This document shows positions 1 through 64,000 of a stretch of 64,000 bases of DNA, in pieces (the stretch's first letter is position 1; each line of letters starts with the position of its first letter). The stretch is from Tardiphaga sp. vice304 (GTDB lineage Bacteria > Pseudomonadota > Alphaproteobacteria > Rhizobiales > Xanthobacteraceae), in contig NZ_CP041402.1 in the NCBI RefSeq assembly GCF_007018905.1, positions 3,336,001 through 3,400,000 of the forward strand. The letters run 5' to 3'. The notes under the pieces were generated by a model. It was not told the origin of the DNA and made no database searches. It was given only the letters and a program-made list of their open reading frames with translations. The translations under genes and the position numbers were made by a program.

Positions 1-117
1 GAGCATGACGCACTGACGGCCGCGGATCAGCGCTGGACATGCTGGCGTGGCGGCAAGCTGGCCGCCTACAACGACGAGGTCGTTGCGTCCCTTAAGCCCG
101 AAGACTTCAAGGGATAG
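1..117 (+). CDS. C-terminal end of an upstream gene, probably the transporter's substrate-binding protein (partial)
   Basis: Frame 1 is open from the window edge to TAG at 115-117 and encodes 38 residues ending in KPEDFKG. The gene lies 58 bases before a LivH-type permease on the same strand, the usual place for the periplasmic binding protein of a branched-chain-type ABC transporter. The fragment is too short to show a family motif, so the product name rests on position only. Confidence 0.5.
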   Translation, partial: EHDALTAADQRWTCWRGGKLAAYNDEVVASLKPEDFKG

Positions 118-175
118 TGCGGTTGGCGGCCTGACGGCCTCGACTGTCTGGTTCAGCCAAGAGGGAGGGGCGCGA

Positions 176-1105
176 GTGCTTGCAACATATCTGCAGGTCC
201 TGATGAGTGGTTTGGCGGTGGGAGGAGTTTACGCTCTGATCGCCTTGAGCTTTAGCATCACATTCACGACGACGAAGACACTCAATTTTTCGCAGGGTGA
301 ATTTATCGGTTTCGGGGCCTTCCTTGGTGTGACGGTTCTCTACCTGCTATCGGCCGATCACGGCAGTTCCGGTGTTGCCGGGTTGGCCGGCAGCGCTTCC
401 GCCGGATTAAACTATCCGATTGCGGCGCTTGCCGTGGGCTGCGTCACCGGTGTGCTCGGCATCGTGATCTTCCTTGCTGCGATACGACCGTTCTCGGGAA
501 AGCCGGGGATGTCGTGGGTGATGAGCACGATCGGTTTCGGCGTCATCCTCCAGAGCATTGGACTTGCTGTCTGGGGGCCAGCCCCCGTGAAGCTGCCTTC
601 GCCTTTCGGCGACGACGTGCTGCGGATTGCGGGAGCAGGGGTCCGCCCCCAGGAAGTTCTCGTGTTCGTGACGGCCGTCGTCCTGATGGTCGCACTTGAT
701 GTCGTGATGCGCGCAACGCGGATAGGCAAGGCAATGCGCGCGGTCGCCCATAATCCGGCGGTCGCATCGCTGATGGGGATCAACGTGACGGCTGTCATGA
801 TCGGTGCATTCGTGCTTTCCAGTGCGCTGGCCGGTTTGGGTGGCGTGCTGGTTGCGCCGATCGCATCGGCGTCGCTTTTCATGGGCCTGGGGATCGCCTT
901 GAAGGCTTTCTCAGGAGCCATCATGGGCGGATTGGACAACCCGCGGGGCTGCATTTTCGGGGGATTCGCTCTCGGACTTCTGGAGCAGGGTGTTGCGCTG
1001 TGGCAGGCCCAGTGGCGTGAGATCGTTATTTTTGCATTGATCATCCTCGTGCTTTCAGTCTGGCCCAACGGGCTGTTCGGATCGCGCTCGTTCGATAAGG
1101 TCTGA
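176..1105 (+). CDS. livH: Branched-chain amino acid-type ABC transporter permease (LivH family)
   Basis: Inner-membrane permease of a HAAT-family ABC importer, 309 residues with about eight hydrophobic segments. The N-terminal motif GLAVGGVYALIALS and the following TLNFSQGEF are typical of LivH. The GTG at 176 is chosen because a purine-rich ribosome site (GAGGGAGGGG, 161-170) lies just before it; the open frame extends further upstream over the preceding gene but has no homology there. It is followed after four bases by the fused livM-livG and then livF, so one operon. The link to homogentisate genes downstream suggests that the substrate is an aromatic acid rather than an amino acid; this is inference. 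Confidence 0.9.
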   Translation: MLATYLQVLMSGLAVGGVYALIALSFSITFTTTKTLNFSQGEFIGFGAFLGVTVLYLLSADHGSSGVAGLAGSASAGLNYPIAALAVGCVTGVLGIVIFLAAIRPFSGKPGMSWVMSTIGFGVILQSIGLAVWGPAPVKLPSPFGDDVLRIAGAGVRPQEVLVFVTAVVLMVALDVVMRATRIGKAMRAVAHNPAVASLMGINVTAVMIGAFVLSSALAGLGGVLVAPIASASLFMGLGIALKAFSGAIMGGLDNPRGCIFGGFALGLLEQGVALWQAQWREIVIFALIILVLSVWPNGLFGSRSFDKV

Positions 1106-1109
1106 TCCG

Positions 1110-2918
1110 ATGCGAGGAACACTGGTCGCCATCGGTCTGGCTGTCGTGGCCGCTTTGATTGTCGGAATCATTGGCAACGACTTCTATCTCCGCGTTATGT
1201 TTTCGATTTGCGTCTATTTTCTCTGCGCCGTCGGCACCAACGTCCTCGTGGGCTATGCCGGTCAGAAATCTCTTGGACAAGCTGGCCTCTTCGCCGCAGG
1301 CGCATACTCGGCCGCTCTTCTCACCACGTCCTGGGACATGAACCCGTGGCTGGCCTTGATTGTTGCGGTCGTTATATCAGCGTTGTTCGGTATCCTGATC
1401 GCCGCGCCGTCCTTGCGCGTCAGAGGGCCGAGCCTGGCGATGGTGACGCTGGCGTTTGGAATCGTGGTCGAAAAATTCGTGACCGAGACCTCGGACGTGT
1501 TCGGCGGGGCCATGGGCATCTACGCGATCAAGTCGCTAACGTTCAATGGTTCTCCATTCGACATGAAGCAGTGGGTATGGTTTGGCATCCTGGCCTCGCT
1601 CGCGGTGTACCTGCTGTTGTGCAACCTGCTGACCGGCCGTTTTGGCCGGGCACTTCTCTCGATCCAGGCGGACGAGATTGCGGCCTCTGCGATGGGCGTT
1701 CCCGTACTGCGTTACAAGATCATCGCATTCGTGATCGCCGCGGCGACCTGCGGCCTTGCAGGCGCTCTGGTCGCGCAACAGAACCAGTATATCAATTCGG
1801 ACTTCATCAACTTCAACCTGTCGATCTTCATCCTGCTGCTGGTGATGTTCGGCGGAAGTGGCTCTCTCGCTGGTCCGTTGCTGGGCGCGGTTTTCCTGAC
1901 AATACTCAATAGCGTCCTGGCACGCTGGACCTGGGCCGAGCATTTTGCGAACGGAGCCTTGTTGCTGTTCGCCCTTTATGTGATGCCGCGCGGGTTGGCT
2001 GGGTTCCTGGATGATGTCCTCTCGAAATTTGGACGCCAGCGGGCGGCATCGCCGGCACCTCCGCTTCCGGCCGTCGGCGGACTGGCACATAAAGTGAAAG
2101 CCGATCGGTCGGCGGTTCTCTTGCAGGCGCAGGGTATTTCGAAGTCCTACGGTGGCGTGAAGCCGGCGCAGAATCTCGATGCGACCCTGACAGGCGGCAG
2201 CATCCACGCGCTCATAGGACCGAACGGAGCCGGGAAAAGCACGTTCATCAACATCCTGTCGGGCATCGTGCGGCCGGACAAGGGAACGATCACTTTCCGC
2301 GGCGAAAGCATCGCGCAGAAGCCCGTTCACGCCATCTGTGCGAGAGGCATCGCCCGAACCTTTCAAAACCTTCGATTGTTCAAGGATCTCAGCGTTCGTA
2401 CCAATATCCTGGTTGGCCAGCATCGATGCATGACGAACGGGATCTGGTTGTCTCTGCTCGGACTGCCGGCTGCCAGACGCGAGGAAGCAAAGGCGCTCGG
2501 CAATGTTGAGGCCATTATGCAGTTCGTCGGTTTGGCGGATTTCGCCGACAAGAACGCGGGAGGACTGGCTTACGGTCTGCAGCGGCGTGTTGAATTGGCT
2601 CGTGCGCTTGCGACGGAGCCGGATCTGCTGTTGCTCGACGAACCAGCGGCGGGATTGAATCCCCAGGAGACTGCTGAGCTCGGCGATCTTCTCGTGCGCA
2701 TCCGCGACCAGGGCATCACGATGCTTTTGGTCGAGCATCACATGGATCTGGTGATGAAGATCGCCGACTACATCATCGTGCTCGATTACGGCGAGAAGAT
2801 CGCCGAGGGTACCCCGTCCATGGTTCAGAATAACAGCAAGGTCACCGAGGCGTATCTCGGCGTTGACGATCCGGACGAAGAATGCGTGCCGATCGCCTCG
2901 GCCGCATCAGCACCGTGA
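1110..2918 (+). CDS. Fused LivM permease / LivG ATP-binding protein
   Basis: 602 residues joining two transporter subunits. Residues 1 to about 305 are a LivM-type permease with many hydrophobic helices. After a Pro/Ala-rich linker (about 310-330) comes a LivG-type ATPase: Walker A GPNGAGKST near residue 370, signature region YGLQRRVELARAL (the usual second Gln-rich position reads YGLQ), Walker B LLLLDEPAAGLN and the His-switch VEHHMD. LivM-LivG fusions are known in HAAT transporters. The start ATG is four bases after the livH stop. It pairs with livH and livF to make the membrane and motor parts of one importer. Confidence 0.92.
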   Translation: MRGTLVAIGLAVVAALIVGIIGNDFYLRVMFSICVYFLCAVGTNVLVGYAGQKSLGQAGLFAAGAYSAALLTTSWDMNPWLALIVAVVISALFGILIAAPSLRVRGPSLAMVTLAFGIVVEKFVTETSDVFGGAMGIYAIKSLTFNGSPFDMKQWVWFGILASLAVYLLLCNLLTGRFGRALLSIQADEIAASAMGVPVLRYKIIAFVIAAATCGLAGALVAQQNQYINSDFINFNLSIFILLLVMFGGSGSLAGPLLGAVFLTILNSVLARWTWAEHFANGALLLFALYVMPRGLAGFLDDVLSKFGRQRAASPAPPLPAVGGLAHKVKADRSAVLLQAQGISKSYGGVKPAQNLDATLTGGSIHALIGPNGAGKSTFINILSGIVRPDKGTITFRGESIAQKPVHAICARGIARTFQNLRLFKDLSVRTNILVGQHRCMTNGIWLSLLGLPAARREEAKALGNVEAIMQFVGLADFADKNAGGLAYGLQRRVELARALATEPDLLLLDEPAAGLNPQETAELGDLLVRIRDQGITMLLVEHHMDLVMKIADYIIVLDYGEKIAEGTPSMVQNNSKVTEAYLGVDDPDEECVPIASAASAP

Positions 2919-2926
2919 GACAGCAA

Positions 2927-3640
2927 ATGCTCCAGGTCGAAAACATCAACGTCTCCTACGGGCCGATCGAGGCCGTCTCGCAAGCGAGCATCGAGGTGAA
3001 GGAAGGCGAGGTCGTCGCGATCGTCGGGGCCAATGGCGCCGGAAAGACGACGCTTCTCAAGTCGATCGCGGGATTGATGCTGCCGAGCAGCGGGCAGATC
3101 GTTTTCGACAATACGGAAATCACGCGGATGGAGCCACACCGTCGCGTAGAGATCGGTATCGCCCTGTCGCCGGAGGGGCGCCAGGTATTTTCCGACCAGA
3201 CCATCAGGGACAACCTTGAACTGGGCGCCTATGCCCGGCGTTTGGGCAAGGCCGCGATGCAGACTGCGGTCGAAGAGCAGTACGAGCTATTCCCGCGTCT
3301 CCGCGAGCGGCGCGACCAGATTTCGGCGACGCTGTCGGGTGGAGAACAGCAGATGCTGGCGATTGCGCGGGCGCTGATGGGTGCGCCCCGGTTGCTTTTG
3401 CTCGATGAGCCCTCGCTGGGACTGGCGCCGCTGATCATCAAGGAGATTTTCTCCATCATTCGCGGCCTGAGGGCGCGGGGGATGACGATTCTTCTGGTTG
3501 AGCAGATGGCCAATCAGGCACTGCGACTTGCCGATCGTGCCTATGTGCTCGATGGTGGACGGATCACCATCACCGGATCTGGATCGGAATTGCTTGCGCA
3601 CCCCGAGGTACGCAGGGCGTACCTCGGCGCATCACACTAA
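2927..3640 (+). CDS. livF: Branched-chain amino acid-type ABC transporter ATP-binding protein (LivF family)
   Basis: 237-residue cytoplasmic ATPase: Walker A GANGAGKTT, signature LSGGEQQMLAIARALM, Walker B LLLLDEPSLGLAP and switch His replaced by Gln in VEQMANQA, as is usual for LivF. The ATG at 2927 begins MLQVENINVSYG, the normal LivF start; upstream in-frame codons overlap the end of the livM-livG fusion and add no homology. Last gene of the transporter operon; an 89-base gap precedes the next gene. Confidence 0.93.
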   Translation: MLQVENINVSYGPIEAVSQASIEVKEGEVVAIVGANGAGKTTLLKSIAGLMLPSSGQIVFDNTEITRMEPHRRVEIGIALSPEGRQVFSDQTIRDNLELGAYARRLGKAAMQTAVEEQYELFPRLRERRDQISATLSGGEQQMLAIARALMGAPRLLLLDEPSLGLAPLIIKEIFSIIRGLRARGMTILLVEQMANQALRLADRAYVLDGGRITITGSGSELLAHPEVRRAYLGASH

Positions 3641-3729
3641 ACGTGGTCGGCAACGACTAAATCGGCAGCTACGGAGTAGGTTTTTGGCATGCCGTCCGTG
3701 ATACCGACACACCCATAAGGACTACAGAA

Positions 3730-4686
3730 ATGACGACGACAGGCTTTGCCTCCACCACCGATATGGCTGAAAAGAAGATAACATTTTCCGAGATCGGCAC
3801 CGATCTGTTCGCCTTTACGGCGGAAGGCGATCCAAACTCGGCGGTCATTGTCGGCGACGATGGCTGCATCGTGTTCGACGCGCAGGCCACGCCTGCGCTT
3901 GCCAACAAGGTCATCGAACGCGTGCGCAGCGTGACCGACAAGCCGATCAAATATGTCGTGCTGTCGCATTATCACGCGGTGCGTGTTCTCGGCGCCTCCG
4001 CGTTTGAGGCGCAGGCTGTGGTCGCATCCTCGGAGACCCATCGGCTCGTGGCGGAGCGTGGCCAGCAGGACTGGGATTCGGAATTCGGTCGGTTTCCGCG
4101 ACTGTTCCAGGGCTCAGAGAGCATTCCGGGGCTGACCTGGCCCACGCTGACGTTCGAAGGCGAGATGTCGATCTACCTCGGCAAGCGCGAGGTGCGGCTG
4201 ATGCAGCTCGGCGCCGGGCACACGTCGGGCGATATCGTCGCCTGGGTTCCGGATGCGGAGGTCATGTTCTCCGGCGACCTGATCGAATATCATTCGGCCT
4301 GCTACTGCGGGGACGCCCACTTGCGCGAATGGCCAGCTACGCTCAACGAGATCCGTGACTTCAATCCGAAGGCAATCGCGCCCGGGCGCGGTGACGCGCT
4401 CAAGGGCCTTGCGACGGGCCGTGATGCCATTGCGATGACACGGGATTTCGTGACGTCGCTCTATGGTGCCGCGGAATCCGCGGTCGCGAAGGGGTGGCAC
4501 CTCAAGCAGACGATGGCAGCCGCGCGAGAGGTGATGGATCCGAAATTCTCGAGCTTTGCCATTTACGAACATTGCCTGCCATTCAACGTCTCGCGGGCGT
4601 TCGACGAAGCCTCCGGGATCGACGATCCGGTGATCTGGACGGCAGAGCGCGATCAACAGATGTGGCACTCCCTGCAAAAGGCGTGA
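3730..4686 (+). CDS. Metallo-beta-lactamase-fold protein with incomplete metal site
   Basis: 318 residues with the MBL fold pattern. The signature region reads SHYHAVRVLGAS (His80, His82), so the first two His are present but the Asp and His of HxHxDH are replaced by Val and Arg. The middle ligand GHTSGD and the FSGDL segment are kept, while the late PGHG motif reads PGRG. A ribosome site AAGGA precedes the ATG. It sits between the aromatic transporter and maiA-fahA, so it probably serves the same pathway, perhaps as a thioester or lactone hydrolase using fewer metals, or as a non-hydrolytic protein. Family assignment is firm; the reaction is unknown. Confidence 0.8.
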   Translation: MTTTGFASTTDMAEKKITFSEIGTDLFAFTAEGDPNSAVIVGDDGCIVFDAQATPALANKVIERVRSVTDKPIKYVVLSHYHAVRVLGASAFEAQAVVASSETHRLVAERGQQDWDSEFGRFPRLFQGSESIPGLTWPTLTFEGEMSIYLGKREVRLMQLGAGHTSGDIVAWVPDAEVMFSGDLIEYHSACYCGDAHLREWPATLNEIRDFNPKAIAPGRGDALKGLATGRDAIAMTRDFVTSLYGAAESAVAKGWHLKQTMAAAREVMDPKFSSFAIYEHCLPFNVSRAFDEASGIDDPVIWTAERDQQMWHSLQKA

Positions 4687-4764
4687 AGCACCGCGCCGGT
4701 CGAAATCAGACGTCTGGCGCACGGATGGTTGCGTGACTGTTGGCGGCGAACGGGAGTAGAATAT

Positions 4765-5412
4765 ATGACGAAGATCGCTGAAGCTGTTCTCTATGGCTAT
4801 TTCCGGTCGACCGCCGCCTATCGCGTCCGCATTGCCCTGGGCCTGAAGGGCCTCAGCGCCGACAACAGGTTCATCCATCTGAGAAAGGGCGAGCAGGCCC
4901 AGCCGGCGTACCGCAATATCAACCCGGCCGGGCTGGTGCCATATTGGACGGATGGCAACTTCCACCTCGCTCAATCCCTTGCCATCATCGAATATCTCAA
5001 TGAGATGTATCCGAACCCGCCCTTGCTTCCCGAGGCCGTCGAAGCCCGCGCGATCGTTCGTGAACTGGCGTTGGTTGTCTGTTGCGACATCCATCCGGTG
5101 GGAAATCTGCGCGTGCTGAATCGCCTGATCGAGCTGGGTGTCAGCGACGATGAGCGGGCCGAGTGGTCGCGACACTGGATCGTGAGTGGCTTCGAGGCGA
5201 TCGAGGAACGTCTTGCGCGGTTGCCCGGGCCGTTCGCTCTGGGTGACCGGCCCACACTGGCGGATATCTGCATCGTTCCGCAGGTGTTCAACGCACGCCG
5301 TTTCGGAGTCGACCTGTCTCTCTATACCCGCATCCTTGAAATAGACGCGGCATCGGCCATGCTCGATGCGTTCACTGCGGCCGAGCCTGGCAGGCAGCCG
5401 GACGCCGAATAA
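4765..5412 (+). CDS. maiA: Maleylacetoacetate isomerase (zeta-class GST family)
   Basis: 215 residues. Catalyses glutathione-dependent cis-trans isomerisation of maleylacetoacetate to fumarylacetoacetate. The thioredoxin-like N-terminal half starts LYGYFRSTAAYRVRIAL, matching the zeta-class active-site stretch, and has QSLAIIEYL for glutathione binding; the helical half carries GDRPTLADICIVPQ. The ATG at 4765 is preferred over the upstream in-frame codon at 4729 because it begins right at the conserved beta strand. Next to fumarylacetoacetase, which uses its product. A maleylpyruvate isomerase is the main alternative but the neighbours favour the homogentisate route. Confidence 0.88.
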   Translation: MTKIAEAVLYGYFRSTAAYRVRIALGLKGLSADNRFIHLRKGEQAQPAYRNINPAGLVPYWTDGNFHLAQSLAIIEYLNEMYPNPPLLPEAVEARAIVRELALVVCCDIHPVGNLRVLNRLIELGVSDDERAEWSRHWIVSGFEAIEERLARLPGPFALGDRPTLADICIVPQVFNARRFGVDLSLYTRILEIDAASAMLDAFTAAEPGRQPDAE

Positions 5413-5435
5413 CTCTCACTCCAGGACTTCGCTTC

Positions 5436-6701
5436 ATGCACCCCAACGATCCCAGCCTCCGGTCCTTCGTGGAAGTCGTTCCGTCGTCGGATTTTCCGAT
5501 CCAGAACCTTCCGTATGGCGTGTTCTCGACGGCCGCGACGCCTTCGCCGCGGGTTGGTGTCGCCATCGGCAAGTTCGTTCTCGATCTTTCCGAGATGGAA
5601 AGAGCCGGCAAGCTGGGGGAGGGCCTGTCCGACGTCTTCGCCTCACCGAGCGTCAACCCGTTCATGGCGTTTGGACCGGTCGCCTGGACTGAGACGCGTG
5701 CGCGCATCAGCGCCTTGTTGCGTCATGACAATCCCGAACTGCGGGACGACACAGCCTTGCGCGAGCGGGCCCTGATTCCGCTTGAGAAGGCGAAACTGCA
5801 TCTCCCGCTCGCGGTCTCCGGCTACACGGATTTCTATTCCTCCAGGGAGCATGCCACCAATGTCGGCGTCATGTTCCGCGGCAAGGACAATGCCCTGCAA
5901 CCCAACTGGCTGCACATGCCGATCGGGTACAACGGCCGGGCCTCGACTGTGGTCGTCAGCGGCACAGAGGTCCTGCGGCCACACGGCCAGCTCAAGCCGC
6001 CATCGGCGGACGTGCCGTGGTTCGGCCCGTGCAAGCGCCTCGACTTCGAGCTGGAGATCGGTGTCGTCATTGGGCAATCCTCGCGCATGGGGGAGCGACT
6101 GACCGAATGCCAGGCCGAAGCGATGATCTTCGGTTTCGTCCTGCTGAACGACTGGAGCGCGCGCGACATCCAGCAATGGGAGTATGTGCCGCTGGGACCG
6201 TTTCAGGCCAAGGCGTTCGCGACCTCTATCAGTCCCTGGATCGTGACGCGCGAGGCGCTCGAACCGTTCCGTCTGCACGGCCCGGCGCAGGAGCCGGAAC
6301 CGCTGGCCTATCTCCGCCAGACGAAGGCAAACAATTACGATCTGCGCCTTGAGGTGGGGCTTCGTGCAGCACGCATGAAGGATTACGTCACGATCTCGAA
6401 CACGAACTTCAAATATATGTACTGGTCTTCCGTGCAGCAGCTTGTTCACCACGCGTCATCGGGATGCACCATGAATGTGGGTGACCTGCTTGGCTCAGGT
6501 ACGATCAGCGGATCGGAGAAGCACCAGCGGGGCAGCTTGCTGGAGATAGGCTGGAACGGCACTGAGCCTGTCGAGCTGGCCGAGCACACCCGAAGAACGT
6601 TCCTGGAGGACGGCGATTCCGTGAATATTCTAGGTTTTTGCCAAGGTGATGGATACCGGATCGGATTCGGGAGCGTCGAGGGTACAATCGTGGCGAGTTA
6701 A
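5436..6701 (+). CDS. fahA: Fumarylacetoacetase
   Basis: 421 residues, the usual length for the family. Hydrolyses fumarylacetoacetate to fumarate and acetoacetate, the last step of tyrosine/homogentisate breakdown. Visible hallmarks include DFYSSREHATNVGVMFRG (catalytic His and metal region), FELEIGVVIG (metal-binding Glu residues), LLNDWSARDIQQWEYVPLGPF and the C-terminal GDLLGSGTISG. It follows maiA by 23 bases with an AGGA site upstream of ATG 5436. Same operon as maiA. Confidence 0.95.
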   Translation: MHPNDPSLRSFVEVVPSSDFPIQNLPYGVFSTAATPSPRVGVAIGKFVLDLSEMERAGKLGEGLSDVFASPSVNPFMAFGPVAWTETRARISALLRHDNPELRDDTALRERALIPLEKAKLHLPLAVSGYTDFYSSREHATNVGVMFRGKDNALQPNWLHMPIGYNGRASTVVVSGTEVLRPHGQLKPPSADVPWFGPCKRLDFELEIGVVIGQSSRMGERLTECQAEAMIFGFVLLNDWSARDIQQWEYVPLGPFQAKAFATSISPWIVTREALEPFRLHGPAQEPEPLAYLRQTKANNYDLRLEVGLRAARMKDYVTISNTNFKYMYWSSVQQLVHHASSGCTMNVGDLLGSGTISGSEKHQRGSLLEIGWNGTEPVELAEHTRRTFLEDGDSVNILGFCQGDGYRIGFGSVEGTIVAS

Positions 6702-6782
6702 TGTGTTACAGAAATTGCCGTGTCGGATGGGGGCTGTATAGCATGGTCGACCGAAGCACGGACAAACTTTGAGGAAAATCAG

Positions 6783-7670
6783 ATGGCCGTCGAGGGCAGG
6801 GGAATCCAGTCGATCGAGGTTGGCGGACGAATACTCAATGCGTTGATCGAACTCGGCCGACCAACGATGCTGCGTGATCTTGCATCAAAGGCTGACATGA
6901 CGGCCGCCCAAGCCCACTCCTATCTCGTAAGCTATCGTAAGATGGGCCTTGTTGAACAGGAAACGACGAGCGGGCGCTATCTCCTCGGTCCAATGGCACT
7001 TCAGCTCGGGCTGGTCCGGATGCGGGCACTCGACCCGTTGCGGATTGCAAGTGATGTCGCGAGCGGGCTTTCCGAAGAAACCGGCTTTATGGTCACCGTG
7101 ACCGTGTGGGGGGCTCACGGTCCGACCATTGTGCAGGTCCATGAAGCAGCTTACCCCGTCCATGTAAATCTGCGCGTCGGCGCTCTTTATACGGTGAGGG
7201 GTACGGCGACTGGACGCCTGTTTTCCGCGTTCTTTCCGTTCGAGGTCGTCAGACCGTTGTTGAACAAAGCGCTGCGCCTGGAGCAGAAGGCGAACGGTCA
7301 CGCGGATAAAAAAATTCCTGCATCATGGATCGAGGATTTCGCCGAGATCCGACGGCAGGGTTACGCAGTCACGGCGGGCATACCGGTACCCGGCGTTAAC
7401 GCCGTCAGCGTCCCGGTGTTTGATCAAAGCCAGAAAATGCAGTTCGGAATGACAGTGATCGGTCCGGCCGCTGAACTCAGCGTCAATTCGGGCAATCGCA
7501 AGCTTCTCGGGATCGTTGGTGAGATCCAGAAACTGTCGCGGCATCTGGGCTACATGCCGGAACTTGAAGCGTCGGATATCAGCATTCCCGTGAAGGAGCC
7601 ACGCCAGTCCGGAAAACGTCTAAAGCCAGAGAAAATCACCAAGGCTGGCTCAGGCAATTCGCCCGTCTAG
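6783..7670 (+). CDS. IclR-family transcriptional regulator
   Basis: 295 residues. N-terminal winged helix (about 8-70: SIEVGGRILNALIELGRPTM..LASKADMTAAQAHSYL) and a C-terminal effector domain (about 90-255). The ATG at 6783 is preceded by GAGGAAAA at good spacing, which decides it over the codon at 6720. It lies downstream of fahA and probably controls the homogentisate operon in response to a pathway acid. A Lys/Pro/Gly-rich tail of about 30 residues follows the effector domain. Its stop codon shares CTAG with the convergent MarR gene. Confidence 0.85.
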   Translation: MAVEGRGIQSIEVGGRILNALIELGRPTMLRDLASKADMTAAQAHSYLVSYRKMGLVEQETTSGRYLLGPMALQLGLVRMRALDPLRIASDVASGLSEETGFMVTVTVWGAHGPTIVQVHEAAYPVHVNLRVGALYTVRGTATGRLFSAFFPFEVVRPLLNKALRLEQKANGHADKKIPASWIEDFAEIRRQGYAVTAGIPVPGVNAVSVPVFDQSQKMQFGMTVIGPAAELSVNSGNRKLLGIVGEIQKLSRHLGYMPELEASDISIPVKEPRQSGKRLKPEKITKAGSGNSPV

Positions 7671-8155
7671 AGTTCAGGATACGTCGTCTCGTCCAACAGC
7701 TTCGCGCATACATCAAGTTTCTGAAGGATCACGACCAACTGCTTGGCCTCGTCTGGACTTAGCGAATCGACGAGTTTCCTTTGGATAGTCCGCGCATAGG
7801 GAATGATCTGCTGGTAAATCTCGGCACCGGCCGGCGAAAAAGCGAGGATCTGGGCTCTGGCATCCGCAGGGTTCGCAATTCTGGCGAGGAAACCCTTGTC
7901 GGCGAGCCGAATGACGGCGCGGCTGACGCGTACCCTGTCCATTCGCGTATGGTCTATGACCTGCTGCGTTGTCAGCTTGCCGTTCTCTCCGATGACCGCG
8001 AGAACCCGCCACTCTGGAATTGTGATTCCGAATTGCCGCTCATAGCCCTTGGCGATGAGCGCGCTCACAGTCTCTGCGACGACCGAAAGGCGGTACGGCA
8101 AAAACTCGCCGAGCGAGAGATTGGAAGATGAGCGCTTTGCAGGTTGCCGAGTCAT
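7667..8155 (-). CDS. MarR-family transcriptional regulator
   Basis: 162 residues with a winged helix-turn-helix: TIPEWRVLAVIGENGKLTTQQVIDHTRMDRVRVSRAVIRLADKGFL, followed by the beta-hairpin wing and C-terminal dimer helix. Divergent from hmgA across an 80-base gap containing a tandem ATATG repeat, so it is likely a repressor of hmgA and of itself, in the manner of other homogentisate or aromatic-acid MarR regulators. Tail-to-tail with the IclR gene. Confidence 0.85.
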   Translation of the reverse strand: MTRQPAKRSSSNLSLGEFLPYRLSVVAETVSALIAKGYERQFGITIPEWRVLAVIGENGKLTTQQVIDHTRMDRVRVSRAVIRLADKGFLARIANPADARAQILAFSPAGAEIYQQIIPYARTIQRKLVDSLSPDEAKQLVVILQKLDVCAKLLDETTYPEL

Positions 8156-8160
8156 TGACG

Positions 8161-8200
8161 TTCATCTCATATGATATGATATGATATTAATTTGCAGAGT
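8161..8200. promoter_or_regulatory. Probable operator/promoter between marR-type gene and hmgA
   Basis: The divergent gap holds three ATATG units in tandem followed by ATATTAA, and the left part is the 8-base palindrome TCATATGA. AT-rich palindromes of this kind are the usual targets of MarR dimers. No clear -35/-10 pair can be named with confidence. The assignment to the adjacent MarR protein is inference. Confidence 0.5.
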
Positions 8201-8235
8201 AGGCCCATTTGAAGGGTAGCAACAGGGAGCGCAAG

Positions 8236-9588
8236 ATGAATATGTTTACAGCCAATCCGGCTACCCCGGAACTCAGGCGACCAACCGCAATCTTTCCCGG
8301 ATACATGTCGGGATTTGGTAACGGCTGCGAGACGGAGGCGCTTCCGGGAGCGCTTCCGGTCGCCCGCAACTCACCGCAGAAGTGCCCTTACGGACTATAC
8401 GCCGAGCAACTCTCCGGCTCGCCGTTTACGGCGCCTCGCAAGACGAATGAACGGTCCTGGCTGTATCGCATTCGGCCCACCGTGGCGCACTGGTCCGACT
8501 TCCAGAAAATGGATGCTCGTTTGTGGCGGACGGCGCCGGCCCGTGAGGTCGACATGCCGATTGCGCCGCTGCGTTGGGATCCGCTGCCGATGACGTTGGA
8601 GTCGTTATCGTTCATCGAAGGGATGCGCAGCATGACAACGGCGGGGGACGCCGGAACGCAGGCAGGCATGGGTGCCCACGTCTATCTGGCGACGCGCTCG
8701 ATGGTCGACGAATACTTCTACAATGCGGATGGCGAGATGTTGGTCGTGCCGCAGGATGGGCGGCTGCGCTTCTGTATGGAATTTGGCGTTATCGATGTTG
8801 AGCCCGGCGAGATTGTCGTGATTCCGCGCGGAGTGAAGATCCGGGTCGAACTGCTGGATAAGTCCGCGCGCGGTTACGTTTGCGAAAATTACGGAGGCGC
8901 CTTCACGCTTCCGGAGCGGGGGCCGATCGGTGCGAATTGTCTGGCAAATCCTCGCGACTTCCTGACGCCGGAAGCGGCATACGAAGTCAAAGAAGTTCGA
9001 TCGCATCTTGCAGTGAAATGGGGTGGCACCATCTGGGGTGCTGAAATCGAGCATTCACCTCTGGATGTCGTGGCGTGGCATGGCAACTACGCGCCCTACA
9101 AGTACGACCTTCGGAAATTCTCGCCCGTGGGGCCAGTCCTGTTTGACCACGCAGATCCGTCGATCTTCACGGTGCTGACATCGCCCTCGGAAACGCCCGG
9201 CACGGCGAACATCGACTTCGTGATCTTCCCCGAAAGATGGATGGTCGGGGAGAACACCTTCCGCCCGCCATGGTACCATATGAACGTCATGAGCGAATTC
9301 ATGGGCTTGGTGTACGGCCGCTATGACGCGAAGCCTGAAGGATTTCTTCCCGGCGGCGTGTCGTTGCATAACTGCATGTTGCCGCATGGGCCAGACGCCG
9401 AGGCATTCGAGACCGCGAGCAACGCCGATCTCAAACCCCAGAAACTGGAAGGGACCCTGGCATTTATGATCGAGACGCGCTTTCCTCAGCAGGTAACTGC
9501 GTTCGCCGCTGCATCGCCCGAACTACAGAAGGGCTACGGCGCATATGGACGCCACCTTGTGAGCCACTTCAATCCAACCGAGCGCTAA
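8236..9588 (+). CDS. hmgA: Homogentisate 1,2-dioxygenase
   Basis: 450 residues. Opens the ring of homogentisate to maleylacetoacetate using Fe(II) and O2. N-terminal [19 protein letters not shown] is the family signature; the iron site shows [12 protein letters not shown] (His and Glu ligands) and [10 protein letters not shown] (third His). The ATG at 8236 has AGGGAG six bases upstream, which decides it over 8209. Its product feeds maiA and fahA upstream, but the gene is a separate transcription unit divergent from marR. Confidence 0.96.
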
Positions 9589-10652
9589 GAAGCGCCGGTT
9601 CTCCGTTGACTTGTCAACTTTCAGGCTACCGATTCTCAAGGCTGTAAGACCGCCCCATGCTGTTGGACCGCGCGGAGCAGTGCATCAATCAGAACGCGCA
9701 CTTTTCGTTGAATAGAGCGCCAACGGGGCCACAGGGAGCGAAGCGGCATTTTGCCGCCCGCGAACTGATCCAGTACCGGAACCGGTGACACTGCATTCAG
9801 ATGGTCCACGATCAACCAGGTAAGCAAGTGGCAAGATACCACGCCCGCCAGTTCGGCCGCGAAAAATGACGTCATCCGATGATGCAATCGCGTATGGTCA
9901 TCTCCTCCGAGAATGGCTGTGTCTCGGCTCCGAATATCCCCCCGGCGCCCGACACGGGCCCCCGTGCTAAGGAAAAATCTGAAGTAATTTGCAGCGCTTC
10001 AGTTATCTCGTGTGGGGTCAGCCTTGGGCGCCGATCGGGGGCAAAGGCCAAGCCGATTCACAACCTGGCCTCAACTCCCGACATCGATGGCGTCAGCTAC
10101 GCCTTTTTGCACAAATGCAATGATGAAAGTTCCGCTGCCGACAGTGTGCGTGTGGGGAGTACTCGCGAGGATGTCGTTTATTGCTCGGCCGACGGTGGCC
10201 GCGTCGTTAGTTGACAAAGACGTAGCCCACCCAGCCATCAAACCCTGTTTCTACAAACCTCTCTTCAGAATACTCAGCACCGTTTCAATTCCTCATTGGT
10301 CGTCTAACTGTTCGCTATATGTTCTTTACGATCATTGAGATTTGAGAAGCCGCGGCAATGTGCCAGGCCTTAGGTCTGAGGCCTTTTAGTCAACTGGATT
10401 TGAAAGATAGGCGATCCGAATGACCTCTTGCCTCTTGGCGTCTCGACATGGCGCGAAGTCAGAATGGCCAATTTCTGCTTTGTGAGTGGCTGCAGGACGC
10501 GAATGAGGGTCGAGAGCGTGAAACCCAAGACTAAGCCTTTTTCAGCCTGTCGATAGGGTGTTAATCCTGTGTTCGCCAGAACTCTGGCTCAAAAGTGCAG
10601 ATCATTGGGTATCCAACCACATAGGGCCAAGAATGAAGAAAAACGCAATCCG
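9589..10652. other. 1.06-kb stretch without an intact gene
   Basis: No open frame here has both a good start and family homology. The minus strand holds a LysR C-terminal relic (listed separately). Further up, near 10210-10280 on the minus strand, a short frame ends in ETGFDGWVGYVFVN, which resembles the GYDGWVG tail of hydroxypyruvate isomerases, but stops lie close on both sides. A weak hairpin (AGGCCT 10365-10370 and 10379-10384 followed by TTTT) could end transcription. Base composition is lower in GC than the flanks, in keeping with decayed or acquired DNA. Confidence 0.5.
9636..9887 (-). pseudogene. Remnant of a LysR-family regulator (C-terminal end only)
   Basis: An 83-codon minus-strand frame reads like the last part of a LysR effector domain: LLTWLIVDHLNAVSPVPVLD, then LRSLWPRWRSIQRKVRV and IDALLRAV, matching the family pattern of a hydrophobic strand, VPVLD and the RxxxxKVRxxID ending. 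No helix-turn-helix or upstream effector half is found in any frame above 9887. It is therefore a truncated relic, possibly once a regulator of the neighbouring hmgA or AEC gene. Confidence 0.5.
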
Positions 10653-11606
10653 ATGATGGATGTTCTCAACCTGGCGCTGCCGTATTTCGGGTTGATCTTC
10701 ATCGGCTTTGCCTGCGGCAAGGTGAAGAGCCTGCCCGAAGCCGGCCTCGCCTGGATGAACTTCTTCCTGCTCTACGTCTCGCTGCCCGCGCTGTTCTTCC
10801 GCATCATGGCGAAGACGCCGTTCGAGGAACTCAACAACCTGCCATTCGTGATCGCCACCACGGCGGCAACGGCGAGCGCGTTCTTCCTGTCGGCCTGGGT
10901 CGGCAAGGCGATCGGGCGGCTGACGCTGCGCGAGGCGGCGATGGCCGGGCTATCGGGCGGCTATGGCAATATCGGCTATATGGGGCCGGGGCTGGCGCTG
11001 GCGGTACTGGGCAGCCAGGCAGCGGTGCCGACCGCGCTGGTGTTCTGCTTCGACAGCATCTTCCTGTTCTCGATCGTGCCGCTGGCCATGGCCCTGACCG
11101 CCGGCGACAGGCGGCCGTGGCTTCCAACCATCGGCATCGTCATCAAGCACATCGTGCTGCATCCTTTGATCGTCGCGGCCTATCTCGGCGCGCTGGCGGC
11201 GGCCTTCCACGTCCAGATGCCGGTGGCGATCGATGGCATGCTGTCGTTCTTGCAGAATTCGGCCGCCCCCGTGGCGCTGTTCACGCTCGGCGTCACCGTG
11301 GCGCTGCGGCCGTTGGCCCGGGTGCCGTGGGAGGTTCCGGCGCTGATCGGCGTCAAGCTGATCGTGCATCCCTTGATCGTGTTCGCGTTGCTGCTGCTGG
11401 CCGGGCCGTTCCCGCCGGAATGGGCGGCGACCGCCGTGCTGCTAGCGTCACTGCCGCCGGCGCTCAACGTGTTCGTGATCGCCCGGCAATACGACACCTG
11501 GATCGAGCCGGCCTCGGTCGCGGTGCTGGTTGGCACCTTCGTGTCGGTGATCTCGCTGACATCGGTGATGTATCTGCTGAAGACCGGGCAGATCGCGTTT
11601 CCCTAG
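10653..11606 (+). CDS. AEC-family (auxin efflux carrier type) transporter
   Basis: 317 residues with about ten membrane segments in two similar halves. The N-terminus DVLNLALPYFGLIFIGFACGK and the LSGGYGNIGYMGPGLAL motif in the middle are typical of AEC permeases related to malonate transporters. The tandem ATGs at 10653/10656 are taken as the start; the open frame extends to 10569 without homology. Transport direction and substrate (a dicarboxylate or other organic acid) cannot be told. Ends on a CTAG shared with the convergent monooxygenase gene. Confidence 0.85.
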   Translation: MMDVLNLALPYFGLIFIGFACGKVKSLPEAGLAWMNFFLLYVSLPALFFRIMAKTPFEELNNLPFVIATTAATASAFFLSAWVGKAIGRLTLREAAMAGLSGGYGNIGYMGPGLALAVLGSQAAVPTALVFCFDSIFLFSIVPLAMALTAGDRRPWLPTIGIVIKHIVLHPLIVAAYLGALAAAFHVQMPVAIDGMLSFLQNSAAPVALFTLGVTVALRPLARVPWEVPALIGVKLIVHPLIVFALLLLAGPFPPEWAATAVLLASLPPALNVFVIARQYDTWIEPASVAVLVGTFVSVISLTSVMYLLKTGQIAFP

Positions 11607-12793
11607 GAGCTCCGCCGCCGCGACGGCGACATGCCCTCGCGCATCGCGAGGCGCCGCAGCGGGGCGATGGCGCCGATCAGTTGCATGCCGACGCTGCGCA
11701 CCGCCTGCACCGGCAGCAACTCGCTGAGCAGCGAGCGATTGGCCATGTCGATGGCGAAGGTGCGGCTGGCGATATCGCTGCGCCTTGCCCGCTCGAATTG
11801 CCCCAGCACGGCTTCGGCGCCGGGGTCCTGGGCCGAACGCATCGCGTCGCTGACGATGCGGGCGATGTCGTCGGCGTCGCGCAGGCCCATGTTGAGACCC
11901 TGCGCGCCGATCGGCGGCACCACATGCGCTGCCTCGCCGACCAGCACGACGCGGTTTTTCGCAACCTTGTTCGGCGTCTCGATGGCGAGCGGAAAAAGCG
12001 AGCGGCCGGGCTCGACGGTGACGCGGCCGAAAATCGAATGCGACTGCTTCTCGACGGCGGCGGCGAGATCATCGTCACTGAGCGCCATCAGCCGCTCGGC
12101 TTCTTTCGGCTTCGAGACCCAGACCACGCTGCAGCGCTGGTCCGGCAGCGGCACGAACACGCAGGGGCCGAACGGGGTGTGGAACTCGGTCGAGGCGTTG
12201 CGGTGCGGACGGCCGAGCGCGAGATTGAAGGTGAGGGCGGACTGGCCGAGCGGCTTGCGCTTGACCTCGATGCCGGCAGCGTCGCGGCACAGCGATTGCC
12301 GGCCGTCGGCGGCGACGACCAGACGCGCCGACAGCGAGGTGCCCTGCGTCGTGTGGATCACGACGTCGCTGTCGCCGGTGCGGACCGTATCGGCATCGCC
12401 TTCGATGCGGCTGAGACCGGGCAGTTCGTCGGCGCGGGATTCCAGAGCAGCCGTCAGGTCGCGGTTGGCGATGTTGTAGCCGAACGCCTCCATGCCGATT
12501 TCCCCGGACACGAATTTTACTTCCGGCGCACGGATCAGACGCGCGGTATCGTCGACCAGCCGCATGGTGGTCAGCGCCGCCGATTGCCCCGCGCAGCGGC
12601 GCCAGACGTCGAGCCGTTCGAGGAAATCGGTGGAACCGCCAAGCAGCGCGGTGGTGCGGTTGTCAGCATAGGCGGCGCGACGCGCGACCAGTGCGACGCG
12701 GGCGCCGGCGTCTGCCAGCGCGATGGCCGAGGCGAGGCCGGCAGGGCCGCCGCCGACCACGGCGACGTCGTAGGGAAGGAAGCTTTCAGTCAT
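11603..12793 (-). CDS. UbiH/UbiF/Coq6-family FAD-dependent monooxygenase
   Basis: 396 residues. FAD-binding Rossmann motif VAVVGGGPAGLASAIALADAGARVALV near the N-terminus, the DG motif VVAADGRQSLCRDAAGI in the middle, and GEAAHVVPPIGAQGLNMGLRDADD, the second FAD motif with the UbiH-type GAQGLN signature. Expected to hydroxylate a ubiquinone precursor ring at the inner membrane. The start at 12793 (MTESFLPYDVAVVGG) places the Rossmann motif at the usual distance; the frame extends upstream without homology. Which ring position it acts on cannot be read from the sequence. Confidence 0.88.
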   Translation of the reverse strand: MTESFLPYDVAVVGGGPAGLASAIALADAGARVALVARRAAYADNRTTALLGGSTDFLERLDVWRRCAGQSAALTTMRLVDDTARLIRAPEVKFVSGEIGMEAFGYNIANRDLTAALESRADELPGLSRIEGDADTVRTGDSDVVIHTTQGTSLSARLVVAADGRQSLCRDAAGIEVKRKPLGQSALTFNLALGRPHRNASTEFHTPFGPCVFVPLPDQRCSVVWVSKPKEAERLMALSDDDLAAAVEKQSHSIFGRVTVEPGRSLFPLAIETPNKVAKNRVVLVGEAAHVVPPIGAQGLNMGLRDADDIARIVSDAMRSAQDPGAEAVLGQFERARRSDIASRTFAIDMANRSLLSELLPVQAVRSVGMQLIGAIAPLRRLAMREGMSPSRRRSS

Positions 12794-12900
12794 TAGAAGA
12801 GCATCGGCGTTTGCGCGGCATATTTCAAGCCGGCTTTCGCGCCGGCCAGCCCTGCGGCGTCGCATCCGCCGCTGGGCAACGGCTCCCGATTGCTGCTAGC

Positions 12901-13536
12901 ATGACCCAGCCCATGGACGCCCTCAGCCCGCCACCGCCAGCCTCCCGCACCGCCCAGGCCGCGGCGTTCGCCGTGCATGTCTTCACGGCCGCGGGCGCGG
13001 GTATCGCGCTGCTGGCGATGATGGCGGCGGTGCGCGGCGACTGGTCGACGATGTTCGGATGGCTCGGCCTGGCGCTCGTCGTCGATGGCATCGACGGCCC
13101 GCTGGCGCGCCGGCTCAATGTCCGCCGCGTGCTGCCCGACTGGTCGGGCGACGCGCTGGATTTCGTGGTCGATTTCATCACCTACGTGTTCGTGCCGGCC
13201 TATGCCATCATGCAGAGCGGGCTGCTCGCGCCGTGGAGCGCGACCGTGCTTGGCGTCGCCATCGTCGTCTCCAGCGCGCTGTATTTCGCCGACAAGCGGA
13301 TGAAAACGTCCGACAATCATTTTCGCGGCTTTCCCGCGCTGTGGAATGCCGCGGCGTTCTATCTGTTTCTGCTGAAGCCATCGCCCATCCTCGCCAGCCT
13401 GACCGTGCTGGCGCTGGTGGTGCTCACCTTCGTGCCGTTCCACGTCATTCATCCGGTGCGTGTGACGCGCTGGCGGCGGCTCAATCTGGCGCTGATCGCG
13501 ATCTGGGCCGTGCTGGCGATCATTGCCATCGCGTAG
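12901..13536 (+). pseudogene. pcs: Phosphatidylcholine synthase, cut short by an in-frame amber codon
   Basis: Integral membrane enzyme that joins CDP-diacylglycerol and choline. The CDP-alcohol phosphotransferase motif is complete: DGPLARRLNVRRVLPDWSGDAL with the last Asp in FVVD. Six to seven hydrophobic helices precede TAG at 13534-13536, giving 211 residues. Beyond the TAG the same frame stays open for 33 more codons (13537-13635, beginning DFVVAW and containing ALYIVGADAML) to a TGA at 13636-13638, and reads as the missing last helix of Pcs. The full enzyme would be 245 residues. A TAC/TAT or similar codon changed to TAG is the simplest cause. Typed as pseudogene because the family's C-terminal helix is lost; the shortened protein may still be made. 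Confidence 0.8.
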
Positions 13537-13693
13537 GACTTCGTCGTCGCCTGGCCGGTCAGCGCCGCGCTGTGCGGCATCGCGCTCTACATCGTCGGCG
13601 CCGACGCCATGCTGCGGCTGCTCAGGCCGCGCAGTTGACAACACCGGCGCGTCGGCTATCGCTGGGAACCAGATACTTCTGGAGAGCGAAGCG

Positions 13694-14668
13694 ATGACCA
13701 AGGCTGTGCGCGTTCATAAGGTGGGGGGCCCCGAGGCGCTCGTTTACGAGACCGTCGAGGTCGCAGCCCCCGGTCCCGGCGAGGTCCGCATCCGCCAGCA
13801 CGCCATCGGCGTCAATTTCATCGATGTATATTTCCGCACCGGCCTCTACAAGGCGCCGACATCGCCGTTCATCGCCGGCAACGAAGCCGCCGGCGAGGTG
13901 ATCGCGGTCGGACCCGGCGTGACGGGTTTCCATCCCGGCGACCGCGTCGCCTATTATTCCAACCTCGGCAGCTACGCCACCGAGCGCGTCTTCGCCGCCG
14001 ATCGCTGCGTGAAACTGCCGGACCGCATCACCTACGAACAGGGCGCGGTGCTGATGCTGAAGGGCCTCACGGTCTGGTACCTGCTGCACAAGACCTTCAA
14101 GATCGAACCGCATCACCGCGTGCTGATCCACGCCGCCGCCGGCGGCATCGGCCTCTTGGCGTGCCAGTGGGCGAAGGCGATGGGCGCGCATGTGATCGGC
14201 ACCGTCGGCTCCAAGGAGAAGGGCGAACTGGCGCTGGCCAATGGCTGCGATCACGTCATCTATTACAACGAGGAAAATTTCGTCGATCGTGTCAAGCAGA
14301 TCAGCCGCAACGAGTTGTGCGACGTGGTCTATGACGGCGTCGGCAAGACCACGTTCCCGGGTTCATTGTCCTGCCTGAAGCCGCGCGGCATGTGGGTGAG
14401 TTTCGGAAATGCGTCCGGCCCGGTGCCGCCGTTCTCAATTGCCGAATTCAACAATCACGGCTCGCTGTTCGCGACGCGACCGAAGCTGAACGATTATGTT
14501 GGCAAGCGCTCGGAACTGCTGGAAGGCGCCGACACGCTGTTCTCGGCGGTGATCGACGGCAAGCTGCATGTGCCTATCAACCATGCTTACGCGCTGAAGG
14601 ATGCGGCAAAAGCGCATATCGATCTGGAAGCGCGCAAGACGACCGGGGCGTCGATTTTGAAGCCGTAG
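13694..14668 (+). CDS. qor: Quinone oxidoreductase (zeta-crystallin type, MDR superfamily)
   Basis: 324 residues. NADPH-dependent reductase of quinones. The N-terminal GroES-like part has MTKAVRVHKVGGPEALVYE, and FIDVYFRTGLYKAP is the quinone-oxidoreductase signature; the nucleotide-binding fold shows LIHAAAGGIGLLACQWAKAMG, with no structural zinc Cys set. ATG 13694 has GGAGAG eight bases upstream; the longer open frame runs back over pcs and is ignored. No operon partner: a repeat-rich gap follows. Confidence 0.92.
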   Translation: MTKAVRVHKVGGPEALVYETVEVAAPGPGEVRIRQHAIGVNFIDVYFRTGLYKAPTSPFIAGNEAAGEVIAVGPGVTGFHPGDRVAYYSNLGSYATERVFAADRCVKLPDRITYEQGAVLMLKGLTVWYLLHKTFKIEPHHRVLIHAAAGGIGLLACQWAKAMGAHVIGTVGSKEKGELALANGCDHVIYYNEENFVDRVKQISRNELCDVVYDGVGKTTFPGSLSCLKPRGMWVSFGNASGPVPPFSIAEFNNHGSLFATRPKLNDYVGKRSELLEGADTLFSAVIDGKLHVPINHAYALKDAAKAHIDLEARKTTGASILKP

Positions 14669-14671
14669 CTT

Positions 14672-14861
14672 CTTTCTTCCCTCTCCCCCGCGCGAAGCGG
14701 AGCTTCGCTAGGTGGGTGAGGGTGGATCGAACCGCGAAGCGGTTCGAGACGGGTGAGGGGTGCAACTCGCTCCGAGCCTAGTGGCCCCTCATCCGACGCC
14801 GACTTCGTCGGCGCCACCTTCTCCCACAAGGGGAGAAGGGAAAAAGCGCGTCACTGAGAGT
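14672..14861. repeat. Dispersed intergenic repeat, copy 1
   Basis: A GC-rich stretch with short inverted repeats between the convergent qor and rimO genes. It contains TTCGAGACGGGTGAGGGG (14743-14760), which occurs again exactly at 39606-39623 in the same kind of setting, with CCCTC/GAGGG runs on both sides of each copy. It looks like a member of a family of palindromic intergenic repeats and may double as a transcript end for both genes. Confidence 0.6.
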
Positions 14862-16190
14862 TCAGAACCCCGCCACGGTTCCGTGCAGATCATAGGCGTC
14901 CGCGCGCTCGATCTTCGCGGTAACGATCTCGCCGACCTTCAGCGGCCGGCGGGCCGAGACGTAGACCGCACCGTCGATCTGCGGCGCGTCGGATTTCGAG
15001 CGGCCCTTCGATACTGTCGGGCCGACCTCGTCGATGATCACCTGCTGCCGGGTGCCGACCTTGCGCTTCAGGCGGCGGGTGGAGATCTTCTGCTGGCGCT
15101 CCATCAGCGCGTTCCAGCGCAATTGCTTGATCTCTTCCGGCACGGCGTTGCCGAGCGCATTGGACGGCGCACCAGCAACCGACTCATACTTAAACGCGCC
15201 GACGCGATCGATCTGTGCTTCCTCCAGCCAGTCGAGCAAATACTGGAAGTCGCTCTCGGTCTCGCCGGGGAAGCCGACGATGAAGGTCGAGCGCAGCGTC
15301 AGGTCCGGGCACTCCTCGCGCCACTTCTTGATCCGCGCCAGCGTCTTGTCCTGCGCTGCCGGGCGCTTCATCGCCTTCAGCACGTCGGGGGCGGCGTGCT
15401 GGAACGGAATGTCGAGATAGGGCAGCACGTTCTTGTTGGCGTTCATCAACCCGATTACTTCGTCGACATGCGGGTAGGGGTAGACATATTGCAGCCGCAC
15501 CCAGGCGCCGAGCTCGCCGAGCTCCTTGGCGAGATCATAGAATTTGGCGCGGACCTCGCGGTCCTTCCAGATCGAGGTCGCATATTTGGTATCGACGCCA
15601 TAGGCCGATGTATCCTGGGATACCACCAGCAATTCCTTGACGCCGGCCTTCACCAGGTTCTCGGCCTCGCGCAGCACCTCGTTGGCCGGCCGCGAGACGA
15701 GATCGCCGCGCAGCTTCGGGATGATGCAGAAGCTGCAGCGGTTGTTGCAGCCTTCGGAAATCTTCAGATAGGCATAGTGCCGCGGTGTCAGCTTGATGCC
15801 CTGCGGCGGCATCAAATCGAGATGCGGATTGTAGACCGGCGGCAGCGCGCGGTGCACGGCGTCGAGCACGCTCTCGTACTGCTGCGGGCCGGTGATGGAG
15901 AGGACGTTGGGGTAGGCGGCCTCGATCTGCTCGGGCTCCGCACCCATGCAGCCGGTGACGATCACCTTGCCGTTCTGCGCCATCGCCTCGCCGATCGCGC
16001 CCAGCGACTCCGCCTTGGCGCTGTCGAGGAAGCCGCAGGTGTTGACGATGACGATGTCGGCGCCGTCATGCTTGCGCGCCAGCTCATAGCCTTCGGCGCG
16101 CAGCCGCGTGATAATGCGTTCGGAATCCACCAGCGCTTTGGGGCATCCCAGCGACACAAAGGAAATTTTGGGCGCAGCGGCCTGTTGCAT
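14862..16190 (-). CDS. rimO: Ribosomal protein uS12 methylthiotransferase RimO
   Basis: 442 residues. Radical-SAM enzyme adding a methylthio group to Asp89 of ribosomal protein S12. N-terminal UPF0004 domain ([32 protein letters not shown]) with three cluster Cys, radical-SAM motif CNNRCSFC near residue 150, and a C-terminal TRAM domain ending near the stop. The ATG at 16190 ([11 protein letters not shown]) is the natural start; the frame remains open further upstream without homology. The family's usual length is about 440. Confidence 0.95.
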
Positions 16191-16271
16191 GTTTGATCTG
16201 CCTGATTGAGAGGCAGCAACTAGGCCTATTTGCCCATAAATACAAGGCTTTAAGCAGGCAGGAGCCGTGTT

Positions 16272-16892
16272 ATGGGTAGTCCGCAGGGAACCAGGGCCGC
16301 AATGCCGAACGAATCGTCGCCGAAAATCGTGATTGTCGATGAGAGCCCGATCCGCGCCGCGATTCTCGAAGAGGGATTGCGCGAGGCCGGCTATATCGAC
16401 GTCCAGCACATCCACCAGATGCATAATCTACTGGCGCGGATCTATGCGCTCGATCCCGACGTCATCCTGATCGACCTCGAAAATCCCAGCCGCGACGTGC
16501 TCGAGCAGATGTTCCAGGTCAGCCGCGCCGTGCGCCGGCCGGTGGCGATGTTCGTCGACCAGAGCGATTCAGAGTCGGCACGCGCCTCGGTCGATGCCGG
16601 GGTATCATCCTACATCGTCGACGGGCTGAAAAAGGAGCGCATCAAGCCGATCCTTGACCTGTGCATCTCGCGCTTCAACGCCTTCTCTAAACTGCAGGAC
16701 GAGCTGGAACGCACCAAATCGGCGCTGGAAGACCGAAAGATCATCGACCGCGCCAAAGGCCTGGTGATGAAGCTGAAGGGCCTCAGCGAAGAGGAGGCGT
16801 ATGTATTGCTGCGCTCTACCGCGATGCGCGAAAAGAAGAAAATCGGTGACATCGCGCAGTCGATCATCACCGCTGCGGAGTTGCTGAAATGA
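16272..16892 (+). CDS. nasT: NasT-type response regulator with ANTAR RNA-binding domain
   Basis: 206 residues. A receiver-like domain (about 15-135: [29 protein letters not shown]) is followed by a helical ANTAR domain (about 140-200: [29 protein letters not shown]). NasT binds leader hairpins and prevents termination in nitrate/nitrite assimilation operons when released by NasS. ATG 16272 has AGGAG upstream; ATG 16302 ([10 protein letters not shown]) is an equally plausible start. Its stop overlaps the nasS start (ATGA at 16889), which implies coupled translation of the two partners. Confidence 0.92.
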
Positions 16893-18058
16893 CCGGTCAA
16901 CCGCTGCATATCGGCTTCATTCCGCTGATCGACGCCGCCTCGCTGATCGTCGCGGTCGACAAGGGCTTTGCCAAAAACGAGGGGCTCGACGTCACCTTGG
17001 TTCGCGAAGTGTCGTGGTCGAACGTGCGCGACAAGCTCAACATCGGCATGTTCGACGCCGCGCATCTGCTGGCGCCGGTGGCGATCGCCTCCAGCCTCGG
17101 CCTCGGCCACGTCAAGGTGCCGATCATGGTGCCGTTCACGCTCAATCTCAACGGCAATGCGATCACGGTGTCACCGGCGCTGCATGCGCAGATTTCAGAA
17201 CATCTGCAGGGCGACATCACCGATCCGCTCGCCACCGCGCAGGCGCTGGCGCGCCTGGTCGCGGCAAGGCGTCGCCGCGGCGAGCCGGCCCTGACCTTCG
17301 GCATGACGTTTCCCTATTCCACCCATAACTATCAATTGCGGTTCTGGATGGCCGCCGGCGGCGTCGATCCCGACGAGGACGTGCAACTTGTAGTGCTTCC
17401 GCCGCCCTTCATGGTCGGCAGCCTGACCAGCGGCCTTGTCGATGGCTTCTGCGTCGGCGCCCCGTGGAATGCGGTGGCGGTCGATCGCGGCATCGGTCGC
17501 ATCCTGCATTTCGGCCCGGACATCCTGCAGAGCGCCGTCGAAAAGGTGCTGGCGGTGCGCGGCCATTGGGCCGAGGAGCGGCCGGACACGGTGGCCGCCC
17601 TGATCCGGGCGCACCAGAAGGCGGCGGAGTTCATCGAGGAGCCCGGCAACCGCGACGAGGTGTCGGCGCTGCTGGCGCGGCCGGACCGCGTCGATGCCGA
17701 TGCCGGCATCATCCGCACGGTGCTCGAAGGACGGCTGGTGCAGGCGACGGGCGCCTCGCCGCGCGCGAGCTCGAACTACATTTCGTTTGCCCGTAACGGC
17801 GCCGCGCGGCCCGATCCGACGCAGGCCGCCTGGCTCTATGCCCAGATGGTGCGCTGGGGCCAGGCGCCGTTCAGCACGGAGGCGCAGCAGATTGCCGAGG
17901 CGGTATTCCGGCCGGATCTTTATGATGCGGCGCTGGGTCTGGCGGTGCATGCCAATGTGACCGGCGACGCGATCGGTGCCTTTGCCGGACCGCCATTCAA
18001 TCCCGAAAATCTTGCTGTACACCTGGCGTCATTCGAGATCGCCAATATGAAGGGCTAG
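16889..18058 (+). CDS. nasS: NasS-type nitrate sensor (NrtA/CmpA-like, cytoplasmic)
   Basis: 389 residues related to the nitrate-binding proteins NrtA/CmpA, but with no signal peptide: the protein begins [27 protein letters not shown]. This and the overlap with nasT fit NasS, the sensor that holds NasT inactive when nitrate and nitrite are absent. Motifs such as MPFYTHN-like FPYSTHNYQLRFWMAAGG match the NrtA family. No nitrate reductase genes follow in this window; the neighbours are sulfur genes and a NirA-type reductase further on. Ends on a CTAG shared with the convergent cysH. Confidence 0.88.
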   Translation: MTGQPLHIGFIPLIDAASLIVAVDKGFAKNEGLDVTLVREVSWSNVRDKLNIGMFDAAHLLAPVAIASSLGLGHVKVPIMVPFTLNLNGNAITVSPALHAQISEHLQGDITDPLATAQALARLVAARRRRGEPALTFGMTFPYSTHNYQLRFWMAAGGVDPDEDVQLVVLPPPFMVGSLTSGLVDGFCVGAPWNAVAVDRGIGRILHFGPDILQSAVEKVLAVRGHWAEERPDTVAALIRAHQKAAEFIEEPGNRDEVSALLARPDRVDADAGIIRTVLEGRLVQATGASPRASSNYISFARNGAARPDPTQAAWLYAQMVRWGQAPFSTEAQQIAEAVFRPDLYDAALGLAVHANVTGDAIGAFAGPPFNPENLAVHLASFEIANMKG

Positions 18059-18768
18059 GGCGCGCTTTCAGGGGGCGGGACGTGGATGCCGCATTCCGTC
18101 TTGTCGCGGCCACGCCAGCGCCCCGCGCGTGGGTCCTCGCCGGGGGCGGTGCGGCTGGTGCAGGGCATGCAGCCGACCGACGCAAAGCCCGAGACGACCA
18201 GCGGATGCGGCGGCAGGCCTGCCGAGGCGTAGATCAACCGGATATCTTCTGCATCGATGTTGGCGAACGGATTGAACTTCAACCGCTCTCCGTCTGGCTC
18301 GACAACGGGAATGGCGGCGCGCGACGCACCCTGAAATCGTTTGCGGCCATTGATCCAGGCGCGGAACGGCGCCAGCGCACGCGCCAGCGGCTCCACCTTC
18401 CTGATCCGGCAGCAGGAGTCGGGGTCGGACGACCAGCGGTCGCCCTCGGGGTCTTCGCTCGCCAGCGTGTCGGGCGCGGGGTGGATGGTCCGCACATCGC
18501 GCAGCCCCAGCCGCCGCACCAGATCGTCGCGATAGGCGAGCGTCTCTTCGAACATCCAGCCGGTATCGAGAAACAGCACGGGAATGGCGGGATCGACATC
18601 GGCCATCACCTTCAGCAGCGCGGCCGATTCCGTCCCGAACGACGACACCAGCGCCAGATGCTCGCGGCCGACCGCCCGCAGCGCCGCCGCAATGATGTCA
18701 GCGGGGGAGGCCGCGTGCAGCGCCTGCTGCCATGCGGCCACATGTTCAATCGCTGGCGGAGCCGTCAT
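18055..18768 (-). CDS. cysH: Phosphoadenylyl/adenylyl-sulfate reductase
   Basis: 237 residues. Reduces activated sulfate to sulfite. PP-loop region LVSSFGTESAALLKVM, the pair CCRIRKVEPL and a late CMPCTS pair together supply the four Cys of the [4Fe-4S] cluster found in APS-type reductases; ECGIH near the C-terminus carries the catalytic Cys. So adenylyl-sulfate is the likelier substrate, which makes the APS kinase part of CysNC unnecessary for this branch. Divergent from cysD-cysNC over a palindromic control region. Confidence 0.93.
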   Translation of the reverse strand: MTAPPAIEHVAAWQQALHAASPADIIAAALRAVGREHLALVSSFGTESAALLKVMADVDPAIPVLFLDTGWMFEETLAYRDDLVRRLGLRDVRTIHPAPDTLASEDPEGDRWSSDPDSCCRIRKVEPLARALAPFRAWINGRKRFQGASRAAIPVVEPDGERLKFNPFANIDAEDIRLIYASAGLPPHPLVVSGFASVGCMPCTSRTAPGEDPRAGRWRGRDKTECGIHVPPPESAP

Positions 18769-18796
18769 CCCAGCACCTCTCGATGTATTTTCTTGA

Positions 18797-18813
18797 ATAG
18801 AAGATAGTTCTAT
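18797..18813. promoter_or_regulatory. Short ATAGAA-N5-TTCTAT palindrome upstream of cysH
   Basis: ATAGAA (18797-18802) and TTCTAT (18808-18813) are inverted repeats with a 5-base spacer, 29 bases upstream of the cysH start. The same half-sites recur inside the larger palindrome at 18825-18867. Likely a second binding site for the same dimeric regulator. Confidence 0.5.
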
Positions 18814-18824
18814 ATATCAGTCAT

Positions 18825-18867
18825 ATACTGCCAATAAATAGAATAATATTCTATCTATTGGCAGTAT
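18825..18867. promoter_or_regulatory. 43-bp near-perfect palindrome between cysH and cysD
   Basis: Two 21-base arms (18825-18845 and 18847-18867) match as inverted repeats at 20 of 21 positions around a single A. Each arm runs from ATACTGCC at the outside to ATAGAAT at the centre. The site lies in the divergent cysH/cysD gap and is very AT-rich compared with the flanks. A shortened form of one arm (ATACTGCC-AAATAGAAT) recurs at 29533-29549 before the sulfonate genes. Probably the operator of a sulfur-assimilation regulator; the regulator is not identifiable here. Confidence 0.65.
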
Positions 18868-18983
18868 GCAATGTAGATTTTTTAACCCTGCAGATCGAGT
18901 TCCAGAGATTCAATTTCTCCGAGCATTCCGCTTCGTGAGCAAAGACGATTCTCCGGACGGCTTTTTTGACCCGGAGACCAGCC

Positions 18984-19823
18984 ATGGGACTGTCCAATCC
19001 TGAGCGCTCTCAGACCGATGTGGTGTCGATGGACCACCTCGATCAATTGGAAGCGCAGAGCATCTACATCCTGCGCGAAGCCTTCGCACGCCTCAAGAAG
19101 CTGGCGCTGTTGTGGTCGCTGGGCAAAGACAGCAATGTGATGATCTGGCTGGCGCGCAAGGCCTTCTTCGGCCGCGTGCCGTTCCCGGCGATGCATGTCG
19201 ATACCGGCAAGAAGTTTCCGGAGATGTACGCCTTCCGGGACAAATACTCGGTGGAGTGGGGGCTCGATCTGATCCTCGAGAACTGCCCGCCGATCGAAAG
19301 CATCGACCCCACGCTGCCGCCGGCTGCGCGCTCCGCGGCGCGCAAGACCGAAGGCCTGAAGTCGGCGCTCGCCAAACACGGCTTCGACGGGCTGATCGCC
19401 GGCATCCGCCGCGACGAGGAGGCGACGCGCGCCAAGGAGCGCGTGTTCTCGCCGCGCGGTCTCGACGGCGGATGGGACGTGCGCGACCAGCCGCCGGAAT
19501 TCTGGGACCAGTTCAACGCCTCGCCGCCCGATGGCGCGCATTTGCGCGTCCATCCGATCCTGCACTGGACCGAGGCCGACATCTGGGCCTACACGGCGCG
19601 CGAAAACATCCCGATCATCCCGCTCTATCTGGCGAAGGATGGCCTGCGCTATCGCTCGCTGGGCGATGCCGACATCACCAGCCCGGTCGCGTCCACGGCC
19701 AGCACGATCGCTGAGATCCTGATCGAGCTCGACGGCAGCACCGTTCCCGAACGCGCCGGGCGCGCGCTCGACCACGAAACCGAAGATGCGTTCGAGCGGC
19801 TGCGCGTCGCCGGCTACCTGTAG
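18984..19823 (+). CDS. cysD: Sulfate adenylyltransferase subunit 2
   Basis: 279 residues. Forms adenylyl-sulfate from sulfate and ATP together with the GTPase CysN. PP-loop-type ATP pyrophosphatase motif [12 protein letters not shown] near residue 43, then [21 protein letters not shown] and the C-terminal [14 protein letters not shown], all family hallmarks. ATG 18984 follows GGAG by seven bases. Seven bases separate its stop from cysNC. Confidence 0.95.
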
Positions 19824-19830
19824 GTGATGC

Positions 19831-21744
19831 ATGAACCAACCCGTTAATCCATCGAGCCTCGTCATGCCCAACGGCACCACGCGCCCGCAATTGCGGATCG
19901 TCATCGTCGGCCATGTCGATCACGGCAAGTCGAAGCTGGTCGGCCGGCTGCTGCACGAGACCGGAAGTCTGGCCGACGGCAAGCTGGAAATGCTGAAGGC
20001 GGTCAGCGCGCGGCGCGGCATGGCGTTCGAATGGTCGTTCCTGCTCGACGCGCTGCAGACCGAGCGCGACCAGGGCATCACCATCGACACCACGCAGATC
20101 CGCTTTCGCACCAAGGCGCGCGACGTCGTTCTGATCGATGCGCCCGGCCACGCCGAATTCCTGCGCAACATGATCACCGGCGCGTCGCAGGCCGACGCCG
20201 CGGTGCTGATCATCGACGCGCTGGAAGGCGTGCGCGATCAGACGCGGCGGCACGCCTATTTGCTGCATCTGCTCGGCGTGAAGCAGGTCGCCGTTGTCGT
20301 CAACAAGATGGACCGCTTCGATTTCAGCGAGGCCCGCTTTACGGAGATCAGCGAGGAGATCGCCGCGCATCTGATCGCGCTCGGCGTGGCTCCTGCCGCG
20401 ATCATTCCGATTTCGGCCAGGGATGGCGACGGCGTTGCCGAACTGACCGACCGGATCGGCTGGTATCACGGGCTGACGGTGGTCGAGGCGCTGGACGCGC
20501 TGACCCCGGCGCTGGCGCTCGATCAATTGCCGCTGCGGTTGCCGGTGCAGGCGATCTACAAATTCGACGACCGCCGCATCGTCGCCGGTCGCGTCGAGGC
20601 CGGACACCTCGCCATCGGCGACGAGGTGGTCATCATGCCCGCCGGCAAGGTGGCGCGCGTCAAGTCGGTCGAGCAATGGTCGGCCAGGCCGATCGAGGGC
20701 GCGCTCGGCGCCGGGCGATCGGTCGGCATCACGCTGGACCGCGAATTGTTCATCGAGCGCGGCGACGTCATCGCGCATGCAGGCTCCGTACCGACTGAAA
20801 CGCGGCGGCTGCGGGCCCGCATCTTCTGGCTGCACGAGCAGTCGCTGAAGGCCGGCGCCTCGATCCTGCTGCGGCTCGGCGTCCGCGAAGTCCGCGCCAC
20901 CGTGGTCGCGATCGAGAAGGCGATCGATCCCGGCAAGCTCGCCCATGTCGAGACCCGGGAAATCGCGCTCAACCATGTCGGCGAGATCGACATCACGTTG
21001 GCCCAGCCGGTGGCAGCGGATTGTCATGCCGACAACCCGCGCACCGGACGGCTGGTGATCGAGGTCAATGGCCGCATTGCGGGGGGAGGGCTGGTGCTCA
21101 CGGTGGATGCCGGCCGCGCGGTACCGCGCGACATCGTGCCGGTACGGTCCGCGCTGCGGCCGGAAGAGCGGACGGGACGCTATCGCCACAATGGCGCCGT
21201 GCTGTGGTTCACCGGCCTGCCGGGATCGGGCAAGTCGACGCTGGCGCTGGCGCTGGAACAGCGCCTGTTTCACATCGGCGGCTCGCCGATCCTGCTCGAC
21301 GGCGACACGCTGCGCGCCGGCCTCAACCGCGACCTCGGCTTTTCCGCCGATGATCGCCGCGAGAACATCCGGCGGCTGGCGGAGGTCGCCGGTCATCTCG
21401 CGCGCAACGGCCATATCGCGATCGTCGCCGCCGTGTCGCCGTCGCGCGGCGACCGCGCGGAAGCCCGTCGGATGGTCGATAGCGCGTTTCGCGAAATCTA
21501 CGTCTCGACCCCCGCCGCGATTTGCGAGCAGCGCGACCCCAAAGGCCACTACGCCCGGGCCCGCGCCGGGACCCTGCAGGATTTCACCGGCATCTCCAAC
21601 GAGTACCAGGCGCCGGAGGCGGTCGAACTGGCGATCGACACCTCGCAGGCCAGCGTGCGGGAAGCGGTGGACCGCATCGAGACCATGCTGCGGAAGAGCG
21701 CCGTGCTGCACGACCAGATCGTCGATCTGGGGGCGAATATCTGA
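19831..21744 (+). CDS. cysNC: Bifunctional sulfate adenylyltransferase subunit 1 / adenylylsulfate kinase (CysNC)
   Basis: 637 residues. The first part (about 18-430) is an EF-Tu-like GTPase: [33 protein letters not shown] and NKMDRFD are the G1 to G4 boxes. The second part (about 445-630) is APS kinase: [38 protein letters not shown] and the [17 protein letters not shown] segment. It energises sulfate activation with CysD and can make PAPS. An IS110 element and repeat debris follow the stop. Confidence 0.96.
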
Positions 21745-21785
21745 CTGTCCGGCGTTCGCGCCATCGGCATGAAACGGTTTGCCGT

Positions 21786-21842
21786 TTCCCGGACGCGATG
21801 CGGCGCGAAGTGCCGCTTCGCAGATCCGGGATCCCGGTTTTT
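21786..21842. repeat. REP-like GC palindrome on the left of the IS110 element
   Basis: TTTCCCGGACGCGATGCGG continues through GCGAAGTGCCGC to CAGATCCGGGATCCCGG and a run of T. An inverted relative (CGGATCTGCGGCGC .. GCGTCCGGGGAA) lies at 22974-23031 on the other side of the transposase gene. Such REP-like palindromes are known insertion targets of some IS110 elements; here the element may have landed inside or between two copies. Confidence 0.45.
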
Positions 21843-21844
21843 TT

Positions 21845-22027
21845 AGCGCCCCACCGGGGCCCTGTGTAGTCAGGATCTGTCATGATGGGGTGCGGGCGGT
21901 ATGCCGTTGGGTCCCAGGTCGAGAAGACCGTGATCCGGCTCGGCACCCGCCCGCTTCGCTAATACCCACACCTGAACAGTTGATCGAGGCCGTCTGCGGC
22001 GGACCTCGCAGCACAGGGACAGGCCCC
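21845..22027 (+). ncRNA. Candidate bridge RNA leader of the IS110 element
   Basis: The segment between the presumed left end and the transposase start has no open frame with homology but can fold: GCGGGCGG (about 21893-21900) can pair with CCGCCCGC (about 21950-21957), enclosing internal stems such as GGGTCCC and CGAGAAGACCG. In IS110 elements of the IS621 type the bridge RNA that pairs with both donor and target DNA is transcribed from this place. Target and donor loops have not been mapped here, so the call is by position and structure. Confidence 0.4.
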
Positions 22028-22954
22028 ATGAAGATACATCCTGGCTTCGTTGGAATCGATATCTCGAAGGATTTTCTTGATGTGTACGACGGCAGCGTCG
22101 GCGCGGTCCGCCGCGTCGATAACGGCCCGGAAGCGATCGAAGGCTTGCTCGCCGGGTGGTCCAGCAGCGACGTATTCGTGCTGTTCGAGGCCACAGGCCG
22201 TTACGACAAGGCACTGCGCCACGCCTTGGGCGCCGCCGGCATCGCCTTTGCCCGGGTCAATCCGGCTCGCGCCCGCGATTTCGCCCGCGCCGCGGGCTTC
22301 CTCGCCAAGACCGACGCCATCGATGCGCGGATGCTGGCCGCCATGGCGCAGTGCCTGCGCCCCGGCGCCGATGGCATGGCCGATCCAGCACGCGAGCAGT
22401 TGGCCGAGTTGCACAAGCGCCGCGACCAGCTCGTTGCCTTCCGCAAGCAGGAACGCACCCGTCTCAAGGGCGCCAAGGATCTGGCCGCGAGCCTCTCGGC
22501 CCACATCGCCTGGCTCGATGCGGAGGTCCGGAACTTCGACCGGCAGATCGCCACCCTGATCGCACAGCAGCAGGCGTTGCATAATGCCCGGCGCCTGATG
22601 CAGTCGGTGCCGGGCATCGGCCCGGTATGCTCGGCCACGTTGCTGGCGTTGATGCCCGAGCTTGGCTCACGCTCGCCCAAGACCATCGCGGCCTTGGCGG
22701 GACTGGCGCCATTCAACACCGACAGCGGCAAGTTTCGCGGTACCCGGCGGATTCACGGCGGCCGGCGCAGGGTTCGCGAAGCACTCTACATGGCGGCAGT
22801 GTATGTCACCCGGACGAGATCGCGCTTCGCACAGACCTACCAGGCGCTGCGAAAAGCCGGGAAGCCGGCCAAGGTCGCTCTCATTGCCGTAGCCAGAAAA
22901 CTGCTGCTCACCCTCAACGCCATCATCAGGGAACAACAGCCCTTCCGCGCGTGA
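22028..22954 (+). CDS. IS110-family transposase/recombinase
   Basis: 308 residues. N-terminal RuvC-like DEDD domain: FVGIDISKDFLDV (first Asp), LFEATGRYDKAL (Glu) and AKTDAIDARMLA (Asp-Asp). C-terminal transposase-20 domain: MQSVPGIGPVCSATLLALMPELG and RRRVREALYMAAV, which carries the Ser-containing half of the active site in this family. ATG 22028 is the natural start; the frame upstream belongs to the leader. Complete and apparently intact. Confidence 0.92.
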   Translation: MKIHPGFVGIDISKDFLDVYDGSVGAVRRVDNGPEAIEGLLAGWSSSDVFVLFEATGRYDKALRHALGAAGIAFARVNPARARDFARAAGFLAKTDAIDARMLAAMAQCLRPGADGMADPAREQLAELHKRRDQLVAFRKQERTRLKGAKDLAASLSAHIAWLDAEVRNFDRQIATLIAQQQALHNARRLMQSVPGIGPVCSATLLALMPELGSRSPKTIAALAGLAPFNTDSGKFRGTRRIHGGRRRVREALYMAAVYVTRTRSRFAQTYQALRKAGKPAKVALIAVARKLLLTLNAIIREQQPFRA

Positions 22955-23361
22955 TGGGCAAATTACAGTTGCCGGATCTGCGGCGCACCACACCGCCAAA
23001 CGGCGGCGCGGTGCACCGCGTCCGGGGAACGATGTCGAGCGTGCCGCCAAGCCGACTAATTATTGTGCGTGCGGTGCAAAAGGCTGGCACTCCAACTCGT
23101 CCTTTGCCCCCGACACGCTTGCCAAGGCGTTGATCGAGGGGCGTTTTTCTCCCATTTCATTTTGGCACAGGACTTGAATGCACTGACCTGCCGGCGTTCG
23201 TTGATGCGCGCCGGCCACGTTCCGATGGATTTCCGCAGCAACGAGGCTGATCGGACCGCACCCTGACTTCATGCCGGCGCGAGGCGCTGAGCTGGACCTG
23301 CGCGGTCACATTCCGTTCCCCGTTGATGCCCACGACAGTGGCTGCAGGAGTCTTTTGCGCG
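22955..23361. other. Gap between IS110 and the nirA-type gene: repeat debris, no gene
   Basis: 22974-23031 is an inverted relative of the REP-like palindrome on the other side of the IS element. From 23032 to 23361 short frames exist on both strands but none has a ribosome site with family homology. The promoter of the reductase operon should lie here, yet no operator like the cys palindrome is seen. Confidence 0.5.
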
Positions 23362-25143
23362 ATGAAAATCGACCCCGTCTCGCTTGATTTTACCGACGAA
23401 CAGAAGCGCTACCTCGAAGGATTTTCGACCGGCCTGCAGATCAGCCGCGTTGGCAAAGGCCTCGGCGGCGCGGCAGCGAAGGCCGCGGCCGAACCGGTCG
23501 GACCGGAGGCGCCGCATCTCCGGGCGCAGGACCGCGTCATTGCGTCCGGCAGGAAGCTGGTCGATCAGGAAAAGTGGAAGCGCGAGGAACATCCGTTCGA
23601 CGCCTATCCGCGCCTCAAGGAGCAGGCGGCGATCGACGCGCGGCCGTCGCCCGCGGACAATTTTCGCTGGCGCTATTACGGGCTGTTCTATGTCGGTCCC
23701 ACGCAGGATTCTTACATGAGCCGGCTGCGGATCCCGAACGGCATTCTGAAGCATTGGCAGTTCGCAGGTCTTGCGGATCTCGCGGACGAGTTGTGCGGCC
23801 CGTTCACCAACGTCACCACGCGTGCCAATCTGCAGATGCGCGAGATCCCGCCGAAACATGCGGTCGCCTGGATCGAGGGCGTGCAGGATCTCGGCCTGTG
23901 CTCGCGAGGCTCCGGCGCCGACAATATCCGCAACGTCACGGGCACGCCGACCGCCGGCATCGATCCGCAGGAACTGCTGGATACGCGGCCCTATGCGCGC
24001 GAGTGGCACTATCACATTCTCAACGACCGCACCTTGTTCGGCCTGCCGCGAAAATTCAACGTCGCCTTCGACGGTGCCGGCAAGATCGCGGTGCTGGAAG
24101 ATACCAACGACATCGCGTTCGGCGCGGTTGAAGTGAAGGAAGGTTTTGGCGTCGAGCCGGGCGCTTGGTTCAAGCTCGGCATCGGCGGCATCACCGGCCA
24201 CAAGGATTTTGCCAAGGACACAGGCATCATCGTCCGTCCGGCCGATGCAACGAAGGTGTCGGATGCGATTGTGCGCGTCTTCATCGATCTCGGCGACCGC
24301 ACCAACCGGCTCAAGGCGCGGCTGAAATACGTCATCGACGGCATGGGCATGGCAAAGTTTCTCGTGCTTGTGGAAGACAAGCTCGGCCATGCTTTCACGC
24401 GCGTGCCCGCGGAAGCGCTGCTGCCGCGGCCGGAGGTCGATCGCAATGCGCATATCGGCGTGCACCGGCAGAAGCAGGCCGGTCTGAACTGGATCGGCGT
24501 CGCGCTGCCGCTCGGTAAAGTGACCTGCGAGCAAATGCGCGGACTGTCGAAAATTGCCGCCGATCTCGGCGACGGCGATATTCGCCTCACGGTCTGGCAG
24601 AACCTGCTGATCCCCGGCGTGGCGGACGACAAGGTGGCGTTGGCCACGGCCGCGATCGAGGCGATCGGCCTGGCTATCAAGACCACGGAAGTCCGTGCCG
24701 GCCTGATCGCCTGCACCGGCCGCGCCGGCTGCAAGTTCGGCAATGCCGACACCAAGCGCACCGCGGCTGAAATCGCCGACTGGGTCGATCCGCGGGTGAC
24801 CCTGGACACGCCGATCAACATCCATCTCACCGGCTGCCATCATTCCTGCGCGCAGCATTACATCAGCGACATCGGCATGATCGGCGCGCGCGTCGCAGTA
24901 GGCGACGGCGATGACACCGTGGACGGCTTTCACGTCTTCACCGGCGGCGGCTTCGGGCCGGCGGCGGATGTGGGGCAGGAAGTCTATCATGACGTCAAGG
25001 CCGAGGACGCGCCGGTAGTCGTCGAGAAATTGCTGAAGGCCTACATGGCGAACCGTGCTTCTCTGGACGAAACCTTCCTGACCTTCGCGCGCCGCCACGA
25101 TGGCGAGAAGCTGCGCCAGCTTGCCGAACAGGTGTCCGCATGA
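23362..25143 (+). CDS. nirA: NirA-family siroheme / [4Fe-4S] nitrite or sulfite reductase
   Basis: 593 residues, soluble. The two ferredoxin-like and two siroheme-binding halves of the family are present: TTRANLQMREIPP in the first half, CTGRAGCKFGNADTKRTA (C-x5-C) and HLTGCHHSCAQHYISDIGMIG (C-x3-C) giving the four cluster Cys. It catalyses six-electron reduction of nitrite to ammonia or sulfite to sulfide; the sequence does not decide. The sulfur neighbours favour sulfite, the nearby NasT/NasS favour nitrite. Start at ATG 23362 (MKIDPVSLDF). Its stop overlaps the start of the flavoprotein gene (ATGA), so that is likely its electron donor. Confidence 0.88.
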   Translation: MKIDPVSLDFTDEQKRYLEGFSTGLQISRVGKGLGGAAAKAAAEPVGPEAPHLRAQDRVIASGRKLVDQEKWKREEHPFDAYPRLKEQAAIDARPSPADNFRWRYYGLFYVGPTQDSYMSRLRIPNGILKHWQFAGLADLADELCGPFTNVTTRANLQMREIPPKHAVAWIEGVQDLGLCSRGSGADNIRNVTGTPTAGIDPQELLDTRPYAREWHYHILNDRTLFGLPRKFNVAFDGAGKIAVLEDTNDIAFGAVEVKEGFGVEPGAWFKLGIGGITGHKDFAKDTGIIVRPADATKVSDAIVRVFIDLGDRTNRLKARLKYVIDGMGMAKFLVLVEDKLGHAFTRVPAEALLPRPEVDRNAHIGVHRQKQAGLNWIGVALPLGKVTCEQMRGLSKIAADLGDGDIRLTVWQNLLIPGVADDKVALATAAIEAIGLAIKTTEVRAGLIACTGRAGCKFGNADTKRTAAEIADWVDPRVTLDTPINIHLTGCHHSCAQHYISDIGMIGARVAVGDGDDTVDGFHVFTGGGFGPAADVGQEVYHDVKAEDAPVVVEKLLKAYMANRASLDETFLTFARRHDGEKLRQLAEQVSA

Positions 25144-26747
25144 ACCAGATGACGCCGCCGCCAAGAATCGAGATCATCCCGCCGTCCGCACCATTCTCCG
25201 AGGCGCAGCGCTCCTGGCTGAACGGGTTCTTTGCGGGGCTCTTATCGAATGCGCCTGCGCCGTTGTCGGCCGGGCAGGGCGCCACCATTACGCCGGAAGA
25301 AGACGACGGCGCGCCGTGGCACGACCAGACCCTGCCGTTGCCGGACCGCATGAAGCTCGCCGAAGGTCGCCCGATGCGGCGCAAGATGATGGCCGCGATG
25401 GCGCAGCAGGATTGCGGCCAGTGCGGTTACAACTGCAACGACTATGCCGATGCCATCGCCGGCCGTGCCGAGCCGCGCCTCAATCTCTGTGTCCCCGGCG
25501 GCAAGGAAACCGCGCGGATGCTGAAGGCGCTGAACGAGGAAATGGAGAAGTCGCCAGCGACTGGCGCTGCCGCGCCCGCGGCGAAGCCATCAACCACCGA
25601 GCCGGTCGAAATCGCTGCGCCCGATCCCGCCACGCTAGGCCGCTCGCGCGACAATCCGGCGCCGGCAATCTTTCTCGGCCGCCGGCTGCTCAACGGCGCT
25701 GGCTCCGAGAAGGAAACCTGGCACATTGATTTCGACTTGTCGGGCTGCGGGCTCGATTATGTCGTCGGCGATTCCTTCGGCGTGTTCGCGTCCAACGACC
25801 TCGGCCATGTCGATCAGATCATCGCGCTGCTCGGCGCCTCGCACACCACCGAAGTCCGCGGCAAGACGCTGCGCGAGGTGCTGCGCTACGACGTGTCATT
25901 GGCGCCGGCGCCGGACAGCCTGTTCGAACTGATCTCGTACCTCACCGGCGGCGCGCACCGTGCAAAGGCGCGCGCACTCGCGCAGGGCGAGGATCCCGAC
26001 GGCGATGCCGCGTCGCTCGACGTGATGGCGGCGCTGCAGAAGTTTCCGCATGTGCGGCCGCATCCCGAGGCCTTCATCGAGGCGCTGGAGCCGCTGCAGC
26101 CGCGATTGTATTCGATCTCCTCGTCGCACAACGCCACGCCCGGCAAACTGTCGCTGACGGTCGATGTCGTCCGCTATGTCGTCGGCAAGCGCAAGCGGCA
26201 TGGCCTGGCCTCGAGCTTTCTCGCCGACCGTATCCAGCCCGGCGACGAGCTGAAGGTCTATGTGCAGAAGGCGCATGGCTTCGCGTTGCCCGAGGATCCC
26301 AGCGTGCCGATCATCATGGTCGGCCCCGGCACCGGCATCGCGCCATTCCGTGCCTTTCTGCATGATCGCAAGGCAACGGCGGCACCCGGCAGGAACTGGC
26401 TGTTCTTCGGTCACCAGCGCAGCGTCTCGGATTTCTTCTATGCCGATGAGCTCAACGCGATGAAGGCGGAGGGATTCCTGACCCGGCTCTCGCTGGCGTG
26501 GTCGCGCGACGCGAACGAGAAATTCTACGTCCAGGACCGCATGCGCGAAGTCGGGCGCGACCTCTGGACCTGGCTGGCCGATGGCGCACATGTCTATATT
26601 TGCGGCGACGCCAAGCGGATGGCCAAGGACGTCGAACGCGCGCTGGTCGATATCGTCGCGCAATATGGCGCGCGAACCACCGACGAGGCCGCCTTGTTCG
26701 TCGGCGACCTCAAGAAGAAGGGCCGCTTCCAGCTCGACGTATATTGA
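25140..26747 (+). CDS. Sulfite reductase-type flavoprotein with an N-terminal Fe-S domain
   Basis: 535 residues. From about 170 onward it is a CysJ/FNR-like diflavin reductase C-terminal part: FAD-binding RLYSISSS, the insert domain, NADP-binding GPGTGIAPFRAFL and HVYICGDAKRMAKDVE, and the C-terminal aromatic VY. The flavodoxin (FMN) domain of CysJ is absent. In its place lies a domain with CGQCGYNCNDYADAI and a fourth Cys in NLCVPGGKET (about 84-115), a likely [4Fe-4S] site. It probably carries electrons from NADPH through FAD and the cluster to the adjacent NirA-type enzyme. An Ala/Pro-rich linker joins the parts. Confidence 0.88.
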   Translation: MNQMTPPPRIEIIPPSAPFSEAQRSWLNGFFAGLLSNAPAPLSAGQGATITPEEDDGAPWHDQTLPLPDRMKLAEGRPMRRKMMAAMAQQDCGQCGYNCNDYADAIAGRAEPRLNLCVPGGKETARMLKALNEEMEKSPATGAAAPAAKPSTTEPVEIAAPDPATLGRSRDNPAPAIFLGRRLLNGAGSEKETWHIDFDLSGCGLDYVVGDSFGVFASNDLGHVDQIIALLGASHTTEVRGKTLREVLRYDVSLAPAPDSLFELISYLTGGAHRAKARALAQGEDPDGDAASLDVMAALQKFPHVRPHPEAFIEALEPLQPRLYSISSSHNATPGKLSLTVDVVRYVVGKRKRHGLASSFLADRIQPGDELKVYVQKAHGFALPEDPSVPIIMVGPGTGIAPFRAFLHDRKATAAPGRNWLFFGHQRSVSDFFYADELNAMKAEGFLTRLSLAWSRDANEKFYVQDRMREVGRDLWTWLADGAHVYICGDAKRMAKDVERALVDIVAQYGARTTDEAALFVGDLKKKGRFQLDVY

Positions 26748-26755
26748 CGCAAGTA

Positions 26756-26855
26756 CCGCGTAGGTTGGGCAAAGCAGGCGTGCCCACCATGACGGCGGGC
26801 GAGGCAATGGTGGGCACGGCGCAAGGGCCCTTTGCCCACACTACAAGTGCATCGC
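26756..26855. repeat. Intergenic inverted repeat
   Basis: GTAGGTTGGGCAAAG .. GTGCCCACC on the left and GGTGGGCACGGCG .. CTTTGCCCACACTAC on the right are imperfect inverted repeats about 100 bases across. They fit a common class of bradyrhizobial intergenic repeats. The element may end transcription of the reductase operon. Confidence 0.5.
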
Positions 26856-26919
26856 CGGGCACGGCTCTTGCATATCATTCGCGGCTGACACCTGGGATCA
26901 GCCGCAGCGAGAGCATCAG

Positions 26920-27876
26920 ATGCACACCACAAGCCGACGACAGTTCATTCGCCTCACCGCCACCGCGGCGGCACTGTCCACCACCAGCATCAAGGCCTTC
27001 GCCGCCGATCGCACCATCAAGATCGGCACGCTCAAGCTGATCCACGGCATCACGCCTTACTTCTATGAGAAGTTTGCGCCGGCCGGCGTCAAGATCGAAG
27101 TGATCCCGTTCGAAACACCGACCGACGGCAAGAACGCAGTGGCGACGGGTACCGTCGATTTCGGCATCTTCGGCCTCGCGGCTGCGACGCTCGGCGGCGC
27201 CAATGGCGAGCCGGTCGTGGTCATCGCCGCCGCCTGCAATCGTGGCATGGCCGTGGTCGCCAGCAAGGCGTCGGGCATCACCACGATCAAGGAATTGAAG
27301 GGCAAGAAGGTCGCGATCCTGCCGGGCTCGACCCAGGAGGTGGTGATCCTCGATCGGCTCGCGGCAGAGGGCATGACAGTCAAGGACGTCGAAGCGATCC
27401 GGCTGTCATTCAGCGACATGGCGCCGGCGCTGGCCCGCGGCGACATCGACGCCTATGTCGGCGCAGAGCCCGGCCCCGGCATCAGCCTCGCCAACGGCGT
27501 CGGCGTGATCGTCGAATATCCCTATTCGACGCCGACCGGCTCGCTGAACATGGTGCTCGCAACCGGCCGCGCGCAAATCGAGAAGGACCCGGAACTGGTC
27601 AAGACGCTGCTCAAGATCCATCGCCAGGCCACCGAATACGCGATGAAAGACCTCGAGGCGTTCGTGGCCGTCGCGATGCAGAAGCTCGGCCAGCAGAAGC
27701 CGTCGATCGAGCAGGCCGCCCCCAATGTCGAACTGACCTGGAAGATCGACGACCAGTTCCTGAAGCAGGCCAATTATTACGGCAGCCAGATGCTCGCCAA
27801 GAAGCAGATCCGCCAATTGCCGGACTACAAGACCTTCATCGACCCAAGCTTCGTACAGGCACTGGCCGCGACGTGA
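26920..27876 (+). CDS. Periplasmic substrate-binding protein of an NrtA/SsuA/TauA-type ABC transporter
   Basis: 318 residues. The N-terminus has a twin-arginine-type signal (SRRQFIRL followed by an Ala-rich hydrophobic run and AFAAD), so it is exported probably by Tat. The mature part matches the NMT1/SsuA-like fold: KIGTLKLIHGITPYFYEKFAPAG, VDFGIFGLAAATLGG, LKGKKVAILPGSTQEVV. It is the first gene of a three-gene importer with 4-base overlap to the permease (GTGA). Candidate substrates are sulfonates, sulfate esters, nitrate or taurine; the neighbours point to an organosulfur compound. Confidence 0.85.
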   Translation: MHTTSRRQFIRLTATAAALSTTSIKAFAADRTIKIGTLKLIHGITPYFYEKFAPAGVKIEVIPFETPTDGKNAVATGTVDFGIFGLAAATLGGANGEPVVVIAAACNRGMAVVASKASGITTIKELKGKKVAILPGSTQEVVILDRLAAEGMTVKDVEAIRLSFSDMAPALARGDIDAYVGAEPGPGISLANGVGVIVEYPYSTPTGSLNMVLATGRAQIEKDPELVKTLLKIHRQATEYAMKDLEAFVAVAMQKLGQQKPSIEQAAPNVELTWKIDDQFLKQANYYGSQMLAKKQIRQLPDYKTFIDPSFVQALAAT

Positions 27877-28739
27877 CGTTGCAATCCGCGGTCGACGATC
27901 TGCCCGAGGCGAACGTCGTAGTGTCACCCGCACCGCTTCCCGTCGTCCGCGGGCGCATCGCACAGCGGCTGCGCACGATCGGCCTCGCATGGATCGTGCC
28001 GGTCTGCCTGCTGCTGTTCTGGGACGCGATGGTGCGCTGGACCGGGACGCGGCTGGTGCCGTCGCCCTGGGGCGTGGCCGTGATGATGTGGGATTTCGCC
28101 TTCGGCGGAATCTATGACGACGCCTACAGCGCCAGCCTGCCGATCCACTTCTGGAAGAGCGTGCAGCGTGTCTATGGCGGCTTTCTGTGCGCGGCGGCGC
28201 TCGGCATTCCGCTCGGCCTGATGATCGGCCGCATTCCTTTGCTGCGCGCGCTGCTCGATCCGACGCTGTCGCTGCTGCGGCCGATCCCGGTGACGGCGTG
28301 GCTGCCGCTGTCGATGATCTTCTTCGGCCTGGGTCCGCGCTCCGCGGTATTCCTGGTGTTTCTCGGCGCGTTCTATCCGATCCTGCTCAACACCGTGTTC
28401 GGCGTGAAGTCGGTCGATATCAGGTTGTTCGAAGCCGCCGAAATGCTCGGCTGCAGCGGATCGAAACTGTTTCGCGCCGTCGTGCTGCCGGCGGCGCTGC
28501 CCAGCATCTTCAACGGGCTGCGGCTCGGCGCCAGCTTTGCCTGGATCCTGATCGTGGTCGGCGAGATGACCGGCGTGCCCGAAGGGCTCGGCGCCGTCAT
28601 CATGGACGGCCGTACGCTGTCGCGCACCGATCTCGTCATCACCGGCATGATCATCATCGGCGTCACCGGCTATGTATCGGACCGCATCCTGCTGGCCCTC
28701 AGCCATTACTTCCTACGCTGGAGCCCTCAGCATGGCTGA
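27873..28739 (+). CDS. ABC transporter permease (SsuC/TauC/NrtB type)
   Basis: 288 residues, six predicted membrane helices. GTG start overlaps the stop of the binding-protein gene. The EAA loop reads EAAEMLGCSGSKLFRAVVLPAALPSIFNGLRLG, a clear BPD-type permease signature of the sulfonate/nitrate class. Overlaps the next gene by eight bases. Confidence 0.92.
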   Translation: MTLQSAVDDLPEANVVVSPAPLPVVRGRIAQRLRTIGLAWIVPVCLLLFWDAMVRWTGTRLVPSPWGVAVMMWDFAFGGIYDDAYSASLPIHFWKSVQRVYGGFLCAAALGIPLGLMIGRIPLLRALLDPTLSLLRPIPVTAWLPLSMIFFGLGPRSAVFLVFLGAFYPILLNTVFGVKSVDIRLFEAAEMLGCSGSKLFRAVVLPAALPSIFNGLRLGASFAWILIVVGEMTGVPEGLGAVIMDGRTLSRTDLVITGMIIIGVTGYVSDRILLALSHYFLRWSPQHG

Positions 28740-29529
28740 TCAACCGACCATCCTCGACATCTCCGCGGTGCAGAAATTCTACCAGTCGTCGGGCGGCCCG
28801 GTGGAAGCGCTGCGCGGGGTCAATCTCACCATCCGCAAAGGCGAGTTCATCTGCCTGCTCGGCGCCTCTGGCTGCGGCAAGTCCACGCTGCTGCGCATCA
28901 TCGCCGGTTTCGAGAAGGCGACGCATGGTTCAGTCGCGATGTACGGTTTTCCGGTCGACAAGCCCGGACCGGAACGCGGCATGGTGTTCCAGGACTACGC
29001 GCTGTTTCCGTGGCTGACGGTGCGCGACAATATCGGCTTCGGGCCGAAGCAGCGCGGCATCGCCTCGAAGATCGTGGCGCAACTGACCGACAAATTCATG
29101 GCGATGGTCGGGCTCACGGCCTTCGCCGATCGCTATCCGCACGAACTGTCCGGCGGCATGAAGCAGCGCGTCGCGATTGCGCGCGTGCTCACCAACGACA
29201 CCGACATCCTCCTGATGGACGAGCCGTTCGGCGCCCTCGACGCGTTGACCCGCAGCAAGCTGCAGGAAGAACTGGTCGAGATCTGGCGGACGACCGGGCT
29301 GACGGTGATTTTCGTCACCCATTCGGTGGAGGAGGCGGTTCTGCTCGCCGATCGCGTGGTGGTGATGACCGCGGGCCCCGGCCGGATCGATTGCGAGATC
29401 GACATCGACCTGCCGCGCCCGCGCGATGTCGCATCAGTGGAGTTCAACACGCTGCGCCGTGACGTCACGCGAAAACTGACCAGCCATCTTGCGCGCAGCG
29501 TCCCGGCGATGGCGACGGCTGACTCCTGA
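28732..29529 (+). CDS. ABC transporter ATP-binding protein (SsuB/TauB/NrtD type)
   Basis: 265 residues: Walker A GASGCGKSTLL, Q-loop VFQDYALFPW, signature LSGGMKQRVAIARVL, Walker B ILLMDEPFGALDALTR and switch VTHSVEEAVLLADRV. The ATG at 28732 overlaps the permease gene and begins directly before the conserved fold. Completes the importer; no separate ATPase exists for the SsuA-like protein at 31975, which may share this motor. Confidence 0.93.
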   Translation: MADQPTILDISAVQKFYQSSGGPVEALRGVNLTIRKGEFICLLGASGCGKSTLLRIIAGFEKATHGSVAMYGFPVDKPGPERGMVFQDYALFPWLTVRDNIGFGPKQRGIASKIVAQLTDKFMAMVGLTAFADRYPHELSGGMKQRVAIARVLTNDTDILLMDEPFGALDALTRSKLQEELVEIWRTTGLTVIFVTHSVEEAVLLADRVVVMTAGPGRIDCEIDIDLPRPRDVASVEFNTLRRDVTRKLTSHLARSVPAMATADS

Positions 29530-29532
29530 AAA

Positions 29533-29549
29533 ATACTGCCAAATAGAAT
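29533..29549. promoter_or_regulatory. Single arm of the cys palindrome before the sulfonate genes
   Basis: ATACTGCC directly followed by AAATAGAAT repeats, with a three-base gap, the 20-base outer part of the left arm of the 18825-18867 palindrome. It lies just after the ATPase gene and before the small protein, the DszC-like relic and the SsuD/SsuA genes. A shared regulator is likely; no full inverted partner is present here. Confidence 0.45.
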
Positions 29550-29669
29550 GCTCGCAGGCGCCCGTGAGAGAGTATTTTTGCCTGCGCACGCCTGCGTCGG
29601 CAGGGTCGGCATCGCTATTTCGCGGAGCCTCTTGCATCAAGCCCAGTTCGGCATTTCCTTAGTCGCACG

Positions 29670-29843
29670 ATGAAGCGCTGGAGAGGCATGATGCGCGAAC
29701 TGTCCGCGGAAACCCGTATGTATAGCCAACTCCGCGCGCAGCCGCGGCGCTCAGCGAGGCGATTTGCGACCTTCTGCTTCTATAGCGCGTTCGCTTTGCT
29801 CGTCGCCATCGTGTTCGGCACGTTGTCGGTGCGCCCGTTCTGA
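29670..29843 (+). CDS. Small single-pass membrane protein (57 residues), unknown
   Basis: ATG 29670 to TGA 29841-29843. The first 30 residues are basic and polar (MKRWRGMMRELSAETRMYS, then an RRSARR cluster), followed by one hydrophobic stretch of about 20 residues (FCFYSAFALLVAIVFGTL) near the C-terminus. This gives the look of a small inner-membrane protein with its N-terminus inside. No strong ribosome site is visible and no family is recognised. It lies alone between the transporter and the DszC-like relic. Confidence 0.45.
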   Translation: MKRWRGMMRELSAETRMYSQLRAQPRRSARRFATFCFYSAFALLVAIVFGTLSVRPF

Positions 29844-29881
29844 CGCGTTCGGAACGACCTCTTTTCGAGAATGGACTTCGA

Positions 29882-30858
29882 GTGAATCTGAGCATCAGGC
29901 GCCAGCCGGAAACGGCCGACGATGCAGCCTCGTCGATTGAACGTGCGCAACAGCTCGCACCGGGCTTCGCCGAGCGCGCGCCGCTGCATGACCGCGCCGC
30001 GAGTTTTCCGTTTGAGAACTTTCAGGAGCTATCGGATGCCGGCCTGCTGGCGCTGACGGTACCGTTCGTGCTGGGCGGCGGCGGCGTCGGCGTCCGCGAG
30101 GCGGCGCAGGTGGTCAACATCGTCGCCCAGGCCGACGCCGCGACCGGCCTCGTGCTGGCGATGCATTACATCCATCATCTGGTGATCGCGGACAGCGAGC
30201 GCTGGCCCACGCATCTGGCGCGCAAGCTGGCGAAAGAAACGATCGACGGGCTCGCGCTGGTCAATGCGCTGCGCGTGGAGCCGGAGCAGGGCTCGCCTTC
30301 GCGCGGCGGTCTGCCGGCAACGACGGCGACGCGTACCGCGACCGGCTGGCGCCTCAACGGGCGCAAGATCTATTCGACCGGCGCGCCGATTCTGAAATGG
30401 TACACGGTGTGGGCCAAGACTGACGAGCCGGAGCTGCGTGTCGGCATGTTCCTGGTGCCCGCCGGCCTGCCGGGCACGACGATCAATGAGACCTGGGATC
30501 ATCTCGGCCTGCGCGCCTCGGGGAGCCACGACGTCGTGTTCGACGACGTGGTATTTCCGCTCGATCATGAGATCGATGTGCGAAAGCCGTCGGAGTGGGG
30601 CGGACCGGACCTGACGCAGGCGACCCTACAGGCGGTGCTGGTCGGCGCCGTCTATGACGGCGTGGCGCGCGCCGCGCGCGACTGGGTCGTGCAGTTCCTG
30701 CAGCCGTCGAGGAAGCCCTGTCGCTGACCAGCAATCACGGCCTCAGCCGAACCAATCCGCTCGAGCGGCATTTCCGTGATGTGATGTGCGGTCGCGTCCA
30801 CACCCCGCAGGACGACGCCACGCGCCTCGGCGCCGGCCGCCTTGCCCTCGGCCTGTAA
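29882..30858 (+). pseudogene. DszC/SfnB-like acyl-CoA dehydrogenase-fold monooxygenase, broken by internal deletion and frameshift
   Basis: The first 270 or so residues (from GTG 29882) are intact in frame: a helical N-terminal domain, the middle beta domain with WRLNGRKIYSTGAPI, and HLGLRASGSHDVVFDDV. After DWVVQFL near 30700 the frame changes and runs to TGA at 30725-30727. The true C-terminal tail is found in another frame: LTSNHGLSRTNPLERHF, then RDVMCGRVHTPQDD, ending at TAA 30856-30858. Compared with the family, roughly 80 residues of the C-terminal helical bundle are missing between these points. The reduced-flavin-dependent reaction on an organosulfur compound is therefore probably lost. 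Confidence 0.8.
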
Positions 30859-30883
30859 TTCAACCCATCAAGGGAGACAACCC

Positions 30884-31975
30884 ATGTCCATCGAATTTAT
30901 CGGCTTCATCACCAACAACGATTCTTCCGAGACGCGCGTGCGCTCCGGCCCGGTGCTCGATCCCGGCTACATCGAGACCGTTGCCAAGGCACATGAGCTC
31001 GCCGGTTTCGACCGCGCGCTGCTGGCGTTTCATTCGATCACGCCGGACGGCCTGCAGGTTGCGCAGCACGCGCTGGGCGTCACCGAGCGGCTGAACATGA
31101 TGATCGCGCAGCGGCCGGGCTTCACCTCGCCGACGCTGCTGGCGCGCCAGCTCGCCGTCATCGACCAGCTCTCCAAGGGCCGCGTGTCGCTGCACGTCAT
31201 CACCGGCGGCAATGCCACCGAGCTGCGCCAGGACGGCAATACGCTCGACGACAAGGATGAGCGCTACGCCCGCACCGACGAGTGGCTCGACGTCATCAAG
31301 CAGGAATGGACCAGCGAGAAGCCGTTCACCTACATGGGCAAGTACTACCAGGTCGAGAATGGCTTTGCGCAGGTCAAGCCGTATAGCCCGATCCACATCT
31401 TCGTCGGCGGCGCGTCTGACGCCGCGATCGAGGTCGCCGGCAAGCACGCCGACAGCTTTGCGCTGTGGGGCGAATCCTACGCCCAGGTCCGCGACGTCAC
31501 TTCGCGCGTCCGCGCTGCGGCAGCCAGGCACGGCCGGCCGCCGCCGCGCTTCAGCCTGTCGGTGCGGCCGATCATCGCCGATACCGAGGAGAAGGCCTGG
31601 GCCAAGGCCGATGACATTTTGCCCCGCGCGACCGCGCTGCAGGACAAGACCGGCTATCGCAAGCCGGCCGACGGCCATGCCACCGCTGGCGCGAAGCGGC
31701 TGCTGGCGCTGGCGGAGCAGGGCACCCGCATCGACAAGCGGTTGTGGACCGAGATGGCTGCGCTGACCGGCGCCAACTCAAACACCACGGCGCTGGTCGG
31801 CACGCCCGAGCAGGTCGCAGAAGTGTTCGGCGACTATTACGATCTCGGCGTCAGCCATTTCCTGATCCGCGGCTTCGATCCCCTGATCGACGCCATCGAC
31901 TACGGTCGTGATCTCATTCCCCGTACCCGCGAACTGATCGCGGGTCGCGGTGCTCCCAAGGAAGTTGCAGCCTGA
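30884..31975 (+). CDS. ssuD: LLM-class flavin-dependent alkanesulfonate monooxygenase-like protein (SsuD family)
   Basis: 363 residues, bacterial luciferase-like TIM barrel. Uses reduced FMN and O2 to release sulfite from sulfonates. Visible family stretches include MIAQRPGFTSPTLLARQLA, GRVSLHVITGGNATELRQDG and YYQVENGFAQVKPYSPIHIFVGGAS. ATG 30884 has AGGGAG seven bases upstream. Its stop overlaps the start of the SsuA-like gene, so they are co-translated. Exact substrate unknown; a methylene- or alkanesulfonate is likely. Confidence 0.88.
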   Translation: MSIEFIGFITNNDSSETRVRSGPVLDPGYIETVAKAHELAGFDRALLAFHSITPDGLQVAQHALGVTERLNMMIAQRPGFTSPTLLARQLAVIDQLSKGRVSLHVITGGNATELRQDGNTLDDKDERYARTDEWLDVIKQEWTSEKPFTYMGKYYQVENGFAQVKPYSPIHIFVGGASDAAIEVAGKHADSFALWGESYAQVRDVTSRVRAAAARHGRPPPRFSLSVRPIIADTEEKAWAKADDILPRATALQDKTGYRKPADGHATAGAKRLLALAEQGTRIDKRLWTEMAALTGANSNTTALVGTPEQVAEVFGDYYDLGVSHFLIRGFDPLIDAIDYGRDLIPRTRELIAGRGAPKEVAA

Positions 31976-32916
31976 TGAAAAAACTTATCCTCGTCGCAGC
32001 AATGCTTGCGGCATCGCTGTCCTCCGCCCGTGCCGAAACCACGCTGATCGTCGGCGACCAGAAGGGCAATTCGCGCGCCGTGATGGAAGCCTCCGGAGTC
32101 CTAAAGGATATGCCGTACAAGATCGAGTGGAAGGAGTTTGCCGCGGCAGCGCCGTTGCTCGAGGCACTCGGCGCCGGTGCAATCGAGACCGGGCTGGTCG
32201 GCGACGCGCCGTTTACCTTCGCAGCGGCCGCCAACGTGCCCGTCAAGGCGATCGGCGCGATCCGGCAGACACAGGACGGTCTGGCGGTGCTGGTGCCGAA
32301 AGAGTCTGCGATAAAGAGTTTTGACGAGTTGAAGGGCAAGAAGATCGCGACCGGCCGCGGCTCGATCGGACATCAGCTCATTCTCGCTGCGCTGGAGTCG
32401 AGGGGCTGGACGCCTGCCGACATTCAGCTCGTATTTCTCGCGCCCGCCGACGCCAAGGTCGCTTACAGCCGCGGCTCGGTCGATGCGTGGTCGACCTGGG
32501 AGCCCTATGTCAGCCAGGAGGAGGTGCTGTTCCAATCGCGCCGCATCCTGACGGCAGAAGGCCTGACCTCCGGACTCAGCCTGCAGGTCGCGACACCAAC
32601 CGCGATCAAGGACAAGCGGCCGGAGTTGGAAGACTATCTGCAGCGGCTCACCAAGGCGCGCGCCTGGGCTCTCAGCAACGGGCAGAGCTATTCGGAGACC
32701 TGGGGCAAGCTGATGAACGTGGCGCCGTCGGTGCCGCTGAACTGGCTCACGCGTGCAAAAATCCGTATCGCACCGATCGATGATGGCGTGGTGGCGGACG
32801 AGCAGAAGACGATCGACCTCTATCTGCGCGCCGGGCTGATCACGCAGAAGCTCGATGCCGCGACGTTGGTCGATAGATCGTTCAGCGACGCGATCGGCAA
32901 GGGCGCTGGGTTGTAG
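31975..32916 (+). CDS. ssuA: Aliphatic sulfonate-binding protein (SsuA family)
   Basis: 313 residues with a Sec signal peptide ([20 protein letters not shown], cut after ARA). The mature protein has the SsuA/NMT1 fold: [64 protein letters not shown]. Delivers a sulfonate to an inner-membrane permease. No permease or ATPase follows; the 27873-29529 pair is the nearest partner. A GC-rich repeat lies right after the stop. Confidence 0.9.
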
Positions 32917-32928
32917 CAGCGAACTCTG

Positions 32929-33068
32929 TCGTTCCGGGGCGCGAGCGCATCAGCGCGAGCGAACCCGGAACCTCGACATGTTCAACACATCTGGATTCCC
33001 CGCCACTCCAATTGGAGTGGCTTAGGTTCGCGTTCGGCTTACGCCGCCCGCGCCCCGGAATGACAGCC
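32929..33068. repeat. Bradyrhizobium-type palindromic intergenic repeat, pair of inverted arms
   Basis: TTCCGGGGCGCGAGCG near 32934 and its inverted relative CGCCCGCGCCCCGGAATGAC near 33046-33065 bracket a segment with a small perfect hairpin (CCACTCCAATTGGAGTGG). The motif CGAGCGAACCCGGAA also occurs in the copy at 43651-43724. The right arm lies directly upstream of the amidase and extends its open frame artificially. Confidence 0.6.
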
Positions 33069-33155
33069 TTGGCTCGGAATTATCCCATCCGTAAATCCAC
33101 GTATGGCCTGTCTCTCCTCGTCGGCACAGGATCGCCGCCGAACGGAGACAGTATC

Positions 33156-34196
33156 ACGCATCACGGCGATATTTCATCCAGCAAGGACGCGGTCGGCGTC
33201 GCCGTCGTGAACTACAAGATGCCGCGGCTGCATACCAAGGCCGAGGTGCTGGCCAACGCGCACAAGATCGCCGACATGATCGTCGGCATGAAGTCCGGAC
33301 TGCCCGGCATGGACTTGGTGATCTTCCCGGAATATTCGACGCAGGGCATCATGGACGACTCCGCGGAGATGTACGAGACGGCTTCACAGGTCCCGGGCGA
33401 GGAGATCGACATCTTCGCAGTCGCCTGCCGCAAGGCGAAAGTGTGGGGCGTGTTCTCGCTGACCGGCGAGCGGCATGAACAATATCCCAACAAGGCGCCG
33501 TACAACACGCTGATCCTGATGAACGATCAGGGCGAGATCGTGCAGAAATATCGCAAGATCATGCCGTGGGTGCCGATCGAGGGCTGGTATCCCGGCAACT
33601 GCACCTATGTGTCGGAAGGCCCAAAAGGCCTGAAGGTCTCGCTGATCATCTGCGACGACGGCAACTATCCCGAGATCTGGCGCGACTGCGCGCTGAAGGG
33701 CGCCGAACTGATCGTGCGCTGCCAGGGCCACATGTATCCGGCCAAGGACCAGCATGTGCTGATGGCCAAGGCGATGGCCTGGGCGAACAACGTCTATGTC
33801 GCCGTTGCCAACGCTTCCGGATTCGACGGCGTCTACTCGTATTTCGGCCACTCCGCGATCATCGGCTTCGACGGCCGCACGCTCGGCGAATGCGGCGAGG
33901 AGGATTACGGCATCCAGTATGCGGCGCTGTCGAAATCGCTGATCCGCGATGCGCGGCGCACCGGACAATCGGAGAACCATCTGTTCAAGCTGCTGCACCG
34001 CGGCTACACCGGCACCATCAATTCCGGCGAGAGCAACAAGTGCGTCTCGGGCTGCCCGTTCGATTTCTATTCGACCTGGGTCAACGATCCCGAAAAGGCC
34101 CGCGACAATGTCGAGGCCTTCACCCGCACCACGGTCGGCGTCGAGGAATGCCCGATCGAGGGATTGCCGCACGAGGGCATGCTGAACGATCGCTGA
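33156..34196 (+). CDS. amiE: Aliphatic amidase (nitrilase superfamily), start codon apparently ACG
   Basis: 346 residues counted from ACG 33156. Hydrolyses short aliphatic amides to acid and ammonia. Catalytic Glu in [10 protein letters not shown], Lys in QKYRKIMPW and Cys in [16 protein letters not shown] are all present, and the protein is very like the Pseudomonas AmiE throughout. The family starts M-x-HGDISSS; here the matching position reads THHGDISSS, with ACG where ATG is expected, seven to eight bases after a good GGAGA (33144-33148). In-frame upstream codons lie in a repeat, and the next downstream starts would delete the first beta strand. Either ACG is used weakly or the gene has lost initiation. 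Confidence 0.85.
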
Positions 34197-34206
34197 GGCA
34201 CGGGCG

Positions 34207-35607
34207 TCACGCGCAATGTTCGGCGATGAAATCTCGGAAGCGCGGGTCGCCGACATGGGCGATGTTGACACGCATGGCTGGCGGTGATGACGACCCGTCC
34301 GGATTGAAGGCGGAGCCGGGCGCCAGCAGGATGCTCTGCTCGGCGGCGATGCGCGATAGCTGCGTGTCGTTGATGTGCTCGGGCAATCCGCACCACATGT
34401 AAAATCCGCCGCGCGGCTGGCCGAACACCGGCAGGCCGATCTGCTGCAAGGTGTCAAATGCCTGGCGCGTGGCTTCCTCGATCCGTCCGGTGAGGCGCTT
34501 CAGATGGCCGCGGTAGCGCCCGCTGGTGATCAGATCGAAAATGATCTGCTCGACATAGCCGGAAGAGTTGGCACGCGTGATCATCTTGAGATCAGCGAGC
34601 TGGCCGATCACGTCGGTATTGCCCGCGATGTAGCCGGAGCGCAGGCTGGCTGACAGGGTTTTCGCGAAGGTGCCGACATAGGTCACGCGGTCGAGCTGGT
34701 CGAGCGCCGCCAGCCGCGGCGTCGCATTCGCCAGCACGTCGGCGAACGGATCGGATTCCACGATCCGCAAGTTCAGTTCGCTGGCGGTTCGCAACACGCG
34801 GTACGCCACGGGCAGGGTGATCGAGCAGCCCGTCGGATTCTGCGCCAGCGACTGCGTGAAGAAGATTTTGGCGCCTGATGCCGCAGCCTTGGCGGCGAGA
34901 TCGTCGGGATCGGGACCGTCGACCGTGCGGCGGACGCCGATCAGCTGCGCCTTCGCCAGCCGCAGCTTGCCGAACAGCGGATAGTAGCCGGGGCTGTCGA
35001 CCAGTACGGCGTCGCCCGGCTCGACGAACTGGCGCACGATCATGTCGAGCGCGTCGTTGGCACCCTGGGTCAACAACACCTGCGCCGGCGCAGCCGCGAT
35101 CGAGCGCTCGGTCAGGAAGCCCGCGATACGTTCGCGCAGCGCCAGCAGGCCGTAGGGACTGCCATAGCTCTCGGGCAGGGTGCGCTGGCCGGGCCGGCTC
35201 ACCGGCCGCAACTGGCCGATCTCGGCGCCCTCCATCCAGGCCGGAGGCGGCCGGCCATCGCCGACGCGAACCTCGTAGCGCTTCTCGAGCTGTTCGCGCA
35301 GCAGCCAGACGCTGTCGACCGCGTCGATGCGCGCAGGCTCAGGCGTCTGCGTGCCCTTCGTCCGGTTCAGCGACACGTAGAAGCCGGAGCCGGGGCGGCT
35401 CTCGATCTGGCCGGCGGCAACCAGACGATCATAGGCATCGACGATGGTGTTCTTGGAGGCCGCGAAGGCGAGTGCCGCGTGGCGCGTCGAGGGCAGGCGT
35501 TCGCCGGGCCGGATCAGCCCCCGCTCGATGCGGGAAATGACCTCGTCCACGATGGTTTCGACCCGCGAGCGGCTGTTCCCCCGGTCAGGCTGCTGAACTG
35601 TACCCAT
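34207..35607 (-). CDS. MocR-type regulator (GntR helix-turn-helix plus aminotransferase-like domain)
   Basis: 466 residues. N-terminal GntR winged helix (IVDEVISRIERGLIRPGERLPSTRHAALAFAASKNTIVDAYDRL), then a class I aminotransferase-like fold with the PLP-lysine region GTFAKTLSASLRSGY and the NPTG motif. Starts at ATG 35607 (MGTVQQPDRG); an upstream in-frame codon at 35643 is possible. Divergent from the HMG-CoA reductase gene with a 118-base gap, so it is most likely that gene's regulator; it also converges on amiE. PLP as a cofactor or sensor ligand is expected from the family. Confidence 0.88.
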   Translation of the reverse strand: MGTVQQPDRGNSRSRVETIVDEVISRIERGLIRPGERLPSTRHAALAFAASKNTIVDAYDRLVAAGQIESRPGSGFYVSLNRTKGTQTPEPARIDAVDSVWLLREQLEKRYEVRVGDGRPPPAWMEGAEIGQLRPVSRPGQRTLPESYGSPYGLLALRERIAGFLTERSIAAAPAQVLLTQGANDALDMIVRQFVEPGDAVLVDSPGYYPLFGKLRLAKAQLIGVRRTVDGPDPDDLAAKAAASGAKIFFTQSLAQNPTGCSITLPVAYRVLRTASELNLRIVESDPFADVLANATPRLAALDQLDRVTYVGTFAKTLSASLRSGYIAGNTDVIGQLADLKMITRANSSGYVEQIIFDLITSGRYRGHLKRLTGRIEEATRQAFDTLQQIGLPVFGQPRGGFYMWCGLPEHINDTQLSRIAAEQSILLAPGSAFNPDGSSSPPAMRVNIAHVGDPRFRDFIAEHCA

Positions 35608-35725
35608 TGCACCGATGGTACGGACCTTAGCCAAATAGTGCAAAGCGTTCCTTGCGGCGTACCCCTCTCACCGTACAGTTTCCGCAACCGAAAAGCCCCC
35701 AGAGGCATCGGACCGGAGACGCTTG

Positions 35726-37009
35726 ATGACCATCCCCCAGCACGGCCACAACCGCTCGTCGCGGATCGGCGGCTTTCACCGCAAGTCGCCGCAGGAGCGC
35801 CTCGACCTCGTGGCCGCCTTCGCCGGGCTCGACGACGCGACCACGCGGCATCTCGCCGACATGGGCAACCTGCCGGTGCCATTGGCGGACAAGATGATCG
35901 AGAACGTCATCGCCACGATGAACATTCCCATCGGCATTGCCACGAATGTGAAGATCGACGGCGAAGACGTTCTGATCCCGATGGCGACCGAGGAATCCTC
36001 CGTCGTCGCCGCCGTCTGCAACGCGTCGCGCCAGACTTACGATCAGGGATTCACGACCTCGGTGTCGGGGACGCTGATGATCGCGCAGGTGCAGGCGGTC
36101 GATGTGCCCGATCCGCACGCCGCGCGGCTGCGGCTGCTGGAACGGCGCGACGAGATCCGCGCGATCTGCGACGGCTGTGATCCGCTGCTGGTGAAGCTCG
36201 GCGGCGGCTTTCGCGATGTCGAGGTGCGCATCCTCGATACGCTGGGCGGCACCATGCTGATCACCCACCTGATCGTCGATACCCGCGACGCGATGGGCGC
36301 CAACGCCGTCAACACTATGGCCGAGAAGATCGCGCCGCACATCGCCGGCTGGACCGGCGGCCGGGTGTTCCTGCGCATCCTCTCCAATCTCGCCGACCGG
36401 CGGCTGGCGCGCGCGCATGCGGTGTGGAAGCTCGATGAGATCGGCGGCGCAAGCGTGCGCGACGGCATCCTCAGCGCCTACCACTTTGCCGCCGCCGATC
36501 CCTATCGCGCGGCCACCCATAACAAGGGCATCATGAACGGCATCAGCGCCGTCGTGCTGGCGACCGGCAACGACACACGCGCGGTCGAGGCGGGGGCGCA
36601 CGCCTATGCCGCCCGCGACGGCCGTTACACCAGCCTGACGCGCTACGAGATCAACAAGGACGGCGATCTCAGCGGCTCGATAGAACTGCCGCTCGCGGTC
36701 GGCCTGATCGGCGGCGCGACCAAGATCCATCCAACCGCCCAGGCCTGCCTGAAAATCCTCGGCGTCACCACCGCGGAACGGCTGGCCCGGATCATCGCAG
36801 CGGTTGGCCTGGCGCAGAATTTCTCGGCGTTGAAGGCGCTGGCCACGGTCGGCATTCAGTCCGGCCACATGGCGCTGCATGCGCAGAACGTCGCGATCAT
36901 GGCCGGCGGCGTCGGCGACGAAGTCGATGCGGTCGCCAGGGTGCTGGTCGAGCAGAAGACCGTTCGCATCGACGTGGCGCAGGAAGTTCTGAGCAAGATG
37001 CGGGGCTAG
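35726..37009 (+). CDS. mvaA: Class II (degradative) hydroxymethylglutaryl-CoA reductase
   Basis: 427 residues, almost the length of the Pseudomonas mevalonii enzyme. Interconverts mevalonate and HMG-CoA. Family motifs: ENVIATMNIPIGIATNV, MATEESSVVAAVCNASR (catalytic Glu), DAMGANAVNTMAEKIAP (NAD(P)-binding), NKGIMNGISAVVLATGNDTRA (catalytic Lys/Asp region), GATKIHPTAQACLKILG and the flap-region GHMALHAQNVA (catalytic His). ATG 35726 follows GGAG by eight bases. The neighbouring MocR regulator and binding protein suggest use of an imported substrate rather than isoprenoid synthesis, since this lineage uses the MEP pathway. Confidence 0.93.
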   Translation: MTIPQHGHNRSSRIGGFHRKSPQERLDLVAAFAGLDDATTRHLADMGNLPVPLADKMIENVIATMNIPIGIATNVKIDGEDVLIPMATEESSVVAAVCNASRQTYDQGFTTSVSGTLMIAQVQAVDVPDPHAARLRLLERRDEIRAICDGCDPLLVKLGGGFRDVEVRILDTLGGTMLITHLIVDTRDAMGANAVNTMAEKIAPHIAGWTGGRVFLRILSNLADRRLARAHAVWKLDEIGGASVRDGILSAYHFAAADPYRAATHNKGIMNGISAVVLATGNDTRAVEAGAHAYAARDGRYTSLTRYEINKDGDLSGSIELPLAVGLIGGATKIHPTAQACLKILGVTTAERLARIIAAVGLAQNFSALKALATVGIQSGHMALHAQNVAIMAGGVGDEVDAVARVLVEQKTVRIDVAQEVLSKMRG

Positions 37010-37059
37010 CCGTACGACGACACCAACGAACAACAAAACGACCATTGGGAGGATACCAG

Positions 37060-38277
37060 ATGAACAAGATGAAAATGTTGCTGCTCGCCGGCACGGCCGC
37101 CGTGCTGACGTCGCTATCACCAGCCAGCGCGGAGATTCCGAACAAGACGATCAAGCTCGGCGTGCTGACCGACCTCAGCGGTTTTGCCGCGGACTCGACC
37201 GGCCCCGGTTCCGTCGTCGCAGCGAAACTTGCGATCGAGGATTTCAAGGCCGAGAAGCCGGACCTCAAGGTCGAGTTGATGCAGGCGGATCACCAGAACA
37301 AGGCCGACATCGGCGCATCGCTGGCGAAGCGCTGGATCGACATCGACAAGATCGATGTCATTCTCGACGTGCCGTTCTCGTCGGTCGCGCTGGCCGTGCA
37401 GGAAGTGGTGCGCGGCAGCAAGACGGCCTTCGTGGCGTCGGGGCCGGGCACTTCGCTTCTGACCGGCGAGAAGTGCTCGCCGAACACCGTGCACTGGACC
37501 TACGACACCTGGGCGCTGGCGCATGGCACCGCGCTGGCGCTGCTGCGCGCCAAGAAGGACACCTGGTTCTTCGTCACCGCCGACTATGCGTTCGGCCACG
37601 CGCTGGAGAAGGACGCCTCCGACGTCATCAAGTCGGAGAACGGCAAAATTCTGGGCGCCGTTCGGCATCCGACGGGCACGTCCGACTTCTCGTCCTTCCT
37701 GCTGCAGGCGCAGTCGAGCAAGGCGAAGATCGTGGCCTTCGCCAATGCGGTCGGCGACACCGTCAACTCGGTCAAGACGGCGTCGGAATTCGGCCTGCAG
37801 GCCGGCGGCCAGGAATTGGCGGCTTTGCTGATGCAGCTCAGCGACGTCAACGCGATCGGCCTGAAGGATGCCAAGGGACTGTATCTGACCGAAGGCTTCT
37901 ATTGGGACACCGACGAGGGTACCCGCAAGTTTGCCGATCGTTTCGCGGCTCAGATGAACGGCCGGCGTCCGACCGCCAATCAGGCCGGCGTCTATGCCGG
38001 CACGCTGCATTACCTGCGCGCTGCTGCGGCGGCCGATTCATCGGACGGGCAGGCGGTGGTCGCCAAGATGAAGGAACTGCCGTCGAAAGATCCGCTGTTC
38101 GGCGAGGGCAAGGTCCGCGCCGACGGCCGCCACATCCACAACATGTATCTGTTCCAGGTCAAGACGCCGCAGGAATCCAAGGCGCCGTGGGACTTCTACA
38201 AGCTGATCGAGACCATCCCGGCCGCCGAAGCGTTCCGCCCCATCGAGCAGGGCAACTGTGCGATGGCGATGAAGTAG
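37060..38277 (+). CDS. Periplasmic binding protein, branched-chain amino acid type (Peripla_BP_6)
   Basis: 405 residues with a Sec signal (MNKMKMLLLAGTAAVLTSLSPASA). The mature part begins KTIKLGVLTDLSGFAADSTGPGSVVAAKLAIEDF, a typical LivK-like opening, and has DTWFFVTADYAFGHALEKDA in the centre. ATG 37060 follows GGGAGG. Lies 50 bases after the HMG-CoA reductase gene, probably the same operon. The permease and ATPase genes are not found; an IS481 element lies immediately downstream and may have removed or displaced them. Confidence 0.88.
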   Translation: MNKMKMLLLAGTAAVLTSLSPASAEIPNKTIKLGVLTDLSGFAADSTGPGSVVAAKLAIEDFKAEKPDLKVELMQADHQNKADIGASLAKRWIDIDKIDVILDVPFSSVALAVQEVVRGSKTAFVASGPGTSLLTGEKCSPNTVHWTYDTWALAHGTALALLRAKKDTWFFVTADYAFGHALEKDASDVIKSENGKILGAVRHPTGTSDFSSFLLQAQSSKAKIVAFANAVGDTVNSVKTASEFGLQAGGQELAALLMQLSDVNAIGLKDAKGLYLTEGFYWDTDEGTRKFADRFAAQMNGRRPTANQAGVYAGTLHYLRAAAAADSSDGQAVVAKMKELPSKDPLFGEGKVRADGRHIHNMYLFQVKTPQESKAPWDFYKLIETIPAAEAFRPIEQGNCAMAMK

Positions 38278-38302
38278 CGCTTGTTTCCCTCGCCCCGCTC
38301 TT

Positions 38303-39568
38303 TGTTCAGCCCGGAGACATAGCTGACGCCTGTTCGGATACATCACTGACACTTTTGCTGCCGGTCAAGTCGATTTCGCCGACTTGCCGGCTTCCGAAGA
38401 ACACACCGTAGTGGCCGTCGCGGTCCTTAGGGCGGATTGCCAAGCGCTCGCCGCGGAAGGCTTTTGGCACGCGCCAAGGCCTGTTCCTGAAACTGATGCA
38501 CCGATCGTCGGAGACGCGGCGGACGATCTCGCCGTCGGCGTATTCGATCTCGGCCGGCTTGTCCGGCATCGGTCGCGCACTGGGCTTGTAGCGCGAGGCG
38601 GGAACGTCCATGTCGAGCGCCTCATGAGGGCGTTGGCAGTTGTAGACGGTGCGCCAGGCATCGCAGGCACGCTGAACCTCCAGCAGGTTGCGGAAGCGCC
38701 GCAGGGCGAACACCTCGGCCTTGAGCGTGCGGTGGAAACGTTCGTTCTTGCCGCGGCTTTGCGGATGATAGGGCCTAGCATAGATCATATCGACGCCGAG
38801 CCGCAGCAGCCAGACCCGCAGGGCTGTCCAGCGTGAGCCGCCGCTGTCACCCCATGGCGAGCCGTTGTCGACGAACAGCGCATCCGGCATGCCGTAGCGG
38901 CGGAAGGTGCAGGTCAGGTGCTGCTGCACCGTTGTGCTTTGTTCGTTGGCGCAAGCGCCGATGCACAGCGAATAGCGCGAGTGGTCGTCGATCACGGTCA
39001 GCGGATGGCTCGCCGAGCCGTTCTCCAGTGGCATGCGGCCTTTGAAGTCCATCTGCCACAGCTGGTTCGGCGCCTCCTTCTCGAACCGCCCGAGCAACTG
39101 TGCCCGCCCACCCGGCGGCGGGATGATGCGGCCGTTGCGGGACAGGATCGCATGCACGGTGGAAGTTGCCGGCGGCGACACGCCGGCGCGTTACAGGCAG
39201 GATGCGATCTTGCGCGCGCCCCACGCGGGATGGGCATCGCGCACGGCCAGCACCTGCGCCTCGATCGCCGCATCGCTGCGTCGCGGACTGACATGCGGCC
39301 GCCGCGACCGATCGGCGAACTCCGCATCGCCGGCCTTAGCCCGCTCCATCCACTTGTAGCCGGTGTCCGGGCTGATCCCAAACCGCCGGCACAACTCCCG
39401 CCGGTTGACGCCCTCCTGCCTCGCCAAAAGGGCAAACTCGCGCCGCTGATCCATCACCGACACCTCTCGCCATGGCATGGAAGCCTCCTGAAAAAGGGCA
39501 TTCCAGCCAGTATGGATGTGTCAGCTATGTCTCCGAACACCTGTCAGGGATCTGTCCGGGCTGAACAT
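38303..39568 (-). mobile_element. IS481-family insertion sequence, decayed, with doubled ends
   Basis: One interrupted transposase gene sits between inverted ends. The inner pair is TGTTCGGATACATCACTGACA (38331-38351) against the complement of TGTCAGCTATGTCTCCGAACA (39519-39539). An outer pair, TGTTCAGCCCGGA (38303-38315) against TCCGGGCTGAACA (39556-39568), flanks it. Each end thus has two related copies of a TGTTC..CTGAC unit, perhaps two transposase sites per end or one element nested in another. The outer limits are set by the outer pair. Confidence 0.65.
38306..39478 (-). pseudogene. IS481-family transposase, interrupted by one in-frame TAA
   Basis: The 5' part (39478-39194) encodes the helix-turn-helix region: MPWREVSVMDQRREFALLAR, RRELCRRFGISPDTGYKWM and HPAWGARKIASCL. 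TAA at 39191-39193 stands where the next residue should be, and the same frame continues without shift as RAGVSPPATSTVHAIL into the DDE catalytic part (WQMDFKGRMP, VDNGSPWGD, HPQSRGKNERFHRTLKAEV). So a single nonsense change inactivates an otherwise complete gene of about 390 codons. Confidence 0.85.
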
Positions 39569-39570
39569 CT

Positions 39571-39715
39571 TGCGGGGAGAGGGTGGCTCGAAGGACCGCA
39601 CGTCATTCGAGACGGGTGAGGGGCAACTAAGTGTTTCACTCGCAAGTGCCCCTCACCCCAGCCCTCTCCCCGCAAGGGCGGGGCGAGGGAGCGCGACGCA
39701 GGCGCGTCGTAGTGA
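39571..39715. repeat. Dispersed intergenic repeat, copy 2
   Basis: Carries TTCGAGACGGGTGAGGGG (39606-39623) in common with copy 1 at 14743-14760, with GAGAGGG on the left and CCCTCACCCC..CCCTCTCCCC..GGGGCGAGGG on the right, able to fold. Lies directly downstream of pxpA and next to the IS481 outer end. Confidence 0.6.
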
Positions 39716-39721
39716 GATAAG

Positions 39722-40501
39722 TTAGCCCGCCACCTTGAACGGCTTGACGTCGATCCCCGCTTCCTTCAGCTCGGCGCGAATGCGTTGCGCAATCTCGACG
39801 GCGCCGGGCGTGTCGCCGTGGATGCAGACCGTGTCAGAGCGCAGCTTGATCACCTTGCCAGTGATCGCTGCCACCGCGCCGTCCTGCACCATCTTCACGA
39901 CGCGCTCGGCAATCAGAGCGGGATCGTGCAGCACCGCGCCCGGCTTCTTGCGCGACACTAGCGTGGAATCCTCGTTGTAGGCGCGGTCGGCGAATACTTC
40001 GTGGACCATCGGCAGGTTGGCGGCTTCGCCGGCATCGACGAGTTTCGAATTCGCCAGCACGACGAAAACGAGGTTGCGGTCGACCGCCTTGATCGCGGAG
40101 GCGATCGCGCGCGCGGTCATGTCGTCCTCGCAGGCGACGTTGGACAGCGCGCCATGCGCCTTCACATGGGTGACCTTGTAGCCCTCAAGCGCGGCAACCG
40201 ATTGCAGCGCGCCGATCTGATAGGCCACCAGATTCTCGATCTCGTTTGCGGTGAGCCCGGCGATCGGACGGCGGCCAAAACCGTGCAGGTCGCGGTAACC
40301 GGGATGTGCGCCGATCGAGACGTTGCGCGCTTTTGCAAGCTGCACGGTCTTGCGCATGGTGTCGGCGTCACCGGCGTGAAAACCGCAGGCGATGTTGACC
40401 GAGGTGGCCAGTTCGATCATGGCGGCGTCGTTGCCCATCTCCCAGGCGCCAAAGCCCTCGCCGAGATCGCAGTTGAGATCAATGTTCATGGTCATGCTCA
40501 T
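39722..40501 (-). CDS. pxpA: 5-oxoprolinase subunit A (LamB/YcsF family)
   Basis: 259 residues. With PxpB and PxpC forms the prokaryotic ATP-dependent 5-oxoprolinase that opens pyroglutamate to glutamate. Opening [21 protein letters not shown], then [31 protein letters not shown] and [10 protein letters not shown] are the family signature. Several in-frame ATGs exist (40501, 40495, 40489); the one at 40489 begins MNIDLNCD exactly as in homologues, but the longest is kept. Last gene of the operon pxpB-pxpC-pxpA. Confidence 0.93.
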
Positions 40502-40517
40502 CGTTGCGGGAAGGGAA

Positions 40518-41558
40518 CTAGTCTTGCGCTATCGGCTGGCTCTGCCAGGTCCAGGCGTCCGTCGCGCTGATCGCGGCGCCTGCGACATTGGTGGAATGCA
40601 GCGCCTCGATGTCGATCGTCAAATTATCGGCGTCGTGGACGCGGCCGGGCAGGCTTTGCAGCAGTTGAGCAAAGGCGCGGTATTCGGCTTGCGCCTCGGC
40701 CATCGTGACAGCCTTGAAACGAAAACCGCGGCCGGGCTGGGTCTGGCCGAAGCGGCCGAGATCGGCAGAAATCACGGTAGCGATTTTTGGATAGCCACCC
40801 GACGTGCCGCGATCCGGCATCAGCACGATCGGCGTGCCGGCGCCCGGCACTTGGATCGAGCCGTTGACGGTGCCATCGGAGACGATGTTGTGGCCATGCA
40901 GATGCCTGACGGCGGGGCCTTCGAGCCGATAGCCCATCCGGTCAGACATCGCCGAGATCTTCCACTCGCTGTTCAGGAACAGGTCCTTGTCGTCGCCGAA
41001 CTCGTCATCCTGCGGGCCCATCACGACGCGGATCGGGCCGTCGGCCGGCGCCGGCAGATCGATGCGCTTCTCGCTGGCGCTGCGGGCGGCCGTCACCTGC
41101 AATTCGTCGCCGGCCTGCAATGGTCGCGGATAGGGGCTGCCGAGCCCGGCGCGGGCGTTGACCGCAAGGCTGCCGAACATCGGTTCGCCGGTGACGCCGC
41201 CCTCGATCGCGAGATAGCCGAAGGTGCCGGCGCGCGCGACGCCGAGCGTCAGACTCTCGCCGTCGGCAAGGGTCATCGAGCTGTTCAGGGCCAGCGGCAC
41301 ACCGCCGACGTCGGCTGGACGGGTGGCGCCGGTCAGCGCCACGCGCACGGCACCGTCGCGCGCCGTCAGCACGGTATTGAGCGGTCCGAGTTCGATCGTG
41401 GCTGCAAACAGCGCATTGCCGACCAGCGCATTGGCGGCGGCCAACGCCAGCCGATCGACCGCGCCGGAGGGCACCAGCCCGTAGCGCTGCGCGCCGAACC
41501 GGCCGGCGTCCTGCACCGAAGTCCCGGGGCTGACCGAAGTTACGACGAGCCGGCTCAT
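40518..41558 (-). CDS. pxpC: 5-oxoprolinase subunit C (biotin-dependent carboxyltransferase-like)
   Basis: 346 residues of the KipA/AHS2 family: [45 protein letters not shown] at the start, [27 protein letters not shown] near the end. ATG overlaps the pxpB stop by four bases, giving coupled translation. Works with PxpB, its usual partner, which is often fused to it. Confidence 0.93.
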
Positions 41559-42283
41559 GATACGACCTCGGCGACAAACTCACCGGCCTCGGCCGCGCGT
41601 TCCTGTTCGGCGAAGGTCTTTTCATCGACGGCAATAAAGCTGATGGCGTCGCCGGGTTCGAGCAGGAAGATCGGGTCGCGCCCGAGCTGATAGGTGCGGA
41701 CCGCCGTGCGGCCCAGCAGATGCCAGCCGCTGGGGCCCGCAAGACATTGCACGCCGGTCTGGATTCCGCCGATCGAGATCGTGCCGGGCGGCGTCAGCAG
41801 CCGCGGGTCCTTGCGCCGCGAGATCTGCATCGAGGCGGGCAGGCCGGAGAGATAGGACCAGCCCGGCGTGAAGCCGATCATCGCCACGCGGTAGTCGCCG
41901 CCGACATGCCGCGACACGACTTCGTCGGGCGTAATGGCGAGCGTTTTGGCAACGTCTTCGAGATCGATGCCATTGTCGCCGCCATAGGCAACCGGGATGC
42001 GCCAGCGCCGCGTTGCGGTCTGCTCGGGCAGCGGCCTGAGCGCCAGCTCGGTAAGTTGCGCGCCCAGCGCCTCGAAGTCGATCTGCAGCGGATCGTAATG
42101 CACCAGCAGCGAGCGATAGGTCGGCACCGTCTCGGTCACGCCGGCAAGGGCGGCGCCCGCGACAAGCTTGTCCAGCGCCAGCACGCGGCGGTTGGCATCC
42201 GCGTCGATGGTGCGGCTGAATTCGACGGTAATGGCGGCATCGCCAGACGGCAGGATGCGGGGCGGGGTGAGCGGGTCGGCCAT
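41555..42283 (-). CDS. pxpB: 5-oxoprolinase subunit B (KipI/AHS1 family)
   Basis: 242 residues. ILPSGDAAITVEFSRTIDADANRRVLAL at the N-terminus, VPTYRSLLVHYDP in the middle, and GFTPGWSYLSGLP with the RKDPRLLTPPGTISIGGIQTGVQ stretch near the C-terminus are characteristic. First gene of the operon; its promoter should lie in the 227-base gap shared with the divergent RraA-like gene. Confidence 0.92.
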   Translation of the reverse strand: MADPLTPPRILPSGDAAITVEFSRTIDADANRRVLALDKLVAGAALAGVTETVPTYRSLLVHYDPLQIDFEALGAQLTELALRPLPEQTATRRWRIPVAYGGDNGIDLEDVAKTLAITPDEVVSRHVGGDYRVAMIGFTPGWSYLSGLPASMQISRRKDPRLLTPPGTISIGGIQTGVQCLAGPSGWHLLGRTAVRTYQLGRDPIFLLEPGDAISFIAVDEKTFAEQERAAEAGEFVAEVVS

Positions 42284-42510
42284 GGCCTCACAACATCAGT
42301 CTCGGGACAGTGCGTGCATAGCGCGTTTTGCCGAACAGTGGAATTCGCAATCTGCGAATAAGCGAGCGACTTCAATTAATTAAAACGTGTGTTCGCGATA
42401 AGCAGGATTGATCGACGCATTGCTCCACGACGATTGTGCGGGGTTGACGCGGCGGCTTTCCGCCGCAAGATGCGCCGCCTGTCTATCTCGCACCCAAAGA
42501 GCCCCCGCGC

Positions 42511-43209
42511 ATGTCCCTGACCCCCGAAGCCATCGCCACCCTGTCCAAGGTCTCCACGGCGACCATCACCACGGTCCTGTTGAAGAAGGGCTTGCGAAAC
42601 GTCTGGCTGCGCGGCGCCAAGCCGCTGCGCCCGGGCCAGCCGCGCCTGGTCGGCCCGGCCTTCACGCTGCGTTTCGTGCCCGCCCGCGAGGATCTCGCCA
42701 CGCCGGAATCATGGTCGTCGCCGATCTCGACCCGCACCGCCATCGAAGCCATGCCGGAAGGCTGCATCGCCGTGGTCGATGCGATGGGCATCGTCGACGC
42801 CGGTATTTTTGGCGACATCCTCTGTGCCCGCATGCAGAAGCGCGGCGTCGCGGCCTTGATCACCGATGGCGCGGTGCGCGATCTGGAAGGCGTGCTCGGC
42901 ACCAACCTCCCGGTATGGTGCGCCGGCTACGCCGCGCCGCCGTCGGTCGCGGGTCTCACTTTCGTCGGCTGGGGCGAGCCGATCGGCTGCGGCGGCGTTG
43001 CGATCTTCCCGGATGACGTGATCGTCGCCGACCAGGATGGCGCCGTGGTGATCCCGAAGGCGTTCCTCGACCTGATCCTCGCCGAGGGCGCGGAGCAGGA
43101 GCGCATGGAGGCGTGGATCGTCGACGAGGTCAACAACGGCGCGACGCTGCCAGGCCTCTATCCGATGAACGCCGAGACCAAGGCGCGCTACGCCGCGTCG
43201 AAGAAGTAA
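42511..43209 (+). CDS. RraA-family protein (aldolase/decarboxylase or regulator of RNase type)
   Basis: 232 residues. The RraA/HMG-aldolase fold is seen in STATITTVLLKKGLRNVWL, VDAMGIVDAGIFGDILCARMQKRGVAALITDGAVRDLEG (the substrate/metal-binding GD..R..D motif) and GVAIFPDDVIVADQDGAVVIPKA. Members with the R-x-D pattern act as 4-hydroxy-4-methyl-2-oxoglutarate-type aldolases in catabolism; others only bind RNase E. The catabolic setting favours an enzyme. A cupin gene follows by 26 bases. Confidence 0.8.
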   Translation: MSLTPEAIATLSKVSTATITTVLLKKGLRNVWLRGAKPLRPGQPRLVGPAFTLRFVPAREDLATPESWSSPISTRTAIEAMPEGCIAVVDAMGIVDAGIFGDILCARMQKRGVAALITDGAVRDLEGVLGTNLPVWCAGYAAPPSVAGLTFVGWGEPIGCGGVAIFPDDVIVADQDGAVVIPKAFLDLILAEGAEQERMEAWIVDEVNNGATLPGLYPMNAETKARYAASKK

Positions 43210-43235
43210 CGCATCACAACAGCGAGGCCGTGCCG

Positions 43236-43649
43236 ATGAAGATTCATGCAGCCAATTCGCGTCCCACCGTTCGGGCGCCGCAGGACTACTTCACCGGCAC
43301 GGTCTGGCAGGACCCGATCATTGCCACCGAAGCCCCGGCGCGGCTTGCCGCAACAAGGGTGTCGTTCGAGCCCGGCGCGCGCACCGCCTGGCACACCCAT
43401 CCGCTCGGCCAGACCCTGTACGTCGTCTCCGGCGTCGGCCGGGTGCAGACGCAAGGCGGGCCGATCCTCGAGATAAAGCCCGGCGACACCGTATGGATTC
43501 CGCCGGGCGAGAAGCACTGGCACGGCGCGGCGCCGGACCACGCGATGGCGCACATCGCGATGCAGGAAGCGCTCGACGGCAGCTTCGCCACCTGGATGGA
43601 GAAGGTCAGCGATAGCGAGTATGGCGGCAACGTAGGGTCTGATACTTAG
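43236..43649 (+). CDS. Small single-domain cupin protein
   Basis: 137 residues. Cupin motif 1 in FEPGARTAWHTHPLGQTLYVVSG (two His and Gln) and motif 2 in GDTVWIPPGEKHWHG (His). This is a metal-binding beta-barrel similar to carboxymuconolactone-adjacent or quercetinase-like cupins. ATG 43236 chosen; the frame upstream overlaps the RraA-like gene. Probably co-transcribed with it. Substrate unknown. Confidence 0.85.
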   Translation: MKIHAANSRPTVRAPQDYFTGTVWQDPIIATEAPARLAATRVSFEPGARTAWHTHPLGQTLYVVSGVGRVQTQGGPILEIKPGDTVWIPPGEKHWHGAAPDHAMAHIAMQEALDGSFATWMEKVSDSEYGGNVGSDT

Positions 43650-43650
43650 A

Positions 43651-43724
43651 CTGTCATTCCGGGGCGGGAGCGGCGTCAGCCGCGAGCGAACCCGGAATCT
43701 GGGAATGTTCAGAACAGCCAGATT
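43651..43724. repeat. Bradyrhizobium-type intergenic repeat, second copy
   Basis: GTCATTCCGGGGCGGGAGCG, then GCGAGCGAACCCGGAATC and AGCCAGATTC resemble the left half of the element at 32929-33068 in order and spacing. It sits between convergent genes and can form a stem (CCGGGGCG / CGAACCCGG). Confidence 0.55.
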
Positions 43725-43727
43725 CGT

Positions 43728-44165
43728 TCAGCTCTCGCCGTTCGCCTCGCGATCATAATCCGGCATGCGCTTGCCGAAGGTCATTTCGTTCTTCAGGGCC
43801 TCGAAGCGGCGGCGGGCGCTGGCTTCCCGGGCATCGATGAAACCGACGATTTCGTGCCGCGGCATGGGGCCAAGCACCAGCGGACGCGAGCTCGGGCCTA
43901 TCGTCTCGTCGACGAAGTACTGCCCCTCGTCGTCGCGCCGGGCCGTCCAGCGAAAGCGGATGGCGTCGAGCGGGCCGGGGCCAAGCTTGCTGTAGCTGTC
44001 GACGTCGATCTCCGGCGTCAGGACCGCGGGCTCGCGAGCCACGGCAGCCGCTGCAACTTCCGTCAGCGGCACGACCTCAGCTTTGCTGTCGGGCTTCTCG
44101 TGCGAGTGATCGAGAATGCTCGCGATCGCCGCGAGGGCATGATCGGTCGGATCGTTTTGAGTCAA
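43728..44165 (-). CDS. Conserved hypothetical protein (145 residues)
   Basis: Soluble, acidic. N-terminal half is low in structure and Ala-rich; the C-terminal half has IRFRWTARRDDEGQYFVDETIGP and a charged helical end (FEALKNEMTFGKRMPDYDRE). The start is TTG at 44165, supported by GGAGG eight bases upstream (on the minus strand) and by the lack of other start codons near it. No family recognised. It lies between convergent and divergent neighbours and is not part of a clear operon. Confidence 0.65.
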   Translation of the reverse strand: MTQNDPTDHALAAIASILDHSHEKPDSKAEVVPLTEVAAAAVAREPAVLTPEIDVDSYSKLGPGPLDAIRFRWTARRDDEGQYFVDETIGPSSRPLVLGPMPRHEIVGFIDAREASARRRFEALKNEMTFGKRMPDYDREANGES

Positions 44166-44203
44166 CTAGGCTACCTCCGAAAAAACGCGATTATCGCATG
44201 GTT

Positions 44204-45196
44204 TCATGCGTCAAGCACGTCGGCATTGACGGCGTTTGGCCGGATCGGCTCGCCGTCGAGCACGCTCAGCATGTTGCGCGCGGTCTGCAGCCCCATGCGA
44301 TCGAGCGCCTCGCGCGTGACGCCGGCGACGTGCGGGGCGATGATCACGTTGGGCAGCTCGAACAGTTTGTGGCCGAGCGGCGGCGGCTCGACCTCGAACA
44401 CGTCGAGGCCGGCGCCGGCGAGTTTCCTAGCGACCAGCGCGTCGTACAACGCCGTCTCCACCACGATGCCGCCGCGCGCGGTGTTGATCAGATAGGCCGT
44501 GGGCTTCATCCGCGCGATGCGTGGCGCATCGAACAGGCCGATCGTGTCGCTGGTCTTCGGGCAGTGCAAGGTGACGAAATCGGCGTGCGGCAGGGCCGCG
44601 TCGAGGTCGCTGACCGGCTCGCAGCCGGCTTCCCGGATCGTCTCGGCGGAGACGTAGGGGTCATAGACCTGCACGGTCATTTCCATGGCCAGGCAGCGCC
44701 GGGCAGTGCGCGTGCCGATCCGGCCGAAGCCCACCACCAGCACGGTCTTGCCGAACAGATCGAACGGCAGCATGCCGAACCGCGTGCTCCAGTTGCCATC
44801 CTTGACCAGCGCATGCAGCTCGACCGCGCGCTTGGCCAGCGTCAGCATCATGAACAGCGCCTGCTCGGCGACGGAGGGCGAGTTCGCCGTGCCGGCGATC
44901 ATCAAGGGCACCTTGCGCTTGTTGAGCGCCTCGACGTCGACGGCGTCATAGCCGACGCCGATCCGCGCCACGACCTTCATGTCGCCGGAGGCTTCGAGCT
45001 CCGCTTCGCCAAAGCGCGTCGCGCCGAGCGCCACGCCGTGCACCGGCGCCTCTTGCCGCAGCAGCGCGTTGAAATCTGTGGCGGAGATCAAATTGGGGAA
45101 CTCGACCGTCTCGATGTCGCCGCGCTCATCGAACAACGCGCGGCCCTGCGGCGACAGCGATTCGGTAATCAGCAGTTTCTTCTTGTTTGTGGTCAT
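44204..45196 (-). CDS. D-2-hydroxyacid dehydrogenase (D-isomer specific family)
   Basis: 330 residues. NAD-binding signature LVVGFGRIGTRTARRCLAMEMTVQVYDPY, the catalytic Arg in NTARGGIVVETALYDAL, Glu in LDVFEVEPPP and His in IIAPHVAGVTREALDRMG are complete. It reduces a 2-oxoacid or oxidises a D-2-hydroxyacid; a phosphoglycerate dehydrogenase with no ACT domain, or a glyoxylate/hydroxypyruvate reductase, are options. Start ATG 45196. Confidence 0.9.
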   Translation of the reverse strand: MTTNKKKLLITESLSPQGRALFDERGDIETVEFPNLISATDFNALLRQEAPVHGVALGATRFGEAELEASGDMKVVARIGVGYDAVDVEALNKRKVPLMIAGTANSPSVAEQALFMMLTLAKRAVELHALVKDGNWSTRFGMLPFDLFGKTVLVVGFGRIGTRTARRCLAMEMTVQVYDPYVSAETIREAGCEPVSDLDAALPHADFVTLHCPKTSDTIGLFDAPRIARMKPTAYLINTARGGIVVETALYDALVARKLAGAGLDVFEVEPPPLGHKLFELPNVIIAPHVAGVTREALDRMGLQTARNMLSVLDGEPIRPNAVNADVLDA

Positions 45197-45382
45197 CTCG
45201 TTCCGTCCCGCGTTTGCTTTTGAGCGTCTTGCCGATGTCGGCCGCGCCCGGCGTTTCTAACAGGCCTATTGCACCAAGGTCCATCCGGGTGTGGCATGGC
45301 GGCCATCGACTCGCCGTCTTCGGAAACGATAGGATTCGGGCGTGCCGGCGATTGGTGGGCGCGACGTAATGGAGATGCTCTC

Positions 45383-46102
45383 ATGACCCGACTGATCCGA
45401 CCGACGCCGCGGCGCGCCGGATGGCGTGGTGCGCTCGGTGTCGCCACCATCATGCTTCTGACCGGTTCGGTGGTCGTCCACGCGCAGGGGCTGGTGCAGG
45501 GCGTGCAGCGGGGCGCGGCGCAGGGCAACAAGGCAGCGGGTCCGATCGGCGGCGTGCTGGGAGGCGCCATCGGCGGCGTCGTGGGTGTGGTCGGCGGCGT
45601 GCTCGGCGTGCCCGCCAACAATACCACCGTGCGTGGCCCGGCGCAGGCCGGCACCCGGCAACCGAAGGAGACGAAGGCGGCGCGCAATGCCCGGCTCAAG
45701 AAGGCCAGGGAGGCCGCGCAGGCCGCGCCGGGCTCCGAGCCGGAGCTGACGGCCGAGCAGGTCGTCGCCAACAGCGATGCGAATATCGCCCGCATCAAGA
45801 CTGCGCTGAACCTGACGCCGGAGCAGGAGAAAAACTGGGCCGGCTTCAACAGTGCGATGCATTATCTCGGCAACAACGGCGCCGACCGCCTTAAATTGCG
45901 CATCGCCCGCGCCAAGCGCGACCCGCCGGATGATATCATCGAGCAGATGCGCAATGAGGCGCAGTTCCTCAATGACCGGGCGGTCGACCAGCGCAATGTA
46001 GCCGATGCCGCAGAACCGTTGTTTGCCAGTCTCGATGCCCGGCAGAAAGCGTTGTTTATCGAGGAAATGGTCCGCCTGAGCCGCGAACGCGGGCTCGACT
46101 GA
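45383..46102 (+). CDS. Periplasmic Spy/CpxP-like LTXXQ protein with a glycine-zipper
   Basis: 239 residues. Signal peptide or anchor with hydrophobic run GALGVATIMLLTGSVVVHAQG, then a Gly-rich stretch (GGVLGGAIGGVVGVVGGVLG), a basic Ala/Lys linker, and a helical C-terminal half with NLTPEQEKNWAGFNSAM (LTxxQ motif) and a second LDARQKALFIEEM repeat. The family contains periplasmic chaperones and metal sensors. ATG 45383 has GGAG eight bases upstream. Exact role unknown. Confidence 0.75.
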   Translation: MTRLIRPTPRRAGWRGALGVATIMLLTGSVVVHAQGLVQGVQRGAAQGNKAAGPIGGVLGGAIGGVVGVVGGVLGVPANNTTVRGPAQAGTRQPKETKAARNARLKKAREAAQAAPGSEPELTAEQVVANSDANIARIKTALNLTPEQEKNWAGFNSAMHYLGNNGADRLKLRIARAKRDPPDDIIEQMRNEAQFLNDRAVDQRNVADAAEPLFASLDARQKALFIEEMVRLSRERGLD

Positions 46103-46168
46103 GGCCAGGGAACCGGGATGGAACCTGTTGGCGTCCGGGGTGTTTTCATCACGACACTGGAGAACACC

Positions 46169-46354
46169 ATGACCGACAAATTTGATCCCGCCCCGCACGA
46201 CAAGCACGCCGTCAGCATCGAAGAAGCCGCCAAGGCCGACCGCAAGAAGCATGGCGAACTGAAGGCCGGTCTGGAAGGCTCGTTCCCCGCCTCGGACCCC
46301 GTCAGCGCCACGCAGCCCGCCAGGAGCAAGCCGGACGGCGACAGCAAGAACTAG
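46169..46354 (+). CDS. Small hydrophilic protein (61 residues)
   Basis: Begins MTDKFDPAPHDKH and contains a helical charged middle and a LEGSFPASDPVSATQPA motif, which recurs in small proteins of many alphaproteobacteria with no known function. GGAG six bases before ATG 46169. A long hairpin follows the stop. Likely a stress-linked or abundant small protein; this is a guess. Confidence 0.7.
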   Translation: MTDKFDPAPHDKHAVSIEEAAKADRKKHGELKAGLEGSFPASDPVSATQPARSKPDGDSKN

Positions 46355-46360
46355 CCGCCA

Positions 46361-46394
46361 CTGAACAGCAACACGCGAACGTGTTGCTGTTCAG
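46361..46394 (+). terminator. Perfect 15-bp hairpin after the small protein gene
   Basis: CTGAACAGCAACACG (46361-46375) and CGTGTTGCTGTTCAG (46380-46394) pair exactly around a CGAA loop. No run of T follows on either strand, so it is not a typical intrinsic terminator; it may stabilise the 3' end or bind a protein. Confidence 0.5.
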
Positions 46395-46477
46395 ACCGCG
46401 GCGTTAAATTTCTGTTAATCATGCGGTTGCACCCTGTTCCGATACACGGCGAGCGATGGAGAATTCCGTTGGCGACC

Positions 46478-46723
46478 ATGATCTCGAATAGCGACACTGC
46501 CCCGGCTGTGGACATGATGTCGGGGCGGGGTGAGATCTTCACCATTCACGCCACGCGGAACGACCAGAGCATGGTGACGCACCGAATCATTCCGGACGTC
46601 GCTGTGGCCCAGGCCCGGGTGCTCAACGACGCCGGTTGGCGGGTGCGAATCTCCGGCCTCGGCGGCCGTCAGTTTGCACCCTCCGAATTCCACCAGCTTT
46701 TGACCTACGACCGCATAGGCTGA
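46478..46723 (+). CDS. Hypothetical protein (81 residues)
   Basis: MISNSDTAPAVDMMSGRGEI opens the frame; the middle FTIHATRNDQSMVTHRIIPDVAVAQARVLNDAGWRVRISG looks like a small alpha-beta domain of the kind found in short bradyrhizobial proteins. The ATG at 46478 is chosen; the frame extends upstream. A good intrinsic terminator follows at 46743, which supports a real gene. No function is recognised. Confidence 0.6.
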   Translation: MISNSDTAPAVDMMSGRGEIFTIHATRNDQSMVTHRIIPDVAVAQARVLNDAGWRVRISGLGGRQFAPSEFHQLLTYDRIG

Positions 46724-46742
46724 ACCGATAGGATCATCGTGA

Positions 46743-46769
46743 CCTCGCCGCTAGCCCGGCGGGGTTTTT
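46743..46769 (+). terminator. Intrinsic terminator
   Basis: CCTCGCCG (46743-46750) pairs with CGGCGGGG (46757-46764, one T-G pair) around a six-base loop, followed by TTTTT. Ends transcripts of the 81-residue protein gene. Confidence 0.75.
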
Positions 46770-46828
46770 GCACGCGATGGACGTGCTAAGACCTGCGCTC
46801 TCCGCAATCTCCAAGCTGGTCTGATTTC

Positions 46829-47266
46829 ATGAAAACGATTGCCTGTGCACTGGCCGCCGCCACCATGATGAGCGCGGGGCCAGTCCATGCCGCCAAAGCG
46901 CAAATCGCGCAGATGCTGAAGCTGTCGTCCGAGACGCGCATCGAGCAACGCTGCGACGCACGCGCGATGGGCGCGGTGCAACGGGAGCACAAAGGGTTCG
47001 AACCCGACGAGTTCGTGGCTTACGCCTTCACCGATCCCATTTTGCGCGGAAGCAAGATCACCGCGCCTGGCGGAGCAATCCGCAGCAACGGGAAATGGTA
47101 CCGGCTTTCTTATACCTGCAAGACCAATGCGGACGGTCTGGACGTTGTGACGTTCGCCTATCAGCTCGGCGGTGAAGTGCCGCGCCGCGAATGGGACGCG
47201 CATTATCTCGTGCCGAAGTCAAACAAGCGGGCGCGCGCTAGATCAGCGTGGGCACCTGCGCCTTGA
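46829..47266 (+). CDS. Secreted DUF930-family protein
   Basis: 145 residues with a signal peptide (MKTIACALAAATMMSAGPVHA). The mature part shows the DUF930 pattern: MLKLSSETRIEQRCDARAM, FEPDEFVAYAF, GGAIRSNGKWYRLSYTCKT and the late FAYQLGGEVPRREWDAHYL. Function unknown; proteins of this family are periplasmic. The last 29 bases overlap the 3' end of the convergent LysR gene, and the tail KSNKRARARSAWAPAP may be an extension past an older stop. Confidence 0.75.
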   Translation: MKTIACALAAATMMSAGPVHAAKAQIAQMLKLSSETRIEQRCDARAMGAVQREHKGFEPDEFVAYAFTDPILRGSKITAPGGAIRSNGKWYRLSYTCKTNADGLDVVTFAYQLGGEVPRREWDAHYLVPKSNKRARARSAWAPAP

Positions 47267-48113
47267 AGAACAGGGTGGCTATGTCTTCAAGCAGTTTGCG
47301 GCCCTGGCTGCTTTCGAGATTCGAACGCGCACAGAGCAGTGCCTTGATGGGCGGCAATTCGGGCAGATAATATTCCTGTGCCCATACCAGCGACGGCGGA
47401 ATCAGGCGACGCGGAATCGCAGCAATGCCGATGCCGGCCTCCACCGCCGCTAGCTTGGCGTGGTAGTCGGGACTGTTGAACACGACCTTGTAGGCGATGC
47501 CCTGCCGCGTCAGCGTGCGGATCATCAGGTCGTCGCCGGGCCAGGTCAGGATCGGGATCGGCGAATCCGGACTCAGTACGAAATCGCGCGACCGCACCCA
47601 GACGAATTCCTCATCGGTGTCGTTGACGATGAGATGGGCGATCTCACTGGTCATCTCAGGATTTTCCAGGATGTAGGCGATGTCGATATAGCCGTCGATC
47701 AGCCCCTTGGTGATGCCAACAGAATTGTCGGTCTGAATGACGACGTCGGTCAGGCTCTGCGCCGTTTGGTGACCAAGGAATTCACGTACGAACAATGTAC
47801 TCAGCCCCAGCCGCACCGGCTGCGGCAGATGCGCGGCGCCGCCAAGGCGCAGCATCTGGTCGTTGGCTTCAAGAATGCGGCGCGCCTGATGCAGCACCAG
47901 CTTGCCGAGCTGTGTCGCCGTGGTGCCGTTGGCGGTCCGCGCAAACAGCGCACCGCCGACCATCGACTGAATCCGTTTGATCTGTGAGCTCACGGCGGGC
48001 TGGCTCAGCCCGAGCTTCTCCGCCGCTTTCGTGAGGCTTCCTGTTTCGGAAATCGCAACGACGGTGCGGACGATTTCGATCGGAATGTTCAACGGTTGGT
48101 ATCGTCTGGGCAT
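47238..48113 (-). CDS. LysR-family transcriptional regulator
   Basis: 291 residues. N-terminal helix-turn-helix (ISETGSLTKAAEKLGLSQPAVSSQIKRIQSMVGGALFAR) and a LysR effector domain (about 90-285). ATG 48113 (MPRRYQPLNIPIEIV) places the HTH at its usual distance; an open frame runs further upstream. The nearest divergent genes are small and far away, so its target is not evident. Confidence 0.88.
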   Translation of the reverse strand: MPRRYQPLNIPIEIVRTVVAISETGSLTKAAEKLGLSQPAVSSQIKRIQSMVGGALFARTANGTTATQLGKLVLHQARRILEANDQMLRLGGAAHLPQPVRLGLSTLFVREFLGHQTAQSLTDVVIQTDNSVGITKGLIDGYIDIAYILENPEMTSEIAHLIVNDTDEEFVWVRSRDFVLSPDSPIPILTWPGDDLMIRTLTRQGIAYKVVFNSPDYHAKLAAVEAGIGIAAIPRRLIPPSLVWAQEYYLPELPPIKALLCARSNLESSQGRKLLEDIATLFFKAQVPTLI

Positions 48114-48395
48114 CACGTAATCCTGGACTGGAAAATGTAGAGCTACTAAAAACTGATCGAAGTACTTCCTGTGTCGTGTTGGTAGCAGCGATCGCGCGAT
48201 TTGGTTCAGAACTATACCTCGATTATCTACGTCGATGCACTGGCACACCTCTGCTGTTTGGTAATATGGTGCAGCGATGACCGCGATGTGCGCAGTTTTC
48301 TTGCGATCATCATCTGCGATTTAACACCCTGCTACTGCCGGCCGCCAACGCAGACATATCCGATCGGGCGCTGTGCGGTCTCGGGACTTGATGAG

Positions 48396-48584
48396 TTACA
48401 ACCGATCGACGCGCAGGAAAAACGCCCAGATCAGTGACAGTACGGCGGCGATCATCAGCGAGGACGGGTTGACGCAGAAGAAGTCGCCGTAGCGACAGAC
48501 CTGCATCGCCCATCCCGTGGTGTTGGTGCTTGCGGCATAGAATACCCCGGCAGCCAAGGTCAGGATGGCGGCTATTGAAAGCAT
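48396..48584 (-). CDS. Small membrane protein (62 residues)
   Basis: Two hydrophobic segments (LSIAAILTLAAGVFYAAST and LMIAAVLSLIWAFFLRV) separated by a loop with two Cys (VCRYGDFFCV). A GGGAG site seven bases before the ATG at 48584 supports it. No family name; short two-helix proteins of this kind are common in bradyrhizobia. Confidence 0.7.
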   Translation of the reverse strand: MLSIAAILTLAAGVFYAASTNTTGWAMQVCRYGDFFCVNPSSLMIAAVLSLIWAFFLRVDRL

Positions 48585-48778
48585 CGGTATCTCCCGATCA
48601 ATATCCGCAGATTGTGGTGCGAATTCTTCAAACGTCGGTAAATCCGATCGCGCAAAGTCGGGGGCTTCTGTGTATTTTCCGCCGCTTATCGTGCTACCGC
48701 CCCAATTGCGGTTCAGCCTTTGTTAACCGTGAGTCGGCGACACTTTCGCGGTCGAGACCATGCGTGGAGAGAAACTTC

Positions 48779-49006
48779 GTGACCAAGTACGAGACGACCA
48801 ACTACGAGCAAATGCGCCGCTGCCGGATGGCGCATCTTCACGGTCGGATGGTCGATGAACATTTCAAGCGCGGGGACGACGGGGACGTCTTTATTTCCGG
48901 CTATATCAAGATGGTCAGTCCCGACCTGACCTGCTGGCCGCTGCGCTGGATCATCACGATCGAGCAGCAGTCCGGCGAACTTCCGGCGATGGCGCTGGCA
49001 GGCTGA
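48779..49006 (+). CDS. Hypothetical protein (75 residues)
   Basis: GTG start at 48779 after GGAGAG (seven-base spacing). The product, starting MTKYETTNYEQMRR, has a charged helical first half and an ISGYIKMVSPDLTCWPLRW then IITIEQQ second half. No recognised domain. A bidirectional terminator follows after 17 bases. Confidence 0.6.
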   Translation: MTKYETTNYEQMRRCRMAHLHGRMVDEHFKRGDDGDVFISGYIKMVSPDLTCWPLRWIITIEQQSGELPAMALAG

Positions 49007-49023
49007 AATCCGAGTTCCAGACG

Positions 49024-49053
49024 AAAAAAGCCCCCGCGAACGGGGGCTTTTTT
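49024..49053. terminator. Bidirectional intrinsic terminator
   Basis: AAAAAAGCCCCC - GCGAAC - GGGGGCTTTTTT: an 8-bp or longer stem with six A on the left and six T on the right. Serves the 75-residue protein gene on the plus strand and the outer-membrane protein gene on the minus strand. Confidence 0.9.
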
Positions 49054-49066
49054 CTGGACGGCTGTC

Positions 49067-49873
49067 TCAGTAGCGCGCGACCGGGGCGCCACCGAAGTGA
49101 TAGTTCAAACCGCCGCGCACGGTGCTGACCTTGAGATCGACGTCATGGGCGATCAAGCCAGCCGTCGGCGTCTGGCCGGCGAAGATCGGGCTTGAAAACG
49201 ACTGCTTGCCAAAATCCGAATACAGATATTCGACCTTGGCTGACCAGTTATTGGTAAAGGCGTGTTCGATGCCGGCGCCGGCGGCCCAGCCGGCCGTGAC
49301 CTTGGTCAGGCCCGCGGTCTGGTTCTGTCCGGTCGAATCGGCAAAGCCGCTGCTGCTCTTCATCTCCGTCAGGGCGAGACCGCCCGTGGCATAGAACAGC
49401 GTGCGATCGACGGCGTAGCCAACACGCGGACGCAGCGTCACCAGCCAGTCGGTAGACACCGAATTGGTCGTGCTGAACGTGCTGATGCCGATCGGGAACG
49501 GTGCGGCGGCAGTGCGGGCCTGCTTCAGCCCGAAGTAGCTGGCATCGGCCTCGACGCCGAACAGCCAGCGATCGACCTGATGGTTATAGCCGACCTGGCC
49601 GCCGCCAGTGAAGCCGTCGGGCTCGAGCCGTGGCGAGGCCGCAGCTACGGCCTGCTGGTTGGCGATCGGTGCGGTGCCGTTGATGAACGCGCTGGAGGTG
49701 TCAGAACGGCCCCAGGCGTCGCCGGCGTGGCCGCCGACATACCAGCCGCCCCAGTTGAAGCCCGCTTCCTGCGCCGCGGGCGCCTTGGTCCAGGCGCGCG
49801 ACGACAGATCGGCGGCTGCGGCGGAAGCCGCGCCCGATGCTGCAAACGCGACGGCGAGAACCAGGAGTTTCAT
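49067..49873 (-). CDS. Outer-membrane beta-barrel protein (Omp25/31-like)
   Basis: 268 residues with a signal peptide (MKLLVLAVAFAASGAASAAAA). The mature part has the pattern of rhizobial OmpA-like small barrels: WGGWYVGGHAGDAWGRSD near the start, alternating strands such as GGGQVGYNHQVDRWLFGVEADASYFG and VSTVRGGLNYHFG, ending in a terminal aromatic/basic strand ARY. Start at ATG 49873. Forms an eight-stranded barrel in the outer membrane; may be a minor porin or adhesin. Confidence 0.88.
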   Translation of the reverse strand: MKLLVLAVAFAASGAASAAAADLSSRAWTKAPAAQEAGFNWGGWYVGGHAGDAWGRSDTSSAFINGTAPIANQQAVAAASPRLEPDGFTGGGQVGYNHQVDRWLFGVEADASYFGLKQARTAAAPFPIGISTFSTTNSVSTDWLVTLRPRVGYAVDRTLFYATGGLALTEMKSSSGFADSTGQNQTAGLTKVTAGWAAGAGIEHAFTNNWSAKVEYLYSDFGKQSFSSPIFAGQTPTAGLIAHDVDLKVSTVRGGLNYHFGGAPVARY

Positions 49874-50119
49874 TAGAATACCTTTCCGTCCCGATCGATG
49901 GACGATCACGCTTTCTAGCGGGGTGGCCGGCAAATGGCTGTCACCGCAGGGACACAGCCTTGCCTTGATCGCCGGATTAGGGCTCTGAAGCCCCGCCGAT
50001 ATGGACAAAGATGGCTGGTGCTTAACGAATTGGACGGTCAGAGCAGCTACGGGCCTCGCCCCTGCGGCAGCGCCGGCAGCGGCAGACCCGGCCCCGCGGC
50101 GCGAATCCTGCCGCCTCGC
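49874..50119. other. Gap upstream of the barrel protein gene, no gene seen
   Basis: About 245 bases between the start of the barrel protein gene (minus strand) and the end of the acetyltransferase gene. Short frames only, none with homology. Probably holds the promoter of the barrel gene. GC-rich palindromes near 50040-50110 could end the acetyltransferase transcript. Confidence 0.4.
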
Positions 50120-50689
50120 TCATTCCAGATGCCGGACCATTGCGCTGTAGACGCCATCTGCGGCCGTCGAGAAACCCAGTCGCCCATAGAGCCGCCGGGC
50201 CGCCTCGTTGGATTGCAGCACCGACAGCGTGAAGTGCTTCGCGCCGAGGGCATGTCCCGCGCGGGCCAGGCTGTTGATGACATCGCTGCCGATGCCGCAA
50301 TTGCGGGCGGCCGGCGCAAGCGCAAGATCGATCAGGTGCAGGGTAGGGCTGTCCGACGGCCGTGAGGCGGTGCCCTCGGAAGCGGCGGGCGATCCGGCCC
50401 GGAATGTCACGATCAGCCGGCCGACATCGCGCCCCGCATGGGCGATGATGAAGGCCTCGGCGTCGGGAAAGCGGCGGGTGGTGGCCATCCGCTGCGCCTC
50501 GAATTGCTGATCGAGCATCGCCCTCAGGGCGCCGTCGCCGAGGTCCAGGGGCGAAAACTGCGCGGCGCGCTCCTCGCGAAACAGGGACCGGCAGAATTCG
50601 TCATCCGCCGCAGCATGTGTGCGGATGCGGCTGCCGGGGTGGGCGAGCCGGAGTTGACCGGCCAGTGCCGCCGTTCTGCCAGCCGACAT
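50120..50689 (-). CDS. GNAT-family N-acetyltransferase
   Basis: 189 residues. The acetyl-CoA binding region is HLIDLALAPAARNCGIGSDVINSLARAGHALG (motif A with R/Q-x-x-G-x-G/A replaced by RNCGIG), followed by the C-terminal LSVLQSNEAARRLYGRLGF, typical of GNAT enzymes. It begins 3 bases after the stop of a tail-collar gene, so it is the last gene of that operon. It may acetylate one of the collar proteins or a co-made small molecule; this is inference from linkage. Confidence 0.85.
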   Translation of the reverse strand: MSAGRTAALAGQLRLAHPGSRIRTHAAADDEFCRSLFREERAAQFSPLDLGDGALRAMLDQQFEAQRMATTRRFPDAEAFIIAHAGRDVGRLIVTFRAGSPAASEGTASRPSDSPTLHLIDLALAPAARNCGIGSDVINSLARAGHALGAKHFTLSVLQSNEAARRLYGRLGFSTAADGVYSAMVRHLE

Positions 50690-50692
50690 GCC

Positions 50693-51220
50693 TCAGTTGA
50701 AACTCGGGAACACGCCTTGCAGCGCGATGCAATAGGCTATCGCCAGCGTCGGTTGCACGTTGGGATGGGACTGCGATCCGCCGGCCGGGACCACGGCCGA
50801 CGTTGCAAACGTGGTGTTGGACGGCGGCGCGATGAAGCCATTGAAGCTCGGATCGATGGCGACGTTGGAGCCGCCGGTGGGACCGGGCGTGCTGTTGGTG
50901 GCAGCGGTGGTGCCGACCTGCATCGGGTGGAGATGGGCCGGCATCTCCTGCTGTGTGACCGATACCGTCGAACTGCCGAGTACGTCGCCAATGGCATAAT
51001 CGACAAGGCCAGGCCCCTGGCCCTGACTGATGGCGACACGACCGACCAGGTTGGGCAGCGCGAAAGTGGTCGTGCCGTTGCCGCCGTAGAGCGAGCCGAT
51101 CAGGGAAAACAGCGTGCTGTATCTCTGGATGGGCAGCAGGCTGCCGTCACAGAGGGCCCAGCCCTTCGGTACGAAGCCGAAGGCGAACGCCTGAATTTCC
51201 CCAATGAACGGATCGGACAT
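50693..51220 (-). CDS. Phage tail-collar domain protein 1 (MdpB-like)
   Basis: 175 residues. N-terminal collar signature MSDPFIGEIQAFAFGFVPKGWALCDGSLLPIQRYSTLFSLIG and LYGGNGTTTFALPNLVGRVAISQG, then a repeat-poor region with QEMPAHLHPM. The C-terminal VQPTLAIAYCIALQGVFPSFN motif is conserved in all three paralogues. Such proteins are found both in phage tails and as free bacterial proteins annotated microcystin-dependent. ATG 51220; third gene of the operon. Confidence 0.88.
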   Translation of the reverse strand: MSDPFIGEIQAFAFGFVPKGWALCDGSLLPIQRYSTLFSLIGSLYGGNGTTTFALPNLVGRVAISQGQGPGLVDYAIGDVLGSSTVSVTQQEMPAHLHPMQVGTTAATNSTPGPTGGSNVAIDPSFNGFIAPPSNTTFATSAVVPAGGSQSHPNVQPTLAIAYCIALQGVFPSFN

Positions 51221-51334
51221 GACAGCCTCCCTGCGATGCGCCGTCCCTGCAGGCACGAGCCATCGGGAGCGGTCGGTAGACGATGCGAGAACGCCGCCAG
51301 GCGCGTATCCACAATCCCTGGCGGTTGAAACGAA

Positions 51335-51868
51335 CTAGCTCTGCTGCGGAAACACGCCCGCCGTGCAGATGCAATAATTGCCGGTCAACGTCGGCATCAT
51401 GTTGTCATGGGACAGGTCGTCCCCGGTGATACCGATCGAAGACGCCATGACGTTATACCCGGTGACGTTGGCCAGCGGTGCGTAGGGTTGGGTCGCGGCG
51501 TTGCTGGAGGTGGCGAGGTGAACCGCGGCGCCGGGCGTGGCCGTCGTGCCGACGTTGGTGCTGGAAAGCAGGGCGTGGCCATGGCTCGGCATTTCGCCGG
51601 ACGTCAGAGTATGCCGCTCTTCACCGCCGGGTTCGCCAAGCACGCGCGTCGTCAATCCGCGACCGGTACCTTGCGATAGCGGCACACGACCGCGCAGATC
51701 CGGGACGCAGAACGTCGTGACGCCGTCGCCGCCATAGGTGGTGGTGATCAGCGTGTAGAGTACATCGTACTCCGAGATGGGTAGAGCAGCGCCATCACAG
51801 GCCACCCAGCCGGTCGGAATGCGCGGAAAACCGAACAAACGTATTTCTCCGACAAAAGGGTCAGACAT
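51335..51868 (-). CDS. Phage tail-collar domain protein 2 (MdpB-like)
   Basis: 177 residues, paralogue of its neighbours: MSDPFVGEIRLFGFPRIPTGWVACDGAALPISEYDVLYTLI, TYGGDGVTTFCVPDLRGRVPLSQG, SGEMPSHGHALLSS and the end MMPTLTGNYCICTAGVFPQQS with three extra Cys. Start ATG 51868. Second gene of the operon, separated by 114 bases from the first-listed neighbour. Confidence 0.88.
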   Translation of the reverse strand: MSDPFVGEIRLFGFPRIPTGWVACDGAALPISEYDVLYTLITTTYGGDGVTTFCVPDLRGRVPLSQGTGRGLTTRVLGEPGGEERHTLTSGEMPSHGHALLSSTNVGTTATPGAAVHLATSSNAATQPYAPLANVTGYNVMASSIGITGDDLSHDNMMPTLTGNYCICTAGVFPQQS

Positions 51869-51912
51869 CCGGATACTCCCACTGCTTCGATGAAGGGCGG
51901 CGCGACCGCGGC

Positions 51913-52446
51913 TCAAGAGCGCGACGGAAACATTCCGTTGAGCGCGATCACGTAATTGATCGTGAGGTAAGGCTGCATGTTGTTGTGCGGCTGGTTGCCG
52001 CCGGTCGGCGGGACGTTGGTCCCCGACGACAACACCACCTCGTTGCTGCCGGCCGGGGCGAAGATCAACGCGGGCGAGGTCGCGCTATTGACCCCGAACA
52101 GTTTTCCGACAGGTGGGGCAGGGCGGCCCGTAGGGCCGGCGGTCGTCGATGCCTGCAGGGAATGGGTGTGCCTCGGCAGTTGCTCGGTCGTCATGCCTAC
52201 CGTTTCCGAACCGGCGATTTCCCCCCAGGCGACCGACGTGAAATCGGACCCGACGATGGCGCGACCGCGCAGGTCGGGCAAAGCGAATGTTATCCGACCA
52301 TCGCCGCCATAGGTAACGCCAAGCAGCGAGAACAGAGCCTGGTTTTGCTGGATGGATAGAATTTGGCCGTTGCAGGCGGCCCAGCCTCTCGGGACAAACC
52401 CGAATGCTGCCGGCATGATCTGTCCGACAAAGGGCGTCAAAGGCAT
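51913..52446 (-). CDS. Phage tail-collar domain protein 3 (MdpB-like)
   Basis: 177 residues: PFVGQIMPAAFGFVPRGWAACNGQILSIQQNQALFSLLG, TYGGDGRITFALPDLRGRAIVG, TEQLPRHTHSLQAS and the shared end NNMQPYLTINYVIALNGMFPSRS. Start ATG 52446 (MPLTPFVGQI); the open frame upstream has no homology. First gene of the operon; its promoter lies in the 336-base region shared with the divergent autotransporter. Confidence 0.88.
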   Translation of the reverse strand: MPLTPFVGQIMPAAFGFVPRGWAACNGQILSIQQNQALFSLLGVTYGGDGRITFALPDLRGRAIVGSDFTSVAWGEIAGSETVGMTTEQLPRHTHSLQASTTAGPTGRPAPPVGKLFGVNSATSPALIFAPAGSNEVVLSSGTNVPPTGGNQPHNNMQPYLTINYVIALNGMFPSRS

Positions 52447-52782
52447 CGATGTACCTTCCAGGCGGCTATCGAAATAATGGGCGAAACAATGCAGGTAGCT
52501 AATACCTCCAAATATTCGCAACCTCATGAATTTTGTCAATACACCAACAACCTGAACGGGAGCGCACAAGCAGGCTGATGCCTGTCGTAGGTCGATGAGG
52601 GCGCGCAGGCGACTGTGGCCTGCACGCAACGAAATCCGACGAAGGGGATGTAACCGACGATTTTTTGGGAAAGATTGTGTCCCGCCATCTTGCAATTAGT
52701 AGGCGAATGCAGTCGTGATGCAGGTCCGCATCCATCGATTGCTGCTTACCAAAGTTAACACTCACTGAATGTCGGCTTGGGA
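52447..52782. other. Divergent control region between the tail-collar operon and the autotransporter
   Basis: 336 bases, more AT-rich than the flanks (for instance the AATACCTCCAAATATTCG stretch near 52501), with no open frame of note. It should hold promoters for both directions. No clear long palindrome or phase-variable repeat is seen. Confidence 0.5.
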
Positions 52783-55700
52783 ATGGCAAGTGCGATCCGC
52801 GCGTCAGCGTTGAGTTTCTCGGGGCGGGACGATCCTGCGGTACTCATTTTCGAGATGGGCCGAATGATGGTTTTGAAGCTGCTGCTGGCGGCAGGAAGAC
52901 GTCTCACGGCCCGTTCAATCCGAATTTTTTTCGGCTTCTCCCGGCTGCGTCCGGCGTCGGCTGGCGCACCGGCCCGATGCACAGCCGCTTTGGCCCTTTC
53001 GACAGCCGCCGCGATGCTTTGCCTAAGCAGCGCGACTGCGCAGGCAGCCTGCCAGACCTCGGTCGATTTCACCGGCAAGACCGTCGGACAATCGGTCACG
53101 CTCGATGTATCGTCATGCTCGGAACCGATCCGGGCAGGCTTGTACACGACTCTCGGTTTCGACTCCCAGACCGGTTATCCGATGGTCGGCAACCCCGGCG
53201 GCGGTACGCCGGCGTCCATCAATGGCGGCAATGGCGTTGTTTTCCTGGTCACGCCGGGCTCGACCGATGGTTCTGTCTACTTCGACTACACGATTCAACT
53301 GACAACGATGGGATCATCGAACTCGGCCAGCATCCCGCTCTTCTACGCTTCGCAAAGTTGTCCGCTTAGCGCGCCCTGTGCGTATTCATTGGCAAATGGT
53401 GGCAATGTTTACGCCATTACCGATACGTCGTATCCGATAGCGGTGACGAACCTTCCGTTGCCGCCGACGGTGACGTCGCTCAACCCGACCTCCGGTCCCG
53501 CCGCCGGGACCAATTCGGTGGTGATCACCGGGACCGGTTTTACCGGCACGACCGGCGCGGCAAGCGTCAAGTTCGGCGCCACCAACGCGACGAGTTACGT
53601 AGTGAATTCGGCGACGCAGATCACCGCCGTGGCACCCGCCGGCACGGGTACGGTCAACGTCACCGTCACCAACAACGCGGTGACCTCGGCGACCGGCGCC
53701 GGCACTCAATACACCTACCTTCCGGCACCGACAGTGACGGCGCTCAATCCGACCTCCGGTCCGGCGGGCGGCACCAATTCGGTGGTGATCACCGGCACCG
53801 GCTTCACCGGTACGAGCGGAGCGGCGGGCGTCAGGTTCGGCGCCACCAATGCCACCAGCTACGTGGTGGACTCCGCGACGCAGATCACCGCCGTGGCACC
53901 TGCCGGCACGGGCGTGGTCAACGTCACCGTCACCAACAACTCGGCAACCTCGGCCACGGGTGCCGGCAACCAGTACACCTACATCGCGGGACCGGCGGTG
54001 ACGGCGCTCAACCCGACCTCCGGCACGGTGGCGGGTGGCAATTCGGTCGTGATCACCGGCACCGGCTTTACAGGCACCACCGGCGCGGCGAGCGTCAGGT
54101 TCGGCGCCACCAATGCCACCAGCTACGTGGTAAACTCCGCGACGCAGATCACCGCGGTCGCACCTTCCGGCACCGGCGTGGTCAACGTCACCGTCACCAA
54201 TAATTCGGCGACCTCGGCGACCGGCGCCGGCAATCAGTACACCTACGTCGCAGCGCCAACCGTGACCGCGGTCTCGCCGACGGCGGGGCCCACATCGGGC
54301 GGCACGTCGGTCGTCATCACCGGCACCAATCTCAGCGGTGCCACGGCGGTGAATTTCGGGGCTACAGCGGCGGCTGGCTTCACGGTCAACAGCGCGACCC
54401 AGATCACCGCCACGTCACCGGCCGGCACCGGTACGGTGGACATCACGGTGACCACCGTCGGCGGCACCAGTGCCATTTCGGCGGCCGATCAATTCACCTA
54501 CGTCGCAGCGCCGACGGTGACGTCGATCGCGCCGACCAGCGGTCCTGCGGCGGGCGGCACGTCGGTAACTATCACCGGCACCAACCTCTCGGGCGTCAAC
54601 GCGGTGGTGTTCGGCGCTACGCCTGCGACCGGCTTCACCGTCGATAGCGCCACCCAGATCACCGCGACGTCGCCGGCCGGCACCGGCACCGTCGATGTTC
54701 GCGTCACGACCGTCGGCGGCACCAGCGCGACATCTGCGGCCGACCAGTTCACCTACGTCGCGGCGCCGACGGTGACGTCGATTGCACCGACCAGCGGTCC
54801 GACCGCGGGCGGAACTTCGGTCGTCATGGCATGCGCCGCCGTTGTCGCTGTGATCGAGGTGGCGCTTGCGACGGTGAACGTGGTCACCGCCGTGCCTCCG
54901 ATGGTTACGGCGGTCGCCCCGGTGAAATTGCTGCCGGTGATCGTCACATTCACCGGCGCGACCAGCGTGACCTTCGGCGGCACCGCGGCGACCAGCTTCA
55001 CTGTCGGCAGCGCAACCTCGATCACCGCGACGACGCCGGCGCATGCGGCCGGCGCGGTCGATATCACGGTGACGACGCCCGGCGGCACGGCGACCGGCGC
55101 CGGCCTCTACAGCTACATTGTCCCCGTCACGACCACGTCGCTCGCCTCGTCGCGCAATCCCAGCGAGGCCGGGCAGGCGGTGACCTTCACCGCGACGGTG
55201 AGCGCCAACGGCGCGATGCCGACCGGCACGGTGACGTTCAGCGACGGCGGCGTGGCGATCGGCTCCGCATCGCTGACCGGCGGCGTCGCCGCCTTCACGA
55301 CCTCGGCGCTGGCGATTGGCAACCACACCATCACCGCCGCCTATGCCGGCAACGCGAATTTCGCCGCCAGCACATCGGCGCCGCTGCTGCAGGCGGTGAA
55401 CACGCCGCAGGACAGTCTGAAACTGCGCGCGCTGCAGATCGTCGCCACCCGGACGGTGGCGCAGAATTCCGGCTCGGCGATCTCCGGCGCAATCGACAGC
55501 GCGATCGGCGAAGGGTTCAGCAATGGCGCCGGCCCGATGACGACGCCCGGTGCCGGCGGCGTGCGGTTCAACTTCTCCGCCGATCCCGACCAGGAGACGA
55601 CGACGACGGCAGAGCGCACCGTCAGCCAGCGCTGGAATGGCGACTACGGCACCGCCGCCTATGCCACACGAGGCCGGGGCGGCGTGTCGCGCGGCGAAGG

Positions 55701-56574
55701 CAACCGCGTCGATGATGCCTTCGCCGCGATCGATCGCAGCTTCGTCAAGGCCAGGGCGCCGCGGCCTCCTGTCGAACCGAAGGACTGGCTGCTGTGGGGC
55801 GACATCAGGGGCAGCGGCATCAGCAACTGGCATTCCAGCGGGCCCTCGGTGCTGTACGGCACCCAGGTCAACGGGCTGCTCGGCCTGACGCACCGGCTTA
55901 CGCCGAATTTCCTGGTCGGCGTGGTCGGCGGCTACGAAGTATTCGACTATCGCTCGGACACGCTGAACGGCCGCCTCAAGGGCGACGGCTGGACCGTCGG
56001 CTCCTATCTCGGCTGGAAGTTCGCCGCCGGGCTGCGTTTCGACGCGGCCGTCGCCTATACCGGGCTGGGCTATGACGGCACGGCGGGCACCGCCACCGGC
56101 AAGTTCAACGGTGATCGCTGGCTGGTGTCGGGCGGCCTGACCGGCAGTACCGAGGCCTATGGCTTTGCGATCGAGCCCTCGGCGCGGGTCTATGCGCTGT
56201 GGGAGCAGCAGAACGCCTATACGGACTCGCTAGGCACGCCGCAGGCCGAGCGCAGCTTCTTCACCGGCCGCGCCTCGACCGGCTTCGCCGTCGCCTATCC
56301 CTGGCTGTTCGATGCCGCGCTGACGATCTCGCCCTATGCCGGCATCTACGCCGACTATTACTTCACCGGCGACGACGCCGCCTCGGTGACGCTGGCGGGC
56401 GGCGGTGCGTTGACCTCGACGCCGTTCATCGACGGCTGGTCGGCGCGAGCCACCGGCGGCCTTGCTGCGCGGTTCGGCAACGGCGCTGCGGTCGCCTTCG
56501 GCGCCGAGCTCGGCGGCATCGGCAACAACGTGCAGATCTGGAGTTTCCGCGGGCGGGGATCGGTGCCGTTCTGA
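52783..56574 (+). CDS. Autotransporter with TIG/IPT repeats, an Ig-like domain and a C-terminal barrel
   Basis: 1263 residues from ATG 52783 (a later start near 52855-52867 is also possible). A long signal region ends AAAMLCLSSATAQA. A Cys-containing head (about 90-225) is followed by five clear IPT/TIG repeats of about 87 residues (first at 53461: PTVTSLNPTSGP..NSVVITGTGFTGT), each ending near QYTYV or QFTYV. The sixth repeat is disturbed: after GGTSVV it reads hydrophobic out-of-type sequence (54828-54948) that on the minus strand encodes a TIG half. A Big_3-type Ig domain (about 55126-55410) and an autotransporter barrel (about 55776-56574: WLLWGDIRGSG, ending in SVPF) close the protein. 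Surface adhesin or similar. Confidence 0.9.
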   Translation: MASAIRASALSFSGRDDPAVLIFEMGRMMVLKLLLAAGRRLTARSIRIFFGFSRLRPASAGAPARCTAALALSTAAAMLCLSSATAQAACQTSVDFTGKTVGQSVTLDVSSCSEPIRAGLYTTLGFDSQTGYPMVGNPGGGTPASINGGNGVVFLVTPGSTDGSVYFDYTIQLTTMGSSNSASIPLFYASQSCPLSAPCAYSLANGGNVYAITDTSYPIAVTNLPLPPTVTSLNPTSGPAAGTNSVVITGTGFTGTTGAASVKFGATNATSYVVNSATQITAVAPAGTGTVNVTVTNNAVTSATGAGTQYTYLPAPTVTALNPTSGPAGGTNSVVITGTGFTGTSGAAGVRFGATNATSYVVDSATQITAVAPAGTGVVNVTVTNNSATSATGAGNQYTYIAGPAVTALNPTSGTVAGGNSVVITGTGFTGTTGAASVRFGATNATSYVVNSATQITAVAPSGTGVVNVTVTNNSATSATGAGNQYTYVAAPTVTAVSPTAGPTSGGTSVVITGTNLSGATAVNFGATAAAGFTVNSATQITATSPAGTGTVDITVTTVGGTSAISAADQFTYVAAPTVTSIAPTSGPAAGGTSVTITGTNLSGVNAVVFGATPATGFTVDSATQITATSPAGTGTVDVRVTTVGGTSATSAADQFTYVAAPTVTSIAPTSGPTAGGTSVVMACAAVVAVIEVALATVNVVTAVPPMVTAVAPVKLLPVIVTFTGATSVTFGGTAATSFTVGSATSITATTPAHAAGAVDITVTTPGGTATGAGLYSYIVPVTTTSLASSRNPSEAGQAVTFTATVSANGAMPTGTVTFSDGGVAIGSASLTGGVAAFTTSALAIGNHTITAAYAGNANFAASTSAPLLQAVNTPQDSLKLRALQIVATRTVAQNSGSAISGAIDSAIGEGFSNGAGPMTTPGAGGVRFNFSADPDQETTTTAERTVSQRWNGDYGTAAYATRGRGGVSRGEGNRVDDAFAAIDRSFVKARAPRPPVEPKDWLLWGDIRGSGISNWHSSGPSVLYGTQVNGLLGLTHRLTPNFLVGVVGGYEVFDYRSDTLNGRLKGDGWTVGSYLGWKFAAGLRFDAAVAYTGLGYDGTAGTATGKFNGDRWLVSGGLTGSTEAYGFAIEPSARVYALWEQQNAYTDSLGTPQAERSFFTGRASTGFAVAYPWLFDAALTISPYAGIYADYYFTGDDAASVTLAGGGALTSTPFIDGWSARATGGLAARFGNGAAVAFGAELGGIGNNVQIWSFRGRGSVPF
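54828..55047. repeat. Inverted TIG-coding segment facing a direct copy
   Basis: The arm 54828-54926 read on the minus strand and the arm 54949-55047 read on the plus strand match over 99 bases at about four of five positions, with a 22-base spacer. The minus reading gives FTGATAVTIGGTAVTTFTV and the plus reading FTGATSVTFGGTAATSFTV, both TIG halves. Thus one TIG half lies backwards within the gene but keeps the frame open. Confidence 0.85.
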
Positions 56575-56626
56575 GGGGCGGTGAGTGTTCCAGTTCACCT
56601 CATCATAGACAGGATCGCCGGCGCTG

Positions 56627-56716
56627 TGGCGGAAGGGGTGGGATTCGAACCCACGGTACCCTTGCAGGCACGGCGGTTTTCAAGACCGCTGCCTTAAACC
56701 ACTCGGCCACCCTTCC
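56627..56716 (-). tRNA. tRNA-Ser (UGA)
   Basis: Read on the minus strand from 56716: acceptor GGAAGGG pairs with CCCTTCC before the discriminator G and an encoded CCA (56629-56627). The anticodon loop CTTGAAA gives UGA, a long variable arm of class II type (GCCTGCAAGGGTACC region) is present, and the T loop is GGTTCGAATCC. About 90 bases with CCA. Confidence 0.97.
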
Positions 56717-56852
56717 AGCGTTCATGCGCTTAGCAAAGGGCAGGGCGGAGGGAAAGCGGGGATGTTGCGGGGGATGCCGAATTTGGCCCGGACAAGCGGC
56801 ACGCGCGCCGTGCTAAAGGGACCATGACGATTCCAAACGAAAGGAGACCGCC

Positions 56853-57251
56853 ATGGCCAATCCCACCCCGCGTGCCGATGCCCTGCGGCAGATGCGCGAG
56901 GCCAAGTTCGAAGCCGAACAGAGGCGTCTGAAGCAGGAAACCAGCAAGCCGACCGAGGCGCCGAGGCGCAAGCCGGAGCCGACCGCCGCCGCGGGCGAGG
57001 ACAAGCCGGCCAAGGCCAAGGCGTCACTGAAGCCGCCCCCGAAGGCCACCGCCCCGGTTGCCGAGCGTGCCGAGATCGCGACCGCAGGCGGCGCCGAGGT
57101 TTTCGACGCAGCCCCGGCTGCCAAAGCCAGTGCTGAGCCCAGCGTCGAGCCCGGCGTCAGCAAGACCGCCAAGAAGACGTCCAAGTCAGCCGCGCCGAAA
57201 GCGACAGCCAAGAAAGCCGCTACCAAGAAGGCCAAAACGTCGTCCAAATAG
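56853..57251 (+). CDS. Lys/Ala/Pro-rich low-complexity protein
   Basis: 132 residues. N-terminal 35 residues form a charged helix (PRADALRQMREAKFEAEQRR), the rest is Ala, Pro, Glu and Lys, ending in an H1-like basic tail (KATAKKAATKKAKTSSK). AAGGAG precedes ATG 56853 at good spacing. Possibly a nucleic-acid-binding protein resembling histone H1-like tails; no domain family is certain. Confidence 0.75.
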   Translation: MANPTPRADALRQMREAKFEAEQRRLKQETSKPTEAPRRKPEPTAAAGEDKPAKAKASLKPPPKATAPVAERAEIATAGGAEVFDAAPAAKASAEPSVEPGVSKTAKKTSKSAAPKATAKKAATKKAKTSSK

Positions 57252-57338
57252 CCGCCACGCGCGACGCGGCATTTTCAGATCCAGCGTCGCGACAGACTTT
57301 TCACGGGCCCGGCCCGCCGTTGCAACGGACCCGCGATG

Positions 57339-57848
57339 TCAGCGTGCCGGCGCAGCGCCCGGCAGTGGGGCGCCGCCGACCGAAATGGCGCCGGCCGGAG
57401 CCGGAGCCGGGCGCTTGCGCGGCGCGGTGGGCGCGCGGGGGGCAGCGGCCGGCGGTGACGACGCAGCCGTCGGGGCCGCGCCAGGCGCCGGCGTGGCGAG
57501 CTGACTCTGCAGAGTATCGATCCGGGCGGTGAGGCCGGCGAGTTGCTCGGACAATCGTTTCAGCTCGGCCTGCTGGCTGGCCAGCAATTGCGTGGCGGAT
57601 TGCAGCGAGGCGGCCGTCTGGGCCTGAAACGCCACGAACTCCGTTGCGGCGACGGAATCGCCTACACTTGCGGTCGAGGCGGGGGATTTGGCCGAGGAAC
57701 CATCCGTGGGCTGGTCGCTCAGACTGAGCCAGCCGAACACCGCGGCGGCGCCGAGAACCACGAGCACGACTGCCAGCACAACGCCTTTTCGGGATCTGCC
57801 GCCGCCCAGTTGCAAGAGCGGGGGTCCAACGTCGATGGGGTCGGCCAC
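57339..57848 (-). CDS. Membrane-anchored coiled-coil protein
   Basis: 169 residues. One transmembrane segment near the N-terminus (VVLAVVLVVLGAAAVFGWLSL), then a coiled coil (about 75-120: FVAFQAQTAASLQSATQLLA through LTARIDTLQSQLA) and a Pro/Ala-rich tail (about 125-169). The tail suggests a periplasmic or cell-wall position. Unknown function. Confidence 0.7.
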   Translation of the reverse strand: MADPIDVGPPLLQLGGGRSRKGVVLAVVLVVLGAAAVFGWLSLSDQPTDGSSAKSPASTASVGDSVAATEFVAFQAQTAASLQSATQLLASQQAELKRLSEQLAGLTARIDTLQSQLATPAPGAAPTAASSPPAAAPRAPTAPRKRPAPAPAGAISVGGAPLPGAAPAR

Positions 57849-57958
57849 AGGCTACTCACTTCGCTTTTCGAGATACTCGTCTCTTGCTGTCATAATTAGC
57901 CGAGCGCTCCGCCACAATGGTAAATCACGGCGCCAGGCCATGTTTGCGGGCGTGTGGC

Positions 57959-58114
57959 CTAGCCGGACTTGTTGATCTTCTTGATCTTGGCCTCAGCCGC
58001 CTCGATCGAGGTTGCCAGTTCGAGAATCGCTTTCGAGAGCAGGTCTGCGGCTTCCTTCGGGTCCTGCGACTTGGCAGCCCGCAGCGCATAGTTCTTGGCG
58101 GATGATAGCGACAT
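57959..58114 (-). CDS. Small helical protein (51 residues)
   Basis: ATG 58114 to TAG 57959-57961 with AAGGA upstream. Begins MSLSSAKNYALRAAKSQDP and continues as an Ala/Glu/Lys-rich helix through LLSKAILELATSIEAAEAK to a KKIN end. Strong helix propensity; no known domain. Confidence 0.6.
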   Translation of the reverse strand: MSLSSAKNYALRAAKSQDPKEAADLLSKAILELATSIEAAEAKIKKINKSG

Positions 58115-58261
58115 CGGTCGGTCCTTGCAGGCGCTGACGGTGTGTCGGCGTAACTGAAGCTAGCAATGCGCGCGGCATAAAGGAATATTCCCCGCGGGAA
58201 GATGCGAGCCGCTCGGCTGCCATCTAGCTTTTGCCCAGATCCGCCGCTATATCTGAATTGT

Positions 58262-58569
58262 CGAAAGACGATGGCGCTGAAACTCATAGCGGACTGCGGA
58301 CAGACCCGGGGGCAGTACCCGGCGCCTCCACCTCAGCAGCTCACGTCTCACTTGGGTGAGGCGATTCTGGCCGAAAGGCGGGATGTAAGTGCTGTTCAGG
58401 CGGGGGCGAAATAGGATCGATGGTCGCAAAGAAGGTATGAATTGTTCCCGGCATGATACCGCCGTTATCGGGTCAAAACCTAAATGCAAACGATAACGTT
58501 CGCATGAACGAAGTGCGCCTCGCGGCGTAACCGTTCGGGGTTGGTCCACCTTGCAACAGAACGGCCAGG
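58262..58569 (+). ncRNA. ssrA: tmRNA, circularly permuted two-piece form (SsrA)
   Basis: The coding piece starts GGGGGCGAAATAGGATCG (58402 on). It carries the tag frame 58486-58530: GCA AAC GAT AAC start, ending GCG GCG TAA, giving ANDNVRMNEVRLAA. The acceptor piece lies upstream: T arm CCGGG-GGCAGTA-CCCGG (about 58308-58324) and CGCCTCC-ACC (58323-58332), whose 7-base stem pairs with GGGGGCG of the coding piece (with one G-U). An internal segment (about 58334-58401) is removed in maturation. This order, acceptor before tag, is the alphaproteobacterial permuted form. Limits are estimates. Confidence 0.9.
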
Positions 58570-58602
58570 GCCGCGTCAACCTTCGGGTTGGCGCGGCTTT
58601 TT
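58570..58602 (+). terminator. Intrinsic terminator of the tmRNA gene
   Basis: GCCGCGTCAACC (58570-58581), TTCG loop, GGTTGGCGCGGC (58586-58597), then TTTTT. A near-perfect 12-bp stem. Confidence 0.92.
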
Positions 58603-58717
58603 CGTTTCTGCGAACGGTGTCAGCGCACCTTTTTTGCTACCAGAGACTTATCTCGACCGTTTCATGCAACCTTCGCGGGGGGGCTGCCCGTTGCTTCCGT
58701 GAAACGAGGGACTTGCA

Positions 58718-58951
58718 ATGACCATCTGGCCAACATCGGCGAATATCGTTCCGATCGGACGTCGCGCGTACTGCTTGCAGAACGCGGCCTATGATCTGCG
58801 GCAGCATGCCATCGAAGGCGGCAATATCGAGGGTTGGCGACTGGCCCGCCGGATGCGCGACGCGGATACGCTGCATCAGTACAGGGTTGTCGAGCGCGAA
58901 CTTAAAATCTATCTACAACGCCATTCGCTCAGCCTTTCGGATGTTGCCTGA
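58718..58951 (+). CDS. Hypothetical protein (77 residues)
   Basis: MTIWPTSANIVPIGRRAY, then a helical LRQHAIEGGNIEGWRLARRMRDADTL and a closing RVVERELKIYLQRH. GAGGG precedes ATG 58718 by about eight bases. Helical, with many Arg. No family recognised. Confidence 0.55.
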   Translation: MTIWPTSANIVPIGRRAYCLQNAAYDLRQHAIEGGNIEGWRLARRMRDADTLHQYRVVERELKIYLQRHSLSLSDVA

Positions 58952-59026
58952 AGTCTAGCCGGGCCTGACCGAACGACCGTTCGTCATTCCAGCGCGGCAT
59001 GCGTTGCGGGTGTTTTACTCCGACCA

Positions 59027-59230
59027 TCATCCGGCAAGGGCAGGGGCGATCCGCTCGCCGGCGATCGCGCGGTCGATGGCGTCCACCAGCGACTGGATTT
59101 CGATAAAACGGTTGCGGGCGCGCTCGGCCTTGTCGCGGTCGAACGGCGCCGCCAGCACCTTTGCAAAGCCGTCGCGGTCCTCGACCATGCGCTCGCGCGC
59201 CTTCATCAATGTCGTCAGCCGTTCGTTCAT
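59027..59230 (-). CDS. Conserved hypothetical protein (67 residues)
   Basis: MNERLTTLMKARERMVEDR begins a protein that is helical throughout, with a charged heptad-like pattern and ending IDRAIAGERIAPALAG. GGAG seven bases before the ATG at 59230. Perhaps a coiled-coil dimer. No domain recognised. Confidence 0.7.
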   Translation of the reverse strand: MNERLTTLMKARERMVEDRDGFAKVLAAPFDRDKAERARNRFIEIQSLVDAIDRAIAGERIAPALAG

Positions 59231-59450
59231 CGCTGGCTCCTGTGGGATTGAAACAAACGGCGCGTGCCGCGGGACACTACCGAGTAGCTTGATTCGGCGG
59301 CGTCCGGCCGGTCAGCTTTCATTTACCATACTTGCCTCAGCCGCATTTCCGCCGTGATTGATCCGCGATATCTTCATGACTTGATGCGGTTGTGGGGTCG
59401 TATCGAGATTTGCGGATCGCGCACGCCCGAGTGGGCAGCCGGCCGCCGGA

Positions 59451-60392
59451 ATGGTATTGGGGCTTATGGGGATTCGTGAATCATATCGGCTGAGGCGTGC
59501 CGCACGGGCGGCTGCGGCCGTCGGTGCCTGCCTGGCGCTCGCCAATTGCGCGTCCTCAGGCAAGATGAGCAAGCTCGACCCGAAATATGGCGTTTCCACC
59601 AGCCCGCGCGTGGTTGCGGCTGGGGAACCCGTGCCGAAGGGCGGCGGCACCTATCGGATCGGCAAGCCCTATACGGTGGCCGGCCGCACCTATGTGCCGG
59701 AAGAAGACGTCAATTATCGCGCCGAAGGCATGGCCTCGTGGTATGGCGACGCTTTCCACGGCCGCCTGACCGCCAACGGCGAGGTGTTCGACATGGCCTC
59801 GCTGACCGCCGCGCATCCGACGCTGCCGATCCCGTCCTATGCGCGCGTCACCAACATCAGCAATGGCAAGTCGCTGATCGTGCGCGTCAATGACCGCGGC
59901 CCGTATCACGGCAACCGCCTGATCGACGTCTCCAACCGCGCCGCCGACCTGCTGGAATTCAAGGGCCACGGCATTGCCCGCGTGCGCGTCGAATATGTCG
60001 GCCGCGCGCCGCTGGAAGGCTCCGACGACCGCCAGCTGGTGGCCACCCTGCGCACCGGCGAGCCGGCGCCGTCGCCCTCGATGGTCCGCGTCGCCTCCGC
60101 GCGCTCCTTCGTGCCGGACATGCCGACGCCGGGTCGCGTTGCCCGCGGCGACGTTCCGATGCCCGAGGGACGGCCGTATTCGCTGGGTCACACCTCGGCC
60201 GATGTGGCGTCGATCAATGCGACGTCGGAAATGTCCGCCTCGGGCCGCGTCCGCGCCAATCCCCGCATGGTCGAGAATCGCCGCGCGGTGTCTTACGAGA
60301 ACGACAGCCGCTATGCCGCGCCGGAGCCGGCCAATGAGCGGGCGCCGGCCGACGAGGCCCGCGATATCCTGTCCGGCCGCGGGCTTTATTGA
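59451..60392 (+). CDS. rlpA: RlpA-like lipoprotein (septal lytic transglycosylase family)
   Basis: 313 residues from ATG 59451 (or MGIRESY at 59466). Lipobox LANC near residue 33. The double-psi beta-barrel is complete: YRAEGMASWYGDAFHGRLTANGEVFDM (with the D and H active positions) and LPIPSYARVTNISNGKSLIVRVNDRGPYHGNRLIDVSNRAA. The SPOR domain of some RlpA proteins is not evident in the long C-terminal tail (about 205-313). Expected in the outer membrane, cutting denuded glycan strands. Confidence 0.88.
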   Translation: MVLGLMGIRESYRLRRAARAAAAVGACLALANCASSGKMSKLDPKYGVSTSPRVVAAGEPVPKGGGTYRIGKPYTVAGRTYVPEEDVNYRAEGMASWYGDAFHGRLTANGEVFDMASLTAAHPTLPIPSYARVTNISNGKSLIVRVNDRGPYHGNRLIDVSNRAADLLEFKGHGIARVRVEYVGRAPLEGSDDRQLVATLRTGEPAPSPSMVRVASARSFVPDMPTPGRVARGDVPMPEGRPYSLGHTSADVASINATSEMSASGRVRANPRMVENRRAVSYENDSRYAAPEPANERAPADEARDILSGRGLY

Positions 60393-60488
60393 TCCCGATA
60401 CCGTGACGAAGCAGGGTCGATTGACCCTGCCGCTTGCGTTGTTTGCCCGGGATGTTGCTGGTAAGACGTTGGGCCTGCAGGACACCTC

Positions 60489-61748
60489 ATGGCACCGACC
60501 ATCACCGCGCTTTTCCCGTTTCCGACTGCGCTCTCGCGCTGGCGCTTCCTGCTGACCGGCCTGCTTGCAGCCGGTCTGCTGTTGTCGGGGGCGGCCTATG
60601 CTGCGAATCAAAGCGTGCAGGGCGCCAGGAAGGCAGTGGAAGACGGCGGCTACGACACCGACGCGCCGACCGCGATCTTGATCGAGGCGAGTTCCGGCAG
60701 CGTGTTGTTCGAGAAGAACGCCGATGAACTGCGCCAGCCTTCCAGCATGGCCAAGTTGATGACCGCCGAGCTGGTGTTCAGCATGGTGGCGCGCGGCGAC
60801 ATCAAGCTGACCGACGAATACCGCGTCAGCGAGAACGCCTGGCGCAAGGGAGGCGCGCCGGCCGGCGGCGCGACCATGTTCGCCGCGCTGAAGAGCGCGG
60901 TGCCGGTCAGCGATCTCCTGCGCGGCATGATCGTGCAGAGCGGTAATGATTCCGGCATGATCCTGGCCGAAGGCATCAGCGGCAGCGAAAAGGCCTTTGC
61001 GGAGAAGATGACCGCGCGCGCGCGCGAGCTCGGCCTGACGAAGTCGAATTTCGTCAATTCCAACGGCCTGCCGGATCCCGACAACAAAATGTCGGTGCGC
61101 GAGATGAGCCGCCTGACGCGGCACATGATCCAGACCTATCCGGAATTCTACAAGCTCTACGCCGAGCGCGAATTCACCTGGAACAAGATCCGCCAGACCA
61201 ACCGCAATCCGCTGCTTGCGACGCTGGAAGGCGCCGACGGGCTGGTCACCGGCTATACCAAGGAGGGCGGCTACGGCATGGCCGCCTCCGCGGTGCAGAA
61301 CGGCATGCGGCTGATCGTGGCGATCAACGGCATGGACGATCCCGACGACCGCGTCACCGAAGCCAAGAAGCTGCTGGAGTGGGGGTTCAAGAACTTCGAG
61401 GCGCGCGCGCTGTTCGCGGCCAACCAGCCGGTCGGCTACGCCAAGGTGTTTGGCGGCGACGCCGGCTCGGTGGCGCTCGCCAGCAAGGAGCCGGTCAAGG
61501 TGATGGTGCAGAAGAACGGCAGCGACAAATTGATCGCGCGCATCGTCTATAATGGCCCGGTGCGAGCGCCGGTCGAGGCCGGCCGACCGGTCGGCATTAT
61601 TCGCGTGATGCGCGGCTCCAATGTCGCGGTGGAGACGCCGATCTATGCCGCGGAGGCCGTCGGCACCGGCTCGCTGACGCAACGCGCGATCGACGGCGCC
61701 AGCGAATTGGCAGTCGGCCTGTTCCGCGCCGGCGTCGCGAAGCTGTGA
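60489..61748 (+). CDS. D-alanyl-D-alanine carboxypeptidase (PBP5/DacF family), KTG motif altered
   Basis: 419 residues. Signal peptide (LLTGLLAAGLLLSGAAYA). SxxK is SMAK (Ser86, Lys89), SxN is SGN (151-153), but the third box is GLVTGYTKEGGYG, with Val253 where Lys is normal in KTG. A C-terminal beta domain follows. Cuts the terminal D-Ala of muropeptides if active. Start ATG 60489. Its stop overlaps or abuts tmk. Confidence 0.9.
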   Translation: MAPTITALFPFPTALSRWRFLLTGLLAAGLLLSGAAYAANQSVQGARKAVEDGGYDTDAPTAILIEASSGSVLFEKNADELRQPSSMAKLMTAELVFSMVARGDIKLTDEYRVSENAWRKGGAPAGGATMFAALKSAVPVSDLLRGMIVQSGNDSGMILAEGISGSEKAFAEKMTARARELGLTKSNFVNSNGLPDPDNKMSVREMSRLTRHMIQTYPEFYKLYAEREFTWNKIRQTNRNPLLATLEGADGLVTGYTKEGGYGMAASAVQNGMRLIVAINGMDDPDDRVTEAKKLLEWGFKNFEARALFAANQPVGYAKVFGGDAGSVALASKEPVKVMVQKNGSDKLIARIVYNGPVRAPVEAGRPVGIIRVMRGSNVAVETPIYAAEAVGTGSLTQRAIDGASELAVGLFRAGVAKL

Positions 61749-61750
61749 CG

Positions 61751-62428
61751 ATGATGGATGCCCAATGCGCCGCTTCGCGCGGCCGCTTCATCTCCTTCGA
61801 AGGCGGTGAAGGCGCCGGCAAGTCGACGCAGATCCGGCTGCTCGCCGACCGGCTCGACGCCGCCGGCATTCGCGCCATCGTCACCCGCGAGCCCGGCGGT
61901 TCGCCCGGTGCCGAAATCATCCGCCATGTCGTGCTGTCCGGCATGGGCAAGCTGCTCGGCGCCGAAGCCGAAACCCTGCTGTTTGCCGCCGCGCGCGACG
62001 ACCATGTCCACGCCGTGATCGAGCCGGCGCTGGCGCAGGGCGTCTGGGTTTTGTGCGACCGCTTTTCGGATTCGACGCGCGCCTATCAGGGCCAGTTGGG
62101 CTCCGTCCCGCCTGCGCTGCTCAACGCCATGGAGCGCGTCACCATCGGCGGCCTCAAGCCGGACCTCACCATCATTCTCGACGTCCCCGTCGAGATCGGC
62201 ATGCAACGCGCCGCCGCGCGCCGCGGGCAGGGCACCCCGGATCGCTTCGAGGCCGAGGGCGTGCTGTTTCACCAGCAGCTGCGCGAGGCGTTTCGACTGA
62301 TCGCCGTCAACGCCCCGCAACGCTGCGTGCTGATCGATGCCAATACCGACGCCGACATCGTTGCCGGCAAAATCTGGGCGACGCTGACCGAGCGGCTGCT
62401 TACCCAACCCGAGACCGTATCCGCATGA
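61751..62428 (+). CDS. tmk: Thymidylate kinase
   Basis: Phosphorylates dTMP to dTDP. P-loop FEGGEGAGKSTQ near residue 17, DRFSDSTRAYQG and the LID/late R-x-x-x-R region are present. ATG 61751 (or the overlapping GTG 61745) is used. 225 residues. Overlaps holB by ATGA, the common tmk-holB pair. Confidence 0.95.
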   Translation: MMDAQCAASRGRFISFEGGEGAGKSTQIRLLADRLDAAGIRAIVTREPGGSPGAEIIRHVVLSGMGKLLGAEAETLLFAAARDDHVHAVIEPALAQGVWVLCDRFSDSTRAYQGQLGSVPPALLNAMERVTIGGLKPDLTIILDVPVEIGMQRAAARRGQGTPDRFEAEGVLFHQQLREAFRLIAVNAPQRCVLIDANTDADIVAGKIWATLTERLLTQPETVSA

Positions 62429-63474
62429 GCGCCGCCCGCACCAGTGAGCCGCAGGTGGCCGTGCCGCTGCCGCGCGAGACCACCGCTCTGTTCGGCCATC
62501 ACACCGCCGAGCAGACGCTGCTGGATGCCTATCGCGGCGGGCGCATTCCGCATGCCTGGCTGATGTCCGGCGCGCAGGGCATCGGCAAGGCGACGCTGGC
62601 CTACCGGATGGCGCGCTTCGTGCTCGCAAATTCCGATCCGCTATCTGCCAAGGTGCAGGCGGCCACGACGCTTGAGATCGACCCGTTGCATCCGGTGACC
62701 CGCCAGGTCGCGTCCGGTGCCCATGGCGGGCTGCTGGTGCTGGAGCGCACCGTCAACGAGAAGGGCGTGATGCCGACCTTCGTCGCCGTCGGCGAGGTCC
62801 GCAAGACCGTGCCGTTCTTCGGCTCGACCGCGGCGGTCGATGGCTGGCGGGTGTGCATCGTCGATACCGTCGACGAGATGAACGCCAATGCCGCCAACGC
62901 GCTTTTGAAGGTGCTTGAGGAGCCGCCGCAGCGCTCGCTTTTCCTGCTGCTCTCCAGTTCGCCCGCGCGGCTGCTGCCGACCATCCAGTCGCGCTGCCGA
63001 AAGCTCGCGCTCCGGCCGCTGGCCATCGACGACGTCGTCCATGCCGCCGCGCTGGCCGGCGGGATGGACCAGCACGATCCTCTGCTGGAAGAGGCCGCAC
63101 AGGCGGCCGAGGGGTCGGTGTCGCGGGCGATCAACCTGCTTGGCGGCGGCGCACTGAAACTGCACCAGCGCACTTCTGCCCTGCTCGATACGCTGCCGCA
63201 TGTCGATCCGCGCGAACTGCACGCGCTGGGCGATGCGCTCGGCGGCAGCGACCGCGCGATCCTGGCGGCCTTCGTCGACAGCGTCGATCGCTGGGTCGGC
63301 GAGCAGATGCGGTCCGACGGCGCCCATGCCAACGCCAACCTGCCGCGTCTTGCGCGGCTGGCGGAGGTATGGGAAAAGATCAACCGTGCCGCGCGCGAGA
63401 CCGAATCCTACAATCTCGAGCGAAAACCGCTGGTTTTCTCGGTGTTCGGGCTTCTCGCGGAAGCAGTGCGCTGA
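62425..63474 (+). CDS. holB: DNA polymerase III subunit delta'
   Basis: 349 residues. AAA+ clamp-loader subunit: HAWLMSGAQGIGKATLAYRMARF (P-loop modified from GKT to GKA), VCIVDTVDEMNANAANALLKVLEEPP and SRCRKLALRPL. The zinc-binding Cys of some delta' proteins are absent. ATG 62425 overlaps the tmk stop. Confidence 0.93.
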   Translation: MSAARTSEPQVAVPLPRETTALFGHHTAEQTLLDAYRGGRIPHAWLMSGAQGIGKATLAYRMARFVLANSDPLSAKVQAATTLEIDPLHPVTRQVASGAHGGLLVLERTVNEKGVMPTFVAVGEVRKTVPFFGSTAAVDGWRVCIVDTVDEMNANAANALLKVLEEPPQRSLFLLLSSSPARLLPTIQSRCRKLALRPLAIDDVVHAAALAGGMDQHDPLLEEAAQAAEGSVSRAINLLGGGALKLHQRTSALLDTLPHVDPRELHALGDALGGSDRAILAAFVDSVDRWVGEQMRSDGAHANANLPRLARLAEVWEKINRAARETESYNLERKPLVFSVFGLLAEAVR

Positions 63475-63529
63475 TCTCGGCGCGCCGCTCCGGTGCTGTC
63501 TTCACATGCGATGAAAGGCCTTCGCAGTC

Positions 63530-64000
63530 ATGGCGAATGCGACCAATAATTCCCGCGGCTCCTATTACATCACGACCGCGATTGCCTATCCCAACGGCGT
63601 GCCGCATATCGGCCACGCCTATGAGGCGATCGCGACCGATGCCCTGGCGCGCTTCCAGCGGCTCGATGGCAAGGATGTGTTCTTCCTGACCGGCACCGAC
63701 GAGCACGGCCAGAAGATGGTGCAGACCGCGGTGAAGGAAGGCCTGACGCCGTCGGAGCTGGCGACGCGCAACGCCACGCAGTTCAAGGACATGGACCGCG
63801 TCCTCAACATTTCCTACGATCGCTTCATCCGCACCTCGGAGGAACAGCACCATCGCTCCAGCCAGGCGATCTGGCAGCGCATGGCGGACAATGGCGACAT
63901 CTATCTCGACTCTTACGCCGGCTGGTACTCGGTGCGCGACGAGGCCTACTACGCCGAGGACGAGACCGTAGTCGGCGAGGACAAGGTGCGCCGCGGACCG
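63530..64000 (+). CDS. metG: Methionyl-tRNA synthetase, N-terminal part (runs off the window)
   Basis: 157 residues visible. Class I synthetase catalytic start: [29 protein letters not shown], with the HIGH-type HIGH in PHIGHAY, then [16 protein letters not shown]. Charges tRNA-Met. ATG 63530. The stop lies beyond the window. Confidence 0.95.

Follow-up and report, generated by a model that had tools for sequence, protein, structure and literature searches.

How can half of a TIG unit come to lie backwards inside a surface-protein gene whose reading frame stays open across it? The question is raised by an autotransporter gene of Tardiphaga sp. vice304, which we analysed within a window of 64,000 nucleotides (NZ_CP041402.1, positions 3,336,001 to 3,400,000 of the forward strand); all coordinates below are those of the window. 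The host genome is a single contig of 5.79 Mb and is 100% complete. Intragenic inversions in bacteria have been reported, and the original prediction, made from the letters of the DNA, had offered an invertible or template-switch rearrangement or an assembly foldback as the explanation.

The autotransporter gene and its inverted TIG half

According to the ORF list and Pfam, the gene is an ORF of 1265 aa (52777..56574, plus strand) with an N-terminal region, a TIG array, a Big_3_5 domain and an autotransporter barrel. The window's own protein, P0122, has 1263 aa and starts two codons downstream of the ORF start. Its protein cluster names a contig of 5,788,809 bases, 100 above the 5,788,709 of G000. 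Pfam recognised TIG in six stretches of the whole protein, and direct-repeat families D1-D3, the positions of the ITG motif and Pfam TIG together delimited five ordinary TIG units at 53464..54735 (plus strand; left edge approximate). The start-to-start spacing of these units is 264, 264, 264 and 255 nt, followed by another 255 nt to a stub (54736..54827, plus strand), which consists of the linker and first strand of a TIG unit and ends in ...GGTSVV plus AT. The stub is 92 nt long and is identical to the corresponding part of TIG5 at 78 of 92 nt. Next comes the inverted block (54828..54948, minus strand), 121 nt which correspond to the first half of a TIG unit; its minus strand reads VTITGSNFTGATAVTIGGTAVTTFTVASATSITATTAAHA, and read forward it gives residues 685-724 of the ORF. 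The last TIG unit (54949..55119, plus strand; right edge judged by eye from the protein) has neither linker nor ITG strand, and Big_3_5 (PF16640; 55144..55398, plus strand, residues 790-874) comes directly after it. The C-terminal domain is an autotransporter beta-domain (PF03797; 55795..56505, plus strand, residues 1007-1243), found by Pfam with 65.7 bits against a cut-off of 26.

A TIG half on the minus strand at 54828-54948 had been predicted, and it turned out that the minus-strand ORF 54753-55088(-) matches Pfam TIG (PF01833) with 29.3 bits (cut-off 20.9, E 8.4e-7) over profile positions 16-60 of 84, so the inverted block is a TIG half in reverse. On a profile of 167 TIG halves, which were chosen by pattern from the loci and were both the source of the profile and the halves that it scored, the inverted block reaches 59.4 bits, more than 47 of the 167 ordinary halves, while its forward reading scores 0.1. 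For the 33-residue core, the inverted arm scores 42.9 and the direct arm 54.0, with a median of 49.2 and 34 of 167 halves below the inverted arm.

The two arms (54829-54926 and 54949-55046) are 98 nt each, lie 22 nt apart and are complementary at 81 of 98 positions (83%), which agrees with the roughly 82% over 99 bases and the 22-base spacer first noted. The spacer (54927..54948, assigned to neither strand) encodes VTITGSN of the inverted unit and has no counterpart in the direct arm. When the 64-kb window was compared with itself (arms of at least 50 nt and at least 75%, at most 3 kb apart), two inverted pairs were found. The TIG arms at 54829-55046 form the stronger pair by a wide margin (E 1.8e-47); the other pair, at E 1.2e-8, consists of the two ends of what looks like an insertion sequence. 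An arm test with a distance limit of 500 nt gave 3 palindromic matches of 52-53 nt, in 2 loci, among 30 loci (L038-L067) that partly overlap and of which some have few or no TIG units. The inverted pair is genuine and beyond chance. Compared with 200 shuffles, RNA folding of 54815-55060 gives z = -12.1, and the RNA would form a strong hairpin, as any such palindrome would.

As had been claimed, the frame is preserved: the ORF runs unbroken from 52777 to 56574, with no stop in the inverted part or at either junction. At the inverted block the third codon positions of both strands coincide, and of 58 normal TIG halves taken from five array genes, 29 have no stop in the antisense frame with this codon alignment (this gene 2 of 5; L044, which is the RYN_492 orthologue, 3 of 15; L042 11 of 14; L047 7 of 14; L048 6 of 10). 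Five antisense example peptides are Ala/Val-rich, much like the forward peptide of the window. The unrelated hydrophobic stretch that meets no stop, as first described, is unremarkable and needs no special cause, since half of the normal halves are likewise open in antisense. For the same reason such flips are survivable and can be searched for systematically. In the TIG reading, 5 of the 40 codons of the inverted half end in A (binomial 0.03 against this gene). As many A-ending codons occur in 29 of 167 ordinary halves, and the codon composition therefore does not clearly point to evolution in the forward frame. An AlphaFold2 model of residues 590-875 from 5 sequences had a mean pLDDT of 39, too poor to use.

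Orthologues and relatives

The closest orthologue found is P0128, a partial protein from a Tardiphaga MAG, which is 82% identical over residues 860-1265. Ahead of Big_3_5 it carries three ordinary TIG units of the AHA type, the first of them truncated by the contig end, and in the alignment 36 residues of P0122 (686-721) have no partner. In Tardiphaga sp. RYN_492 (L041/L044) the array ends in two ordinary AHA units. The comparison with orthologues that had been suggested thus finds ordinary TIG units at the place of the inverted block in both relatives, and it supports the proposal that a rearrangement alters the surface protein. The reversed orientation, the intact frame and barrel and the ordinary units of the orthologues are direct observations.

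For the wider family, we searched the DNA of 391 genomes, own included, scoring two candidate places per genome and listing matches at E 1e-15 or better, which 31 genomes have. Among the matches listed, query positions 89-208 (the block) lie, as judged by eye, on the opposite strand to positions 210 onwards wherever both match, which is the pattern expected of ordinary units, and only the window's own genome matches straight through the block. A smaller genome sample comprised 61 genomes, own included; the sampled genomes were one per species. Across 6 loci the C-terminal part shows 59-67% identity, and across the best 120 database proteins, own protein apart, 53-82%. A search of plasmid DNA returned TIG-array matches of 60-80% identity only, none of which covers 80% of the query. 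Within the own genome, where 40 of 223 candidate places were scored, there were 7 matches, all in the array, and no second copy of the block.

At the protein level, the query was ORF residues 694-745, which take in 30 or so residues of the 40-residue block and the beginning of the last unit. Of 459 candidates, 7 proteins matched, and the one which covers the region in full is P0122 itself. The TIG/Big_3_5 autotransporter-like proteins of Bradyrhizobium, Rhodopseudomonas and Tardiphaga have the same architecture as the window protein, but unlike them the window protein carries the forward-read peptide, which among 243 proteins is found elsewhere only in P0121 and P0123. With the block peptide alone as query against these 243 proteins, P0124-P0127 were not found at E 1 or better, and three others appeared at chance level (E 0.25-0.94). 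P0121 and P0123 have the look of antisense ORFs from TIG arrays. Aligned with P0121, the antisense of the ordinary direct unit reaches 62% over 47 residues, and P0123 was assigned by its match to the forward-read block. Both are metagenome 'proteins', of 727 and 760 aa respectively. They serve as a warning that databases seem to list antisense frames of TIG arrays as proteins.

Besides, several relatives (L038-L040, of which L040 is Tardiphaga robiniae, L043, L045 and L046) have similar barrels with quite different passengers, in most of which Big_3-like repeats predominate and TIG units are few or absent. From these comparisons of sequence, the passenger seems to be rapidly exchanged among relatives.

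Origin of the reversed half

Probably a single unprogrammed micro-inversion, accompanied by flanking deletion, left this arrangement as a scar in a tandem TIG-repeat array. We infer the following order of steps, together with the donor unit and the route. The ancestral gene would have had at least one extra 'AHA'-type TIG unit directly before the last one. In the course of repair or replication, 121 nt forming the first half of an upstream unit, probably the penultimate one, would have been rejoined in reverse. The remainder of the flipped unit would have been lost together with the linker and ITG strand of the last unit, so that the stub, the reversed half and the beheaded last unit came to abut. 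The rearranged gene would then have been tolerated, with its frame kept and no stop met. An inversion with flanking deletion fits the locus because it accounts together for the reversed half, the lost remainder of a unit and the lost start of the last unit. The route may have been template switching or Ku-type end joining; Ku is encoded in the genome, which permits end joining and does not show that it occurred. As for the protein, one TIG unit is expected to be replaced by about 40 Ala/Val-rich residues without TIG character, and the last unit would go without its first strand. Probably one or two of many interchangeable spacer domains are spoiled, and export is predicted to go on unstopped.

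The main rival history, which we consider rather unlikely, is an inverted duplication by template switching, in which the last unit was copied backwards from the opposite strand and then drifted, so that the block would have begun as an exact copy of the last unit. The two arms adjoin, both have FTV.SATSI, unlike the AHA consensus, and the nearest match of the inverted arm among the compared units is the direct arm, at a DNA identity of 0.818 against a median of 0.717 and a best of 0.788 for 35 other AHA units. Template switching in coding DNA is, moreover, described for yeast (PMC8604942). An arm identity of 0.818 is nevertheless ordinary for separate units, as separate AHA units of one gene range from 0.62 to 0.94 in 7 loci, and the direct arm has two other AHA units that are as close to it as the inverted arm (0.828 and 0.818). 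The initial description called the neighbouring stretch a direct copy; the block seems instead to be a unit of its own and not a copy of the direct arm.

The distribution of changes between the arms can be read in both directions. Over 99 positions there are 18 differences, of which 12 are assigned to the inverted arm and 6 to the direct arm by the majority of the 35 other AHA units. This excess counts for a duplication, as does the longer branch of the inverted arm (0.24 against 0.085, in a poorly supported tree), both being what drift after the inversion would give. Against a duplication, the changes in the inverted arm are mostly TIG-silent, with 8 of the 12 at TIG codon position 3, a bias reached in 24 of 2000 drift simulations, and a direct arm given 18 changes keeps its TIG score in 15 of 2000 runs. 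By the TIG score alone, 241 of 2000 drift simulations equal the inverted arm, which is not significant. A silent bias would also be expected from constraint on the forward peptide, because the wobble positions of both strands coincide.

Short motifs give further marks. VT stands before ITG in 35 of 36 AHA units and in the inverted block, whereas the stub has VV, like units 1-4 of the gene, so the stub and the block probably come from different units; under a duplication the stub VV (GTCGTC) and the block VT (GTGACG) should have matched at birth. The VV mark is weakened in that VV is also uncommon in non-AHA units elsewhere (11 of 131). VTIGG is common to the inverted arm and the two upstream AHA units of P0128, and VTFGG to the direct arm and the last unit of P0128. 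Similarly, TAAHA occurs in the inverted arm and in the penultimate unit of L041/L044, the one unit to have it among 35 other AHA units compared as DNA. Neither VTIGG nor TAAHA is a strict mark, because both last units of L041/L044 read VTIGG and P0131 has TAAHA in one inner unit other than the penultimate. Over 33 residues, the inverted arm is identical to the two VTIGG units of P0128 at 27 and to the last at 25, the direct arm at 27 and 26 respectively, and the arms to each other at 27; such protein identities do not decide on the donor unit of the block. The tree built from 121 half-units, all cut without gaps, is poorly resolved; it places the direct arm in a clade of 18 (support 45) which excludes the inverted arm. 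Combined, these marks favour a unit that would have diverged as TIG before it was flipped.

An assembly error in the repetitive array is unlikely. It is suggested by the repetitive nature of the region and by the occurrence of the arrangement in one genome and one protein cluster in the searches made. The foldback that had been put forward is set aside, because two arms folded from one molecule would be expected to be almost identical, and here they disagree at 17 of 98 positions. Both junctions keep the frame, the genome is one contig and 100% complete, and the protein cluster has 6 member sequences, which are perhaps not independent or do not all include the block; all of this speaks against an error, and a local one other than a foldback is possible.

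It is very unlikely that the reversed TIG half is a selected innovation, in which antisense TIG codons, giving an Ala/Val-rich and stop-poor peptide in this frame, were captured as a new segment of the surface protein; if this were true, tandem TIG arrays could generate novel protein sequence whenever a unit is flipped.

A programmed invertible segment acting as a switch of the surface protein, to which the location in a surface-protein gene and the open antisense frame would be suited, is extremely improbable, because no exact inverted repeat of at least 9 bp joins 54780-54880 to 54900-55000 (only exact repeats were considered), recombination between the 98-nt arms would flip the 22-nt spacer only, flanking sequence appears to have been lost as would not be expected of a conservative invertase, and the recombinase search that had been proposed gave no serine or tyrosine recombinase match (PF00239, PF00589) in the 64-kb window. 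The genome has 12 serine and 27 tyrosine recombinase matches elsewhere, the nearest about 1.1 Mb and about 60 kb away, respectively, and an enzyme encoded at a distance is conceivable.

Comparison with known systems and neighbouring features

The reversed half is a genuine feature with an ordinary cause, most likely a tolerated micro-inversion in a repeat gene. It shows cleanly, in a natural case, how the tandem-repeat surface gene of a GC-rich bacterium can take up a reversed block in frame. Three kinds of known system can be set beside it. Short-range template-switch mutations (PMC8604942, PMC7954356, PMC8794818) insert or copy opposite-strand sequence beside a related stretch and change several residues at a time, and the yeast study describes arm homogenisation and spacer inversion at short inverted repeats (PMC8604942). 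The window's block is likewise opposite-strand sequence beside a related stretch; unlike them, it comprises 121 nt of diverged repeat, with flanking loss, in a bacterial tandem-repeat gene.

Invertons, including intragenic ones, resemble the locus in that a reversed DNA segment affects a surface protein. They are flanked by inverted repeats of 10-40 nt and are reversibly flipped by an invertase that is often encoded nearby (PMC11892184), unlike the block, for which neither an exact flanking repeat of at least 9 bp nor a recombinase match in the window was found. Coding palindromes in mitochondrial genes of Nematomorpha are also long inverted repeats inside an ORF. They are perfect and numerous, and both arms code for conserved protein (PMC6649704), whereas in the window one arm is an ordinary TIG half, the other gives an unrelated peptide, and the arrangement is found in one genome.

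Some neighbouring features were also observed in the window. At 38287-39583, imperfect inverted ends of 66 nt (77%) flank an ORF at 38306-39181(-), which looks like a transposase (label by eye), making an apparent insertion sequence with terminal inverted repeats. Three adjacent proteins at 50693-52695 on the minus strand, divergent from the autotransporter gene, each contain a Phage Tail Collar domain (PF07484). On its downstream side, the autotransporter gene is directly followed by a tRNA-Ser (tga) on the opposite strand, at 56627-56716 (-).
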